A stretch of DNA of 57,070 nucleotides from assembly GCA_030650395.1 (NCBI GenBank), contig JAUSDY010000104.1:1-57070 (forward strand), given 5' to 3'. The DNA is from Acidobacteriota bacterium. Lineage in GTDB: Bacteria > Acidobacteriota > Vicinamibacteria > Vicinamibacterales > UBA2999. The translations under genes were made by a program, and so were the position numbers. A model generated the notes under the pieces. The model was not told the DNA's origin and made no database searches. It was given only the letters and a program-made list of their open reading frames with translations. This document shows, piece after piece, positions 1-57,070 of this stretch (position 1 is the first letter of the stretch; each line of letters opens with the position of its first letter).

Positions 1-8243
<8,243 letters not shown>

Positions 8244-8268
8244 GCGTCGCTCGGGGTCCCGGAGGGTG

Positions 8269-8311
8269 AAAAAAACTACGGCGGACACCGGGGGCGCACC
8301 CCTGGTGTCCG
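8269..8311 (-). terminator. hairpin plus U7 between rplL and rpoB, probable attenuator
   Basis: On the minus strand an 8 bp stem CGGACACC/GGTGTCCG (8282-8311) encloses a further GGGG/CCCC pair, with one mismatch and a TGCG loop. After six bases it is followed by seven T (8275-8269). The distance to the T-run is longer than ideal for an intrinsic terminator, which fits partial termination. E. coli has an attenuator at the same place, between rplL and rpoB, that lowers polymerase relative to ribosomal protein output. The assignment here is by structure and position. Confidence 0.7.
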
Positions 8312-8341
8312 TCACCACAAACTCGCCGCGTCGGTCGGGAC

Positions 8342-8737
<396 letters not shown>

Positions 8738-8776
8738 TGCTTCGCTCCCTTATAAAAACTCTTCGTCGCTGTCAGG

Positions 8777-8845
8777 TCTTGAGGGCTTGAGGGCTTGAGG
8801 ACTGGAGCCGTTCAAGCCCCAAAGCCCTCAGGCCCTTAAGCCCTC
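8777..8845. repeat. tandem octamer inverted repeat (CTTGAGGG family), copy 1
   Basis: Three units of CTTGAGG(G/A) in tandem are followed after a short loop by imperfect reverse-complement units (TCAAGCCC, AAGCCCTCA, TTAAGCCCTC). Together they can fold into a long imperfect hairpin filling the rplL-rplJ spacer. A longer copy of the same word lies at 20196-20316. There is no T-run, so it does not look like a classical terminator. Confidence 0.85.
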
Positions 8846-9373
8846 CTAGGATTCTTTTCTTTTCTTCTCCGCCTGTACCAGCACGCTCATCAGGTCCCTC
8901 GGCACGGCGCTCAACACGCTTACCAGATTGACCATCGGCGCCTGGAGCAGGAACAGCAACTTCGCGTACAACTCGAGCTTGCCGGGCAGCGTCGCCAGGC
9001 TCGCAACTTCGGCGGCCTTCAAGGCCTGCCCCTGCACCACCGCTGCCTTGATCTGCAGCGCCGGCACGGTCTTCATGAAGGTCGTCAGCGTCTTCGCCAG
9101 CACCACTGGATCGCCGTTGGTGTAGGCGACGGCCGTCGTGCCTTCGAAGTGCGGCGCCAGCGTTTCGTAGCTCGTGCCCTTCAGCGCGCGCTTCGCCAGC
9201 GAGTTCTTGACGACCTTGTAGCTGGACTTGGCCTTGCGCAGCTGCGAGCGCAGCTCCGTGACCTGGGGCACGTTGATGCCCTTGTAGTCCACCAGGATCG
9301 CCACGTCGGCGCCCCGGAACATGCCTTCCAGCGTTGCCACTGCGGCGGTCTTGTCGGCTCGTGTCACTGCCAT
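8846..9373 (-). CDS. rplJ: 50S ribosomal protein L10
   Basis: Ribosomal protein L10, 175 residues. It anchors the L7/L12 dimers on 23S rRNA at the stalk base. The N-terminal rRNA-binding domain begins MAVTRADKTAAVATLEGMF and is followed by the YKGINVPQVTELRSQLRKA region; the C-terminal helix that binds L12 ends in KKRKES. It starts 9 bases after the rplA stop, and rplL follows across a repeat-filled spacer. Confidence 0.97.
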   Translation of the reverse strand: MAVTRADKTAAVATLEGMFRGADVAILVDYKGINVPQVTELRSQLRKAKSSYKVVKNSLAKRALKGTSYETLAPHFEGTTAVAYTNGDPVVLAKTLTTFMKTVPALQIKAAVVQGQALKAAEVASLATLPGKLELYAKLLFLLQAPMVNLVSVLSAVPRDLMSVLVQAEKKRKES

Positions 9374-9382
9374 GATGTCCGC

Positions 9383-10087
9383 CTACTTCTTCGCGGCGGT
9401 TTCAACGCCGCTTTCGTCGATCTTCACGCCGGGGCCCATCGTCGACGACACCGTGATGCTGCGCAGGTACTTGCCCTTCGCCGCCGCAGGCTTGGCGCGC
9501 ACGATGCTGTCGATCAGCGCGGTCGCGTTGTCGACCAGGTTCTGCGACGAGAACGAGATCTTGCCGACCGGGGCGTGAACAATCCCGGTCTTGTCGACGC
9601 GGAACTCCACCTTGCCGGCCTTGATTTCCTTGACCGCCTGCGCCACGTTCGGCGTCACGGTGCCGGTCTTCGGGTTCGGCATCAGACCGCGCGGGCCCAG
9701 CACCTTACCGAGCTTGCCGACGGCGCGCATCATGTCGGGGGTTGCCACCACGGCATCGAACGCGGTCCATCCGCCGTTGATCTTTTCGACCAGCTCTTCG
9801 CCGCCGACGATGTCGGCGCCGGCCTCTTCGGCTTCCTTCTGCTTGTCGGGCCCGGCGATCACCAGCACCGTCTTGGACTTGCCGAGACCGTGCGGCAGCA
9901 CGACCGTGCCGCGCACCATCTGGTCGGCGTGCTTGGGATCCACGCCCAGGCGAATCGACAGCGCGATGGTTTCGTCGAACTTGGCGAACTTGATTTTCTG
10001 CACGAGCGGAAGCGCGTCGGCGAGTGGATAGTTCTTGTTCTCCACCTGCTCGCGGGCCGCCGTGTATTTCTTGCCGTGTGTTCTCAT
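9383..10087 (-). CDS. rplA: 50S ribosomal protein L1
   Basis: Ribosomal protein L1, 234 residues. It forms the mobile L1 stalk that contacts E-site tRNA; in many bacteria it represses its own operon by binding the mRNA. The signature region [11 protein letters not shown] is present, with the usual N-terminus [15 protein letters not shown]. It follows rplK across an inverted repeat at 10102-10173 and is closely followed by rplJ. Confidence 0.97.
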
Positions 10088-10101
10088 AGCATGTTCATGG
10101 A

Positions 10102-10173
10102 AGTTAAGAGTTAAGAGTGCAGAGTTAAGAACAAATTCACGCCCTCAACTCTTAACTCTTAACTCTGAACTCC
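10102..10173. repeat. tandem heptamer inverted repeat (GAGTTAA family), copy 1
   Basis: Left arm (10102-10132) is a run of GAGTTAA heptamers with slight changes. Right arm (10144-10173) is a run of the reverse complement TTAACTC. The arms are about 30 bases each with an 11 base loop. The element fills the rplK-rplA spacer inside the ribosomal protein operon. A second copy lies at 37928-38004 and a one-armed copy at 39448-39480. Confidence 0.9.
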
Positions 10174-10176
10174 TCT

Positions 10177-10602
10177 TTATCCAACAACATCCAGACCCAT
10201 CGAGCGCGCCGTGCCTGAAATCGTCCTGACCGCCGACTCGATCGAGTCGGTGTTGAGGTCCGGCATCTTCAGCTTGGCGATCTCTTCAACCTGCTTGGCC
10301 GTGACCGTCCCGACCTTGTTCTTGTTCGGCACCGCCGACCCCTTGGCGAGGTTGGCCGCGCGCTTCAGCAGAATCGACGCCGGCGGCGTCTTGGTGATGA
10401 AGGTGTAGGAACGGTCCGAATAAATCGTGACCACCGCGGGGATGATCAGCCCGTCGTCCTTCGCGGTCTTCGCGTTGAAGGCCTTGACGAAATCCATGAT
10501 GTTGACGCCGTGCGGGCCGAGCGCCGTGCCCACGGGCGGGGCCGGGGTGGCCTTGCCGGCGGGAATCTGGAGCTTGACCATTGCTTGAATTTTTTTCGCC
10601 AT
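10177..10602 (-). CDS. rplK: 50S ribosomal protein L11
   Basis: Ribosomal protein L11, 141 residues, part of the GTPase-associated centre and needed for RelA activation. The N-terminal proline-rich domain ([17 protein letters not shown]) and the C-terminal rRNA-binding domain ([13 protein letters not shown]) are both intact. The ATG overlaps the nusG stop by one base (TAATG), which suggests coupled translation. Confidence 0.98.
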
Positions 10603-11144
10603 TACAACTTCTCAACCTGCAGGAAATCCAACTCGACCGGCGTGGCGCGCCCGAAAATCGTGACCATCACCTTCAGCGTGTTCTTGTCGGTGTTGACCTC
10701 GTCGACGACGCCGTTGAAGCCGGAGAACGGTCCTTCGTTGATGCGGACCTGATCGCCCTTGTCGAACGTGTACTTCGGCTTCGGCTTCTCGGCCGCCGTC
10801 TTCACCTGGTCGAGGATCTGCTCGACCTCTTCCTTGCTGAGCGGGGTCGGCTTGGCGCCCGCGCCCACAAACCCGGTGACCTTCGGCGTGTTCTTCACGA
10901 CGTGCCACGCGTTGTCGGTCATGGTCATCTCGACCAGGATGTAGCCGGGGAAGAAGCGCTTGGACGAGACCACCTTGCGGCCGCCGCGCATTTCCACGAC
11001 ATCCTCGGTCGGGATGAGGATTTCGCCGATCTCGTCGGCCAGCCCGTAGGCCTTCTTCCGTTCCTCGAGCGACTCGGACACCTTCTTCTCGAAGCCCGAG
11101 TAGGTGTGGACGATGTACCAGCTCTTGGTGGCGACGTCGGTCAT
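10602..11144 (-). CDS. nusG: transcription antitermination factor NusG
   Basis: NusG, 180 residues. It binds RNA polymerase through the NGN domain (residues about 8-125, with [15 protein letters not shown] and [10 protein letters not shown]) and contacts Rho or ribosomal S10 through the C-terminal KOW domain (about 130-180, with [13 protein letters not shown]). The start ATG at 11144 overlaps the secE stop as ATGA. A longer upstream frame exists but only shadows secE. Confidence 0.97.
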
Positions 11145-11401
11145 GACGCCGCTCCAAACTGCCGCAACAGCCATTCGTAGGCCCGGTTCAGCAGGATGTC
11201 CACGGTGAACAGGTACAACCCGAAGAACACCGACGTGAGAATCACGACGACGGTCGTCGCGTAGACCTCGCGCTGCGAGGGCCACGTCACGCGCTTCATC
11301 TCGTTGCGCACCTCGGTGAGGAACTCACCGGAGCGGCGCCACCAGCCGAGAGGTCCCCGCAGGGACCGGTCGCCGGGTTGTTCTAAGGTCTCGGTACTCA
11401 T
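11141..11401 (-). CDS. secE: protein translocase subunit SecE
   Basis: SecE, 86 residues, the small clamp of the SecYEG translocon in the inner membrane. The conserved cytoplasmic stretch [17 protein letters not shown] precedes a single membrane segment (about residues 48-70). This is the short one-helix form found outside enterobacteria. The stop overlaps the nusG start by four bases. Confidence 0.96.
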
Positions 11402-11436
11402 GGTTCGCAGTCAGGTCCGCGTGCCGCAGTCAGGAA

Positions 11437-11512
11437 TGGCAGGCCAGGAGGGAATCGAACCCCCAACCCCCGGTTTTGGAGACCGGTGCTCTGCCAATTG
11501 AGCTACTGGCCT
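11437..11512 (-). tRNA. tRNA-Trp(CCA)
   Basis: 76-base cloverleaf with acceptor AGGCCAG/CTGGCCT, discriminator G and an encoded 3' CCA. The anticodon loop is CTCCAAA, giving anticodon CCA. It lies between rpmG and secE, a common place for a Trp tRNA in this operon. Confidence 0.96.
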
Positions 11513-11518
11513 CCGCGC

Positions 11519-11668
11519 CTACTTCTGCTCCTTGTGCGGCTGGTGCTTCCGGCAGAACCGGCAGTACTTCTTCAGTTCGAGACGCTCGGTCGTCTTCTTC
11601 TTGTTCTTCGTCGTGCTGTAGTTGCGGCGCTTACACTCGCCGCACGCCAGCTGGATGATGTCCCGCAT
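11519..11668 (-). CDS. rpmG: 50S ribosomal protein L33, zinc-binding form
   Basis: Ribosomal protein L33, 49 residues, too short for many gene callers. It starts [19 protein letters not shown] and has two CxxC pairs (CGEC and CRFC), the zinc ribbon of the four-cysteine form. It sits between tuf and tRNA-Trp upstream of secE, its usual place in many phyla. The stop lies 7 bases before the tRNA. Confidence 0.95.
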
Positions 11669-11681
11669 AGTGATCCTTGCT

Positions 11682-11820
11682 AGTTGAAAGTTGAGAGTTG
11701 AAAGTTCGCAGTTTCAGTCTCAAGTTTCACGCTCGATGCCCATGAACCGAAACTCGAGCGCAAACCCACGCTGAAACTCTCAACTGAAACTTTCAACTGT
11801 CAACTCTTCAACTTTCAACT
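11682..11820. repeat. long heptamer inverted repeat (GTTGAAA family)
   Basis: The left arm carries GTTGAAA/GTTGAGA heptamers and then AGTTTCA-type words (11682-11735). The right arm (11748-11820) carries the reverse complements, ending in TTTCAAC units. The whole 139 base element is nearly palindromic around a loop at about 11736-11747 and fills the tuf-rpmG spacer. It is the largest element of this kind in the window. Confidence 0.9.
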
Positions 11821-11825
11821 AACAG

Positions 11826-13025
<1,200 letters not shown>

Positions 13026-13102
13026 GACTCGCCTTCGCTCGCTTTTTATGTTCGACCCGGCCCCGTGCCGGCGTCGGTGTGTTACTTACCTACTCGCTTC
13101 CG

Positions 13103-13220
13103 CCCTTCGACTCGCGTAAGACCGGCTTCGCCGGCCTTCCTCTCGCTCAGGACATTCGACCAGCTGGCCTGCCATGAGCGAACTTGGCGGTTCGCAACGC
13201 GAATCGCCAGGTGAGTCGAA

Positions 13221-13223
<3 letters not shown>
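13103..13223. repeat. REP-like double palindrome, copy A
   Basis: Two opposed units. The first opens CCCTTCGACTCG, has an inner stem CCGGC-TTC-GCCGG, and closes CTCGCTCAGGAC. The second opens GCCATGAGCGA, has an inner stem GGCGGTTCGC-AAC-GCGAATCGCC with one G-T pair, and closes GAGTCGAATGG. The last bases overlap the encoded CCA of tRNA-Thr(GGT). Copy B at 13385-13508 has the same outer frames but different inner stems. Confidence 0.85.
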
Positions 13224-13296
<73 letters not shown>

Positions 13297-13384
13297 CTTC
13301 GCGCCTTTGGCGCTTCGGCCGACAAGTCGGCCTTTCCTTCCCTTGGCCCCGTCACTCGTCGGCCACCTCACTCAACTCACTCAG

Positions 13385-13508
13385 CCCTTCGACTCGGAAT
13401 TGATTGCTTCGCAATCAATTTCTCGCTCAGGGCATTCGACCAGACAGGTGGCTTGCCATGAGCGAGTCTTACGCTTGCGGTCAGGCAAGCGTAAGGCGAG
13501 TCGAATGG
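13385..13508. repeat. REP-like double palindrome, copy B
   Basis: Same frame as copy A: CCCTTCGACTCG ... CTCGCTCAGGGC, then GCCATGAGCGAG ... GCGAGTCGAATGG. The inner stems are different and perfect: AATTGATTGC-TTC-GCAATCAATT (10 bp) and CTTACGCTTGC with its reverse complement around GGTCAG (11 bp). It ends in the CCA of tRNA-Gly. Between copies A and B (about 13301-13384) are two more small palindromes, GCGCC-TTT-GGCGC and GGCCGAC-AA-GTCGGCC. Confidence 0.85.
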
Positions 13509-13580
13509 AGCGGGAGACGGGGATCGAACCCGCGACCAACAGCTTGGAAGGCTGTGACTCTACCACTGAGTTACTCCCGC
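13506..13580 (-). tRNA. tRNA-Gly(TCC)
   Basis: 75-base cloverleaf with acceptor GCGGGAG/CTCCCGC, discriminator T and an encoded CCA. The anticodon stem ACAGC/GCTGT encloses CTTCCAA, so the anticodon is TCC. Equivalent in place to E. coli glyT. Confidence 0.95.
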
Positions 13581-13584
13581 CTTC

Positions 13585-13828
13585 GTCCCTTCGGGACTTC
13601 CACCTTCGCTGTTCCAGCTACGGCGGGCAAGCCCGCTGTCCCGCGCCTCGCTACCACTTACTCACTCATTCGCAACCCGCGCATCACGCGAAGGTTGGCT
13701 TGCCAACCGAAGCTCGAACTTCCAACCTCAGGGCCTGCCACCCGAAGCTCTTACTCGTACCGTGTGGCCCACCGTCGCTCGCGCGCGAGCTATGGTGGGC
13801 ACCCTTCGCCTGATCCAGAGCGAAGGGT
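13585..13828. repeat. cluster of short palindromes between tRNA-Gly and tRNA-Tyr
   Basis: At least five different hairpins in about 245 bases: GTCCC-TTC-GGGAC (13585-13597), GCGGGC-AA-GCCCGC (13623-13636), GGTTGGC-TT-GCCAACC (13693-13708), GCCCACC ... GGTGGGC around a GCTCGCGCGCGAGC core (13767-13800), and ACCCTTCGC ... GCGAAGGGT (13801-13828). No gene is seen in the spacer. All would be in the tRNA operon transcript. Confidence 0.75.
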
Positions 13829-13914
13829 GGTGGGCAGGGAAGGATTCGAACCTTCGTAGCCACTGGGGCGACAGATTTACAGTCTGTTGCGATTGACCGC
13901 TCCGCCACCTGCCC
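13828..13914 (-). tRNA. tRNA-Tyr(GTA)
   Basis: 87-base class II tRNA with a long variable arm, acceptor GGGCAGG/CCTGCCC, discriminator A and an encoded CCA. The anticodon loop CTGTAAA gives GTA. Equivalent in place to E. coli tyrU. Confidence 0.96.
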
Positions 13915-14038
13915 CTGTCATTTCGCTGGCGACACACGGCCATGCCGGCCGCGCCCGCGGAAACGATCAATGTCTGTCGGTAATTTGAGGATGACCCTGT
14001 TGGTTGCGCCTCGTCTGGCTTGCCGTCGCTCAAAAAGA

Positions 14039-14115
14039 TGGAGCTGGCGAAGGGATTTGAACCCCCGACCGGCTGATTACAAATCAGCTGCTCTACCGGG
14101 CTGAGCTACGCCAGC
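14039..14115 (-). tRNA. tRNA-Thr(TGT)
   Basis: 77-base cloverleaf with acceptor GCTGGCG/CGCCAGC, discriminator T and an encoded CCA. The anticodon loop TTTGTAA gives TGT. It is the first gene of the tRNA-tuf operon, like E. coli thrU. Confidence 0.96.
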
Positions 14116-14130
14116 CTAGACAAAAGGGAA

Positions 14131-14160
14131 ATGCTAGCACGTCTTGTGCCAGCCGTGCAA
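14131..14160 (-). promoter_or_regulatory. candidate promoter of the tRNA-tuf operon
   Basis: On the minus strand TTGCAC (14160-14155) and TAGCAT (14136-14131) are 18 bases apart, matching a sigma-70 -35 (5/6) and -10 (4/6). The predicted transcript would begin some 10 bases before tRNA-Thr(TGT). Sequence match only. Confidence 0.45.
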
Positions 14161-14231
14161 CCGGAAGGGACACCTGTTTCCTAGACGCTTCCTATCTCCT
14201 CCGGGGTGCAAACGGCCTAACCCTGTTTCCC

Positions 14232-14969
14232 TCAGGATGTTGGCCTCCCCCGGCTCCGGCTCCGCCGCTGCCTGACCGCCTCATACAAGACGATGGCAGT
14301 TGCGGCCGAAACATTAAGACTGCCCACGTGACCCTGCATGGGAATGCTGGCCACCTGGTCACACCGTTCCCGCACGAGCCGTCGCAGCCCGTGACCTTCA
14401 GCCCCTACTACCAAGGCCGTGGGAAGTGTGAGATCCCATTCATAGTATGGCATTTTTGCGTCGGCGTCGAGTCCGAGGGTCCAGACGCCCGCCTTTTTCA
14501 GCTCCTCGAGCGATCGGGCAATGTTCACCACATCCGCGATGCGCACGTAGTTCACCGCCCCGGCCGAGGCTTTGGCGGCCGCCCCGTCCAGTGCCGCGGC
14601 CCGGCGGGTCTGGCGCACCACGCCGGTGGCGCCGGCGGCGTCCACCGTCCGCAGGATCGCCCCGACGTTTTGCGGATCCTCGACTTCGTCCAGCACCACG
14701 ATCAACGCCGGTCCGTCACTGCCGTTTGCGAGATCATCGAGGGTGACCTCGGCCAGGCGTTCGACATCGGCAACGACGCCTTGATGCGCGCCGCGTTTCG
14801 ATTCCGCGTCGAGCACTTCTCGGGACACGCGCCGCACCCGCACGCCCTGCTTCGCCGCATCATCCAGTAACCGCTGCAACCGTTCATCGGCGCGCTCAGC
14901 GACACGAATTTCCCTGACGCGTCCGCTTTTGATCGCTTCAGCGACAGGGTTGATGCCGTAGATGATCAT
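14232..14969 (-). CDS. rlmB: 23S rRNA (guanosine-2'-O)-methyltransferase RlmB-like
   Basis: SPOUT-class SAM-dependent 2'-O-methyltransferase of the TrmH/RlmB group, 245 residues; RlmB methylates G2251 in the 23S P-loop. An N-terminal substrate-binding domain (IIYGINPVAEAI, residues about 1-75) precedes the knotted domain with DEVEDPQNVGAILRT, VVGAEGHGLRRL and GSLNVSAATAIVLYEA, the three SPOUT motifs. An upstream TTG is in frame but lies in the repeat at 14972-15051, so the ATG at 14969 was chosen. Specificity is inferred from the family. Confidence 0.88.
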   Translation of the reverse strand: MIIYGINPVAEAIKSGRVREIRVAERADERLQRLLDDAAKQGVRVRRVSREVLDAESKRGAHQGVVADVERLAEVTLDDLANGSDGPALIVVLDEVEDPQNVGAILRTVDAAGATGVVRQTRRAAALDGAAAKASAGAVNYVRIADVVNIARSLEELKKAGVWTLGLDADAKMPYYEWDLTLPTALVVGAEGHGLRRLVRERCDQVASIPMQGHVGSLNVSAATAIVLYEAVRQRRSRSRGRPTS

Positions 14970-14971
14970 GG

Positions 14972-15051
14972 ACAAGGCAAAAGGCAGAAGGCAAAAGGCA
15001 AAAAGGCGACTGCAAACATTTCTGCCTTGTGCCTTCTGCCTTCTGCCTTGT
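14972..15051. repeat. tandem heptamer inverted repeat (AAGGCAA/AAGGCAG family)
   Basis: Left arm (14972-15016) is AAGGCAA/AAGGCAG heptamers in tandem. Right arm (15019-15051) is their reverse complement (CTGCCTT, TTGCCTT types). It fills the spacer between rlmB and the next gene and reaches the stop codon of the amidohydrolase. Confidence 0.9.
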
Positions 15052-18029
15052 TAGCGTTTAGGGGCGACGAGCTGGTCGGCCTCGTAGAGCCGGCCATTCG
15101 CAATCACTCTCTTGACCTTGACGGTATTGGCAATGTTCGCCAACGGATCCCCATCGATCATGATGATGTCGGCGAGCTTGCCGGGCTCGATCGTGCCGGT
15201 GTCGACGTTCAGCGCCTTCGCCGGATTCACCGTCGCCGTTTTCAATGCATCGAAGGCCGACATTCCCGCCATCGTGTAGGACATTAGTTCGCCATGCAGG
15301 TTCACGGCGTTGGGCGTGTCGGTTCCGGCGACGACCAGCGCACCCGCCTTCATCGTGTCGAGCACCATCTTTCCATTGCCGCCCGTCGGATCGCCGCCGC
15401 CACCCGGGTTGCCCGACGCGGGCTGCGCCGCCACCTGGCGGCGAATCCACTCGGGATAGAGCTTGAAGCGCGGGTCGTTCTTGAGTGCCGGGTCGCCTTC
15501 GAACAGCCGTCGCGCGCCCCCGCCCGAGATCATCGGGCAGAAAATACGCTGGCTCTGGCCAAACAGCTGCACGACATCTTCGTAGGCCGTCTGCATCGCC
15601 TGCTGCGGAGGGGTGCCTGACATTTTCGGCGAATAGCCGCGGCGGCTCGTGGCCGTCACGTGCTCGGTGTTGTCGACACCGACGAGCGAGGCCGGCCAGA
15701 TCTCGTGCGTCGCCACCGGCACGCCGATGCTGTGCGCGAACTCCACCATGCGTTTCTGCTGCAGATCGGGCAGCCGCACGTAGCTCTTGATCAAATCGTG
15801 CTGCAACACCCGGGCGCGCTGCAGCTCCATCTCGAACTGCGCGACGTTGGAGATGGCGATCCCCATCTTGTAATAGACGCGATTCCACTCCATCAGGTAG
15901 CCGGTGCCGTAGACGCGCGGGCCGGGGCGCACGCCGGCTTCGTTGGCCTCGCGATCCTCGACGGCTTCATACGGCGTGTTGCCGGGACTGCGCACCGTCG
16001 TCACTCCGAACGCCAGCCACGCGCGGCCTTGCGCCTCGCCGTAATCCTTTTGCAGGTGCGAGTGGAATTCGGTGAGGCCGGGCATCACGGTCAGGTTGGA
16101 GGCATCGACGACAGTGCCGCCGGCGTGATTCGCGGCCGCATGCGCGGCGACCGCCACGATCTTGTTCCCGACGATGGTGACGTCGACATTCGAGCGCGCG
16201 TTCGGGCTCTTCATGTCCAGCAGCCGGCCGGCGTGCACGACGATGCGGGTTTTCGGAATCGCGGGCATCCACTTCAGATCCATCGGCACCGTTTTGGTCT
16301 CGCCGGTTTCGATGTCGACGATGCGCAGCTGATCGAGTGACTGATAGAGGATGTGCCGCGAGTCGCCTTGCCAGCTTGGCGAGTGCGCGCTCTCGGTGGT
16401 CACGCGGCGCGGCGGCCCCTGCGGCTCACCGGTGACGGCGACGGGCCACACCGCCAGCACGCCTTCGTAAATCGCGGCCATCTTGGTGCCGTCGGGCGAC
16501 CAGGCCGGGCCGGCGCCGCCGCGCGTGTCGATCGACAGCATCGGAATCGGCGCGTACCACTTCACGTCGCCGCCCGATGCGGAAATGGTCTGGACCTGGT
16601 TCGTGCCCTCGCGGAACCGCACCGTCATCGGCGCGATGCCGGCGAGCGCGATGCGCTTGCCGTCGGGCGACCACGTCGGCGCGCCGGGCTGCGGCAGCGA
16701 ATCGTGAATCTTCGTCACCCGGCCGCTGTCGATGTCGAGGATCGACATCTCGGCCACCCGCCACATGCCGTCGACGTTGAAGAAGACCAGGCGCTTGCCA
16801 TCCGGCGAGAACGACGCGCCCTGCGGCTGCGTGGTGAGGTTGGTGACCTTGCGGCTCTGACCACTCTTCAGGTCGCGGATCCAGAGCTGCAGGAACTCGC
16901 TGTCTTTGTCGGACGAGTAGACCAGCGAGCCGCCATCCGGGGACCACGCCGGATCGGTGTCGAGCGCGGCGTCCTTCGTGATGTTGACCGCTGCCCCGCC
17001 GACCGGCATCACATAGATGTCGCCGACGGCGGCAAAGGCGATCTGCTTGCCGTCGGGAGAGATCGACGGGCGCACGATCCCCAGCGCTTGTCGCGGCGTG
17101 GCCGAGGTGAAGTCGCGCACCCGCCTGGTGTACTGCGGACGGGTGACCTGCAGGGTCGCGGTGAACTCGATTGTTTGCATCGGCAAGCCCGAGACCGAGC
17201 GCCTGCGGATCTTGCCATCCGACACATACACGTATTCCGTGGGGGACGCCCAAGACGCGCGGAAGGCGAACACGTTCTCGCTGCCGGTCACCGACTTGCC
17301 GTCGATCTCGAAGCGCGTCTGGCCACCGGCCGTGACGTGATAGAGCAGCTGGCCGCCCGGCCCCCACGACGGCGAATCAACCTTCCCGCCGGCGACGGTG
17401 CGGAGTTTTCGCTCGGCGCCGGTGGCGATGTTGATCGCCCAGAGCCCGTCGTAGCTATCGCGCGACGAGGCGAAGGCGATCTCGCTGTCATCGGGCGACC
17501 ACGTCGGCATGAAGTCCTCGCTGGCACCCTTGGTGACCTGCGTGATCGCGCCCGAGCGCGTATCCAGCACGAAGATGTTGTAGTCGCTGCCCAGGGTGTT
17601 GCCGCGGTCGGAGGCGAAGGCGATGCGCGTGCCGTCGTGCGAAAAAATCGGCTCGCGATCGTCGAAGGTGCCCCACGTCAGCTTCCGCTGGTTGGACCCG
17701 TCTGGACTAACCGCCCACAGGTCGTAGCCACCGTCGCGATACGCGAAAAAGGCGATCGTGCGCCCGTCTGGCGACCACATCGGCTGGCGGGCGTCGTTGA
17801 AGACATCGGTGATGCGCGTCATCGTGCCGCCCGACGCGGGCAGGGTCCAGATGCTTCCTTGCATGTCGGTCGCGAGGGTGGCGCGATCGGGTGAGATGGC
17901 CACCGACATCGACGTGCCTTCGTGAACCGGGACGTCGATGGGACCGGACGGCCGGGCCGCGGGCTTCTGTGCGCCCTGGTCGGCAGAAAGAGACACCGCG
18001 ACCAGAGCCGCGAGGAAGACGATTTTCAT
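15051..18029 (-). CDS. secreted beta-propeller amidohydrolase
   Basis: About 992 residues. A signal peptide (MKIVFLAALVAVSLSADQG) leads to a TolB-type propeller with many WSPDG/ISPDG repeats (about 40-600), then an amidohydrolase domain (about 620-985). Metal-binding residues visible are HSH after MPGLTEF, Lys in LIKSYVRLP, His in VATHEIW, His in DNTEHV and Asp in GTDTP. The family cleaves cyclic amide or dipeptide-like substrates; the substrate here is unknown. ATG at 18029 was chosen because a longer frame would precede the signal peptide. It starts 7 bases after gltX. Confidence 0.88.
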   Translation of the reverse strand: MKIVFLAALVAVSLSADQGAQKPAARPSGPIDVPVHEGTSMSVAISPDRATLATDMQGSIWTLPASGGTMTRITDVFNDARQPMWSPDGRTIAFFAYRDGGYDLWAVSPDGSNQRKLTWGTFDDREPIFSHDGTRIAFASDRGNTLGSDYNIFVLDTRSGAITQVTKGASEDFMPTWSPDDSEIAFASSRDSYDGLWAINIATGAERKLRTVAGGKVDSPSWGPGGQLLYHVTAGGQTRFEIDGKSVTGSENVFAFRASWASPTEYVYVSDGKIRRRSVSGLPMQTIEFTATLQVTRPQYTRRVRDFTSATPRQALGIVRPSISPDGKQIAFAAVGDIYVMPVGGAAVNITKDAALDTDPAWSPDGGSLVYSSDKDSEFLQLWIRDLKSGQSRKVTNLTTQPQGASFSPDGKRLVFFNVDGMWRVAEMSILDIDSGRVTKIHDSLPQPGAPTWSPDGKRIALAGIAPMTVRFREGTNQVQTISASGGDVKWYAPIPMLSIDTRGGAGPAWSPDGTKMAAIYEGVLAVWPVAVTGEPQGPPRRVTTESAHSPSWQGDSRHILYQSLDQLRIVDIETGETKTVPMDLKWMPAIPKTRIVVHAGRLLDMKSPNARSNVDVTIVGNKIVAVAAHAAANHAGGTVVDASNLTVMPGLTEFHSHLQKDYGEAQGRAWLAFGVTTVRSPGNTPYEAVEDREANEAGVRPGPRVYGTGYLMEWNRVYYKMGIAISNVAQFEMELQRARVLQHDLIKSYVRLPDLQQKRMVEFAHSIGVPVATHEIWPASLVGVDNTEHVTATSRRGYSPKMSGTPPQQAMQTAYEDVVQLFGQSQRIFCPMISGGGARRLFEGDPALKNDPRFKLYPEWIRRQVAAQPASGNPGGGGDPTGGNGKMVLDTMKAGALVVAGTDTPNAVNLHGELMSYTMAGMSAFDALKTATVNPAKALNVDTGTIEPGKLADIIMIDGDPLANIANTVKVKRVIANGRLYEADQLVAPKR

Positions 18030-18036
18030 GCGCGCA

Positions 18037-19533
18037 TCATAGCAGCGCAGCGATCTGGGCGGCACGCTCACGGCAACCCAGGACCGGCGCGAGGCCGGAG
18101 GGCTGCGGCAGCTCGGCGGCGGAATCGATCGCGGGAACCAGCCGATCGAGCTCCGGACCCTCGCCGGCGCCAGTCAAGACCAGCCGAATCGGATGGAACA
18201 GCGCCTTCCCCTTCTGGCCGGTCCGCTCTTTCACACGATTGGCGGCGGACCTGAAGGCATCCTTCCCGGTGAGCCGCGGCGCTTGCTGCAGGTCGTCGGC
18301 CAGCGCGCGTGCCACAGCGGTGGCGTTCGGCTCTCGCAGCTCGGCGGCGAGCGCCCCTTGTGCCAGCGTGGCGGCGGCGTCGAATGCAAACACGGTGTCG
18401 AGGCGATCGGCGAGCTGCGGCAGGCGATCGACCGACGTCGCCATCCCCGGCAGCACCGCTTCGAGCCAGCCGCGTGCCGCGGGCGTGAGGTCGCCGGCGA
18501 TTTGCGCCCGCTGGCGGAGAAACGGCTCGGCCAACACCGCGAGGCGATCGGCCGGGGTCAGCTTCAAGTAATGCCGGTTGGCCCACGCCAGCTTGTCTTC
18601 ATCAAACACGCCGGCGCTATGCGCCACGTTTTCAAGTTTGAAGCGGCGCGCCAGTTCATCCGCGGGCAACAACTCTTCGTTCTGGCCGGGCGACCAGCCG
18701 ATCAACGCGAGGTAGTTCACGAGCGCTTCGGGCAGGTAGCCCTTCTCGCGGAATTCGCGGACCGACGTGGCGCCGTGCCGCTTCGACAGCGGCGCGTGGT
18801 CGGGCCCCATGACGAGCGACAGATGCGCAAACGCGGGAGGCGTCCAGCCAAACGCCTCGTATAACAGGATCTGCCGCGGCGTATTGGAAATGTGATCCTC
18901 GCCGCGAATCACATGCGTAATCGCCATCAACGCATCGTCGATCACCACGGCGAAGTTGTAGGCCGGGATGCCGTCGGAGCGGACCAGCACCGGATCACCG
19001 ATCACCCCGGTGTGGAACGTGACCGGACCGCGCACCACATCATGAAAGGTCACCTCGCGGTCCTCGGGCACGCGCAACCGGACGACTGCAGATGCGCCTC
19101 CCGATCGCCGGCGCATCGCCTCTTCCAGCGGAATATCACGGCAGGTTCCGGCATACTTCGGAGGCAGCGACGCGGCCAGCTGCGCCTTCCGCTGCGCGTC
19201 GAGTGTCTCGGCGGAGCAGAAACAGTAATAGCCCTTGCCTTCCTGCAACAGGCGCGTCGTGTACTCGGCATACAGCAGCAAGCGCTCGGCCTGGCGGTAG
19301 GGTCCGCGGTCGCCGCGCGCCTCGACGCCTTCATCCCAGTGCAGGCCCATCCAGCGCAGGTCGTCGAGAATGGCCTGCTCGGAGGCTTTTGTCGAACGCT
19401 CGACGTCGGTGTCTTCGATGCGAAGAATGAACGTGCCGCCCTGCCCGCGCGCCAGCAGCCAGTTAAATAGTGCGGTGCGCGCATTTCCGACGTGCAAATG
19501 GCCGGTGGGAGACGGAGCGAAGCGGACTCGCAT
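18037..19533 (-). CDS. gltX: glutamyl-tRNA synthetase
   Basis: Class I glutamyl-tRNA synthetase, 498 residues. The HIGH-type motif is HLHVGNA near residue 12 and the KMSKS-type motif is PLSKRHGA; the first catalytic strand is RFAPSPTG. A Cys pair (CFC) and a later Cys in GTCRD are compatible with the zinc site of the bacterial enzyme. The C-terminal anticodon-binding helical domain is complete. It is co-directional with, and just upstream of, the secreted amidohydrolase. Confidence 0.97.
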   Translation of the reverse strand: MRVRFAPSPTGHLHVGNARTALFNWLLARGQGGTFILRIEDTDVERSTKASEQAILDDLRWMGLHWDEGVEARGDRGPYRQAERLLLYAEYTTRLLQEGKGYYCFCSAETLDAQRKAQLAASLPPKYAGTCRDIPLEEAMRRRSGGASAVVRLRVPEDREVTFHDVVRGPVTFHTGVIGDPVLVRSDGIPAYNFAVVIDDALMAITHVIRGEDHISNTPRQILLYEAFGWTPPAFAHLSLVMGPDHAPLSKRHGATSVREFREKGYLPEALVNYLALIGWSPGQNEELLPADELARRFKLENVAHSAGVFDEDKLAWANRHYLKLTPADRLAVLAEPFLRQRAQIAGDLTPAARGWLEAVLPGMATSVDRLPQLADRLDTVFAFDAAATLAQGALAAELREPNATAVARALADDLQQAPRLTGKDAFRSAANRVKERTGQKGKALFHPIRLVLTGAGEGPELDRLVPAIDSAAELPQPSGLAPVLGCRERAAQIAALL

Positions 19534-19630
19534 AGGGGAACGTCGATCTTACCAGCCGGACCCCGCTTTGACGTATTCTCTAGTGCGCACGAGCGCCCGG
19601 AGTTTCTGGACGCGACACTGGAGGTTATGA

Positions 19631-20194
19631 ATGGCACGCATGATTTTGATCGGATTCAGCCTGCTGGCCCTGTCGGCCAGCACACTTGCACAGGCCCCGG
19701 CTCCCGCGGCCGCACCCGGCCCGCACGATAAGGCGACCGCCGCGGCGCCGCGCAACATGCGCGAAGGCGCAATGGTGATCAAGTGGAAGGCCGACGGCAC
19801 GTACGACACACTCCGTCCCGGCACGAACCGGCTGGTGTGCTACGACCAGTCGGGTGAGCCCACCGAGCAGCCGTTCTCGGTGCAGTGCACCAGCGTCGGC
19901 AATCTCGAGCGGGTCAAGCAGAACAAGATGTTCGAGAAGGAGCTGGACCGCACCAAGCGGCAGGCCGCGATCGACGCGGCCGAGGCCGGCGGCACGCGCG
20001 TGAAACCCGAGTTCGGCTCGGTGTGGTACACCATGACCGGCCCTGATCAGGCGACCGCGAGACTGCACGTCACCATCGCCGTGCCGGGAGCCACAACCGC
20101 CTCGCTCGGCCTGCCCGACAACAACAAGATGGGCGGCGCTTACATCATGAATGCCGGCACGTCGACCGCGCACATCATGACGCCGGGGTCGTAG
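19631..20194 (+). CDS. secreted protein of unknown function
   Basis: 187 residues with a clear signal peptide ending near ALSASTLAQA. The mature part has an Ala/Pro-rich start, then NMREGAMVIKWKADGTYD and a Lys/Arg-rich helix region. Two Cys (VCYDQ and VQCTS) could form a disulfide. GGAGGT five bases before the ATG sets the start. No family was recognised. It faces ispDF across a repeat. Confidence 0.75.
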   Translation: MARMILIGFSLLALSASTLAQAPAPAAAPGPHDKATAAAPRNMREGAMVIKWKADGTYDTLRPGTNRLVCYDQSGEPTEQPFSVQCTSVGNLERVKQNKMFEKELDRTKRQAAIDAAEAGGTRVKPEFGSVWYTMTGPDQATARLHVTIAVPGATTASLGLPDNNKMGGAYIMNAGTSTAHIMTPGS

Positions 20195-20195
20195 A

Positions 20196-20316
20196 GGACT
20201 TGAGGACATTGAGGACTTGAGGGCTTGAGGGCTTGAGGACTTGGGAGCTTGGGGGCTTGGGGGCTTGAATCGGTCAAGCCCTAAAGCCCTCAGGACCTCA
20301 AGCCCTCAAGACCTCA
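20196..20316. repeat. tandem octamer inverted repeat (CTTGAGGG family), copy 2
   Basis: Left arm (about 20196-20268) has eight or more variants of GACTTGAG/GGCTTGAG/GGCTTGGG. Right arm (about 20273-20316) has TCAAGCCC, AAAGCCCTCA and AAGCCCTC units. It is the same word as at 8777-8845. It separates the convergent secreted gene and ispDF and overlaps the ispDF stop. Confidence 0.88.
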
Positions 20317-21481
20317 GCAGTACAACCGCGTGGCAGGCCATCGCCTCGCCGCGGCCCGTGCTGTCGACGCCTTCGTTGGTCTTGCCTTTGATGCTGACCG
20401 CCTGACGATCGACCTGCAGCGCGGCGGCCAGGTTGTCTCTCATTGCATCGAGATGCGGCAGTAACTTCGGTTGCTGCGCGATCACCGTGACGTCGACGTT
20501 CGAGACGCGGTAGCCGAGCGCGCTGACGCGTTCGATCGCGCTCTCGAGCAGCGCGATGCTGTCGGCGTCTTTCCATTTCGGATCGGTGTCGGGAAACAGC
20601 CGGCCGATGTCGCCGGCGGCGGCGGCGCCCAACACCGCGTCGGTCACGGCGTGGCACACGATGTCGGCATCGGAGTGGCCGTCGAGACCGAGATCGAAGG
20701 GAATGCGCACGCCGGCAAGAATGAGCGGGCGGCCGGCGACGAGGCGGTGGAGATCGTAGCCGGTGCCGATGCGGGTCAGGCGAGGGCTCAAGCCCTCGCC
20801 CGCCGAACGTCGTCGAGCCTCGGCGAGATCTTCCGCCGTCGTCACTTTGATGTTCTTGACGTCGCCGTCGACAACATGCACGGGAAGCCCCAGTCGTTCG
20901 ACGAGCATCGCTTCGTCAGTGGCGTCGATGTTGTTGCCAAACTCGAGCGCGCGGGCGAGGATGTCGCGGCGAAACACCTGCGGCGTTTGCGCCAGGAAGA
21001 TCGTCTCGCGCGCGATGGTGGCGCGGATCGGTCGTGAGCCGCCGGCGGCCTCGCCCACTTGCTTCACCGTATCGCTCACCGCAATCGCGGCGATCGCCGC
21101 ACCGTGCGTGGTGGCGGCGTCGATGGTGCGCGCGATGACGTCCGCGGTCACGAACGGCCGTGCCGCGTCGTGGATCAAGATGATGTCGGCGCGCGGTGAC
21201 GTGCTGCCGAACGCGCGGGCCACCGAGTCCTGGCGGCGCTCGCCGCCCTCGACGAACCGCAACGGTTTTGCCGACTTCCCCTTCCAACTTTCCGCCGTCG
21301 CGCCGAGGTGATCGTGCGGCAGCGCAACGACGATCTCGTGGATCCGATCGCTGGCGGCCAGCGCCTCGACCGTTAGATCGAGAATGGAGCGGCCACCGAG
21401 CTCGAGGAATTGCTTCGGGCGATCGGCGCCGATGCGGAGGCCGCGGCCCCCGGCGGCGATGATGGCGGCGACGTGCAGCAT
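20306..21481 (-). CDS. ispDF: fused IspD-IspF isoprenoid synthesis enzyme
   Basis: 391 residues carrying two steps of the MEP isoprenoid pathway. IspD (about 1-225) has the cytidylyltransferase motif AAGGRGLRIGADRPKQF and HDAARPF. IspF (about 232-391) has GTGYDLHRL and the metal-binding DGHSDADIVCHA, with KGKTNEG near the end. The intervening step (IspE) is encoded at 40562-41452. Both domains look active. Confidence 0.95.
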   Translation of the reverse strand: MLHVAAIIAAGGRGLRIGADRPKQFLELGGRSILDLTVEALAASDRIHEIVVALPHDHLGATAESWKGKSAKPLRFVEGGERRQDSVARAFGSTSPRADIILIHDAARPFVTADVIARTIDAATTHGAAIAAIAVSDTVKQVGEAAGGSRPIRATIARETIFLAQTPQVFRRDILARALEFGNNIDATDEAMLVERLGLPVHVVDGDVKNIKVTTAEDLAEARRRSAGEGLSPRLTRIGTGYDLHRLVAGRPLILAGVRIPFDLGLDGHSDADIVCHAVTDAVLGAAAAGDIGRLFPDTDPKWKDADSIALLESAIERVSALGYRVSNVDVTVIAQQPKLLPHLDAMRDNLAAALQVDRQAVSIKGKTNEGVDSTGRGEAMACHAVVLLRS

Positions 21482-21609
21482 GACGAAGGGCCGATCTTAT
21501 CAGCCCAATTGAGTCGCACGATTCCCAATTAGGGAGTTCCCTCCGGCGCAATGAACGCCGTGATCCCCAAAACCCGAGAATTCCGTGGCACGTTGCGTGC
21601 ATCAAAAGA

Positions 21610-22527
21610 TTGCTTCGATTGAATCGATTTTCTGTCGAGAAGGAACGAGCATTGACGCGCACAGCCGCCGTGTACACATCGCGAACTGACAGTGCCGAGG
21701 CCGGCCGGGACCTCGGCGAGCAGGTTCGCAACAGTCTCGGCAGTGAACCGCCCGACGCCGCCGTGGTGTTTGTCTCTTCGCAGTTCGACTACGAAACACT
21801 TCTGACCGCTTTGGATGCAACCTGCCACCCCAAAATCATGGTCGGCTCCTCGTCGGCGGGCGAGTTCACCGGCGAGCAGCGCGGCGAGGGCACCGCGTGC
21901 GTGCTGGCTCTGCAGTCAACCGACATTCGCATCGCGGCGGGGCTGGGCCACGGGGTCAGCGACGATCGCGCGAACGCGGCTCGCGAAGCGGTGTCGTCAT
22001 TCAACGGACTCGGCACACACGAATTTCCCTACCGATCGGCGCTCATCATGACCGACGCGCTGGCGGGTCATGCGGACGATCTCGTTGAACAGTTGACCGT
22101 GGCGACGTCCGGCAAGTACCAGTTCGCTGGCGGTGGCGCCGGCGACGACGCCCGGTTCGCGCGGACCCATGTGTTTCATGGCACCAGGGCATTCACGAAC
22201 GCGGTCGTCGCGCTCGAGCTGCTCTCGGCGAATCCCCTGGGCATGACAACGACGGCGGAGTCTGCGGCGAATGCGGCGGCGCGCGCCACCGAAGCGGCGG
22301 TCGCCAATTTGCGCGGTGGCCAGCCCGGTTCGGCCCTGGTGTTTGACTGCGTGGCGACGCGGCTGAGAACCGGCGATGCGTTCGGCCTCGAGCTCGAAGC
22401 GGTTGGCCGGATGCTCAAGGGCGCGCACTTCGTTGGCTGCAACACCTACGGGCAAATCGCGCGGGCCGACGTCCAATTCGGCGGCTTCCACAATTGCACT
22501 GCGGTCGTAATGGTGTTGCCCGCGTAA
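21610..22527 (+). CDS. short FIST-domain protein
   Basis: 305 residues. The FIST N part (VGSSSAGEFTGEQ, ALIMTDALAGHADDLVEQL, GGGAGDDARF) and the end of FIST C (GAHFVGCNTYGQIARAD) are clear. FIST domains are sensor modules thought to bind small ligands and are often next to signalling proteins. The usual middle of the family, between ANPLGM and SALVFDC, appears to be missing, so this is about 100 residues short. The stop directly abuts the kinase start, so the two are likely one operon. Confidence 0.8.
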   Translation: MLRLNRFSVEKERALTRTAAVYTSRTDSAEAGRDLGEQVRNSLGSEPPDAAVVFVSSQFDYETLLTALDATCHPKIMVGSSSAGEFTGEQRGEGTACVLALQSTDIRIAAGLGHGVSDDRANAAREAVSSFNGLGTHEFPYRSALIMTDALAGHADDLVEQLTVATSGKYQFAGGGAGDDARFARTHVFHGTRAFTNAVVALELLSANPLGMTTTAESAANAAARATEAAVANLRGGQPGSALVFDCVATRLRTGDAFGLELEAVGRMLKGAHFVGCNTYGQIARADVQFGGFHNCTAVVMVLPA

Positions 22528-24198
22528 GTGACAGGCATGATCGATCACCGTACCGTCACCCTGGCGGCCGCGCTGGCCGACCCCGCTGATCGTCCATCCG
22601 CTGCGGACGCGTTGGCCGCGCACCTCGGCGCGACCGCGCTCATCATTCTGGTGGTCGACACGGCCGTCGATGCCTTCGTGCCCGCGCCCGGGTTCCGGCA
22701 GACCCTGCCGGGCGGTGAGGCCTGGCGCGAGTTCCTCACCCAGGCCCGGGTCAACGGCGTGCATCGCGGCATCGTCGGCTACCCGGCGGCGGATCAACCC
22801 GCTGACGCGGTGGCGTTGACGGCGCCGGGCGTCGCCATCATTTTCATTGGCGGCTCGTGCGAGGCGTCGTCGCTCGAGGCGATCGAGGCCGTGTTGCCCC
22901 TGCTCTCAGGGATCCTGCGATCGGAACAGGCGGCGATGGCGGCGGCCGGCGAGCTGCGCGTCGCGCAGCATGACGCCCGGCGGGCCGAGGTCCTGGCGCA
23001 GGCGCTCGACACCGCGCGCGCCGAAGTCGAGGGCGCGCTGCAAAAGCTCGAGCGCCAGGCGCGGTCGCTGGATGAGGCGCGCGCGCGCGCCGAAGAGGCC
23101 ACGCAGGCGAAGGACGAATTCCTCGCGATGCTCGGACACGAGCTGCGCAATCCGCTGTCGCCGATCGTCACCGCGCTGCAATTGATGCGGCTCAAGGGAC
23201 AGCAATCGCGCGAGATCGACATCATCGAACGACAGGTGACGAACGTCAAGAGCCTGGTCGATGATCTGCTCGACGTGTCACGCATTACCCGGGGCAAAGT
23301 CAGCTTGCGAAAGGAGCGCGTGGAGCTGGCCGAGATTGCCGCCCGGGCCATCGAGATCGCCAGTCCCGTGCTCGAACGGAAACGCCAAATGCTGGCCCTG
23401 GACCTGGCGCCAACGGGACTGCTGGTGGACGCCGACCCGTCGCGGCTGTCCCAGGTGCTCGCCAACCTCCTGACCAATGCGGCCAAGTACAGCGACAAAG
23501 AATCGCGGATTGATTTTGGCGCGGCGCGCCAGGGCGAGCGCGTCTGTATCTGGGTACGGGATCAGGGGGTCGGGCTGGAGCCCGCGATGCTCGACCGCGT
23601 GTTCGATTTGTTCGTGCAGCAGCGGCAGCTGCCGGATCGGTCCGAGGGCGGGCTCGGTCTCGGCCTGGCGATCGTCCGAAACCTCGTGCTGCTCCACGGC
23701 GGCAGCGTCAAGGCGCAGAGCGCGGGCAAGGGCCTCGGCAGCGAGTTCATCATCGACCTGCCGGCCGCGGCGCGGGGCCCGGCCACTGCGGAGACATCAT
23801 CGATCAGCGACCAACTCGCGGCGCCGAACGGCGGTGAACGCGTGCTGATCGTCGACGACAACGAAGATGCCCTCTTCATCCTGTCCGAGGCCCTCGATTC
23901 TCTCGGCTATACGGTGCGCACGGCGGCCGATGGTCCCGAAGCACTACAGGTCGCCCAGGCGTTCAGACCGCAGATTGCGTTGCTCGACATCGGGCTGCCC
24001 GTCATGGACGGCTACGAGCTGGCCCGGCGCCTGCGCGAGTCGTCCGATGGACCCGGATTGCGGCTGATCGCGGTGACCGGGTACGGCCAGAAATCCGACA
24101 AGGAGCGCGCCCGAGCCGGCGGCTTCGATGCGCACCTCGTTAAGCCGGTGGGTCTGGAACAACTGGAAGCTGTGCTGCGACCTGGCAGCGGCCCGTAG
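22528..24198 (+). CDS. hybrid histidine kinase with C-terminal receiver
   Basis: 556 residues from GTG at 22528 (ATG at 22537 is possible). Residues 1-130 are an unassigned, GAF-like sensor region with no membrane segment. A coiled coil (about 135-195) leads to the HisKA box FLAMLGHELRNPLSP with His204. The ATPase domain has the N box NLLTNAAK, DQGVGL and GGLGLGLAIV. A receiver (about 438-553) has IVDDNED, phospho-acceptor Asp487, AVTGYG and LVKPV. It is cytoplasmic. The FIST protein just upstream is the likely signal partner. Confidence 0.9.
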   Translation: MTGMIDHRTVTLAAALADPADRPSAADALAAHLGATALIILVVDTAVDAFVPAPGFRQTLPGGEAWREFLTQARVNGVHRGIVGYPAADQPADAVALTAPGVAIIFIGGSCEASSLEAIEAVLPLLSGILRSEQAAMAAAGELRVAQHDARRAEVLAQALDTARAEVEGALQKLERQARSLDEARARAEEATQAKDEFLAMLGHELRNPLSPIVTALQLMRLKGQQSREIDIIERQVTNVKSLVDDLLDVSRITRGKVSLRKERVELAEIAARAIEIASPVLERKRQMLALDLAPTGLLVDADPSRLSQVLANLLTNAAKYSDKESRIDFGAARQGERVCIWVRDQGVGLEPAMLDRVFDLFVQQRQLPDRSEGGLGLGLAIVRNLVLLHGGSVKAQSAGKGLGSEFIIDLPAAARGPATAETSSISDQLAAPNGGERVLIVDDNEDALFILSEALDSLGYTVRTAADGPEALQVAQAFRPQIALLDIGLPVMDGYELARRLRESSDGPGLRLIAVTGYGQKSDKERARAGGFDAHLVKPVGLEQLEAVLRPGSGP

Positions 24199-24216
24199 GC
24201 CCGCTACAATCGCGCG

Positions 24217-25592
24217 ATGAAATGCTCGCCTGACGATCGCCGGCGCGCGCGCCTGGCCTGCGGCGTGTTCCTTGCGGCGATCGGCGCGGCCGCGTGCGGG
24301 CGGACCGCGAGTCTGCCACGGCCTGCCGTCACCGCCACCCCGCCTTCTCGTGTGCCTGCCATCATCCCGGCGCCCCTCACCGTCGGGGAAAGACAGGGAC
24401 CCGGCTTCACCGTCACAGCGTCAACCGTCATCTACGTCCAGCCGGACGACGAGCGCGCGGCGGCGATCGGTCGCTACCTTTCTGACGTGATCGGGCTCGC
24501 CGCGTCCGCCACGCCTGTTGCGGTCCACGCCACGTCAAGCGGCGTGCCTCCTGGAAACATCAGCCTGAGAACCCGTGGCGGCAGCGCTGCCGATGAAGGC
24601 TACGAGCTGACGGTGCGGCCTGATGGTGTGACGCTCGAGGGCGAGGGTGCGGCGGGACTGTTCTACGCCGTCCAGACGCTGCGCCAGTTGATGCCGGCCT
24701 TTGTCGAGTACGAAGCCGTGCGGTTCGACAAGTCACGGCCGCTGGTGATCGCGCCCACGCGCATCACCGATCGCCCGCGATTTCCCTGGCGCGGCGCGAT
24801 GCTCGATGTCGCACGGCACTTCATGCAGGTCGACGAGGTGAAGCGGTACCTCGATTTGATCTCGCTCTACAAGATCAACCGGCTCCACTTGCATCTCGCC
24901 GACGACCAGGGATGGCGGCTCGACATCACGTCGTGGCCCAATCTCGTGATGCAGGGCGGCCGTAGCGAAGTCGGCGGCGGTAGCGGCGGCTTCTACACAC
25001 AGGATCAATATCGGGAGCTCGTCGCGTACGCGCAGGCGCGGTTCATCACCATCGTGCCGGAGATCGACATGCCCGGCCACACCAATGCCGCGCTCGCATC
25101 CTATGCCGAGCTGAATTGCGACGGCGTGGCGAGGCGTCCGTTCACGGGTATCGAGGTCGGCTTCAGCACTGGCGCCCGAAGACCACGCCGCAGGCGGCGG
25201 TGGCCAGGGGAACGAAAGTGATCCTGTCACCCGCCGACAAGATCTACCTCGATATGAAGTACGACGCTGCGACGGCGATCGGGCTGACGTGGGCGGGGCG
25301 GATTGACGTCCGCGATGCGTACGAGTGGGACCCGGCGACGGCGGTGGCGGGCGTGCCCGAGAGCGCCATCCTCGGTGTCGAGGCGCCGCTGTGGTCCGAG
25401 ACGATCGCCAACATCCGCGACGTCGAATTCCTCGCGTTCCCGCGTCTCGTTGCGGTAGCGGAAATCGGATGGTCGCCGGCTGATCGGCGGGATTGGGAGA
25501 GTTTTCGTGAACGTCTCGGCGCGCATGGGCCGCGATGGACGGCACTCGGCGTGAACTTCTACCGATCGCCGCAGGTTCCCTGGAAGAATTGA
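24217..25592 (+). pseudogene. GH20 beta-hexosaminidase, broken by internal deletion
   Basis: The first frame (24217-25221) encodes a lipoprotein signal (GAAACG), the GH20 N-terminal domain and the first half of the barrel (LHLHLADDQGWRLDI, EIDMPGHTNAALASY). It then leaves the family frame at about 25165. The family resumes in another frame at QHWRPKTTPQAAVARG and runs to 25592. The middle of the barrel, including the catalytic HxGGDE, is absent. A TTCAGC at 25162-25167 fits the ends of both halves, so a microhomology deletion is likely. An assembly error is possible. Confidence 0.85.
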
Positions 25593-25603
25593 CGGAGACA
25601 TTT

Positions 25604-27760
25604 ATGCACATCACTCTTCGGGTCATTCCCTCCGCCCTTCTCGTGATCGCATGCACCCTGGCTGTCGGCGCCCAGGCGCCGATGGCTCCGGCCGCGAGCC
25701 TCTCCATCGATACGTTGATGGCGACGCCGTTCCCGACCGATCTCGTGGCGGCGCCAACGGCCGGCCGCATCGCGTGGGTGTCGAGCAATAGTGGCGTGCA
25801 TAACGTGCTGGTCGCCGACCCGGCGCCGGCCACGGCGGCAACCCGAGGCCGGCCGGATCACAAGTGGCGCGCCGTCACCAACTACACCGGTGACGATGGG
25901 GTGTGGATCACCGACCTGGCTTGGACGAGCGACGCCAAGACGATCGTCTACGTTCGCGGCGACGGCGCCAACCGGCAGGGCGAGTCGCCGAATCCTGCGC
26001 AGCTGCAGGATGGCACCGACCAATCGGTCTTCGCCGTGGCCGTCGACGGTGGCACGCCGAAGCGCCTCGGCGTCGGCAGCGGGCCGGTACCCTCGCCGCG
26101 GGGCCAGCGCGTCGCATGGGTCTCGCGCGGACAGATCTGGAGCGTCGATCTCGCCACCACCGAGGCGCCCGCCCGTCTCGTGAATTCACGCGGCAGCGCG
26201 TCAGGGATCTCGTGGTCGCCCGATGGTTCGATGATCGCGTTCACGAGCGGCCGCGGGACGCACAGTTACATCGGCATGTTCACGCTCGCCTCGCGCGAGC
26301 TGCGCTACATCGATCCGTCACTCGATCGTGACGGCACGGCGGTGTGGTCGCCTGACAGCTCGCGCCTCGCGTGGATCCGCCAGGGCGCCGCGCCACGCGC
26401 GCGCATGTTCTCGCCCCGCCGCGAGGTTGACGAGCCCTGGTCGTTGCGCGTTGCGGACGTGAAGACCGGCCAGGGCCGCCAGGTGTGGAAGGCCGACGTC
26501 GGCTACGGCAGTGCGTTCCAGGGCGTCGTCGCCGACAGCCAGCTTTATTGGGGAGCCGGCGATCGCCTGGTGTTCCCATGGGAAAAGAACGGCTGGCTGC
26601 ACCTGTATTCCGTGCCCGCGAAGGGCGGCACGGCCGCGCTGTTGACGCCGGGGAATTTCGAAGTCGAGTACGTGAGCATCACGGCGGACGGCTCGCGCCT
26701 GGTCTACAACTCGAACCAGGACGACATCAACAAGCGTCACATCTGGACGGTCCCGGTCGACGGGTCGTCGAAGCCGGTGCGCAACGCCGTCGTCAAGTCG
26801 ATCGGCAGCGAGTGGCAGCCGGTAATGATGAGCGACGGCAACATGGCGGCGATGCACGCCGACGCGCAGATGCCGCCGCACGTGATGGTCGTCTGGCCGG
26901 ATGGGAACGCGCACAGCCTTCTCGAGAACACGCTGCCGCCCGGGTTCAACCCCACGGCGCTCGTCACTCCCCAACCGGTAATCGTGACCGCCACCGACGG
27001 TATGCCGATCCACGCGCAGCTGTTCGTGCCGTCGGACCTCAAGGCCGGCGAGAAGCGGCCAGGGCTGATTTTCTTCCACGGCGGATCGCGGCGGCAGATG
27101 CTGCTCAACTGGCATTACAACTATTACTACCGCAACGCCTACGCGATGAATCAGTGGCTCGCCAGCCAGGGCTACGTCGTACTGTCGGTCAACTACCGCA
27201 GCGGTATTGGTTACGGCCTGGAATTCCGCGAAGCGCTCAACTACGGCGCCACGGGCGGCGCCGAGTTCAACGACGTGATGGGCGCGGGCCTGTACATGAA
27301 GAGCCGTCCCGACGTCGATCCGGCGCGCATCGGACTGTGGGGCGGATCGTACGGCGGCTACCTGACGGCCATGGGATTGTCGCGCGCGTCGAACTTATTT
27401 GCCGCGGGCGTCGACTTCCACGGCGTGCACGACTGGAACCAGGGCATCCGGACATTCGTGCCCGACTACAACGTGCTCGACGACCCCGATTTTTCGCGCC
27501 GCGCCTTTGCCTCGTCGCCGATGGCCAGCATCGACGGCTGGAAGTCGCCGGTGCTGTTGATCCACGGAGACGACGATCGCAACGTCTCGTTCATCGAGTC
27601 GATCAACCTGATCGTCGCCCTGCGCAAGCGCGGCGTCGAGGTCGAGCAGCTGGTGTTCCCCGACGAGGTGCACGACTTTCTGCGCCATCAGAACTGGGTG
27701 CGCGGCTACAAGGCGACCGCGGACTTCTTTAACAGGAAGCTGAGAGGACGCAGTAACTGA
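25604..27760 (+). CDS. secreted S9 family prolyl oligopeptidase-like peptidase
   Basis: 718 residues from ATG at 25604, preceded by GGAG. The signal peptide is MHITLRVIPSALLVIACTLA. A propeller domain (about 40-470) with ISWSPDG and VWSPDSS repeats precedes the alpha/beta hydrolase. The catalytic triad is visible: Ser582 in GGSYGG, Asp near 657 in HGDDDRN, and His690 in DEVHDF. It probably cleaves peptides in the periplasm; exact specificity is unknown. Confidence 0.9.
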   Translation: MHITLRVIPSALLVIACTLAVGAQAPMAPAASLSIDTLMATPFPTDLVAAPTAGRIAWVSSNSGVHNVLVADPAPATAATRGRPDHKWRAVTNYTGDDGVWITDLAWTSDAKTIVYVRGDGANRQGESPNPAQLQDGTDQSVFAVAVDGGTPKRLGVGSGPVPSPRGQRVAWVSRGQIWSVDLATTEAPARLVNSRGSASGISWSPDGSMIAFTSGRGTHSYIGMFTLASRELRYIDPSLDRDGTAVWSPDSSRLAWIRQGAAPRARMFSPRREVDEPWSLRVADVKTGQGRQVWKADVGYGSAFQGVVADSQLYWGAGDRLVFPWEKNGWLHLYSVPAKGGTAALLTPGNFEVEYVSITADGSRLVYNSNQDDINKRHIWTVPVDGSSKPVRNAVVKSIGSEWQPVMMSDGNMAAMHADAQMPPHVMVVWPDGNAHSLLENTLPPGFNPTALVTPQPVIVTATDGMPIHAQLFVPSDLKAGEKRPGLIFFHGGSRRQMLLNWHYNYYYRNAYAMNQWLASQGYVVLSVNYRSGIGYGLEFREALNYGATGGAEFNDVMGAGLYMKSRPDVDPARIGLWGGSYGGYLTAMGLSRASNLFAAGVDFHGVHDWNQGIRTFVPDYNVLDDPDFSRRAFASSPMASIDGWKSPVLLIHGDDDRNVSFIESINLIVALRKRGVEVEQLVFPDEVHDFLRHQNWVRGYKATADFFNRKLRGRSN

Positions 27761-27837
27761 AGGGATCAGGGATCAGGGATCAGCGAGACAAAGGCACTTG
27801 TGCGCTGATTCCTGAGCCCTGATCTCCGAGCCCTGCC
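27761..27837. repeat. tandem heptamer inverted repeat (GATCAGG family)
   Basis: GATCAGG occurs three times in tandem (27761-27785). After a loop come imperfect reverse complements (TGATTCCTGAGCCCTGATCTCC, 27803-27837, given in part). It lies between the convergent stops of the S9 peptidase and the B3/B4 gene. Confidence 0.85.
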
Positions 27838-28475
27838 TAAGACAGCAGTCGCCCAGTTTCGCGGCCGCCGGCGATCTGCGTGATGCGTTGCGCCGTGACG
27901 CCGAGCACGCGCGCGATCTGCATGCGCAGGATCTCCGGCGGTGCGTAGACGATTACCAGGGCTTCGGTCGTGGCCGGCGTCACCATGGTGCGCGCGGAAT
28001 CTGAGGTCGGATTGCCAAACGGCCCGGCGCTGTCGGCCACGGTGATGCGCCCGCCCACGTTGACATCATCCTTGCGGATCCCGGGGTACGACTCCCCTTC
28101 GGCGCCGAGCCTCATCGTCACCGCGCCCGACACCTTGGCGAAATCGTAAAGCCCGTACGGCAGCTGGAATTCCAGCGAGCACCAGTTGACGATGTCGACG
28201 AGCGAATTGATCCGCGGAATCGTGTCGCCCTTGCGCACCCGCCGCAGCAGCGCCTCGTTGGACGGCCGCGTTTTCGTCGGATCGAGGCCGACCCGTTTGT
28301 ACATGGTCCGCACGGCAGCAGACTCGGGTGGCGGCGTGATGCGCACCTTCGCCTCGGCCTCGGCCAGCAACGGATCCAGGCGATGCTCGTGCGCGACCAC
28401 CGTGGCGCCGCTCCACCAGAGCACGCCGGGTTTGACGATCGACGCCAGACCGGGCGCCAGCGTGAATTCAGTCAC
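27837..28475 (-). CDS. B3/B4 editing-domain protein
   Basis: 212 residues from a GTG at 28475 that overlaps the plsC end by 8 bases; longer in-frame starts would run through plsC. The protein matches the free-standing B3/B4 domain (COG3382), related to the editing domain of phenylalanyl-tRNA synthetase beta: DTIPRINSLVDIVNWCSLEF, LPYGLYDF and a C-terminal EALVIVYAPPE. A role in clearing mischarged tRNA or free amino acids is inferred from the fold only. ATG is absent near the start. Confidence 0.75.
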   Translation of the reverse strand: MTEFTLAPGLASIVKPGVLWWSGATVVAHEHRLDPLLAEAEAKVRITPPPESAAVRTMYKRVGLDPTKTRPSNEALLRRVRKGDTIPRINSLVDIVNWCSLEFQLPYGLYDFAKVSGAVTMRLGAEGESYPGIRKDDVNVGGRITVADSAGPFGNPTSDSARTMVTPATTEALVIVYAPPEILRMQIARVLGVTAQRITQIAGGRETGRLLS

Positions 28476-29277
28476 TGGTACCCGCCTTCGCTCCTGGATC
28501 GCCAGAGCTTCGGCGAGACGTCGCGGTGACGGCCTCCGGCCTCGAGCGCGACGCTTCGGCTTCCACAGCGGGACGAATGACCTCGCGCACCTGATTGGCG
28601 AGCGCGCGCACGTCGGCCGTCGACGGGTGTGGGTTGGCAGGTGGCACAATCGGGTCGTGCACGATCACCCGGACGTGGCCGGGCTTCGTCGTCAGCTCGC
28701 CTTTCTTCATCACGTGCCGGCTGCCGACCACCGAGATCGGCACGAGCGGTAAGCCCGCCTGCATCGCGAGCATGATGCTGCCGCCCTTGAACTTGCCGAG
28801 GTGCCCGGTGCGGCTCCGCGTGCCTTCCGGAAAGATGATCAACGACAGGCCATTTGCCGTCAGCCGGGCGGCCCATCCGAAAATGCCCGAGCGATCCGGA
28901 TGGCTGCGATCGACGAGCATGTGGCCGGTCCGCTTCAAATGAGGCCCGAGCATCGGGAAGCGGCCCAATGATTCCTTGGCGATGATGCGCAGCTGGAACG
29001 GGAGCGACCAGAACAACACCGGGATGTCGTAGATGCTCTGGTGATTCGCCACGAACACGTAGGTCTTGCCGCGGGCAATTCGATCCAACCCATCGACCGT
29101 CACTTCAACTCCGGTGGTGGCAAGGATCAGCCACGACCACGCTCGCGCGCAGCCGTGCGCGAAGTAGCCGCGCCGGTCGACGAAGCTCGAGGTGATGGAC
29201 AGAATTCCGAGCACGATGGTGTAGACGGCGATCGTCGGGATCAGCCAGAACACCGTGCGGAACCAATGAAAAGACAA
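28468..29277 (-). CDS. plsC: 1-acyl-sn-glycerol-3-phosphate acyltransferase
   Basis: 269 residues, membrane-bound acyltransferase that makes phosphatidic acid from lysophosphatidic acid. An N-terminal membrane segment (about 8-30) is followed by the NHx4D motif ANHQSIYDI (His79, Asp84) and the FPEGTRSR motif near residue 149. The charged C-terminal tail (about 235-269) is not conserved. It starts one base after the PIN/TRAM stop and overlaps the B3/B4 gene, so these three are probably one transcript. Confidence 0.92.
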   Translation of the reverse strand: MSFHWFRTVFWLIPTIAVYTIVLGILSITSSFVDRRGYFAHGCARAWSWLILATTGVEVTVDGLDRIARGKTYVFVANHQSIYDIPVLFWSLPFQLRIIAKESLGRFPMLGPHLKRTGHMLVDRSHPDRSGIFGWAARLTANGLSLIIFPEGTRSRTGHLGKFKGGSIMLAMQAGLPLVPISVVGSRHVMKKGELTTKPGHVRVIVHDPIVPPANPHPSTADVRALANQVREVIRPAVEAEASRSRPEAVTATSRRSSGDPGAKAGTSD

Positions 29278-29278
29278 T

Positions 29279-30385
29279 CTATCGATCTTTGGCGACGATG
29301 GGAGATGGCGGCGTGACCGCTTGCGCTGAAGACGTCGCGGGCTGGGGCGCCGGCGTGACGGCCGTGCCCGATGCCGGGCGCGTCGCCGTCTGCGAGCCGC
29401 CCGGCTCGAGGTAGCGGCCGAAGATCATCTTGCCGGCGGTGGTCTGCAGCACGCTGGTCACCACGATGTCGATGGTCTTGCTGATCATCTTGCGGGCGTT
29501 GTCGACGACCACCATCGTGCCGTCGTCCAGGTAGGCGACGCCCTGGGTGTATTCCTTGCCTTCCTTGAGGATGAAGACCTTCATGATCTCGCCGGGCAGC
29601 ACCACCGGCTTGAGCGCGTTGGCAAGCTCGTTGATGTTGAGCACGGCGACGCCGCGCAGCTGCGCCACCTTGTTGAGATTGAAATCGTTGGTGACGATCT
29701 TGCCCGGCAGCGTCCGCGCCAGCTCGATCAGCTTGAGGTCGACCTCGCGGACCTCGGGAAAATCCACGTCGGAGATCACCACGTCGACGCCCGTCATCTT
29801 CTGGACCTTCTGCAGGATGTCGAGGCCGCGCCGGCCGCGGTTGCGCTTCATCGAGTCCGACGAATCGGCCACCAGCTGCAGCTCCTTGAGCACGAACTGC
29901 GGAATCACCAGCGTGCCGTCGACGAAGCCGGTGTCGCACAGGTCGGCGATCCGTCCGTCGATGATCACGGATGTGTCGAGGATCTTGTAGTGGCGCGCCG
30001 GTCCCGCGGCGCGGAACAGCGTGACCAGCCGCGCGGGCTCCAGCCACTCGCCTTTGCGACCGCCCACCACCAGGCCCAGGTACGGGAACAGCAGCAGAAC
30101 AAAGCTGTGAAGGAAGGCGACGCGCTGGTCGCCGGGGTCGACCCAGAACAACGCCGCGCCGATGCCCTTGGCGAGCAGCAATCCGATCGCGCCGCCGATC
30201 ACCGCGCCCAGCATGTGGGTCACCGGCGTGCGGCGCAGCGTCCACTCGAAGCCGACCGATGCGAGGGCCAGCGCCAGCCCGAACAGGACGTTGATCAGCG
30301 GATCGGGATCGATCGGGCGCAACAAGAACGCGGAGTATGCGACCGCCGCCACGAACGCGAGCCGCGCGAGTATGAACCAGGCCAT
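29279..30385 (-). CDS. membrane PIN/TRAM domain protein (YacL-like)
   Basis: 368 residues. Four hydrophobic segments (about 5-110) precede a PIN nuclease-type domain with KILDTSVIIDGRIAD, DVDFPEV and KIVTNDFNLNKVA, then a TRAM-like RNA-binding domain (about 265-330). A Pro/Thr/Ala tail ends the protein. Proteins of this family often sit near radA and ispD in Gram-positives; here radA is directly upstream. The role is unproved. Confidence 0.85.
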   Translation of the reverse strand: MAWFILARLAFVAAVAYSAFLLRPIDPDPLINVLFGLALALASVGFEWTLRRTPVTHMLGAVIGGAIGLLLAKGIGAALFWVDPGDQRVAFLHSFVLLLFPYLGLVVGGRKGEWLEPARLVTLFRAAGPARHYKILDTSVIIDGRIADLCDTGFVDGTLVIPQFVLKELQLVADSSDSMKRNRGRRGLDILQKVQKMTGVDVVISDVDFPEVREVDLKLIELARTLPGKIVTNDFNLNKVAQLRGVAVLNINELANALKPVVLPGEIMKVFILKEGKEYTQGVAYLDDGTMVVVDNARKMISKTIDIVVTSVLQTTAGKMIFGRYLEPGGSQTATRPASGTAVTPAPQPATSSAQAVTPPSPIVAKDR

Positions 30386-30392
30386 ATAAATG

Positions 30393-30411
30393 CCCCGCGA
30401 AAAAGGCGGGG
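30393..30411 (-). promoter_or_regulatory. small hairpin before the PIN/TRAM start
   Basis: On the minus strand CCCCGC-N7-GCGGGG forms a 6 bp stem ending 7 bases before the ATG at 30385. The 3' arm GGGG is the only purine run near the start and could be the ribosome binding site, so the stem would hide it. No T-run follows. This is a structural reading only. Confidence 0.35.
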
Positions 30412-30448
30412 AGTATCCGGCAACCTTAGAACCGCCGGGGCGGGCAGG

Positions 30449-31828
30449 TCAAGCGAGGAGCATGTCGAGGGCCTCGCCTACCGTGCGCACGCCCACCAGC
30501 TCCGCTTTGCCCGTTTCTTCACTGGCGTCGACATTGGATAGGGGGAGGACGATTCGGTTGAAACCCATTTGCTCGGCCTCACGAATTCGAAGACTGGCCT
30601 GCGACACGCCGCGAATTTCGCCACCGAGACCCACTTCCCCGAAGACCGCAGTGCCGGTCATGATCGGCCGGTTGCGCATGCTCGAGGCCACCGACGCCAC
30701 GATCGCCAGGTCGACCGCGGGCTCGTCGATGCTCATGCCCCCCGCGATGTTCACGAACACATCGTCTGACACCAGGTGGAGGCCGGCGCGTTTTTCGAGC
30801 ACCGCGAGCAGCAGCGACAGCCGGTTCTGATCGATCCCGACCGCCATGCGACGCGACGTGCCGTAGCTGCTGCTGCTCACGAGCGCCTGCACCTCGACGA
30901 GCAGCGGGCGCGAGCCTTCGAGGCAGCACAGCACCGCTGAACCCGGCGTGGCCGCGGGCCGCTCCGCCAGGAACATCGCCGACGGATTGGGCACGGGCCG
31001 CAGGCCGGCGCCCGTCATCTCGAACACGCCGAGCTCGCTCACCGCGCCGAACCGGTTCTTGACCGCACGGACGACGCGATGCGAGTGGTGGCGTTCGCCC
31101 TCGAAATACAGCACCGTGTCAACGACGTGCTCGAGCGCCTTGGGTCCGGCGATGTTGCCGTCCTTGGTGACGTGGCCGACGAGAAACGTCGGGATGTTGT
31201 GGCCCTTGGCCGTAAACAGGAACTGCGTGGCGGCTTCGCGGACCTGGCCGATGCTGCCCGGCGCCGACTGGAACTTCAGCGAGAACACCGTCTGCACCGA
31301 ATCGACGATCATCAGCGCCGGCTTGACGCGGCCAACCTCTTCGAGGATGCGCTCGATGCAGGTTTCCGCGAGCAGATAGAGCGGGGCATCGCCGATGCCG
31401 AGGCGATCGCCGCGCGCCTTGATCTGGTGTTCGGATTCTTCACCCGAGGCGTAGAGCACGGGACCGACCGTCGCAGCGAAGTTGGCCGCGGCCTGGAGCA
31501 GCAGCGTGGACTTGCCGATGCCGGGCTCGCCGCCGAGGAGCACCAGCGAACCGGGCACGATGCCGCCGCCCAGGACGCGATCGAACTCGTTGATGCCGGT
31601 CGAGATGCGATCGGCCTTCGACGCTTCGATGTCCGCGTACTTGATCGCGCCCTGCGGCACGACGCCGGTCAGCGAGTAGCGATGCGCGGTGGGCCCGCCG
31701 ACGCCTGGCTCAACGGCGCGCTCTTCGACAAACGAATTGAACGCGCCACAGTCGTGGCATTTGCCTTGCCACTTCGGCTGCTGCGTGCCACATTCCTGAC
31801 AAACGAATACGGGCTTGGCTTGCTTCAT
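30449..31828 (-). CDS. radA: DNA repair protein RadA
   Basis: RadA, 459 residues, a RecA-like helicase that promotes branch migration in recombination. The N-terminal zinc finger has CQEC and CHDC, Walker A is GGEPGIGKST, the RadA-specific KNRFG motif is present, and the C-terminal Lon-like domain (about 290-459) is complete. The gene is followed by the PIN/TRAM-plsC genes and preceded by the AbiE island. Confidence 0.97.
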   Translation of the reverse strand: MKQAKPVFVCQECGTQQPKWQGKCHDCGAFNSFVEERAVEPGVGGPTAHRYSLTGVVPQGAIKYADIEASKADRISTGINEFDRVLGGGIVPGSLVLLGGEPGIGKSTLLLQAAANFAATVGPVLYASGEESEHQIKARGDRLGIGDAPLYLLAETCIERILEEVGRVKPALMIVDSVQTVFSLKFQSAPGSIGQVREAATQFLFTAKGHNIPTFLVGHVTKDGNIAGPKALEHVVDTVLYFEGERHHSHRVVRAVKNRFGAVSELGVFEMTGAGLRPVPNPSAMFLAERPAATPGSAVLCCLEGSRPLLVEVQALVSSSSYGTSRRMAVGIDQNRLSLLLAVLEKRAGLHLVSDDVFVNIAGGMSIDEPAVDLAIVASVASSMRNRPIMTGTAVFGEVGLGGEIRGVSQASLRIREAEQMGFNRIVLPLSNVDASEETGKAELVGVRTVGEALDMLLA

Positions 31829-31843
31829 CGCTGGATACGGACG

Positions 31844-31978
31844 CTAACCACGAAGAACACGAAGGCCACGAAGAACAAACCCATCTTCTCATCGTCGGGC
31901 GAAGATGAGAGCTCTTTTTCGAGAAGTATTTTTGAAAAAGTATTCTCTGTGCCTCTGTCTCTCTGTGGCCTTGTACGT
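31844..31978. repeat. composite repeat upstream of radA
   Basis: It begins with CCACGAAGAACACGAAGG-type words (31844-31877). It then has two small palindromes: TCTCATC ... GATGAGA (about 31888-31913) and GAGAAGTATTTTT paired with AAAAAGTATTCTC (about 31921-31947). It ends in CTCTGTG words (31943-31978). The final part recurs in the same orientation at 33959-33987. No gene is seen inside. Confidence 0.7.
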
Positions 31979-32115
31979 TTGGGCTACTGAACCCACGGCC
32001 ATGGAAGCGCCTCCTCGCACACCTCCGTCATGATCGCGATCCGTGAAAGGCTTGCACGACGAGGTGCGCGTTTTCGCGTCATGATCTCGCGACTTCAACT
32101 GCTTGCGTAGGTGAG

Positions 32116-32406
32116 GTGGCCGCAGCGTTTCTATCTTGGAAGCTCAAGCCGACCCAACAACCAACCATCGGCAATGTCGATCAGCAAAATCTGTTCGACA
32201 CCGACCCGGCCGAGCACGCGCGCCGGGCCAAGAGGCTGCGGCTGGACTACTCCATTCCTAGCCCCAAGTTCGCCGAGGCCGGGCACTACCTTCCGGCAGA
32301 CAAGTCCGTTGAGAACGACGGTCCCCTTTACGAGGCGGCGTCGACTGGCAGGCCGTGCGAGGGGGAGTGCCAACTTGACCTCGGGCCGCCCAAACTCTTT
32401 GGGTGA
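32116..32406 (+). CDS. unrecognised ORF, possibly a gene remnant
   Basis: 96 codons from GTG at 32116, in the 675 base gap between radA and the AbiE toxin. It has GC-rich third positions like real genes here and reads as a plausible protein (FDTDPAEHARRAKRLRLDYS). After the TGA at 32404 the same frame stays open to 32556 with another 49 plausible codons, overlapping the toxin tail in antisense. This may be a longer gene broken by one stop. No family recognised; the start is uncertain. Confidence 0.35.
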   Translation: MAAAFLSWKLKPTQQPTIGNVDQQNLFDTDPAEHARRAKRLRLDYSIPSPKFAEAGHYLPADKSVENDGPLYEAASTGRPCEGECQLDLGPPKLFG

Positions 32407-32503
32407 AGGAGCCAGCTACTGCAATGGGGATACGCCGATGTCGTTCGCCCGCTGTTGAATGGCTCGACATCGAGCGACGAGCTCCGCAAAGACCGGCGGC
32501 TCT

Positions 32504-33100
32504 TCAAAGAGCAGCCCGTCGTTGACCATTCCGATGCGTGGCGGCATCGCACCTGATTGGCCGCTTTTTAGATGGTTCGCCGGTGGAACGTGCGCCGAAT
32601 TCGAGCAGGACAACCGGACGAACATAGCCGGACCCTGAGGTCAGGGCCTCATACGTGAGGAGCACCGTGTCGGCCTCCGCCTTCGCTCGTCCCGACAGGC
32701 CACTCTCCACCAGGCGTCTGGTCACGAGAGGGGCGACCGTCTCACTCACCCACACATCCAAGCGTTCTCGAATGATCTTCGTCCAGCGCTGCTCTTGGCT
32801 TCGAGTCGAGGGAATCGCATGAGCGCTGTCCGGTGCCAGGTCCGGTGCGATTCTGCGAATGTCGTAGGTGAGATCGACGTCTTCAGAGAACCGCCCGATC
32901 GCCTGGTACGCTTTGGATAACGATGTCCCGCCCTTGAAGACCAAGTCATCGGCGAAATCCGACTCGAACAGCACGCTCAACGTCCACACTACCCACACGT
33001 CTTTCTCGAGCAGATGAACGGCGCGACCGGACCGCGCCGCGGCCACCTCCAGCGCATCCCGCCGATTCGCCGGCGAGAGCGCGAAGAAAACGTCAGCCAT
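32504..33100 (-). CDS. AbiEii-type toxin, C-terminally truncated
   Basis: 198 residues of a nucleotidyltransferase toxin of the type IV AbiE family. The first motif is present (KGGTS at 56-60 and D74/D76 in EDVDLTYD), as is LLEFGAR near 165. After CDAATH the frame leaves the family and stops. Relatives are about 300 residues and carry an FWEK-type motif downstream, which is absent. The ATG overlaps the antitoxin stop by 8 bases. It is probably inactive. Confidence 0.75.
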   Translation of the reverse strand: MADVFFALSPANRRDALEVAAARSGRAVHLLEKDVWVVWTLSVLFESDFADDLVFKGGTSLSKAYQAIGRFSEDVDLTYDIRRIAPDLAPDSAHAIPSTRSQEQRWTKIIRERLDVWVSETVAPLVTRRLVESGLSGRAKAEADTVLLTYEALTSGSGYVRPVVLLEFGARSTGEPSKKRPIRCDAATHRNGQRRAAL

Positions 33101-33689
33101 GCTGGACCAGTGTACTGATCTGCTGAGCCATCCACGTCGGCAGTCGTCCGCGCGCCGCCGACAGCTCCTTGAGCGTCTGAGCCGAGAGCGCCTTTCCGAG
33201 CTTGCTGGTCATCGCACGGCTCTGCCCTCGCCCGAGCCACGCCAGCGCGCGAATCGCATCTCCCGCCGGTCGTCCAGCGAGCGAGAGTTGCCATCGAGGC
33301 GCGTGCTGGAGTTCGACGGTCTGGGCACCGAAGTTCAGACGTCTGCTCGGTCCCGAGGTCAGGTAGACCGTACGGACCGGTACTTGAGTGGTGAGCCCCA
33401 ACGAATTGGCCGCGGCAGCACCATGAGCAGCGATCGTTTCGCCAGTCGCGGCCGTTAGGGCTTCCAGAACCGCCGGCACGCTTGGCGCTCGCGTTCCAAA
33501 CCGCGTCTCGACCGGACGCACATAGAGCCCTCGGCCCGCGCGCAGGAGCCCCCCCCGGCGAACAAGGCGAGACAGCGCCTGGTCAATCGCCGCACGACTC
33601 CCCAGGTGAAGGAGAGCCTTCGCGTAAAGCGGCGCTCCCTCCGGCAGCTCGGCCACTTCTCCCAGGATTCGTGTCGATAGGGGTTCCAT
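33093..33689 (-). CDS. AbiEi-type antitoxin (DUF6088-like)
   Basis: 198 residues from ATG at 33689. An N-terminal winged-helix region (about 1-60, with LYAKALLHLGSRAAIDQALS and GLYVRP) is followed by a conserved domain with AHGAAAANSLGL and VYLTSGPSRRL. Family members bind operator repeats and block the partner toxin. A longer in-frame start would run over the promoter and operator at 33701-33738, so it was rejected. The gene appears intact, unlike its toxin. Confidence 0.82.
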   Translation of the reverse strand: MEPLSTRILGEVAELPEGAPLYAKALLHLGSRAAIDQALSRLVRRGGLLRAGRGLYVRPVETRFGTRAPSVPAVLEALTAATGETIAAHGAAAANSLGLTTQVPVRTVYLTSGPSRRLNFGAQTVELQHAPRWQLSLAGRPAGDAIRALAWLGRGQSRAMTSKLGKALSAQTLKELSAARGRLPTWMAQQISTLVQHG

Positions 33690-33700
33690 AAACAAACTCA

Positions 33701-33730
33701 GTGTCAGAATTATAACGTAGTTTCTGACAC
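33701..33730. promoter_or_regulatory. AbiE operator palindrome over the promoter
   Basis: Perfect 9 base arms GTGTCAGAA and TTCTGACAC with a 12 base spacer, 11 bases before the antitoxin ATG. The minus-strand -10 TATAAT (33714-33709) lies partly in the spacer, with a weak -35 TTTACG (33738-33733) 18 bases upstream. AbiEi proteins repress their own promoter through inverted repeats, so this is the likely operator. Confidence 0.75.
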
Positions 33731-33751
33731 TCCGTAAATAGTGACCTCGCA

Positions 33752-33907
33752 TCAGCGGCGATGCCGCTTGCGCGCCAGGGCCGCCGCCAGCTCTCGGGCG
33801 AGCGCGGCGTACCAGTCCGGCAGGTGTGTGCGACAGACCGGCTCGGTGAGGCCGACGATCGTGTCAAAGCGCGGCTTGACAATCTTCGGGACGGATAGCG
33901 CTGACAT
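33752..33907 (-). CDS. short DUF6398-like protein
   Basis: 51 residues from ATG at 33907. The sequence VPKIVKPRFDTIVGLTEPVC and the later ALARELAAALARKR match the start of DUF6398 proteins as I recall them. Those are longer and continue after RKRPSP; this one ends RKRHRR. It may be a truncated remnant carried with the AbiE genes. A longer open frame to 34555 is only antisense shadow of alr. Confidence 0.5.
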   Translation of the reverse strand: MSALSVPKIVKPRFDTIVGLTEPVCRTHLPDWYAALARELAAALARKRHRR

Positions 33908-33958
33908 CGAGCTCACCAAGGGTGCGTCGTTCGGCCACTCCGGTTGACAGTATAAGTT

Positions 33959-33987
33959 TTCTCTGTGTCTCTCTGTGGCCTGTACGT
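33959..33987. repeat. direct repeat of the sequence at 31943-31978
   Basis: The bases TTCTCTGTGTCTCTCTG and the following TGGCCTGTACGT match 31943-31978 in the same orientation, apart from a 6 base and a 1 base gap. The two copies bound the AbiE island. CTCTGTG words are also common dispersed repeats, so this need not be an insertion footprint. Confidence 0.7.
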
Positions 33988-33990
33988 GGA

Positions 33991-35151
33991 CTATTCGTAC
34001 TTGCGCTCCACGCGGGAGCCGAGGCGGCAGAGCACTTCGTAGGGAATGGTGCCGATCCATGCGGCCATCTCTCGCGCGTCGATGGTTTGTTGCGGGTCGG
34101 ACCCTTGCGAGCCGATCAAGACGACTTCGTCGCCGGGCCCGACGGTGTCGATGTCCGTGACATCGGCGGTGAGCATGTCCATGCTCACGGCACCCACGAT
34201 CGGCGCGCGGCGGCCGCGAATCAACACCGAGCCGCGGCCTTCCAGACGCCGATCGAGCCCGTCCGCATACCCGGCGGGGATGACGGCCAGCGTCGTGGCC
34301 CGCTCGGCACGAAACCGCCCGTCGTAGCCGACCGTTTCTCCGACCCGAACGCCTTTCACCGCTACCACCTGGCTGGTGAGCGACATCACCGGCTTCAGCG
34401 GCAGCGTCGACCCCAGCGGCGGCGGCACCAGGCCGTAGAGCAACAGGCCGGGGCGCACGAAGTCGTACCACACGCGCGAGTCGCGCAACAGCGCGGCGGA
34501 GTTGGCCGCATGGCGCAGCCGCGGGCCGGCGCCGAGCTCGCCGATCGCGACGCACGCCCGCTCGAATCGATCGCGCTGCTCGCCGAACAATGGATTGCCC
34601 GGCTCCTCCGCGGTTCCAAAATGCGTGTGGACGGCATCGAGCACGAGGTTGGCGCTCGATAACAATTGCGGCAGCGTCAGGCGAAGGTTGTCGTGCCGGA
34701 ACCCCAGACGGTTCATGCCAGTATCGATCTTGAGGTGGTAGTGCAGCGAGGTCCGGCGCGCCAGTGCCGCCGCCTGCAGCGCGGCGCCGGCGGCCGGGCT
34801 CGAGATCGTGGGCGTGAGCTCGTGATCGAAGACGCCGTCGAGATCGCTGACGCTCAGCGCACCGAACACGAGAATCGGCGCTCGGACGCCAGACTTGCGA
34901 AGGTCAACTCCCTCTTCGATGTCTGCCACCGCCAGCATCGTTGCGCCCGAGGCCTCGAGCGTCTGCGCGACACGCCGCGCGCCATGTCCGTAGGCGTTGG
35001 CCTTGACGACGGCGATGATGCCGGGCGGAAGCACGGGTCCGCGGCCGGCGCCGCGGTTGAGCCGCGCTTCGTCTTCAAGGTACGAGCCGATCGCGCGCAG
35101 GTTCGCCTCGAGGGCCTGGAGGTCGACGCGCGCGGTTGTGCAACGGACCAC
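33991..35151 (-). CDS. alr: alanine racemase
   Basis: 386 residues, PLP enzyme that makes D-alanine for peptidoglycan. The PLP lysine is in VVKANAYGHG; the second catalytic residue is probably the Tyr in VGYDGRFRA. The N-terminal barrel and C-terminal beta domain (from about 245) are complete. It follows dnaB across a small palindrome. The AbiE island begins just downstream. Confidence 0.95.
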   Translation of the reverse strand: MVRCTTARVDLQALEANLRAIGSYLEDEARLNRGAGRGPVLPPGIIAVVKANAYGHGARRVAQTLEASGATMLAVADIEEGVDLRKSGVRAPILVFGALSVSDLDGVFDHELTPTISSPAAGAALQAAALARRTSLHYHLKIDTGMNRLGFRHDNLRLTLPQLLSSANLVLDAVHTHFGTAEEPGNPLFGEQRDRFERACVAIGELGAGPRLRHAANSAALLRDSRVWYDFVRPGLLLYGLVPPPLGSTLPLKPVMSLTSQVVAVKGVRVGETVGYDGRFRAERATTLAVIPAGYADGLDRRLEGRGSVLIRGRRAPIVGAVSMDMLTADVTDIDTVGPGDEVVLIGSQGSDPQQTIDAREMAAWIGTIPYEVLCRLGSRVERKYE

Positions 35152-35169
35152 GTTGGCAGGTTATCTCAC

Positions 35170-35189
35170 GGCGGGTCTGAAGACCCGCC
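35170..35189. repeat. short perfect palindrome (GGCGGGTCT), copy 1
   Basis: GGCGGGTCT-GA-AGACCCGCC in the alr-dnaB spacer. The same word, with GT as loop, lies at 45571-45592. No T-run is next to it. Confidence 0.85.
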
Positions 35190-35195
35190 TCTACA

Positions 35196-36557
35196 CTAGT
35201 CGGGCGAATAGCTCCCGCCGGCCAGGTTGCCGAAGCGTGTCTGCTCGCGGATGAACGCGAGCTTCACCGTACCGGTGGGGCCGTTGCGCTGCTTGGCGAT
35301 GATGATCTCGGCGATGCCGTCCGAGTCGGAAGGCTCATCGCCGTGCTTGTACATATCTTCGCGGAAGATGAGCGCGACGACGTCGGCGTCCTGCTCGAGG
35401 GCGCCCGACTCGCGCAGGTCCGACAACATCGGCCGCTTGTCGGAGCGGGCTTCCGGGGCACGCGACAACTGCGACAGTACGATGACCGGCACGGACAGCT
35501 CCTTGGCGAGCCCCTTGAGCGATCGCGAGATCGAGGCCAGCTCGAGGTTACGGTTCTCGAAGCGGCCGCGCCCCGTCATCAACTGGATGTAGTCGATCGC
35601 CAGCAGGCTCAAGCCGTGCTCGGCCTTGAGCCGCCGCGCCTTGGCGCGCATCTCGAGCGCGCCGATGCCGGCGGTGTCGTCGACGAACAACTGCGCCTCA
35701 CTCAGCGTCTCGAGCGCGTGCGTGATCTGGCCGTATTCCTTCTGTCCGATTTGGCCGCTCAGCAGCCGATAGGTGTCGATCTTCGCTTCCGATGCGAGCA
35801 TGCGCATGAACAGCGATTCTTTCGACATTTCCAGGCTGAAGAACCCGGCCACGCCGCCGTGGGTCGCGACGTGCTGGCAGATGTTCAGCACCAGGCTGGT
35901 CTTCCCCATCGACGGGCGGGCCGCGACGATCACCAGGTCGCCCGCCTGCAGGCCGCGGGTCTTGCGATCGATCCCGTCGAAGCCGGTCGGCACACCCGTA
36001 ATGAACGTCTTATGCTCGAACAGCTTCTCGATCTTCGGGAAGCTTTCCTTCACCAGCTCGCGCATCGGGATGAAGCCCGACTTGATGCGGTCTTCGGCGA
36101 CGGCGAAGATGCCGCTCTCGGCCTCGTCGAGAATCAGATCCGCTTCCTGATCGGCCTCGTAGGCGTTACCCAGGATCTTGTTGGCCGCGAAGATCAGGTG
36201 ACGCAGCGTCGCCTTTTCCTTGACGATCTGCGCGTAATACTCGACGTTGGTCGAGCGCGGCACGCCGTCGACCAGCGAGGCGATGTAGGCGGGGCCGCCC
36301 ACTTCGTCGAGGTCGCCCGAGCGCTCGAGCTGTTCCTTCAGGGTGACGAGATCGATCGGCTGGCTGCGTTCCGACAGCGCGACCATCTGTTCGAAAATGC
36401 GGCGGTGCGCGTCGCGAAAAAACGACGCGGGCGTGATCGTGGCCGCCGCCACGTTGAAGACGTCGTTGTCGATCAGGATGGCGCCCAGCACCGAGCGCTC
36501 CGCCTCGAGGTTATGAGGCAGCGTGCGCTGCGATGCCGGGGCGGCGGTTTCGGCCAT
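35196..36557 (-). CDS. dnaB: replicative DNA helicase DnaB
   Basis: 453 residues. The N-terminal helical domain (about 12-115) begins LPHNLEAERSVLGAIL; the RecA-like domain has Walker A RPSMGKTS, the LLAIDYIQLM strand and SQLSRAPE. There is no intein. It is the hexameric helicase that opens the fork. It follows rplI, the frequent rpsF-rpsR-rplI-dnaB order. Confidence 0.98.
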   Translation of the reverse strand: MAETAAPASQRTLPHNLEAERSVLGAILIDNDVFNVAAATITPASFFRDAHRRIFEQMVALSERSQPIDLVTLKEQLERSGDLDEVGGPAYIASLVDGVPRSTNVEYYAQIVKEKATLRHLIFAANKILGNAYEADQEADLILDEAESGIFAVAEDRIKSGFIPMRELVKESFPKIEKLFEHKTFITGVPTGFDGIDRKTRGLQAGDLVIVAARPSMGKTSLVLNICQHVATHGGVAGFFSLEMSKESLFMRMLASEAKIDTYRLLSGQIGQKEYGQITHALETLSEAQLFVDDTAGIGALEMRAKARRLKAEHGLSLLAIDYIQLMTGRGRFENRNLELASISRSLKGLAKELSVPVIVLSQLSRAPEARSDKRPMLSDLRESGALEQDADVVALIFREDMYKHGDEPSDSDGIAEIIIAKQRNGPTGTVKLAFIREQTRFGNLAGGSYSPD

Positions 36558-36567
36558 GACGGATAAA

Positions 36568-36589
36568 GGACAAACCTAAAGGTTTGTCC
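36568..36589. repeat. short perfect palindrome (GGACAAACCT)
   Basis: GGACAAACCT-AA-AGGTTTGTCC, 10 base perfect arms, between dnaB and rplI. It has the same design as the GGCGGGTCT palindromes but a different word. Confidence 0.85.
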
Positions 36590-36597
36590 CCACCCCG

Positions 36598-37041
36598 TTA
36601 TTCTTTGACGATCGTGATCTTCAACTGCGCCGTCACGTCACGGTGCAGCTTCACCGGCACGTGCGACTCGCCGATCGAGCGCAGCGGATCCGGCAGCAGG
36701 ATCTTGCGGCGATCGACGTCGAAGCCCTTTTCCTTCAGCAGGTCCGCGAGGTCCGCGTTGGTCACCGACCCGTACATCGTGTCGTTGTCGCCGACCTTCC
36801 GGGACACCGTCAGGTCGAGCGCGACCAGCCGGTCGGCCAGCGCCTCGGCGGTGCCCCGCTCCTCGCCGTCACGCGCCTCGGCGATCTTCCGCTCGCGCGC
36901 GATCCACTTCTTGTTCGCCTCGGTCGCCGGCAGCGCCAGGTTCCGCGGCAGCAGGTAGTTGCGGGCATAGCCATCGGCGACCTTGACGACATCGCCGCGA
37001 TTGCCCACGTGGTCAACGTGGTCTCTAAGAATGACTTCCAT
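36598..37041 (-). CDS. rplI: 50S ribosomal protein L9
   Basis: 147 residues. The N-terminal rRNA-binding domain (MEVILRDHVDHVGNRGDVV and YARNYLLPRNLA) is joined by a long helix to the C-terminal domain (about 75-147). Length is typical. It is downstream of rpsR. Confidence 0.97.
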   Translation of the reverse strand: MEVILRDHVDHVGNRGDVVKVADGYARNYLLPRNLALPATEANKKWIARERKIAEARDGEERGTAEALADRLVALDLTVSRKVGDNDTMYGSVTNADLADLLKEKGFDVDRRKILLPDPLRSIGESHVPVKLHRDVTAQLKITIVKE

Positions 37042-37121
37042 GATTGATTCCTAAAACCCTCTCATTGAATTCGTCGGGCGCGACAACGGAGCGGCCGCCA
37101 CAGTTCTCAACCTGGTCTCCG

Positions 37122-37433
37122 CTAATCCGCCGCGTAGGGCAACAGTGCCAGCTGGCGCGCGCGGACAATCGCGACGCGCAGGCCGCGCTGATGCTTGGCG
37201 CAGGTTCCTGAAATCCGCCGCGGCAACACCTTGCCGCGCTCGGGGACGAAGCCGCTCAGCAGCTTGACGTCCTTGTAGTTGATGTCGTCGATCTTGTCCG
37301 CGCAGAACTTGCAGACCTTGCGCCGGCGGAAAAACCCGCCGCCACGACGCTGCTTGTCCTTGTCTTTGTCCTTGTCGCCGGCCTTGCCACGGGCGCCGCC
37401 GGGACCGCCTCTCTTGGGTCCACCAAATGCCAT
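37122..37433 (-). CDS. rpsR: 30S ribosomal protein S18 with basic N-terminal extension
   Basis: 103 residues. The S18 core (from [20 protein letters not shown] to [10 protein letters not shown]) is preceded by about 33 residues rich in Gly, Lys and Asp (DKDKDKDK). A CxxC pair (CKFC) with a later Cys (GTCAKH) fits a zinc-binding S18. It starts 2 bases after rpsF; no ssb gene lies between them, unlike in many bacteria. Confidence 0.95.
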
Positions 37434-37435
37434 GA

Positions 37436-37903
37436 CTAAACCTCCGCCTCGGAACTGTCGAACATCATGTCGCCGGAATCATCGCTGTCTTCGCCCTGCG
37501 GACCCTCACCCGGCTGCCGATCGGGCGGCAGGCCGCGCGCCACGCGGCGGCGGCGCGACTCGTCCAGGCGCTTGGTCCGCGCGCGATCAGCCTTGATGGA
37601 GGCCTCGTCGACGCGGACGATCAGGTGTCGGAGCAGTCCTTCGGTGACCTTCAGCCGGCGGTCGATCTCTTTCATCAACTCGCCCGAGCCGGTGATCTGC
37701 TCGAGGACGTAGAAGCCTTCCTTGTGATGGCCGATCTCGTAGGCCAGCTTGCGCCGGCCCCACGGCGCGGCGTTCTCGCTCTTGTCGATGGTGCCGCCCA
37801 GGCGTTCGACGATGTCGGCGACCTGCTTGTGCATGTCGGCGACCTCCGTCTCGGGCGCGTCCGGCTTGAGGACGTAGATCAGTTCGTAGCTACGCTTGCT
37901 CAT
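37436..37903 (-). CDS. rpsF: 30S ribosomal protein S6
   Basis: 155 residues. The S6 ferredoxin-like fold ([36 protein letters not shown]) covers residues 1-100. A tail of about 55 residues is first basic, then acidic (GEDSDDSGD). It forms the S6-S18 pair on the 30S platform and is the first gene of the S6-S18-L9-DnaB run. Confidence 0.97.
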
Positions 37904-37927
37904 TCACTGTCTCCTTGTGGATACCTC

Positions 37928-38004
37928 GGAGTTCAGAGTGCGGAGTTAAGAGTTAAGAACAGGAATTACCCAGCTCTAAACTCAAAACTCTTAACTCTTC
38001 ACTC
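37928..38004. repeat. tandem heptamer inverted repeat (GAGTTAA family), copy 2
   Basis: Left arm 37928-37960 (GAGTTCA, GAGTGCG, GAGTTAA, GAGTTAA) and right arm 37972-38004 (TAAACTC, AAAACTC, TTAACTC, TTCACTC), with an 11 base loop. It lies between rpsF and pth. Same word as the rplK-rplA element. Confidence 0.9.
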
Positions 38005-38045
38005 GTCAAGCAGCCACCATGGTGGCAAGGAGAACCGGCCTGCCA

Positions 38046-38654
38046 CTACTCCACAGGATCCGGGTCTTGCTGTTCCGCTGCGTTGAACACGCTCATCGCG
38101 CGTTCGATGCCGTCGCGGAGATACGTCTCCGTGGCATCGGCGGCCCGCAGCACCGCCGCCGAAACGATGTCGCGCTCGCCGGCTTCGAACCGGCCGAGCA
38201 CGTGGTCCGCCAGGTCGCGGCGTTGTCCCTTAATGACATCGTCGCCGCGCCCGACCCCGACCCGCATGCGCGGAAACGCCTGCGTGCCGAGGTGCTGTAT
38301 CACCGACTTCAAGCCGTTGTGCCCGCCCGCGCCGCCCTCGCGCCGCGCCCGCAACCGCCCGAGCGACAGCGCCACGTCGTCGGTCACCACGAACACATCC
38401 GGCGGGTCGATCTTGTAAAACCCCGCCAGCCCCGCAATCGCCTGGCCGCTGAGGTTCATGAACGTCAGCGGCTTGGCGACGATGACCGGCTCGTCGCCGA
38501 TCGTCGTCTTGATGTGCAGCGCGTCGAACTTCTCGCGCCACTCGTCCGACACCCGCCACCGTTTCGTGAGCTCGTCGATGACGAGGAACCCGACGTTGTG
38601 GCGCGTCTCGCGGTACCCGGGCCCGGGATTGCCAAGCCCGACGACAAGCTTCAT
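38046..38654 (-). CDS. pth: peptidyl-tRNA hydrolase
   Basis: 202 residues; releases tRNA from dropped-off peptidyl-tRNA. Catalytic His is in ETRHNVGF (about residue 20), with GLGNPG, FMNLSG, VTDDVAL and GGHNGLKS around the active site. The ATG overlaps the rplY stop as TAATG. A longer upstream frame shadows rplY and was rejected. Confidence 0.96.
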   Translation of the reverse strand: MKLVVGLGNPGPGYRETRHNVGFLVIDELTKRWRVSDEWREKFDALHIKTTIGDEPVIVAKPLTFMNLSGQAIAGLAGFYKIDPPDVFVVTDDVALSLGRLRARREGGAGGHNGLKSVIQHLGTQAFPRMRVGVGRGDDVIKGQRRDLADHVLGRFEAGERDIVSAAVLRAADATETYLRDGIERAMSVFNAAEQQDPDPVE

Positions 38655-39385
38655 TACTTCTTCTTGTCGTCCTTCTTCTCGGCCTTGGCGTCGCCTTCCT
38701 TGTCGGTCTTGCCCTTCTTGATGACTTCTGGCTCCGCCGCTCCGCCCGCCGCGGGCGCCGCCGCCACGGCGACCGCGCCTTCGACGCCGGCCGCAGGCAC
38801 GACTTCTTCGACCACCTTGATGGTCACGATGTGCACGAGCATCATGTCGGGATCGCTGATCGGCGTCCACGCGGCGTTGGCCGCGACGTCGCGGACGTGG
38901 ATCGCGTCGCCGATGCCGAGATCGCTGACGTCCACTTCGATCGAGTTCGGGATGTTCGCGGGCAGCACTTCGACTTCGATTTCGCGATGCACGAAGTCGA
39001 GCACGCCGCCGTCAATCTTGACGCCGCGCGCGTCGCCGCGGATCACCACCGGCACCGTGACCTTGATCTTGCGGTCCATGTTGACGCGGTAGAAATCGGC
39101 GTGCAGCGGGTGGTGCGACACGGGGTCGAGCTGCACCTGCCGGACGAGCACAGTCGAGTCGGTGCCGCCTTGCACCTTGAGGCTAATCAGGGTGTTCAAG
39201 CCGGAGCTGGAGTGAAGGATGCGCAAGAACGGCTTCGGATCGACCGAGACCTGTTCGGGTGACGGCTTGTCGCCCGCCTTCTGCGCGCCATACACCACCG
39301 CCGGAATCTGGCCGGCCGCGCGGAGACGCCGCGCTTCGTTCTTGCCCTTGGTGGTGCGCTTGACCGCGTCGAGAACTGCTTCCAT
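38654..39385 (-). CDS. rplY: 50S ribosomal protein L25/Ctc
   Basis: 243 residues from ATG at 39385 (an ATG six codons earlier is possible). The L25 domain (GKNEARRLRAAGQIPAVVYG) binds 5S rRNA, and the TL5/Ctc C-terminal beta domain follows to about 185. A low-complexity Ala/Gly and then Lys/Asp tail ends the protein. rplY followed by pth is a very common pair. Confidence 0.94.
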   Translation of the reverse strand: MEAVLDAVKRTTKGKNEARRLRAAGQIPAVVYGAQKAGDKPSPEQVSVDPKPFLRILHSSSGLNTLISLKVQGGTDSTVLVRQVQLDPVSHHPLHADFYRVNMDRKIKVTVPVVIRGDARGVKIDGGVLDFVHREIEVEVLPANIPNSIEVDVSDLGIGDAIHVRDVAANAAWTPISDPDMMLVHIVTIKVVEEVVPAAGVEGAVAVAAAPAAGGAAEPEVIKKGKTDKEGDAKAEKKDDKKK

Positions 39386-39447
39386 GACTGCACTGCCTTC
39401 CATCGGGCTTCGGCTAGGCCTACACCCTTTACCGAATAGTAACGAAC

Positions 39448-39480
39448 GAGTTCAGAGTTAAGAGTTAAGAGTTCGGAACT
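39448..39480. repeat. one-armed heptamer repeat (GAGTTAA family), copy 3
   Basis: Four GAGTT(A/C)A-type units between rplY and prs, ending at the prs stop codon. No reverse-complement arm is seen, unlike the other copies. Confidence 0.75.
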
Positions 39481-40433
39481 TACACAAACAACGACGACAC
39501 CGACGTTTCCTCGTGGATGCTGCGGATCGCCTGGCCCAGCAGGCGCGCCACCGACAACACCACGATCTTCTGGCACTTCGCACGCTCCGCGGTCAGCGGA
39601 ATCGTGTTGGTGATAATCAACTTGTCGATCGGCGCCTTCTCGATGCGCTCGATCGCCGGGCCCGACAGCACGCCGTGAATCGCGCACGCCAGCACGCGCT
39701 CGGCGCCCGAGTCCTTGAGCGCCTGCGCGGCCTTCTGGATCGTGCCCGCGGTGTCGATGATGTCGTCGGCGATCACGCAGGTGCGCCCGCCCACTTCACC
39801 GATCACGTTCATCACTTCCGCCGTGCCGTCGTCCGATCGGCGCTTGTCGATCACGGCCAGTTCGGCATCGAGGCGCTTGGCATACGCGCGCGCGCGCTCG
39901 GCGCCGCCGGCGTCCGGCGCCACGATCGTCAGCTTCTCGTGCGCCTGGCGCGAGAGGTAGTCGATGATCACCGGCGCGGCAAACAAGTGATCCACCGGCA
40001 GGTCGAAGAAGCCCTGGATCTGCGCCTTGTGCAGGTCCATGCAGAGCACACGATGCGTGCCCGCCGCGGTCAATACGTTGGCCACGAGCTTGGCGGAAAT
40101 CGGGACGCGCGGCTTGTCTTTGCGATCCTGGCGCGCGTAGCCGTAGTACGGCACCACCGCGGTGATGCGCGCCGCCGACGAGCGGCGGAACGCATCGACC
40201 ATGATCATCAGCTCCATCAGGTGCTGGTCGACCGGCGCGCACGTCGGCTGGATGATGAAGACGTCGGTGCCCCGGATGTTCTCATCGATCTGAAACGAAA
40301 CTTCGGTGTCGGGAAACCGGCGCAGGCGTGCCTGCCCGAGCTCCACCCCGAGGAACTCGGCAATCTCAGCCGCGAGCTGCGGGTGAGCGCTGCCAGAGAA
40401 GACTTTCAGTTCTCCGAAGCCGGTTGGTCGCAT
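39480..40433 (-). CDS. prs: ribose-phosphate pyrophosphokinase
   Basis: 317 residues; makes PRPP for nucleotide, His and Trp synthesis. The loop VVPYYGYARQDRK and the PRPP-binding DDIIDTAGT are present, and the N-terminus LKVFSGSAHPQLA is typical. An open frame upstream runs through tRNA-Gln, so ATG at 40433 is the start. In E. coli prs follows ispE and lolB, as here. Confidence 0.97.
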   Translation of the reverse strand: MRPTGFGELKVFSGSAHPQLAAEIAEFLGVELGQARLRRFPDTEVSFQIDENIRGTDVFIIQPTCAPVDQHLMELMIMVDAFRRSSAARITAVVPYYGYARQDRKDKPRVPISAKLVANVLTAAGTHRVLCMDLHKAQIQGFFDLPVDHLFAAPVIIDYLSRQAHEKLTIVAPDAGGAERARAYAKRLDAELAVIDKRRSDDGTAEVMNVIGEVGGRTCVIADDIIDTAGTIQKAAQALKDSGAERVLACAIHGVLSGPAIERIEKAPIDKLIITNTIPLTAERAKCQKIVVLSVARLLGQAIRSIHEETSVSSLFV

Positions 40434-40453
40434 GATCCCAGTGAAAACGAGAT

Positions 40454-40528
40454 TGGTTGGGGCGGAAGGATTCGAACCTTCGAATAAGGGTTCCAAAGAC
40501 CCTCGCCTTACCGCTTGGCCACGCCCCA
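40454..40528 (-). tRNA. tRNA-Gln(TTG)
   Basis: 75-base cloverleaf with acceptor TGGGGCG/CGCCCCA, discriminator A and an encoded CCA. The anticodon loop CTTTGGA gives TTG. It sits between ispE and prs; a Gln tRNA in this place is common in other phyla. Confidence 0.96.
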
Positions 40529-40561
40529 ACACCCCGGGGCAAACGTCTATCGTATCCGAGT

Positions 40562-41452
40562 TTACGGGGGAGCGGCAAGCCGGCGGGCGAATTCCCGGCG
40601 GCTCAATGTCCGGGTGTGAACGGCCATCCAACCGGGCCGCGCCAGGTCCCGCGCGGTCCGGCGGGCGGCGTCGGCACGCTCAAACAGGCCGAATACCGCG
40701 GATCCGGAACCGGACATCGCCGCGACTGCCGCGCCCGCGTCGACGAGCGACTGGCGGATGCGGCCGATGGCGGGATGGTGTTTGATCACGGGCAACTCGA
40801 GATCGTTGCGAAGCGTGGCCGCCCACGCCGGCCAGTCCGGCGGCGTGAGCCTGGGCGCCGGCGCGCGGCGCCCGCGCCGCTCTTCATCAAACCACGTGTA
40901 GGCATCGGCGCTCGAGACGCCGAATCCCGGCCTGAGGATCACGACGTGCGTGGTCGGCAGATCGGTCAAGGGATAGATGTCGTCGCCGCGCCCGAGGCCG
41001 AGCGCGGTGCCGCCGACCAGGAAGAACGGCACGTCGGCGCCGATGCGCGCGCCGAGCCGGCTGAGCGTGGTGAGATCGAAGTTCAGCTTCCACAACTTGT
41101 TGAGCGCGATCAGCGTGACCGCGGCGTCGGCGCTGCCGCCGCCGAGCCCCGCCTGCGACGGGATGCGCTTGCGCAGATCGATCGTGATGCCGCTCGGCTC
41201 GCTGGTCTTGCCGGTCGAGACCCGGTGCAGCATCGACGCGGCTTTCCACACGAGATTGCGGCGATCGGTCGGCACATCGACGTCGTCACAGGTGATGGCG
41301 ATCGCGCCGCGCCGCGTCGTGACGGTCACCTTGTCGAACAGCGCGAGGCTTTGGAAAATCGTGCGCAGGTCGTGATAGCCGTCGGCGCGCGTGCCGAGCA
41401 CGCGCAAGTCCATATTGATTTTCGCGAATGCGGGCAGGCTGACCGACGCCAT
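40562..41452 (-). CDS. ispE: 4-diphosphocytidyl-2-C-methyl-D-erythritol kinase
   Basis: 296 residues, GHMP kinase of the MEP pathway, acting between the two activities of the ispDF fusion. The N-terminal AFAKINMDLRV, the ATP loop PSQAGLGGGSADAA and the C-terminal MSGSGSAVFGLF are all present. It lies directly between a LolB-like gene and tRNA-Gln/prs. Confidence 0.96.
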   Translation of the reverse strand: MASVSLPAFAKINMDLRVLGTRADGYHDLRTIFQSLALFDKVTVTTRRGAIAITCDDVDVPTDRRNLVWKAASMLHRVSTGKTSEPSGITIDLRKRIPSQAGLGGGSADAAVTLIALNKLWKLNFDLTTLSRLGARIGADVPFFLVGGTALGLGRGDDIYPLTDLPTTHVVILRPGFGVSSADAYTWFDEERRGRRAPAPRLTPPDWPAWAATLRNDLELPVIKHHPAIGRIRQSLVDAGAAVAAMSGSGSAVFGLFERADAARRTARDLARPGWMAVHTRTLSRREFARRLAAPP

Positions 41453-41457
41453 AATTA

Positions 41458-41522
41458 AAGTGCCTAGGGTGCGTACTGTGCCTAATGTGCCTAAGGTGCC
41501 TGAGGCTTTGGTGCCAAGGGTG
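41458..41522. repeat. tandem GTGCCTAA-type repeat
   Basis: Six or seven imperfect units of about 9-10 bases (GTGCCTAGG, GTGCCTAAT, GTGCCTAAG, GTGCCTGAG). It covers the spacer between ispE and the lipoprotein gene and encodes the last residues of that lipoprotein (PLAPKPQAP). No inverted arm. Confidence 0.75.
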
Positions 41523-42300
41523 CGATCGATCGTAGCTCGTCGAGGGTCATCGGATCTGAGTCAGATGGTATTTCAAGAACGAACGCGCGCGGATCGATCT
41601 CGATGTTCACCTGCAAGTCGCCGATGCGAGCGGTGACGTCGGTGCCAGTATCGCCCGAGGGGCGGACGCGGACGACGCGCGGGTAGCCGCCGGTGTGTTC
41701 GGCGTAATCGATCCGCCACGGTCCGTAGTCGGCGGCGACGACCACGGTCTGGCCCTGGCGCGAGCGAAGATACGCGGTGCGTCCGGGCGCGAGCGTAACG
41801 GCCTGCCATCCGCCGGGCCATCGGCGGCCGTCGGCCGGTGCGGCGTTGTCGATGAGGCAACCCGACACCATCAGCCGCAGATCGTCGGCGCCAAGCGCGA
41901 GCCCGGTCAGCCGCTCGAGCACTTCGGGCACAGGCGTTTCTTTCAACACGCGCCGATCGCGGGGCAGCAACAACGTGGCGCGCTCGTTCCTCCCGGCGAG
42001 GATGAACACCGGCGCGCCGAATGGCGCGATGCCCTCGAGCCGAACCGCGCCGCCGGATTCGAGGCCGGCGTGCACCCGGCCGCCGAGCTTCTCGCCGCCT
42101 GCGCGGCCTGACAGCGCGAGCTCTGCGGTCAGCGTCCGGAAGCCGCGGCACGCGCGCGTCGCATTGGTGAACGCCTCAATCGCGGTCGGGTCTGCGGTCG
42201 TCGCGCCGGTCGGACGCGGCGGCATTCGTGCCGCGCACCCACCAAGCACCACAACGCTTGCGGCAAGAAGGAGGCATCTGCCCCGGCCGAACAACATCAT
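41491..42300 (-). CDS. LolB-like outer-membrane lipoprotein
   Basis: 269 residues. The signal ends in the lipobox VLGGC. The mature part has an amphipathic start (AIEAFTNATRACRGFRTLTAEL) and beta-strands typical of the LolA/LolB fold. LolB inserts lipoproteins in the outer membrane. The order lolB-ispE-prs matches E. coli and is the main support, since sequence likeness alone is weak. It overlaps the TPR gene by four bases (ATGA). Confidence 0.7.
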   Translation of the reverse strand: MMLFGRGRCLLLAASVVVLGGCAARMPPRPTGATTADPTAIEAFTNATRACRGFRTLTAELALSGRAGGEKLGGRVHAGLESGGAVRLEGIAPFGAPVFILAGRNERATLLLPRDRRVLKETPVPEVLERLTGLALGADDLRLMVSGCLIDNAAPADGRRWPGGWQAVTLAPGRTAYLRSRQGQTVVVAADYGPWRIDYAEHTGGYPRVVRVRPSGDTGTDVTARIGDLQVNIEIDPRAFVLEIPSDSDPMTLDELRSIAPLAPKPQAP

Positions 42301-44258
42301 TTCCGGCGGGCGCGCGCGGCCTTGATTTTCTTTTCGATCGCGGCCCGATCGATCTGGTCGCCGTCGCCGGCGAGGGCGCGCTCCCAGGCGGCGATGGCCT
42401 CGGCGCCTTTGCCGCGCCTGGCGAGCACGTCGCCGTGATGGTCCTGGATCACCGAGTTGCCGCGCAGCGCGTCAGCGGCGCGCGTCAGCGGCGGATCGGC
42501 TTCGTCGACCTTGCCCTGTTTGAAGAGCGCCCAGCCGAGCGTATCGAGATAGGACGGGTTGTCGGGCTCGATCTTCACCGCACGTTGTGCGAGCTCGACC
42601 GCCTCCGCCAGCCGCAGGCTGTGATCGGCGAGCAGGTAGCCGAGCGAGTTCATCGCGGTGGCGTTGAGCGGATCTTCCGACATCATGCGCCGCAGTTCCT
42701 TCTCCGCCTCGGCGATCCGGCCGCCGGCCTCGTAGGCCGTCACCATCCGCATCGCCAGCGTGTCGTCGTCGCCGAATGTCTTGCGGGCGCGTTCGATGAC
42801 GCGCAGCGCGTCGTCTGCCCGCTTCTGTTCGGTGTAGAGGTCGGCGAGACCGACGACATAGTCGCGGCTGTCGGGACGCGCGGCGATGCCGTCTTCCAGC
42901 AACTTGATGGCGTCGGCGACTTTGCCGCTCTTCGACAAGGCGACGGCCCGGAGGCGGACCAGCCGCGGCTGATCCGGTGTGCGGGCGAGCGACTCGCGCG
43001 CCAGCGCGTCGGCGCGGTCGAAGCGCCGGGCCGACAGGTGGGTCTGAATCACATACGCATCGATGTCGCGATCGCGCGGGTTCAGCTCGCGTGCCGCATT
43101 GAATGCCGCGATCGCCGCGTCGTAATCGCCCAACTGCTGGTTGGCGATGCCCGACTGCACCAGCACCGCGGACCCTTCCGCCTCGCGGCCTTTCGAGCGC
43201 GCGGCGGCATCCTTCGCAAACGGCGCAACGACTTCGACGATCTGCTTGAAGTCGAAGCGATCGAACAACGTCAGCACCAGTGCGTACAACCCGGACACGC
43301 TGGTCGGATCGGTGGCCAGCATCCGACGCGCGGTCGCCTCGGCCGCCTTAAGGTCACCGGCCGTGCGCTCGACGCCCGAGAGCACCGCCAGCACGCGCGT
43401 ATCGGTCGCGTTGGTCTTGAGCAGCTCGTTCAAGACCTCGCGGGCCTTCGGCGATCCGCCGTCAACGTTGGCGAGCGCGCCGGCCAGCCGCAGCTGCAAA
43501 TCTCGGCTGGGCCCGCCGCGCGCGGCCTTGACCGCTTCGCTGTAGGCATCGGCGGCCTCGGCCCACTTGCCCTGCCGTTCGTAAAACTGGCCGAGCTGCG
43601 CTAGATAACGCGGGTTGATCTGAGCGGCGCCGACGAGCGCTTCCTCGGCTTCATCGAGCTTGCCGAGCGCAATCTTGGCATCGTAGAGCAGCAGCACTGG
43701 CTCGGCCGCCCACGGCGCCTGCGCCGACACGCGCTCGAGGATCGGCACGGCGACCTCCGGGCGTCCCGCGCGCAGCTGCAGGCGGCCGAGCGTCATCTGC
43801 AGATTCGGATCGGTCGCCATCACCGGCGAGCCTTGAATGGCCGTCAGATGATCGATCGCGGCAAGCCGTGCCGTCGCGATGGTGCGGCCCGGCGGCGGCG
43901 GTACTCCGCCTTCGGCCCACGCGCCATAGACGAGTGCGAGCACGTGGTGCGCCTCGACGTTCGCCGCGTCCAGCTTCAGCGCGCGATCGCCGCTCGCGAC
44001 CGCGAGCTCCGCCTTGTCCTGGCGCGAATACAACGCCGCCATCTCGGCGACGATTTCCGCGGATTCCGGATCGAGTTGTTGTGCGCGCTCGAGCGCCACG
44101 AGGGCGCCGGCGCCATCGCCGGCCGCGTCCAGCCGGCGCGCCATCATGAATTCGTAAAAGGCCTGCGCGCGCGACGGCGCGGCCGGGGCGGCGGCAGTTT
44201 GCGCCAGCACGGGCGACGCCGCAGCGAGCACAAACACCACGACGCGCGCGAGAATCAT
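42297..44258 (-). CDS. secreted TPR-repeat protein
   Basis: 653 residues with a signal peptide (ARVVVFVLAAASPVLAQ). About a dozen TPR units run from residue 30 to the end, for example AVELAQRAVKIEPDNPSYLD and GWALFKQGKVDEA. It is probably a periplasmic scaffold. It shares an ATGA overlap with the LolB-like gene, so a role in envelope assembly is plausible but not shown. Confidence 0.88.
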   Translation of the reverse strand: MILARVVVFVLAAASPVLAQTAAAPAAPSRAQAFYEFMMARRLDAAGDGAGALVALERAQQLDPESAEIVAEMAALYSRQDKAELAVASGDRALKLDAANVEAHHVLALVYGAWAEGGVPPPPGRTIATARLAAIDHLTAIQGSPVMATDPNLQMTLGRLQLRAGRPEVAVPILERVSAQAPWAAEPVLLLYDAKIALGKLDEAEEALVGAAQINPRYLAQLGQFYERQGKWAEAADAYSEAVKAARGGPSRDLQLRLAGALANVDGGSPKAREVLNELLKTNATDTRVLAVLSGVERTAGDLKAAEATARRMLATDPTSVSGLYALVLTLFDRFDFKQIVEVVAPFAKDAAARSKGREAEGSAVLVQSGIANQQLGDYDAAIAAFNAARELNPRDRDIDAYVIQTHLSARRFDRADALARESLARTPDQPRLVRLRAVALSKSGKVADAIKLLEDGIAARPDSRDYVVGLADLYTEQKRADDALRVIERARKTFGDDDTLAMRMVTAYEAGGRIAEAEKELRRMMSEDPLNATAMNSLGYLLADHSLRLAEAVELAQRAVKIEPDNPSYLDTLGWALFKQGKVDEADPPLTRAADALRGNSVIQDHHGDVLARRGKGAEAIAAWERALAGDGDQIDRAAIEKKIKAARARRK

Positions 44259-44278
44259 AAGGAAATCTTACCCTCTCC

Positions 44279-44328
44279 GAACCCTCGTGAGTGAACCTTC
44301 GTGAGGCACCGTCGTGAGGAACCATCGG
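44279..44328. repeat. tandem TCGTGAG-type repeat
   Basis: Three to four imperfect units of about 13-15 bases (ACCCTCGTGAGTGA, ACCTTCGTGAGGC, ACCGTCGTGAGGA) in the divergent spacer between the TPR gene and the Trm112-like gene. Any promoters of the two genes must lie within or close to it. Confidence 0.65.
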
Positions 44329-44343
44329 GTGTATATTGCTCGG

Positions 44344-44514
44344 ATGCCAGTCGATGCTGAGTTGCTCGAAATCCTCGCGTGTCCGGCCTGCAAGACTCCG
44401 GTGACGCTGGTGAAGCAGGGTGCGGCCCTCAAGTGCGCGTCATGCCACCGCGTCTATCCCATCAAGGACGACATCCCGGTGATGCTGATCGACGAGGCGA
44501 CGGTCGAACCCTGA
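44344..44514 (+). CDS. Trm112-like zinc ribbon protein
   Basis: 56 residues of the UPF0434/Trm112 family. Two CxxC pairs (C13/C16 in LACPACK, C31/C34 in KCASCH) form a zinc ribbon, and YPIKDDIPVMLIDEA is the family end. In bacteria such proteins often precede lipopolysaccharide genes, as here. A GTG ten codons upstream is possible. Confidence 0.88.
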   Translation: MPVDAELLEILACPACKTPVTLVKQGAALKCASCHRVYPIKDDIPVMLIDEATVEP

Positions 44515-45584
44515 AGATTCTGCTGATCCGGCTGCGCCTGATCGGGGATGTGGTGTTCACCACGCCCGCGATCGGCGCGTTGCGCCGGCGGTTCCCCGGC
44601 GCGCGCATCACCTACCTTGTCGAAGCCGCGGCCGAGCCCGTGGTGCGGCACCATCCAGGCCTTGACGAGATCATCGTCGCCGCGCGTCCGCGCGGGTTCG
44701 AGCGATGGCGCTACGACGTCAGCCTCGCGCGCCGCATTCGCGCCGCGCGCTTCGACATCGTGATCGACTTTCATGGCGGGCCGCGCAGCCGTGTTCTCAC
44801 GTGGGCCAGCGGTGCGCCGCAACGGATCGGCTACGGCCTGCCCGGACGATCGTGGGGCTACACGGTTCGAGTGCCGTGGACGCGCTCGCTCGTGCCGCCG
44901 CGGCATTCGGTGTCGAATCAATGGGATCTGATCGCAGCGCTCGGGATCGGCGAGCCCCATCGTGTCACGGATCCGGTCGTGATGCCCGTGGATCCGCCCT
45001 CGGTGGCGCGCGTGGCCGGGCGCCTCGCCGCGGCCGGTGTCTCCGCGACCGCGCCGATCGTGGTCGTGCACGTGAGCGCCGGCAACCCGTTTCGCCGCTG
45101 GCCCGCCGCGTCGTTCGCGCAAGTCGCGGCGACGCTCGCACTGGAAGAGCCGCGGCGGCGAATCGTCATCACTTCGGGGCCGTCCGAAGCCGACGCAGCG
45201 GAGGCCGTCGCGGCGGAGGCGAGGGCACTGGCCGGCGCTGCGGCCGGCAGCATCGTACGTTGCGGGGAGTTCGACCTGTCGGAGCTGCGCGCGCTCGTCG
45301 ATCGAGCCGTGTTGTACATCGGCGGCGACAGCGGCCCGCTCCACATCGCCGCCACTTCGTCGACGCCGGTCGTGGCGCTGTTTGGACCGACGCTACCCGA
45401 GCGATCGCTGCCGTGGCGCGATCCGTCGTTGCGAAGCATGGCGGTCGACGCAGGACCCCTGCCCTGCCGGCCGTGCCATCAACGGCACTGCGTGCCGGGG
45501 GACTTTCGCTGTCTGACCGCGATTTCGCCTACCATGGTTCTCGACGCTGCCCGCGCCCTGCTGCGCGTAGAGGCGGGTCTGTAG
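44511..45584 (+). CDS. GT9 heptosyltransferase-like glycosyltransferase, probable CTG start
   Basis: 357 residues. The first Rossmann strand KILLIRLRLIGDVVFTTPA and the acceptor/donor motifs VHVSAGNPFRRW and GGDSGPLHIAA identify ADP-heptose:LPS heptosyltransferases. Family members begin MKILLI; here the codon before AAG is CTG, and no ATG, GTG or TTG is in a suitable place. The CTG overlaps the Trm112 stop as CTGA, so coupled initiation at CTG is the best reading. Its stop lies in the palindrome 45571-45592. Confidence 0.85.
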   Translation: MKILLIRLRLIGDVVFTTPAIGALRRRFPGARITYLVEAAAEPVVRHHPGLDEIIVAARPRGFERWRYDVSLARRIRAARFDIVIDFHGGPRSRVLTWASGAPQRIGYGLPGRSWGYTVRVPWTRSLVPPRHSVSNQWDLIAALGIGEPHRVTDPVVMPVDPPSVARVAGRLAAAGVSATAPIVVVHVSAGNPFRRWPAASFAQVAATLALEEPRRRIVITSGPSEADAAEAVAAEARALAGAAAGSIVRCGEFDLSELRALVDRAVLYIGGDSGPLHIAATSSTPVVALFGPTLPERSLPWRDPSLRSMAVDAGPLPCRPCHQRHCVPGDFRCLTAISPTMVLDAARALLRVEAGL

Positions 45585-45592
45585 ACCCGCCT
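45571..45592. repeat. short perfect palindrome (AGGCGGGTCT), copy 2
   Basis: AGGCGGGTCT-GT-AGACCCGCCT, with the TAG stop of the GT9 gene inside it. Same word as at 35170-35189, about 10 kb away. Confidence 0.85.
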
Positions 45593-45602
45593 GGCGACTG
45601 AC

Positions 45603-46781
45603 ATGACGACGATTTCTCTTACCGCAGGCGCGGCGCCGCGCGATCGCATCGACCAGGCCGGCCTGCTCGCGCTCGTCGGCATCGTCGCGGCGATGCAGCT
45701 GTCGATCGCGGCCACGCAGATTCTGCTCGGCGTCGCGTCGCTCTGCTGGCTGGCCTCGCACCTCACTCGTAGCGAACGGCTCGAGGCGCCGCCATTGTTC
45801 TGGCCACTCGTGGTCTACGCCGCGCTGACGCTGGCATCCGCCGGCTTCTCGCTCGATCCGCGCGTCAGCTTCAGCGATTGCAAGCAGCTGGTGCTGCTGA
45901 TGCTCATCCCGCTGGTCTACGATTTCGCGCGCGGCGGGCGCGCCACCACGATGCTCAGCGTGATCCTCACCGTCGGCGCCGCCAGCGCGCTGGTGGGGAT
46001 CGTGCAGTACGGCGTGCTCAACTTCGACAACCTTGGCCGCCGGCCGCAGGGCACGCTGTCGCACTGGATGACCTACTCGGGCACGTTGATGCTCGTGATC
46101 TGCGCCACCGTGGCCCGGCTGCTCCACGCCAAGCACGGCCGCCTCTGGGCCGCGTTCATCATGCCGGCGCTGCTGGTGAGCCTGATGCTGACCCAGACGC
46201 GCGGCGCCTGGATCGGCGTGGCGGTCGGCGTCGGCGTGGTGTTCCTCACGAAAGATTTCCGGCTCACCGCGTTGATCCCCGTGGTGGTGGTCACCGCCGT
46301 GGTGCTCGCACCGGAAGCGATCAGAGATCGCGCCATTACGATCTTCGACAAGAACGACCTTACCAACCGCGACCGCATCGCGATGCTGCAAGCCGGCGTG
46401 GCGATCGTCAAGGACTATCCCCTCACGGGTGTCGGGCCGAATCAGATCGAGCGGATCTATCCGAACTACCGCGTGCCGGACGCAGTGAAAGCCACCAATC
46501 CGCACTTGCATAACGTGCCGATGCAGATCGCAGCGGAGCGCGGCTTGCTCGCGCTCGCCGCGTGGCTGTGGTTCGTGGCCTCGGCGGCATTAGGTTTGTT
46601 GCGGCTGGCGCGCCGCACTCGGCATCGCAGCCTCGCCGCCGCCGGCCTTGGCGCCCTCGCCGCGATGCTGGCGGCCGGCCTGACCGAATACAACTTCGGC
46701 GACTCCGAGTTTCAGATGCTACTGCTCGTGATGCTGACGCTGCCCTTCGCCGCCAACCGCGACGGAGGGTTGCCGTCGTGA
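45603..46781 (+). CDS. O-antigen ligase/polymerase-like membrane protein
   Basis: 392 residues with about ten to twelve membrane segments. The large periplasmic loop and Wzy_C-type motif (LTQTRGAWIGV, then GVGPNQIERIYPNYRVP and NPHLHNVPMQIAAERG) are typical of WaaL/Wzy proteins that join or polymerise surface glycans. It follows the GT9 gene and overlaps the heptose kinase start (GTGA). Confidence 0.87.
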   Translation: MTTISLTAGAAPRDRIDQAGLLALVGIVAAMQLSIAATQILLGVASLCWLASHLTRSERLEAPPLFWPLVVYAALTLASAGFSLDPRVSFSDCKQLVLLMLIPLVYDFARGGRATTMLSVILTVGAASALVGIVQYGVLNFDNLGRRPQGTLSHWMTYSGTLMLVICATVARLLHAKHGRLWAAFIMPALLVSLMLTQTRGAWIGVAVGVGVVFLTKDFRLTALIPVVVVTAVVLAPEAIRDRAITIFDKNDLTNRDRIAMLQAGVAIVKDYPLTGVGPNQIERIYPNYRVPDAVKATNPHLHNVPMQIAAERGLLALAAWLWFVASAALGLLRLARRTRHRSLAAAGLGALAAMLAAGLTEYNFGDSEFQMLLLVMLTLPFAANRDGGLPS

Positions 46782-47773
46782 CGCCTGCCCTGCTTCCAGA
46801 GATCGCGTCCGCGCGCGCGCACGAGTTGATCGATCGGTTCGCGTCGCGCCGGATCACGGTCGTGGGCGACGTCATGCTCGATCGATTCCTGATCGGCCGT
46901 GTCAGCCGCATGTCGCCCGAGGCGCCGGTGCCCGTGGTGGTGTTCGATCACGAAGAGTTCCGGCTCGGCGGCGCGGCCAACGTGGCGCACAACCTCCGCG
47001 CGCTGGGCGCGGCGGTTGATCTCATCGGCGTGATCGGCGCCGACGAGTCGGGCACGCAGCTCAAGAACGAGCTCGCCGCAAAGGGACTCCATGCCTCGGG
47101 TCTCGTCACCGATCCGGAGCGCCGCACCACCACCAAGATGCGCGTCGTCACCAACAGGAACCAGCAGGTGTCGCGCATCGATTACGAGTCGGATCACGAA
47201 GTCGGCCCTGTGATCGAGAACGCGATTGCCTCGCAGGTCGAATCGCGCGCGCGCTCGGCGCAGGTGGTTCTGGTCTCGGATTATCAGAAGGGTGTCGTGA
47301 CCCGCCGCTCGATGGCACACTTGGTCGCGTTCGGCCAATCCAACGGCGTGCCGGTGATCGTCGACCCCAAGGTCCCGCACATCGATTACTACGCGGGCGC
47401 CGCGCTCGTCACGCCCAATCATCACGAAGCGGAAAGCGCCACCAACTCGCGCATCGTGACCCATGAAGACGCACAGCGCGCCGCAACGGTGCTGCGCCAG
47501 CGTCTTGGCGTGGCCAGCGTGCTGATCACCTGGGGCGAGCACGGCATGTGGCTGAACCACGGCGGCGTCGACGGTTATCTTCCCGCGTCAGCGCGCGAAG
47601 TGTCCGACGTCACGGGCGCCGGCGATACCGTGATTGCCACGCTCGCCCTGGCGATCGCCGCCGGCGGCACGATGCCCGAAGCCGCCCGCCTCGCCAACGA
47701 GGCCGCCTGCATCGTCGTCGCCAAGTTCGGCGCCTCCACGGTCACGCCTGAAGAGCTCAAGCAGCGGTTCTAG
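46778..47773 (+). CDS. rfaE1: D-glycero-beta-D-manno-heptose-7-phosphate kinase
   Basis: 331 residues from GTG at 46778, overlapping the previous stop by four bases. PfkB-type kinase domain only: VVGDVMLDRFLIGRVSRMSP, FRLGGAANVAHNL and DVTGAGDTVIATLALA. The nucleotidyltransferase half of HldE is absent. It makes heptose-1,7-bisphosphate for ADP-heptose, the donor used by the GT9 enzyme upstream. Confidence 0.92.
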   Translation: MTPALLPEIASARAHELIDRFASRRITVVGDVMLDRFLIGRVSRMSPEAPVPVVVFDHEEFRLGGAANVAHNLRALGAAVDLIGVIGADESGTQLKNELAAKGLHASGLVTDPERRTTTKMRVVTNRNQQVSRIDYESDHEVGPVIENAIASQVESRARSAQVVLVSDYQKGVVTRRSMAHLVAFGQSNGVPVIVDPKVPHIDYYAGAALVTPNHHEAESATNSRIVTHEDAQRAATVLRQRLGVASVLITWGEHGMWLNHGGVDGYLPASAREVSDVTGAGDTVIATLALAIAAGGTMPEAARLANEAACIVVAKFGASTVTPEELKQRF

Positions 47774-48060
47774 TCGTCCACGTAACTGAACGCGACGCGG
47801 ACCTTGTCGCCTTCGCCCTTTTCACCGCGCACGCGTTTGGGCACGGGCAGGAAACCCTCGCCGGTCTTGGCGCGCCACACGCTGGTATCCCACTCGACGC
47901 CGTCGACAATCGCGTGAATGGGCGTGCGGTTCCAGGCCCGCGTCACCGGCGGCGCCAGCTTTTTCGGCACCAGCAGGTAGGTCCATCCACCCTTGCCGGC
48001 GAGGCGCGCCAGCGTGGCCCAAAATGGTCCTCTCTTAAGCGCTGGCGGGGCTTTCTTCAC
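47770..48060 (-). CDS. DUF1905 domain protein
   Basis: 96 residues from GTG at 48060, four bases after the VOC gene stop. GPFWATLARLAGKGGWTYL, the middle PIHAIVDGVEWDTSV and the end GDKVRVAFSY fit DUF1905. Function unknown. Its TAG stop and that of the convergent kinase gene share the palindrome CTAG. Confidence 0.78.
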   Translation of the reverse strand: MKKAPPALKRGPFWATLARLAGKGGWTYLLVPKKLAPPVTRAWNRTPIHAIVDGVEWDTSVWRAKTGEGFLPVPKRVRGEKGEGDKVRVAFSYVDD

Positions 48061-48064
48061 GGTG

Positions 48065-48436
48065 CTATCTGCCGGTCCTTTCTTCGCTGACCGAGATGGC
48101 CAACCCGTCGGGGTCGAGATATTGCGCGATGCGCGCACCGAACAGATCTTTCGGCTGCTGCGTGCACGGGACGTTCTGCTCCAGCATCCGCGCATGAAAC
48201 ATGTCGAGGTCCGGCACGCACAGTCCGGGACGGCATCGTCCGGGCGGAACCTTGTCCGGATCCTCGTCCGCAGCCTTGGGCGCCTCGCTGGCATGAAGCG
48301 CCAGCGTCGCGCCCTCGGTCGCGAATTCCGACCACTGCGGCGAATCAAATTTCAGCGGCAGCCCGCAGACGTCGCGATAGAACGCGACCGATCGTTGCAT
48401 GTCGCTCACGAACACGATGGCGTAGTTCACCCGCAC
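48065..48436 (-). CDS. VOC/glyoxalase-family protein
   Basis: 123 residues from GTG at 48436, with GGAGGG upstream. One VOC fold made of two beta-alpha-beta3 halves: VNYAIVFVSDMQRSVAFYRD at the start and YLDPDGLAISVSEE at the end. Metal and substrate are not clear. It forms a close pair with the DUF1905 gene. Confidence 0.85.
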   Translation of the reverse strand: MRVNYAIVFVSDMQRSVAFYRDVCGLPLKFDSPQWSEFATEGATLALHASEAPKAADEDPDKVPPGRCRPGLCVPDLDMFHARMLEQNVPCTQQPKDLFGARIAQYLDPDGLAISVSEERTGR

Positions 48437-48454
48437 TGGAAGCCCTCCAATTGT

Positions 48455-48796
48455 TCAAGACCTGAGCCGGCCCTCGCCGATCGTCTCCGCCCGCACCGCG
48501 GCCGCGAGCCCTGAGTACGCCCAGAACACGGCGGCGCCAAGCCCGATGGCGGCCGCCACCGTCACCACAAACGTCGCGTCCGGCCCCGTTTCCCACACCA
48601 GCGGCGCCGCGGTCGCTTGCCATTCCGATCGGCCCGCGCCGAACTCGCCGAGGAACACGAACATGTTGCCGCCGGCGTGGAGCACCAGGCTCGGAAGAAT
48701 CGAGTTCGTGATGAAGGCCAGCCGCCGGACGGTGCCGAGTCGCAGCCCCTCACCCCGCCGCCGGGGACTTCCCAACCGCACGATACTGATGGCCAT
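48455..48796 (-). pseudogene. remnant of a CPBP-type membrane protease
   Basis: 113 codons. The part from AFITNSILPSLVLHAGGN onwards matches the last motif and last membrane segments of CPBP (CAAX protease-like) proteins. The EExxxR and FxxxH motifs that should come before are absent. The first 26 codons overlap the end of the DUF2306 gene and are probably not original. Likely a decayed gene. Confidence 0.55.
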
Positions 48797-49553
48797 CGGT
48801 GATCTCGTTCGGTAACACTACGCGCACGCGTGGGCGCGTGTATCTTATCCAGGCTTCCGCGGCAGCAAGCGTGACGATCCATCCGGTCCACACCGAAAGT
48901 ACAAACTGCTGTGGCGGCGGCATGCCGGACGGAGTGAGCGCGGCGTCGATGGCGGCGAACGCAAACCTTTCGGTCGCGATGGCGACCGCAAATGCGAACA
49001 CCCGAATCATCCACTCACGGTGGCGCGCAATCTGACGCCGGCGAATCGCGACGAACGCGACGACGATGGAGACGAGCAGCGTCCCCCCGAACAAGGCAAC
49101 CGCCACCGCTTCGCCGGGCCCGCCGTACGGAATGCGGATGCCGAAATACATTCCCGGAAGAAGTGTGACGACGAGAAGCGGTAAGAGAATGCGGCCTGAC
49201 CACCGATGCAGCGCGGGGTTTCGGAAGCGGATTCGGGAGGAAAACTGCAACGGCGCGAGCAGCAGGAACAGACCGCCGGGCACAACGTGCATCAACGTCA
49301 ACACAGGGTGTGCGGCGAAGCTGCTGTCCATCCGCGCCAGCTCCGCCGGCCGCTGCAGGGCCATCGGATCGTCACGGCCCATCGCCGCCATTGTCCATTG
49401 CCGTACCGGTTCAGCGCGCGTGATGAAATCGTCAGGGAAGACGGTTCGCCCGACCGCCGCGAAGACACCGGTGGCGACGAGTACAGCGACGACGGCCCAC
49501 AACGCGCGAGTCAGCGCGGGTGATGGCTCGCGGCGGAAGCCGTCGGCGCTCAT
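48750..49553 (-). CDS. DUF2306 membrane protein
   Basis: 267 residues with about six or seven membrane segments. The family core has LTLMHVVPGGLFLLLAPLQF, the NPALHRWSGRI motif and ARHREWMIRVFAFAVA, with His residues in membrane-facing places as in cytochrome b561-like folds. Function unknown. The last residues overlap the CPBP remnant. Confidence 0.8.
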   Translation of the reverse strand: MSADGFRREPSPALTRALWAVVAVLVATGVFAAVGRTVFPDDFITRAEPVRQWTMAAMGRDDPMALQRPAELARMDSSFAAHPVLTLMHVVPGGLFLLLAPLQFSSRIRFRNPALHRWSGRILLPLLVVTLLPGMYFGIRIPYGGPGEAVAVALFGGTLLVSIVVAFVAIRRRQIARHREWMIRVFAFAVAIATERFAFAAIDAALTPSGMPPPQQFVLSVWTGWIVTLAAAEAWIRYTRPRVRVVLPNEITDGHQYRAVGKSPAAG

Positions 49554-49562
49554 GGCCTGCGG

Positions 49563-49835
49563 TTATTCCGCCGTCGTCGGGTTGATCGTGGTCTTGATTT
49601 CCGAAACCTTGTCGGCGGGAAATCCGCCCTGGCGCGCGTGTTCCCGCACCATCTCCTCATTGGGCGCGCGGTAGACGCAGAAGATCTGGTCGCCGGTCAC
49701 GTAGCTGTGCACCCACTGGATCTGCGGGCCCATGTTGCTGAGCACGCCGCACGACTTCTGCGAAATGCCCTTCAGATCCGCCGCGGAGAGCTTGCCCGCG
49801 CCGGGAATATTGCGTTCGATCAGATACTGCGGCAT
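49563..49835 (-). CDS. DUF4242 (nickel-responsive SCO4226-like) protein
   Basis: 90 residues from ATG at 49835, set by a strong GAGGAGG seven bases upstream. MPQYLIERNIPGAGKLS, QIQWVHSYVTGDQIFCVY and ARQGGFPADKVSEI fit DUF4242, a small ferredoxin-like fold. Some members bind nickel; no role is shown here. Confidence 0.82.
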   Translation of the reverse strand: MPQYLIERNIPGAGKLSAADLKGISQKSCGVLSNMGPQIQWVHSYVTGDQIFCVYRAPNEEMVREHARQGGFPADKVSEIKTTINPTTAE

Positions 49836-49892
49836 CGTTGCCTCCTCGTTTGGTATGGCACATTCTGCCATAGAAGGCTGACGCGGGCTCGG

Positions 49893-49931
49893 GGCACCCC
49901 ATAAAGGGGTGCCCTACATGGGGTGCCCTAC
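49893..49931. repeat. palindrome plus tandem GGGGTGCCCTAC
   Basis: GGCACCCC-ATAAA-GGGGTGCC (49893-49913) and a second GGGGTGCCCTAC (49920-49931) right after it. It lies between the DUF4242 and GNAT genes. Confidence 0.8.
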
Positions 49932-50461
49932 GAAATTTCGAGATTCCGGTAATACACGGTCGTGCTACACAGCCCGCCTTTTGGAAACAGCGCATAGTCG
50001 GGGATGTCGCCGACCCGCGTCCACCCCATGCGCTCGTACAAGCGCGCGGCATCGCCTCCGGTCACCGCGTCGAGCACCAGCAGCGTCTTGCCGCATTCGC
50101 GCGCCGTGCCTTCCGCGGCCCGCATCAACGCCGCTCCCAGCCCCTGCCGGCGGACGCGGCGATGCACCAGCATCTTCGACAGGTCGGCGCGGTGCGGCTG
50201 GTTCTCCGGCAGATCAAACGTCAGTTGCACCGTGCCGCACACGCCATGCGCATCTTCGGCAACCAGCACCGCTCGCTCGCCCGCGGCAACGCCCTGGGCG
50301 ACGCGGCGCCAGAATGCCACGGCGCGATCGCGCGTCAGCGGATGCATGAAGCTGACCGACGCGCCGCCGTCGACGCAGTCGATCAAGACGCCGGCCAGCT
50401 CCTCGACGAGCGCGTCGCTGATCGCAGGCACGCGGCGCACTGACCATGAAGGCGCGCTCAC
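49928..50461 (-). CDS. GNAT family N-acetyltransferase
   Basis: 177 residues. The acetyl-CoA loop [19 protein letters not shown] and the beta5 region [20 protein letters not shown] are clear. Substrate unknown. The ATG overlaps the DUF1801 stop by four bases (ATGA), so both are expressed together. Confidence 0.88.
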
Positions 50462-50862
50462 GTGCGGGAGGCCTTTCCCTTCCGAACTTCAGCGACCCGC
50501 GCCTTGACGAGCCGCTTCACGAGCGCCAGCGGCGGCGGCTGATCGAGTGGAAAGCGAATCGTCCCGGTCGAGGTCTCGTAGCCTTCGATCTCTGCCGCAT
50601 GGCGACGCCTGATGTTCGCGGTCATCGGATAGAGGCTGCAGTGCTGCTTGAAGGCCGCGTACCAAACCAAGGCTTTACCATCGAGCTTGAAGCCGGGAAT
50701 GCGGTAGCTGAAACTCTCTGTCGCGTCGGGGGCCGCCGCACGAATGGCACCGCGCATGTTCTGAAGAAACCGCCGGGCGTCTGGCGGCAGCGAGGCAAGG
50801 TAGGTTCGCACCTGCCGGCCGATCGTTTTGGCGTTGGCTTTTGGCGATGAAGACGCGGCCAC
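50458..50862 (-). CDS. DUF1801 protein
   Basis: 134 residues from GTG at 50862, three bases after the DinB-like stop. [37 protein letters not shown] and [11 protein letters not shown] are the YdhG/DUF1801 pattern, related to frataxin-like folds. Function unknown. Confidence 0.85.
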
Positions 50863-50865
50863 GAT

Positions 50866-51345
50866 TCACTTGAGCGAGTCGCGGGCCGCCGCGCGCCACC
50901 CAGACAGCTGGCCGAGGTGATAACTCATGTGCCCGGTCAGCAGATACGCGGCGAAGTCCCCTGCGGTCGGGAATGCGCCGCGCGCGGTCTCGTACGGATT
51001 GGGCGCCGCCAGCAGCTCGGCAGATGCGTTCGGGCCGTTGGCCGCCAACCCTCCGTAGATCGATCGGAACGCGGCAAGCAGCTCCTTCATCGGCGGGTAG
51101 GTCTTGGCGTCGAGGCTCGGGGCCGTGCCCGGGGAAAACATCGCCCGCCACTCTTTCGGCGCCACCGGCGGCAGCCCGCAGAGACGTCCAGCGAAGTCGC
51201 CGGTCACGATCATGTGGCCGAGCAACCAGCCGGCGGTCTTGAGCCCCGGCGCCGGCTCAAGCGCGAGGTGCTGGTCGCCGAGATCGGCCAGTAACCGATC
51301 GTAGACCTTGAGGTGAAATCCACACTGTCTTGCTGCTGCCTGCAT
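50866..51345 (-). CDS. DinB-like protein
   Basis: 159 residues, four-helix DinB/YfiT fold. The His triad candidates are in LLGHMIVTGD and GHMSYHLGQL. Members bind a metal and some are thiol-dependent transferases. It is the first of a tight trio with DUF1801 and GNAT. Confidence 0.83.
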   Translation of the reverse strand: MQAAARQCGFHLKVYDRLLADLGDQHLALEPAPGLKTAGWLLGHMIVTGDFAGRLCGLPPVAPKEWRAMFSPGTAPSLDAKTYPPMKELLAAFRSIYGGLAANGPNASAELLAAPNPYETARGAFPTAGDFAAYLLTGHMSYHLGQLSGWRAAARDSLK

Positions 51346-51375
51346 AAGAACCTCGCAATGGGAAAGAAGTGCCGG

Positions 51376-52269
51376 TCACGGTAAGAGAAGCCGGCGCACA
51401 CTGGCAATCACTTGTGGCCAGACGTCGGACTTTGGATCGATGAAGACGAAGTGATCCGCAGTGGGGAGCGCTGATATCTGTACCACGTCGCCGGCGCGTT
51501 TTGCAGCGATCTCGTACGGTGCCGCATGGGCGGCAAACATCCGGCCTGTAAAAAATGCCTGCGGAACGCCGAGCGGCAAGACCTCGATTGGAGAGGCTTC
51601 GCGATATCGCTGGGGGCGCTCTTCGGGCGTGCCGCCGATCAAGTCGGTGATGACAGGCCCGCCACAGACCGGCCGCTGCAGCGGAATCGTCGCCTTCAGG
51701 TCGGCAGGCCCATCCAGGCTGACCACTCCCGACAGTCGAAGTGGGTCGCGGGTAAACAGATCGCTCGTGGCCGGCAACTTCGGACGCGCGGCCAGCCACA
51801 GCGCGAGGTGCGCGCCGGCCGAGTGGCCGATTGAAATCACGCGCTTCAGATCCAACGAATGATCGGGCGCGAGCGTGCGGATGACATCGGCGCCGGCCGC
51901 AACGTCCCGGAACGTGCCGGGCCAGCCGCCACCTTCGTCACCAAGACGCCGATACTCGATGTTCCAGGTCGCGATGCCGGCCTCGTTCAGCGCCGCAGCC
52001 ATGGGACGCATGTTGTCGATCGCAACCGCGCGCGGGTCGAGGGTTCCCAGTCTTGCAAGCCAGCATCCTCCGTGAATGACGATGGCGACCGGGTGCGGTC
52101 CTTTGGTTGATGGCAGGCGCAATTCGCCGAACTGCAGGGCGCCGCTGCCATAGGCGATGCGGCGCGCGCCCGGTGCAACGGGGGCATTCGCCAGGTCGAC
52201 AGGACCCCTGTTCTGCGCCGAGACGGCACAGCTGAGGAAAGCGATAGCGAGTAAGCACTGGGTTTTCAC
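51376..52269 (-). CDS. secreted alpha/beta hydrolase (esterase type)
   Basis: 297 residues from GTG at 52269, chosen because MKTQCLLAIAFLSCAVSAQ then forms a signal peptide. Oxyanion motif HGGCW, nucleophile motif GHSAGAH, and a His in TADHFVFID near the end fit a BD-FAE type esterase. Substrate unknown. Confidence 0.83.
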   Translation of the reverse strand: MKTQCLLAIAFLSCAVSAQNRGPVDLANAPVAPGARRIAYGSGALQFGELRLPSTKGPHPVAIVIHGGCWLARLGTLDPRAVAIDNMRPMAAALNEAGIATWNIEYRRLGDEGGGWPGTFRDVAAGADVIRTLAPDHSLDLKRVISIGHSAGAHLALWLAARPKLPATSDLFTRDPLRLSGVVSLDGPADLKATIPLQRPVCGGPVITDLIGGTPEERPQRYREASPIEVLPLGVPQAFFTGRMFAAHAAPYEIAAKRAGDVVQISALPTADHFVFIDPKSDVWPQVIASVRRLLLP

Positions 52270-52286
52270 GAACGTGCCGCGACGGC

Positions 52287-52775
52287 TCAAGGTGCAGGTC
52301 TCGGCACGACGCGTTGATAGACCACTAACCATTCTCCAGTTCGTTTACGCCACACCGTCACAAGCTGGGCTCGCGAATCGGCGAGGGGTGCGCCCGCCGC
52401 ATCCGCGCCGCCGACATTGACCGAGGCAACTTCGATGAGGGCGACATCGGGCGTGACGAATTCGATCCGGATAGAGTCTGGCGGATGCGTGTGATGCCGG
52501 CCGGAACGAGAGGAGGCGCTCAGCAGCGACGTTCGATAATCGGCTTCGATCTCTTCCCGGCCGCGAAGCACCTTGCCGTTGAGCGCCACGGTCTGCGCAT
52601 CAGGCGCGTAGATATCCACGAGCCCTCGGATATCGCCATGTTCGGACGCGAGTTGATGCGCCGCAATGCGTTGCCGCAGGATTGCCTCGTCGGCCGGCGA
52701 TTGTTGGCCCGACAGAGCCGCTGCGCCGGAAAGGACACACACCATCGAGAGAATTGCGGTTATCACTCTACGCAT
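52287..52775 (-). CDS. secreted SnoaL/DUF4440-like protein
   Basis: 162 residues with a signal peptide ending near AAALSGQ. The fold has GDIRGLVDIYAPDAQTVAL, RGREEIEADYR and the end WLVVYQRVV, typical of SgcJ/EcaC or DUF4440 proteins, which may bind or turn over small molecules. It lies 17 bases before the esterase. Confidence 0.8.
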   Translation of the reverse strand: MRRVITAILSMVCVLSGAAALSGQQSPADEAILRQRIAAHQLASEHGDIRGLVDIYAPDAQTVALNGKVLRGREEIEADYRTSLLSASSRSGRHHTHPPDSIRIEFVTPDVALIEVASVNVGGADAAGAPLADSRAQLVTVWRKRTGEWLVVYQRVVPRPAP

Positions 52776-52788
52776 CTGGTCTCCTCAT

Positions 52789-53622
52789 TCAGGCGCCCAG
52801 TTGACGGGCTAAGTCGTTGAAGTCGGTGGCGGAAATATCGACCGACGAATCGGCCTTCAGGTCAGGCTTCCCGTTCGGTCCATACTCGAGCGGTCTGGTG
52901 ACGAACGCCGTGCGCAGGCCTTCTTTCTTGGCGGCACGCAGATCGCCCAAGTGCGCCGCCACCATCATCACGTCGGCGGGTTTCAGGTCGAGAAGGTACG
53001 CGGCCGACTGATAGACCTCCGGGTCGGGCTTGTAATGGCGCACGAGCTCGGCGCCCAGAATGCAGTCCCACGGCAGTCCGGAATGTTTCGCCATGTCGGT
53101 CATCAGCGAGATGTTTCCGTTCGACAAGGGCGCGATAATGAATCGCTTCTTCAGACGCGCGAGCCCGGCCACGGAGTCGGGCCATGGCCGCAGCCGGTGC
53201 CAGGCACGATTGAGCGCGTCGGTCTCGGTTTCGGAGAGACCGGTGATGTCGAAGTCGACCAGGATCTTGTCGAGGATGATCCGATGCAGGCCGTCGAGCC
53301 TGGTCCACGGCATCTCACCGCTTCGCACGCGGTTCATGCTCGGGCCGTAGCCACCGCGCCAGGCGTCGGCAAACTTCGCGCCGTCCACGGTGACGTTCTT
53401 TCGCTTGGCGAGCGCGTCAACTTCTTGCGTCACCGATGTGCGCCAGTCGACCACAGTGCCGAAGACGTCGAAGACCAGCGCTTTCACGGGTGGCGATTGA
53501 GCATTCGAGCCGCTGCTGCCTTGTGAGCCGGCGGCCGCATGCGCGCGGCGGGGTGCGAACTCGCCACTGGTGATCGCCGCGGCGCCCACCTGCAAGAACT
53601 GCCGGCGTGAGGTTGTGGCCAT
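52789..53622 (-). CDS. Tat-exported type II haloacid dehalogenase
   Basis: 277 residues from ATG at 53622. A Tat signal is seen (SRRQFLQVGAAA). The HAD domain has nucleophile Asp52 in LVFDVFGT, LSNGN, HYKPDPEVY and HLGDLRAAKKEG. Type II enzymes hydrolyse L-2-haloacids, but related hydrolases share these motifs. The stop of the PNPOx-like gene lies one base before its start. Confidence 0.85.
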   Translation of the reverse strand: MATTSRRQFLQVGAAAITSGEFAPRRAHAAAGSQGSSGSNAQSPPVKALVFDVFGTVVDWRTSVTQEVDALAKRKNVTVDGAKFADAWRGGYGPSMNRVRSGEMPWTRLDGLHRIILDKILVDFDITGLSETETDALNRAWHRLRPWPDSVAGLARLKKRFIIAPLSNGNISLMTDMAKHSGLPWDCILGAELVRHYKPDPEVYQSAAYLLDLKPADVMMVAAHLGDLRAAKKEGLRTAFVTRPLEYGPNGKPDLKADSSVDISATDFNDLARQLGA

Positions 53623-53623
53623 G

Positions 53624-54175
53624 CTACTGCGCTCCTGCCGCGGCTGGAAAATCGATCGTGAGCGGACGCCACGTTTTTGGATCGCCGGCGAAGCCGCGTT
53701 CGACGCTGACGATTTCGAGGCGAATCGGCGTGACACGAATCAACATGACGTCGCTCCCGTTTGCGCCGCTGGCGTAGAACGGCGTCCACTCGTCCTTCCA
53801 GCGTCGTGCCTTCTCGGCGGCGTCGGTGACGATCGCGCCCTTGCCCAGCACGGTGACGTAACTCGATGTCGCGGCGTCACAACACAGCAGCGTCACCCGC
53901 GAATCGCGCCGAATCTGAGCGACCTTGCGCGTCAGCGGGTTGGTGGCGATCCAGGTCGTGAAGCTCGCATCGGGGCCGAGCGGATCGACGATGCGCGCCT
54001 GCGGGTGGCCGTCTTCGCCAAGCGTGACGAGCGTGCAGTAGCGCGCCTTGTGCACGATGTCGGTCGCGGCGGCCAGGATGTCGCTGCGGGCGTGCGGCGC
54101 CGCCGGCGTGGCTTGGGCGCCTGCGAGCGCCGGCAGCAGGGATGACAGCAGGACAATCAGCCGGGCTGGTGTCAT
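53624..54175 (-). CDS. exported pyridoxamine-phosphate-oxidase-like protein
   Basis: 183 residues with a signal peptide (MTPARLIVLLSSLLPALAGA). The split-barrel FMN fold has ARYCTLVTLGEDGHPQARIV and SRVTLLCCDAATSSYVTV, like general stress protein 26. An exported member is less usual. It is probably transcribed with the dehalogenase. Confidence 0.8.
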   Translation of the reverse strand: MTPARLIVLLSSLLPALAGAQATPAAPHARSDILAAATDIVHKARYCTLVTLGEDGHPQARIVDPLGPDASFTTWIATNPLTRKVAQIRRDSRVTLLCCDAATSSYVTVLGKGAIVTDAAEKARRWKDEWTPFYASGANGSDVMLIRVTPIRLEIVSVERGFAGDPKTWRPLTIDFPAAAGAQ

Positions 54176-54187
54176 AAATGGCGCCGC

Positions 54188-54616
54188 CTAACGGATTGGT
54201 TCCGACGTGTAGATCACTCCGTTGTGATTGCTGATATACGCAAACCCGCAGGCATCTGTCGTGTCCTTGATCATGAACCAGTAGCCGTTCTCTGAGACGT
54301 CCAGGGTCAGCTTCCAGCCCGGCAGGATGTCGCTGTCGGGACTGAGCAGGATGCGGCGGGCCAGTTCACTAGTCGACGTTGGCATGGTCTTCCCCATTGG
54401 CGACTCGGCCAGCTGCTCGTGGCGAAAAAACGACCGCTGAAGCGAGCCGGGCTGGTTGAACTGGATGTTGTTGATGGTTCGCGTGGCCGCCAGGGCTTCG
54501 CGGCGCCGAGCCGTCTGATCCGGCGCTTCGTTCGGGCCGTGCAGGCACTGCTGAGCGTAGGCAGGCACCGACATCGCTGACAAGACAATCGTGATCGCCA
54601 ACGTTCGCTTGAACAT
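54188..54616 (-). CDS. secreted hypothetical protein
   Basis: 142 residues with a signal peptide ending at PAYAQQ. Two Cys (QCLHG and DACGF). A hydrophobic ending, GFAYISNHNGVIYTSEP, looks like beta-strands. No family recognised. Confidence 0.65.
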   Translation of the reverse strand: MFKRTLAITIVLSAMSVPAYAQQCLHGPNEAPDQTARRREALAATRTINNIQFNQPGSLQRSFFRHEQLAESPMGKTMPTSTSELARRILLSPDSDILPGWKLTLDVSENGYWFMIKDTTDACGFAYISNHNGVIYTSEPIR

Positions 54617-54649
54617 GATGCCTCCTGATGGTCGCTAGTTTACCCTGCG

Positions 54650-55207
54650 CTACTTGAGGTCGGCGAGGAGGTCCTTCACCCATTGAGGGATCTGAACAGC
54701 GGGGGGATTCTGGATTTGTCCACAAGGCGTCGGAATGTCCGCCGAGGCAATGAGTCGCTCGGAGCGAATCTTTCGCAGTTCGTAAAGAACAGCGCAGCCA
54801 GAGTGCACAGGCTCTTGCCCAAAAGCGACCTGAGATCCGTCATCCGCAAAGTGCCACTTGAAAATGGGAAACACGCCTCTAAACCTGTGCGCGCGCCCAT
54901 CCGCGTAGATCACAAGTTGCCGGGGAATATCGTACGACGTGCAACAGTTGGCGAACATGGCCTGCGCGCCGACGGCGGTACCGGCAGCCGAGATCACGGG
55001 CGTCGAGAATGATCTCTGCTCGCCTTCCCTGGGAACAACGATGGTTCTCTGATCGGCTGTCGTGATGACGATATTGCCGCGCGCGTCGATACTCGCAGAT
55101 TGATAAGTCTCGACGCCCTGGCCGATCAAACGCGAGCCTTGGGCCACAACGGCGATCGCTTCCGTCAGGAGCAAGAGGGCGACGACGCCTCCGACGCTGC
55201 GCTTCAC
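54650..55207 (-). CDS. secreted hypothetical protein
   Basis: 185 residues with a signal peptide ending near VVAQG. The middle reads like a beta-rich domain (SASIDARGNIVITTADQ, LVIYADGRAHRFRGV). Cys residues are in ANCCTSY, HSGCAV and PTPCGQ. No family recognised. Confidence 0.65.
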   Translation of the reverse strand: MKRSVGGVVALLLLTEAIAVVAQGSRLIGQGVETYQSASIDARGNIVITTADQRTIVVPREGEQRSFSTPVISAAGTAVGAQAMFANCCTSYDIPRQLVIYADGRAHRFRGVFPIFKWHFADDGSQVAFGQEPVHSGCAVLYELRKIRSERLIASADIPTPCGQIQNPPAVQIPQWVKDLLADLK

Positions 55208-55224
55208 GTTGGTCGCCGCATCAA

Positions 55225-55713
55225 CTAAGGGGTGACCGATACGACAAAGCTAACGGTGTTGCCCCGGTACCACCCGGCAAGCTCCCAGCAGCCGGTCGTC
55301 GGAACGTCGATGCCCGTCAGAATGGTCCAGCCTCCGAAGTCCTCGTGAGCGGCATTTGTCGCCGGCGCCGGTCGCACGAACGACACCTCTCCATCAAGGC
55401 GACGACCCGTGACGGTCAGTTCGGGCCTGGATTCGGTTCGCCCGTCAAAACCCGGGTGCCACCAGAACACCTTCTGACGAAATCCGTTGCCGTTGAGAGG
55501 TAATCCCCGCCACGATCCGTCGATCGGCAGCAGCGTCCACAAGTCCGCATTGCCGTACCAAAACATGCCTACAGGAGCCGTGCCCGGATAGGGAGCAGGC
55601 GGCGAGAACGGCGGATTGGAAGCCGTCGCAATCGGACAGTTGCCGGCCTGAGAGGCAACGCTGCCTTCGATACCGACCACCACCAACGCCAGAGCCAACA
55701 GCATTCGATTCAT
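55225..55713 (-). CDS. secreted hypothetical protein
   Basis: 162 residues with a signal peptide ending near EGSVASQ. GMFWYGNADLWTLLPIDG, FWWHPGF and the ending GCWELAGWYRGNTVSFVV suggest an Ig-like beta domain. Two Cys. No family recognised. It lies 17 bases before the next gene downstream, in a run of three such secreted proteins. Confidence 0.65.
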   Translation of the reverse strand: MNRMLLALALVVVGIEGSVASQAGNCPIATASNPPFSPPAPYPGTAPVGMFWYGNADLWTLLPIDGSWRGLPLNGNGFRQKVFWWHPGFDGRTESRPELTVTGRRLDGEVSFVRPAPATNAAHEDFGGWTILTGIDVPTTGCWELAGWYRGNTVSFVVSVTP

Positions 55714-55747
55714 GGTGACCTCCTGCCTGGCTCGATTGTGCCACAGG

Positions 55748-56233
55748 CTATGGGATTGTCTCGCGACGTGAGCTCTGGCGCTGCCTCAGCACTTCGTAGG
55801 CAGCGACCGCCACACTCGACGATAGATTGAGCGAGCGCACAAGAGGCGACAGGATGGGCATCGTCACGAACCGATCCGCGTATCGCTCGTGGAGCTCGGC
55901 CGGCAGACCGCCGGTCTCGCGCCCGAAGATCAGCACGATGCCGGTCGGCGTCGCCAGCGGCGCGTCCCAGAACAAGCGCGTCGCCTTGGTCGAAAAGAAG
56001 TACGGCTCGCCAAGCGCTGGGAGTTGCACCTCGAACTCGCTCCAGCCGGGCCACACCCGCAAATCGACATGTTCCCAGTAATCGAGCCCGGCGCGCTTGA
56101 CCTGAGCCTCGTCGAGCGAGAAGCCGAGCGGTTCAATCAGGTGCAGGGTCGCCCCCGCCGCAAGACAGGTACGCCCGGCGTTGCCGGTGTTCCAGTGAAT
56201 CTCGGGGTGAACCAGAACGACGTGTATAGACAA
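55748..56233 (-). CDS. trmL: tRNA (cytidine(34)-2'-O)-methyltransferase TrmL
   Basis: 161 residues, SPOUT enzyme that methylates the wobble base of certain Leu tRNAs. Motifs are WNTGNAGRTC, IFGRETGGLP and VRSLNLSSSVAVAAYE. The start is a TTG at 56233, since no ATG or GTG lies near; the family N-terminus (HVVLVHPEIHWNTGN) supports it. Confidence 0.92.
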   Translation of the reverse strand: MSIHVVLVHPEIHWNTGNAGRTCLAAGATLHLIEPLGFSLDEAQVKRAGLDYWEHVDLRVWPGWSEFEVQLPALGEPYFFSTKATRLFWDAPLATPTGIVLIFGRETGGLPAELHERYADRFVTMPILSPLVRSLNLSSSVAVAAYEVLRQRQSSRRETIP

Positions 56234-56239
56234 AGGTGG

Positions 56240-56383
56240 TCAGCCGTCGATGATTTGCCAGCCGCCGAGGACCTGCACCGTGGCGCAGCCGGGGCTGCCA
56301 TCCTTGCCTCGTGCCGCAATTCTCGCCGACAGCCTGTACCTTCGCGGGTGCGAACTTTCACACATCATGTGATTGCGGGTCAT
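56240..56383 (-). CDS. small unrecognised ORF upstream of trmL
   Basis: 47 codons from ATG at 56383, ending 6 bases before the trmL TTG. The end KDGSPGCATVQVLGGWQI reads like a natural protein end. It may be a small gene coupled to trmL or the tail of a lost one. No family recognised. Confidence 0.3.
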   Translation of the reverse strand: MTRNHMMCESSHPRRYRLSARIAARGKDGSPGCATVQVLGGWQIIDG

Positions 56384-56407
56384 CACTTCGAATCTTCGTT
56401 CCGGAAC

Positions 56408-57070
56408 CTACGCCCCCTTGAGCGGCGATCCACCACGCCCACGAAATAACAACGTCAACATGAATCCCGCTGCGAATCCACCGATGTGCGCCATGTAGGC
56501 AACGCCACCCGTCTGCGCCGTGTTGGAAATGGAACCGATGCCACTGAAGAACTGCAGCACGATCCACATCCCGATGACGATCAGCGCCGGCATTTGGACC
56601 ACTCGCTGACCCTGCAACACTTTGACGCTGCCTTGTGGGAATAACAATATGTACGCGCCAAGCACCCCGGCAATCGCTCCGGATGCGCCCAGATTCGGCA
56701 CAGTGGATCCGACGCTAAACGCCAACTGGGCCGCTGTAGCCGCAAGCCCACAAAGTAGATAGAAGATTATGAACTTGATGTGCCCGAAACGGTCTTCCAC
56801 GTTGTCACCGAAGATCCATAAGTACAGCATGTTGCCTCCCAGGTGAACCCACCCGGCATGCATGAACATGGAAGCGAAGAGCGTCGGAACATCCCCGGAG
56901 GGATTCGCAAGGAAGCGGCGAGGAACGAACGCCCACTTCCCAACAAAAGCGTCACCGCCACTCAGCTCTACAAAGAAAAACACGACGTTCAGAGCAATCA
57001 AGGCATACGTGACCAGCGGGACGGTTCTGCGAGCGGTATCGTCGTCGCCGATTGGGAACATAAGATTCAT
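56408..57070 (-). CDS. rhomboid family intramembrane serine protease
   Basis: 220 residues with six membrane segments. The catalytic Ser is in GASGAIAGVLG and the His in AHIGGFAAGF; HLGGNMLYLWIFGDNVED is the L1-loop and helix 2 motif. The ATG used is exactly at the window edge; an ATG three codons in is also possible, and a start beyond the edge cannot be ruled out. Confidence 0.9.
   Translation of the reverse strand: MNLMFPIGDDDTARRTVPLVTYALIALNVVFFFVELSGGDAFVGKWAFVPRRFLANPSGDVPTLFASMFMHAGWVHLGGNMLYLWIFGDNVEDRFGHIKFIIFYLLCGLAATAAQLAFSVGSTVPNLGASGAIAGVLGAYILLFPQGSVKVLQGQRVVQMPALIVIGMWIVLQFFSGIGSISNTAQTGGVAYMAHIGGFAAGFMLTLLFRGRGGSPLKGA

Follow-up and report, generated by a model that had tools for sequence, protein, structure and literature searches.

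A Probable CTG Start Codon, Overlapping the Stop of a Trm112-Like Gene, in a Family 9 Glycosyltransferase Gene of the Vicinamibacterales

The glycosyltransferase family 9 (GT9) gene described here very probably begins at a CTG codon that overlaps the stop codon of the gene before it, and sequence comparison gives good support to this start as a further case of a rare but known kind. The gene lies on the forward strand of the window (the whole stretch of DNA analyzed, 57,070 nucleotides of contig JAUSDY010000104.1 from an Acidobacteriota bacterium of the order Vicinamibacterales). The junction reads GTC GAA CCC TGA, and the CTG at positions 44511-44513 overlaps the TGA (44512-44514) of an upstream forward-strand gene (44344-44514) encoding a Trm112-like small protein of 56 amino acids. 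This four-base CTGA overlap (44511-44514) was pointed out in the original prediction, which proposed the CTG as the start of the transferase, and it is directly visible in the sequence. From the CTG, the frame remains open to position 45584 and encodes 357 amino acids (44511-45584; LKILLIRLRLIGDVV). Because 104 orthologues could be compared, the case for the CTG start goes beyond chance: the same CTG is present in eight of nine members of the genus, and in 22 of the 104 orthologues in the order.

Both products belong to recognized protein families, as the transferase matches Pfam PF01075 (glycosyltransferase family 9) at 107.2 bits and the upstream protein matches PF03966 (Trm112p) at 53.1 bits, with a gathering cut-off of 22 in each case. 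The best NCBIfam match of the transferase was the LPS heptosyltransferase III model TIGR02201, at 137 bits and under the curated cut-off of 170.2, and we therefore name the protein only heptosyltransferase-like. It is followed on the same strand by a gene of the O-antigen ligase (Wzy_C) family (45603-46781; PF04932, 76 bits, cut-off 31.7), and then by a heptose-7-phosphate kinase gene (46778-47773; TIGR02198, 353.3 bits, cut-off 345) that overlaps the ligase gene by GTGA; judged by these neighbors, the setting looks like LPS core synthesis. The earlier remark that GTGA and ATGA join other genes in the window was borne out, for example by GTGA at 46778-46781 on the forward strand and ATGA at 42297-42300 on the reverse strand. 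In three of six stretches from the genus, the gene downstream of the transferase starts with GTG at an overlap of its own, and a tendency toward weak starts is thus not confined to the transferase.

An orthologue search of the order gave a match in 110 of 162 genomes, and the 5′ end could be read in 104 of these (98, plus six more); the six matches left out (G011, G043, G077, G081, G084, and G103) are fragments without a 5′ end. Codon position 1 was assigned by ungapped extension of the alignment, and it is occupied by GTG in 32 orthologues, CTG in 22, TTG in 17, ATG in 16, and other codons in 17 (first 98: GTG 29, CTG 21, TTG 17, ATG 16, other 15; six later genomes: GTG 3, CTG 1, other 2). 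An NTG codon accordingly aligns with the CTG of the window in 87 of the 104. Within the genus, the one member without CTG has TTG. The same codon also occurs slightly upstream of position 1: in a second genus of the family (g24), five genomes have CTGA three codons earlier, and one further genome (G065) has it two codons earlier, in each case as the sole candidate among the 12 codons ending at position 1, while G106 has CTGA three codons earlier but TTG at position 1. In total, CTG without any ATG, GTG, or TTG across the 12-codon stretch that ends with position 1 was found in 25 of the first 98 orthologues, as well as in G100. Counting the 22 with CTG at position 1 and the six with it as sole candidate two or three codons earlier, 76 of the 104 have neither arrangement. 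Two of the 22 (G090 and G091, family f6) carry GTG three codons upstream and may not use the CTG. Six of the 98 lack ATG, GTG, TTG, and CTG throughout these 12 codons, so an NTG start could not be located in every orthologue. On a quick tree of 149 columns with 40 open forks, the groups whose position 1 is CTG (family f1, f10, f6, and one f2 genome) stand apart; the tree requires six changes between CTG and other NTG codons and gives no direction of change.

Five orthologues of family f3 (G075, G059, G078, G055, and G069; L071, L072, L074, L086, and L093) lack NTG throughout the 12 codons ending at position 1, and carry ATC or ATT at 0, -1, or -3; in two of them (G059 and G069), the frame contains no standard codon as far back as its preceding stop. 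The sequence ATC TCN CGN is common to three f3 genomes (G075, G078, and G076; L186 for the last), of which the G075 contig ends just upstream, and ATG is found at -23 in G078 and at -15 in G076. ATC or ATT starts of the transferase gene are possible in some members of this family.

Residue 1 of RfaF (PDB 1psw), the ADP-heptose LPS heptosyltransferase II, aligns with residue 1 of the transferase (MKILVIG and LKILLIR; E 2.2e-12), and position 1 of PRK10916 also aligns with this residue, in a match below that model's cut-off. RfaF and the protein described here share the GT9 family and this alignment of first residues; they differ in that similarity is low, and the name heptosyltransferase-like is kept. 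A codon-usage score trained on stretches from the genus placed the onset of the coding frame one codon before the CTG, or 147 bases into the frame starting at 44361.

At the overlap, initiation is most likely by termination-reinitiation, in which a ribosome finishing the Trm112-like protein at the TGA would step back one base and restart at the CTG, perhaps with the help of an upstream GAGG (44494-44497, forward strand), a distant Shine-Dalgarno-like stretch that lies 13 bases ahead of the CTG and is at the same time part of the Trm112 coding sequence. The CTGA at 44511-44514 has the overlap expected of a termination-reinitiation pair. The CTG would be read by the ordinary fMet-tRNA (CAU), and the protein would begin with methionine. 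Reinitiation of this kind would let a very weak start codon serve, and would tie the output of the transferase to the upstream gene; output from the CTG would be low, and coupling to Trm112 translation, which the overlap suggests, fits the anatomy of the junction. Taken together, the CTG start and reinitiation are probable, at a lower confidence than the CTG start itself. A four-base overlap at position 1 occurs in 24 of the 88 orthologues with Trm112 upstream, as CTGA in 14, TTGA in seven, and GTGA in three; the ATGA that the original prediction expected at the junction in relatives was found in none of the 24. An altered initiator tRNA was also considered. The genome of the window (G000) encodes one tRNA-Met(CAU) that carries the three G-C pairs characteristic of initiator tRNA, and of its two exact matches to the usual stem-loop, ARAGORN calls one as tRNA-Met(CAU) and makes no call for the other. 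Across the order, the usual stem-loop is exact in 120 of 162 genomes, the other 42 including G004, G008, G024, G044, and G099.

The strongest alternative keeps the CTG as the start and has it reached by direct Shine-Dalgarno initiation, independently of Trm112 translation; we regard this as a minority possibility for the window. It draws on relatives in which the two genes are apart. In all five f10 genomes (L128, L130, L135, L137, and L184), the Trm112 stop begins 12-13 bases before the CTG and runs into GAGG (as TGAGG), which places the GAGG 7-8 bases before a non-overlapping CTG; this arrangement was seen in four genomes and held in the fifth, G100, which was read afterwards. Direct initiation is likely in f10, one member of which (G101) also has an in-frame ATG 16 codons upstream of the CTG. 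In G005 (L012), the Trm112 stop and the CTG are separated by a spacer of 36 bases, which opens the junction, and the CTG is kept. Pairing with the 16S tail of -5 kcal or below, in the region 21 to 4 bases before the codon, was found at eight of 14 overlapping CTGs, compared with 114 of 490 gene-internal positions; among standard starts, it was found at 12 of 49 without overlap and nine of 13 with overlap. Such pairing suggests that direct initiation may contribute at the overlapping CTGs. However, the GAGG of the window lies as far as 13 bases from its CTG, and GAAG stands in its place in six of the 14 orthologues with the CTG overlap, which counts against this alternative.

A start further upstream, inside the Trm112 gene, would make the CTG an internal leucine codon, and we consider this improbable. 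Three forward-strand codons could serve, none of them mentioned in the original prediction: an ATG at 44442-44444 (adding 23 residues), a GTG at 44433-44435 (adding 26), and a GTG at 44379-44381 that begins the longest mechanically listed open reading frame (401 amino acids). All three are in frame in the genome of the window, and a GTG or ATG at codon -26 recurs in many of the relatives with the overlap. The GTG at -26, however, spans the conserved Lys-Cys codons of Trm112 (AAGTGC), and is thus there for another reason, while the ATG at the 44442 codon is present only in G000 and G024 among the 14 orthologues with the CTG overlap. Among the 31 orthologues with the Trm112 stop either at position 1 or three codons upstream of it, nine have a frame that does not stay open as far back as codon -26, and three of these nine have CTG (G001, G038, and G041). 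In eight orthologues (G001, G005, G038, G041, G098, G099, G100, and G102), among them the closest relative by protein identity (G001, 80%), there is no ATG, GTG, or TTG at all from the preceding in-frame stop up to the CTG, which in these eight is at position 1 or three codons before. In addition, G005 and the f10 genomes carry the CTG without overlap, and in those genomes the codon is therefore not a by-product of Trm112 codons. An upstream start would also require an overlap with Trm112 of at least 73 bases in the genome of the window. Finally, an internal codon would not be restricted to CTG, TTG, GTG, and ATG at position 1. Leucine-type codons at this position in the 98 orthologues are CTG (21) and TTG (17), with no CTC, CTT, or CTA, whereas the internal leucine columns 3, 4, 7, and 9 have 183 CTG and 145 other CTN codons (Fisher p 1e-5, relatedness ignored).

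A start at the first standard codon downstream, the GTG at 44550-44552 on the forward strand, is far less probable still. GTG is a standard start and is found at codon +13 in several relatives, but its use would drop residues 1-13, and with them the first strand, as the original prediction had argued, and the Gly12-Asp13 pair, which is present in 98 of 98 orthologues; moreover, the first standard downstream codon lies at +23 in G001, +36 in G024, and +43 in G044. A literature search for Asp13 of heptosyltransferase found nothing, and for this reason no catalytic role is claimed for it. A sequence or assembly error hiding a true ATG or GTG, which the original prediction had raised against itself, has nothing for it except the rarity of CTG and can be dismissed, since separate assemblies agree: 22 of 104 genomes have this CTG, and among them are named assemblies that come from different projects.

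The start is also rare among the sampled genomes themselves. In a census of starts in the genus, 35 of 51 gene groups had an all-standard start column, with 157 copies (ATG 124, GTG 27, and TTG 6). This homology-based census is noisy, and the remaining 16 groups consist of the present gene and 15 that were read by eye, which proved to be mostly wrong frames or misplaced onsets, and among which no shared CTG was seen as the sole candidate. A second census, of in-frame NTGA overlaps, found 121 in 571 neighboring pairs (ATG 53, GTG 45, TTG 5, and CTG 18), counts that pool orthologous stretches of seven genomes and are not independent. Of the 18 CTGA junctions, 12 read CTGATG, with the ATG as the likely start, and the GT9 gene (as its G006 copy) is alone in having no standard codon among the next 12; further copies of it were missed, as Trm112 falls below the 80-codon limit of the census. 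By comparison, the Trm112 gene itself starts with ATG in 82 of 88 genomes and GTG in six (81 read directly as ATG, and one placed a codon early with ATG next), and an ATG start of the transferase is found in 16 of the same 88. The predominance of ATG in Trm112 indicates that weak starts are not a general feature of these genomes. Outside the window, on the minus strand of G000:C9 (L159), a gene that is NuoK-like by eye, with a product beginning LTVPIGHYLVLSGLL, has CTGA where G002, G006, and G007 have GTGA, and there is a GTG two codons later.

The last codon of Trm112 bears on whether the CTG is retained. In the 15 four-base overlaps in which Trm112 ends in proline, this codon is CCC in 14 and CCT in one, while the commonest proline codon in the genus sample is CCG (4654 of 8283, 56%; CCC 1999), and CCG at this site would make GTG at the overlap. 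Across the 15 taxa, this site ranks first in conservation among 16 fourfold sites (14/15, against 13/15 for the next three), which hints that the C is kept; neighboring fourfold sites are nearly as conserved, and with so narrow a margin selection for the C is not proven. CCC occurs in 20 of 22 cases in frame with TGA and in six of 16 elsewhere (Fisher p 0.001, relatedness ignored, one far pair, G036, included). ATG is found at none of 27 overlaps and at 16 of 60 starts elsewhere (p 0.002, relatedness ignored), and A is rare at the third positions of the proline codons counted, which bears on its absence at the overlaps.

We tentatively suggest that the transferase start in this order could be under selection to stay weak, a doubtful reading that draws on the rarity of ATG (16/88, against 82/88 for Trm112), on the retention of CTG where GTG could arise through a synonymous change in Trm112, and on the apparent use of ATC or ATT by some f3 members. 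Equally tentative, and part of the same reading, is the idea that the weak start, linked to Trm112, could control LPS core synthesis by dosage or in dependence on IF3. Regardless of its cause, the recurrence of CTG in 22 of 104 orthologues makes a natural series of ATG, GTG, TTG, and CTG at one position, which can serve to test whether a very weak start becomes usable when it overlaps a stop. Gene finders normally do not accept CTG, and any that are confined to ATG, GTG, and TTG would misplace the start, creating a long overlap in many genomes and losing the Gly-Asp pair in others. The CTG is a real but easily overlooked signal that many relatives in the order keep, some of them without an ordinary alternative.

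Among known systems, the AUU start of infC is a conserved weak start codon and is autoregulated by IF3; the conservation of a weak start is the point of likeness, and the IF3 autoregulation is a feature of infC. The GTC start of sigR in Streptomyces is similar in that a rare start is kept genus-wide (32 of 34 species) and was earlier mis-annotated, and it differs in belonging to a sigma factor gene with a strong ribosome binding site and tested repression by IF3, whereas the start described here is a CTG at an overlapping stop that is known from sequence (accessible text of PMC5472188). As to CUG itself, the other three NTG starts are all stronger in E. coli, where CUG reaches 0.86% of AUG, and its share of bacterial start codons is given as 0.024% (accessible part of PMC11497404); in a reconstruction across 36 genome groups, four switches to CUG are reported from 68,906 ancestral AUG, GUG, and UUG starts (PMC5622118, accessible part). 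Reinitiation at non-AUG codons is treated in PMC4648390 mainly with eukaryotic scanning in view, and was set aside, and the available text of PMC3890552 has CTG only as an ORF-finder setting. Among titles and the openings of abstracts, with few subscription papers covered, none concerned a CTG start of this gene or a CTG start in this order. A further parallel is with the -4 (NTGA) overlapping gene pairs, a known setting for reinitiation that is usually preceded by a Shine-Dalgarno motif (Huber, 2019, PMC6728339; reviewed in PMC12548453; accessible text of both). A word search of the available text of PMC6728339, which names ATGA, did not find CTGA, and PMC12548453 refers in its accessible part to NTGA in general. 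In those pairs, as here, the TGA and the NTG share two bases, at which the ribosome is thought to restart, and the pair described here differs in that N is C.
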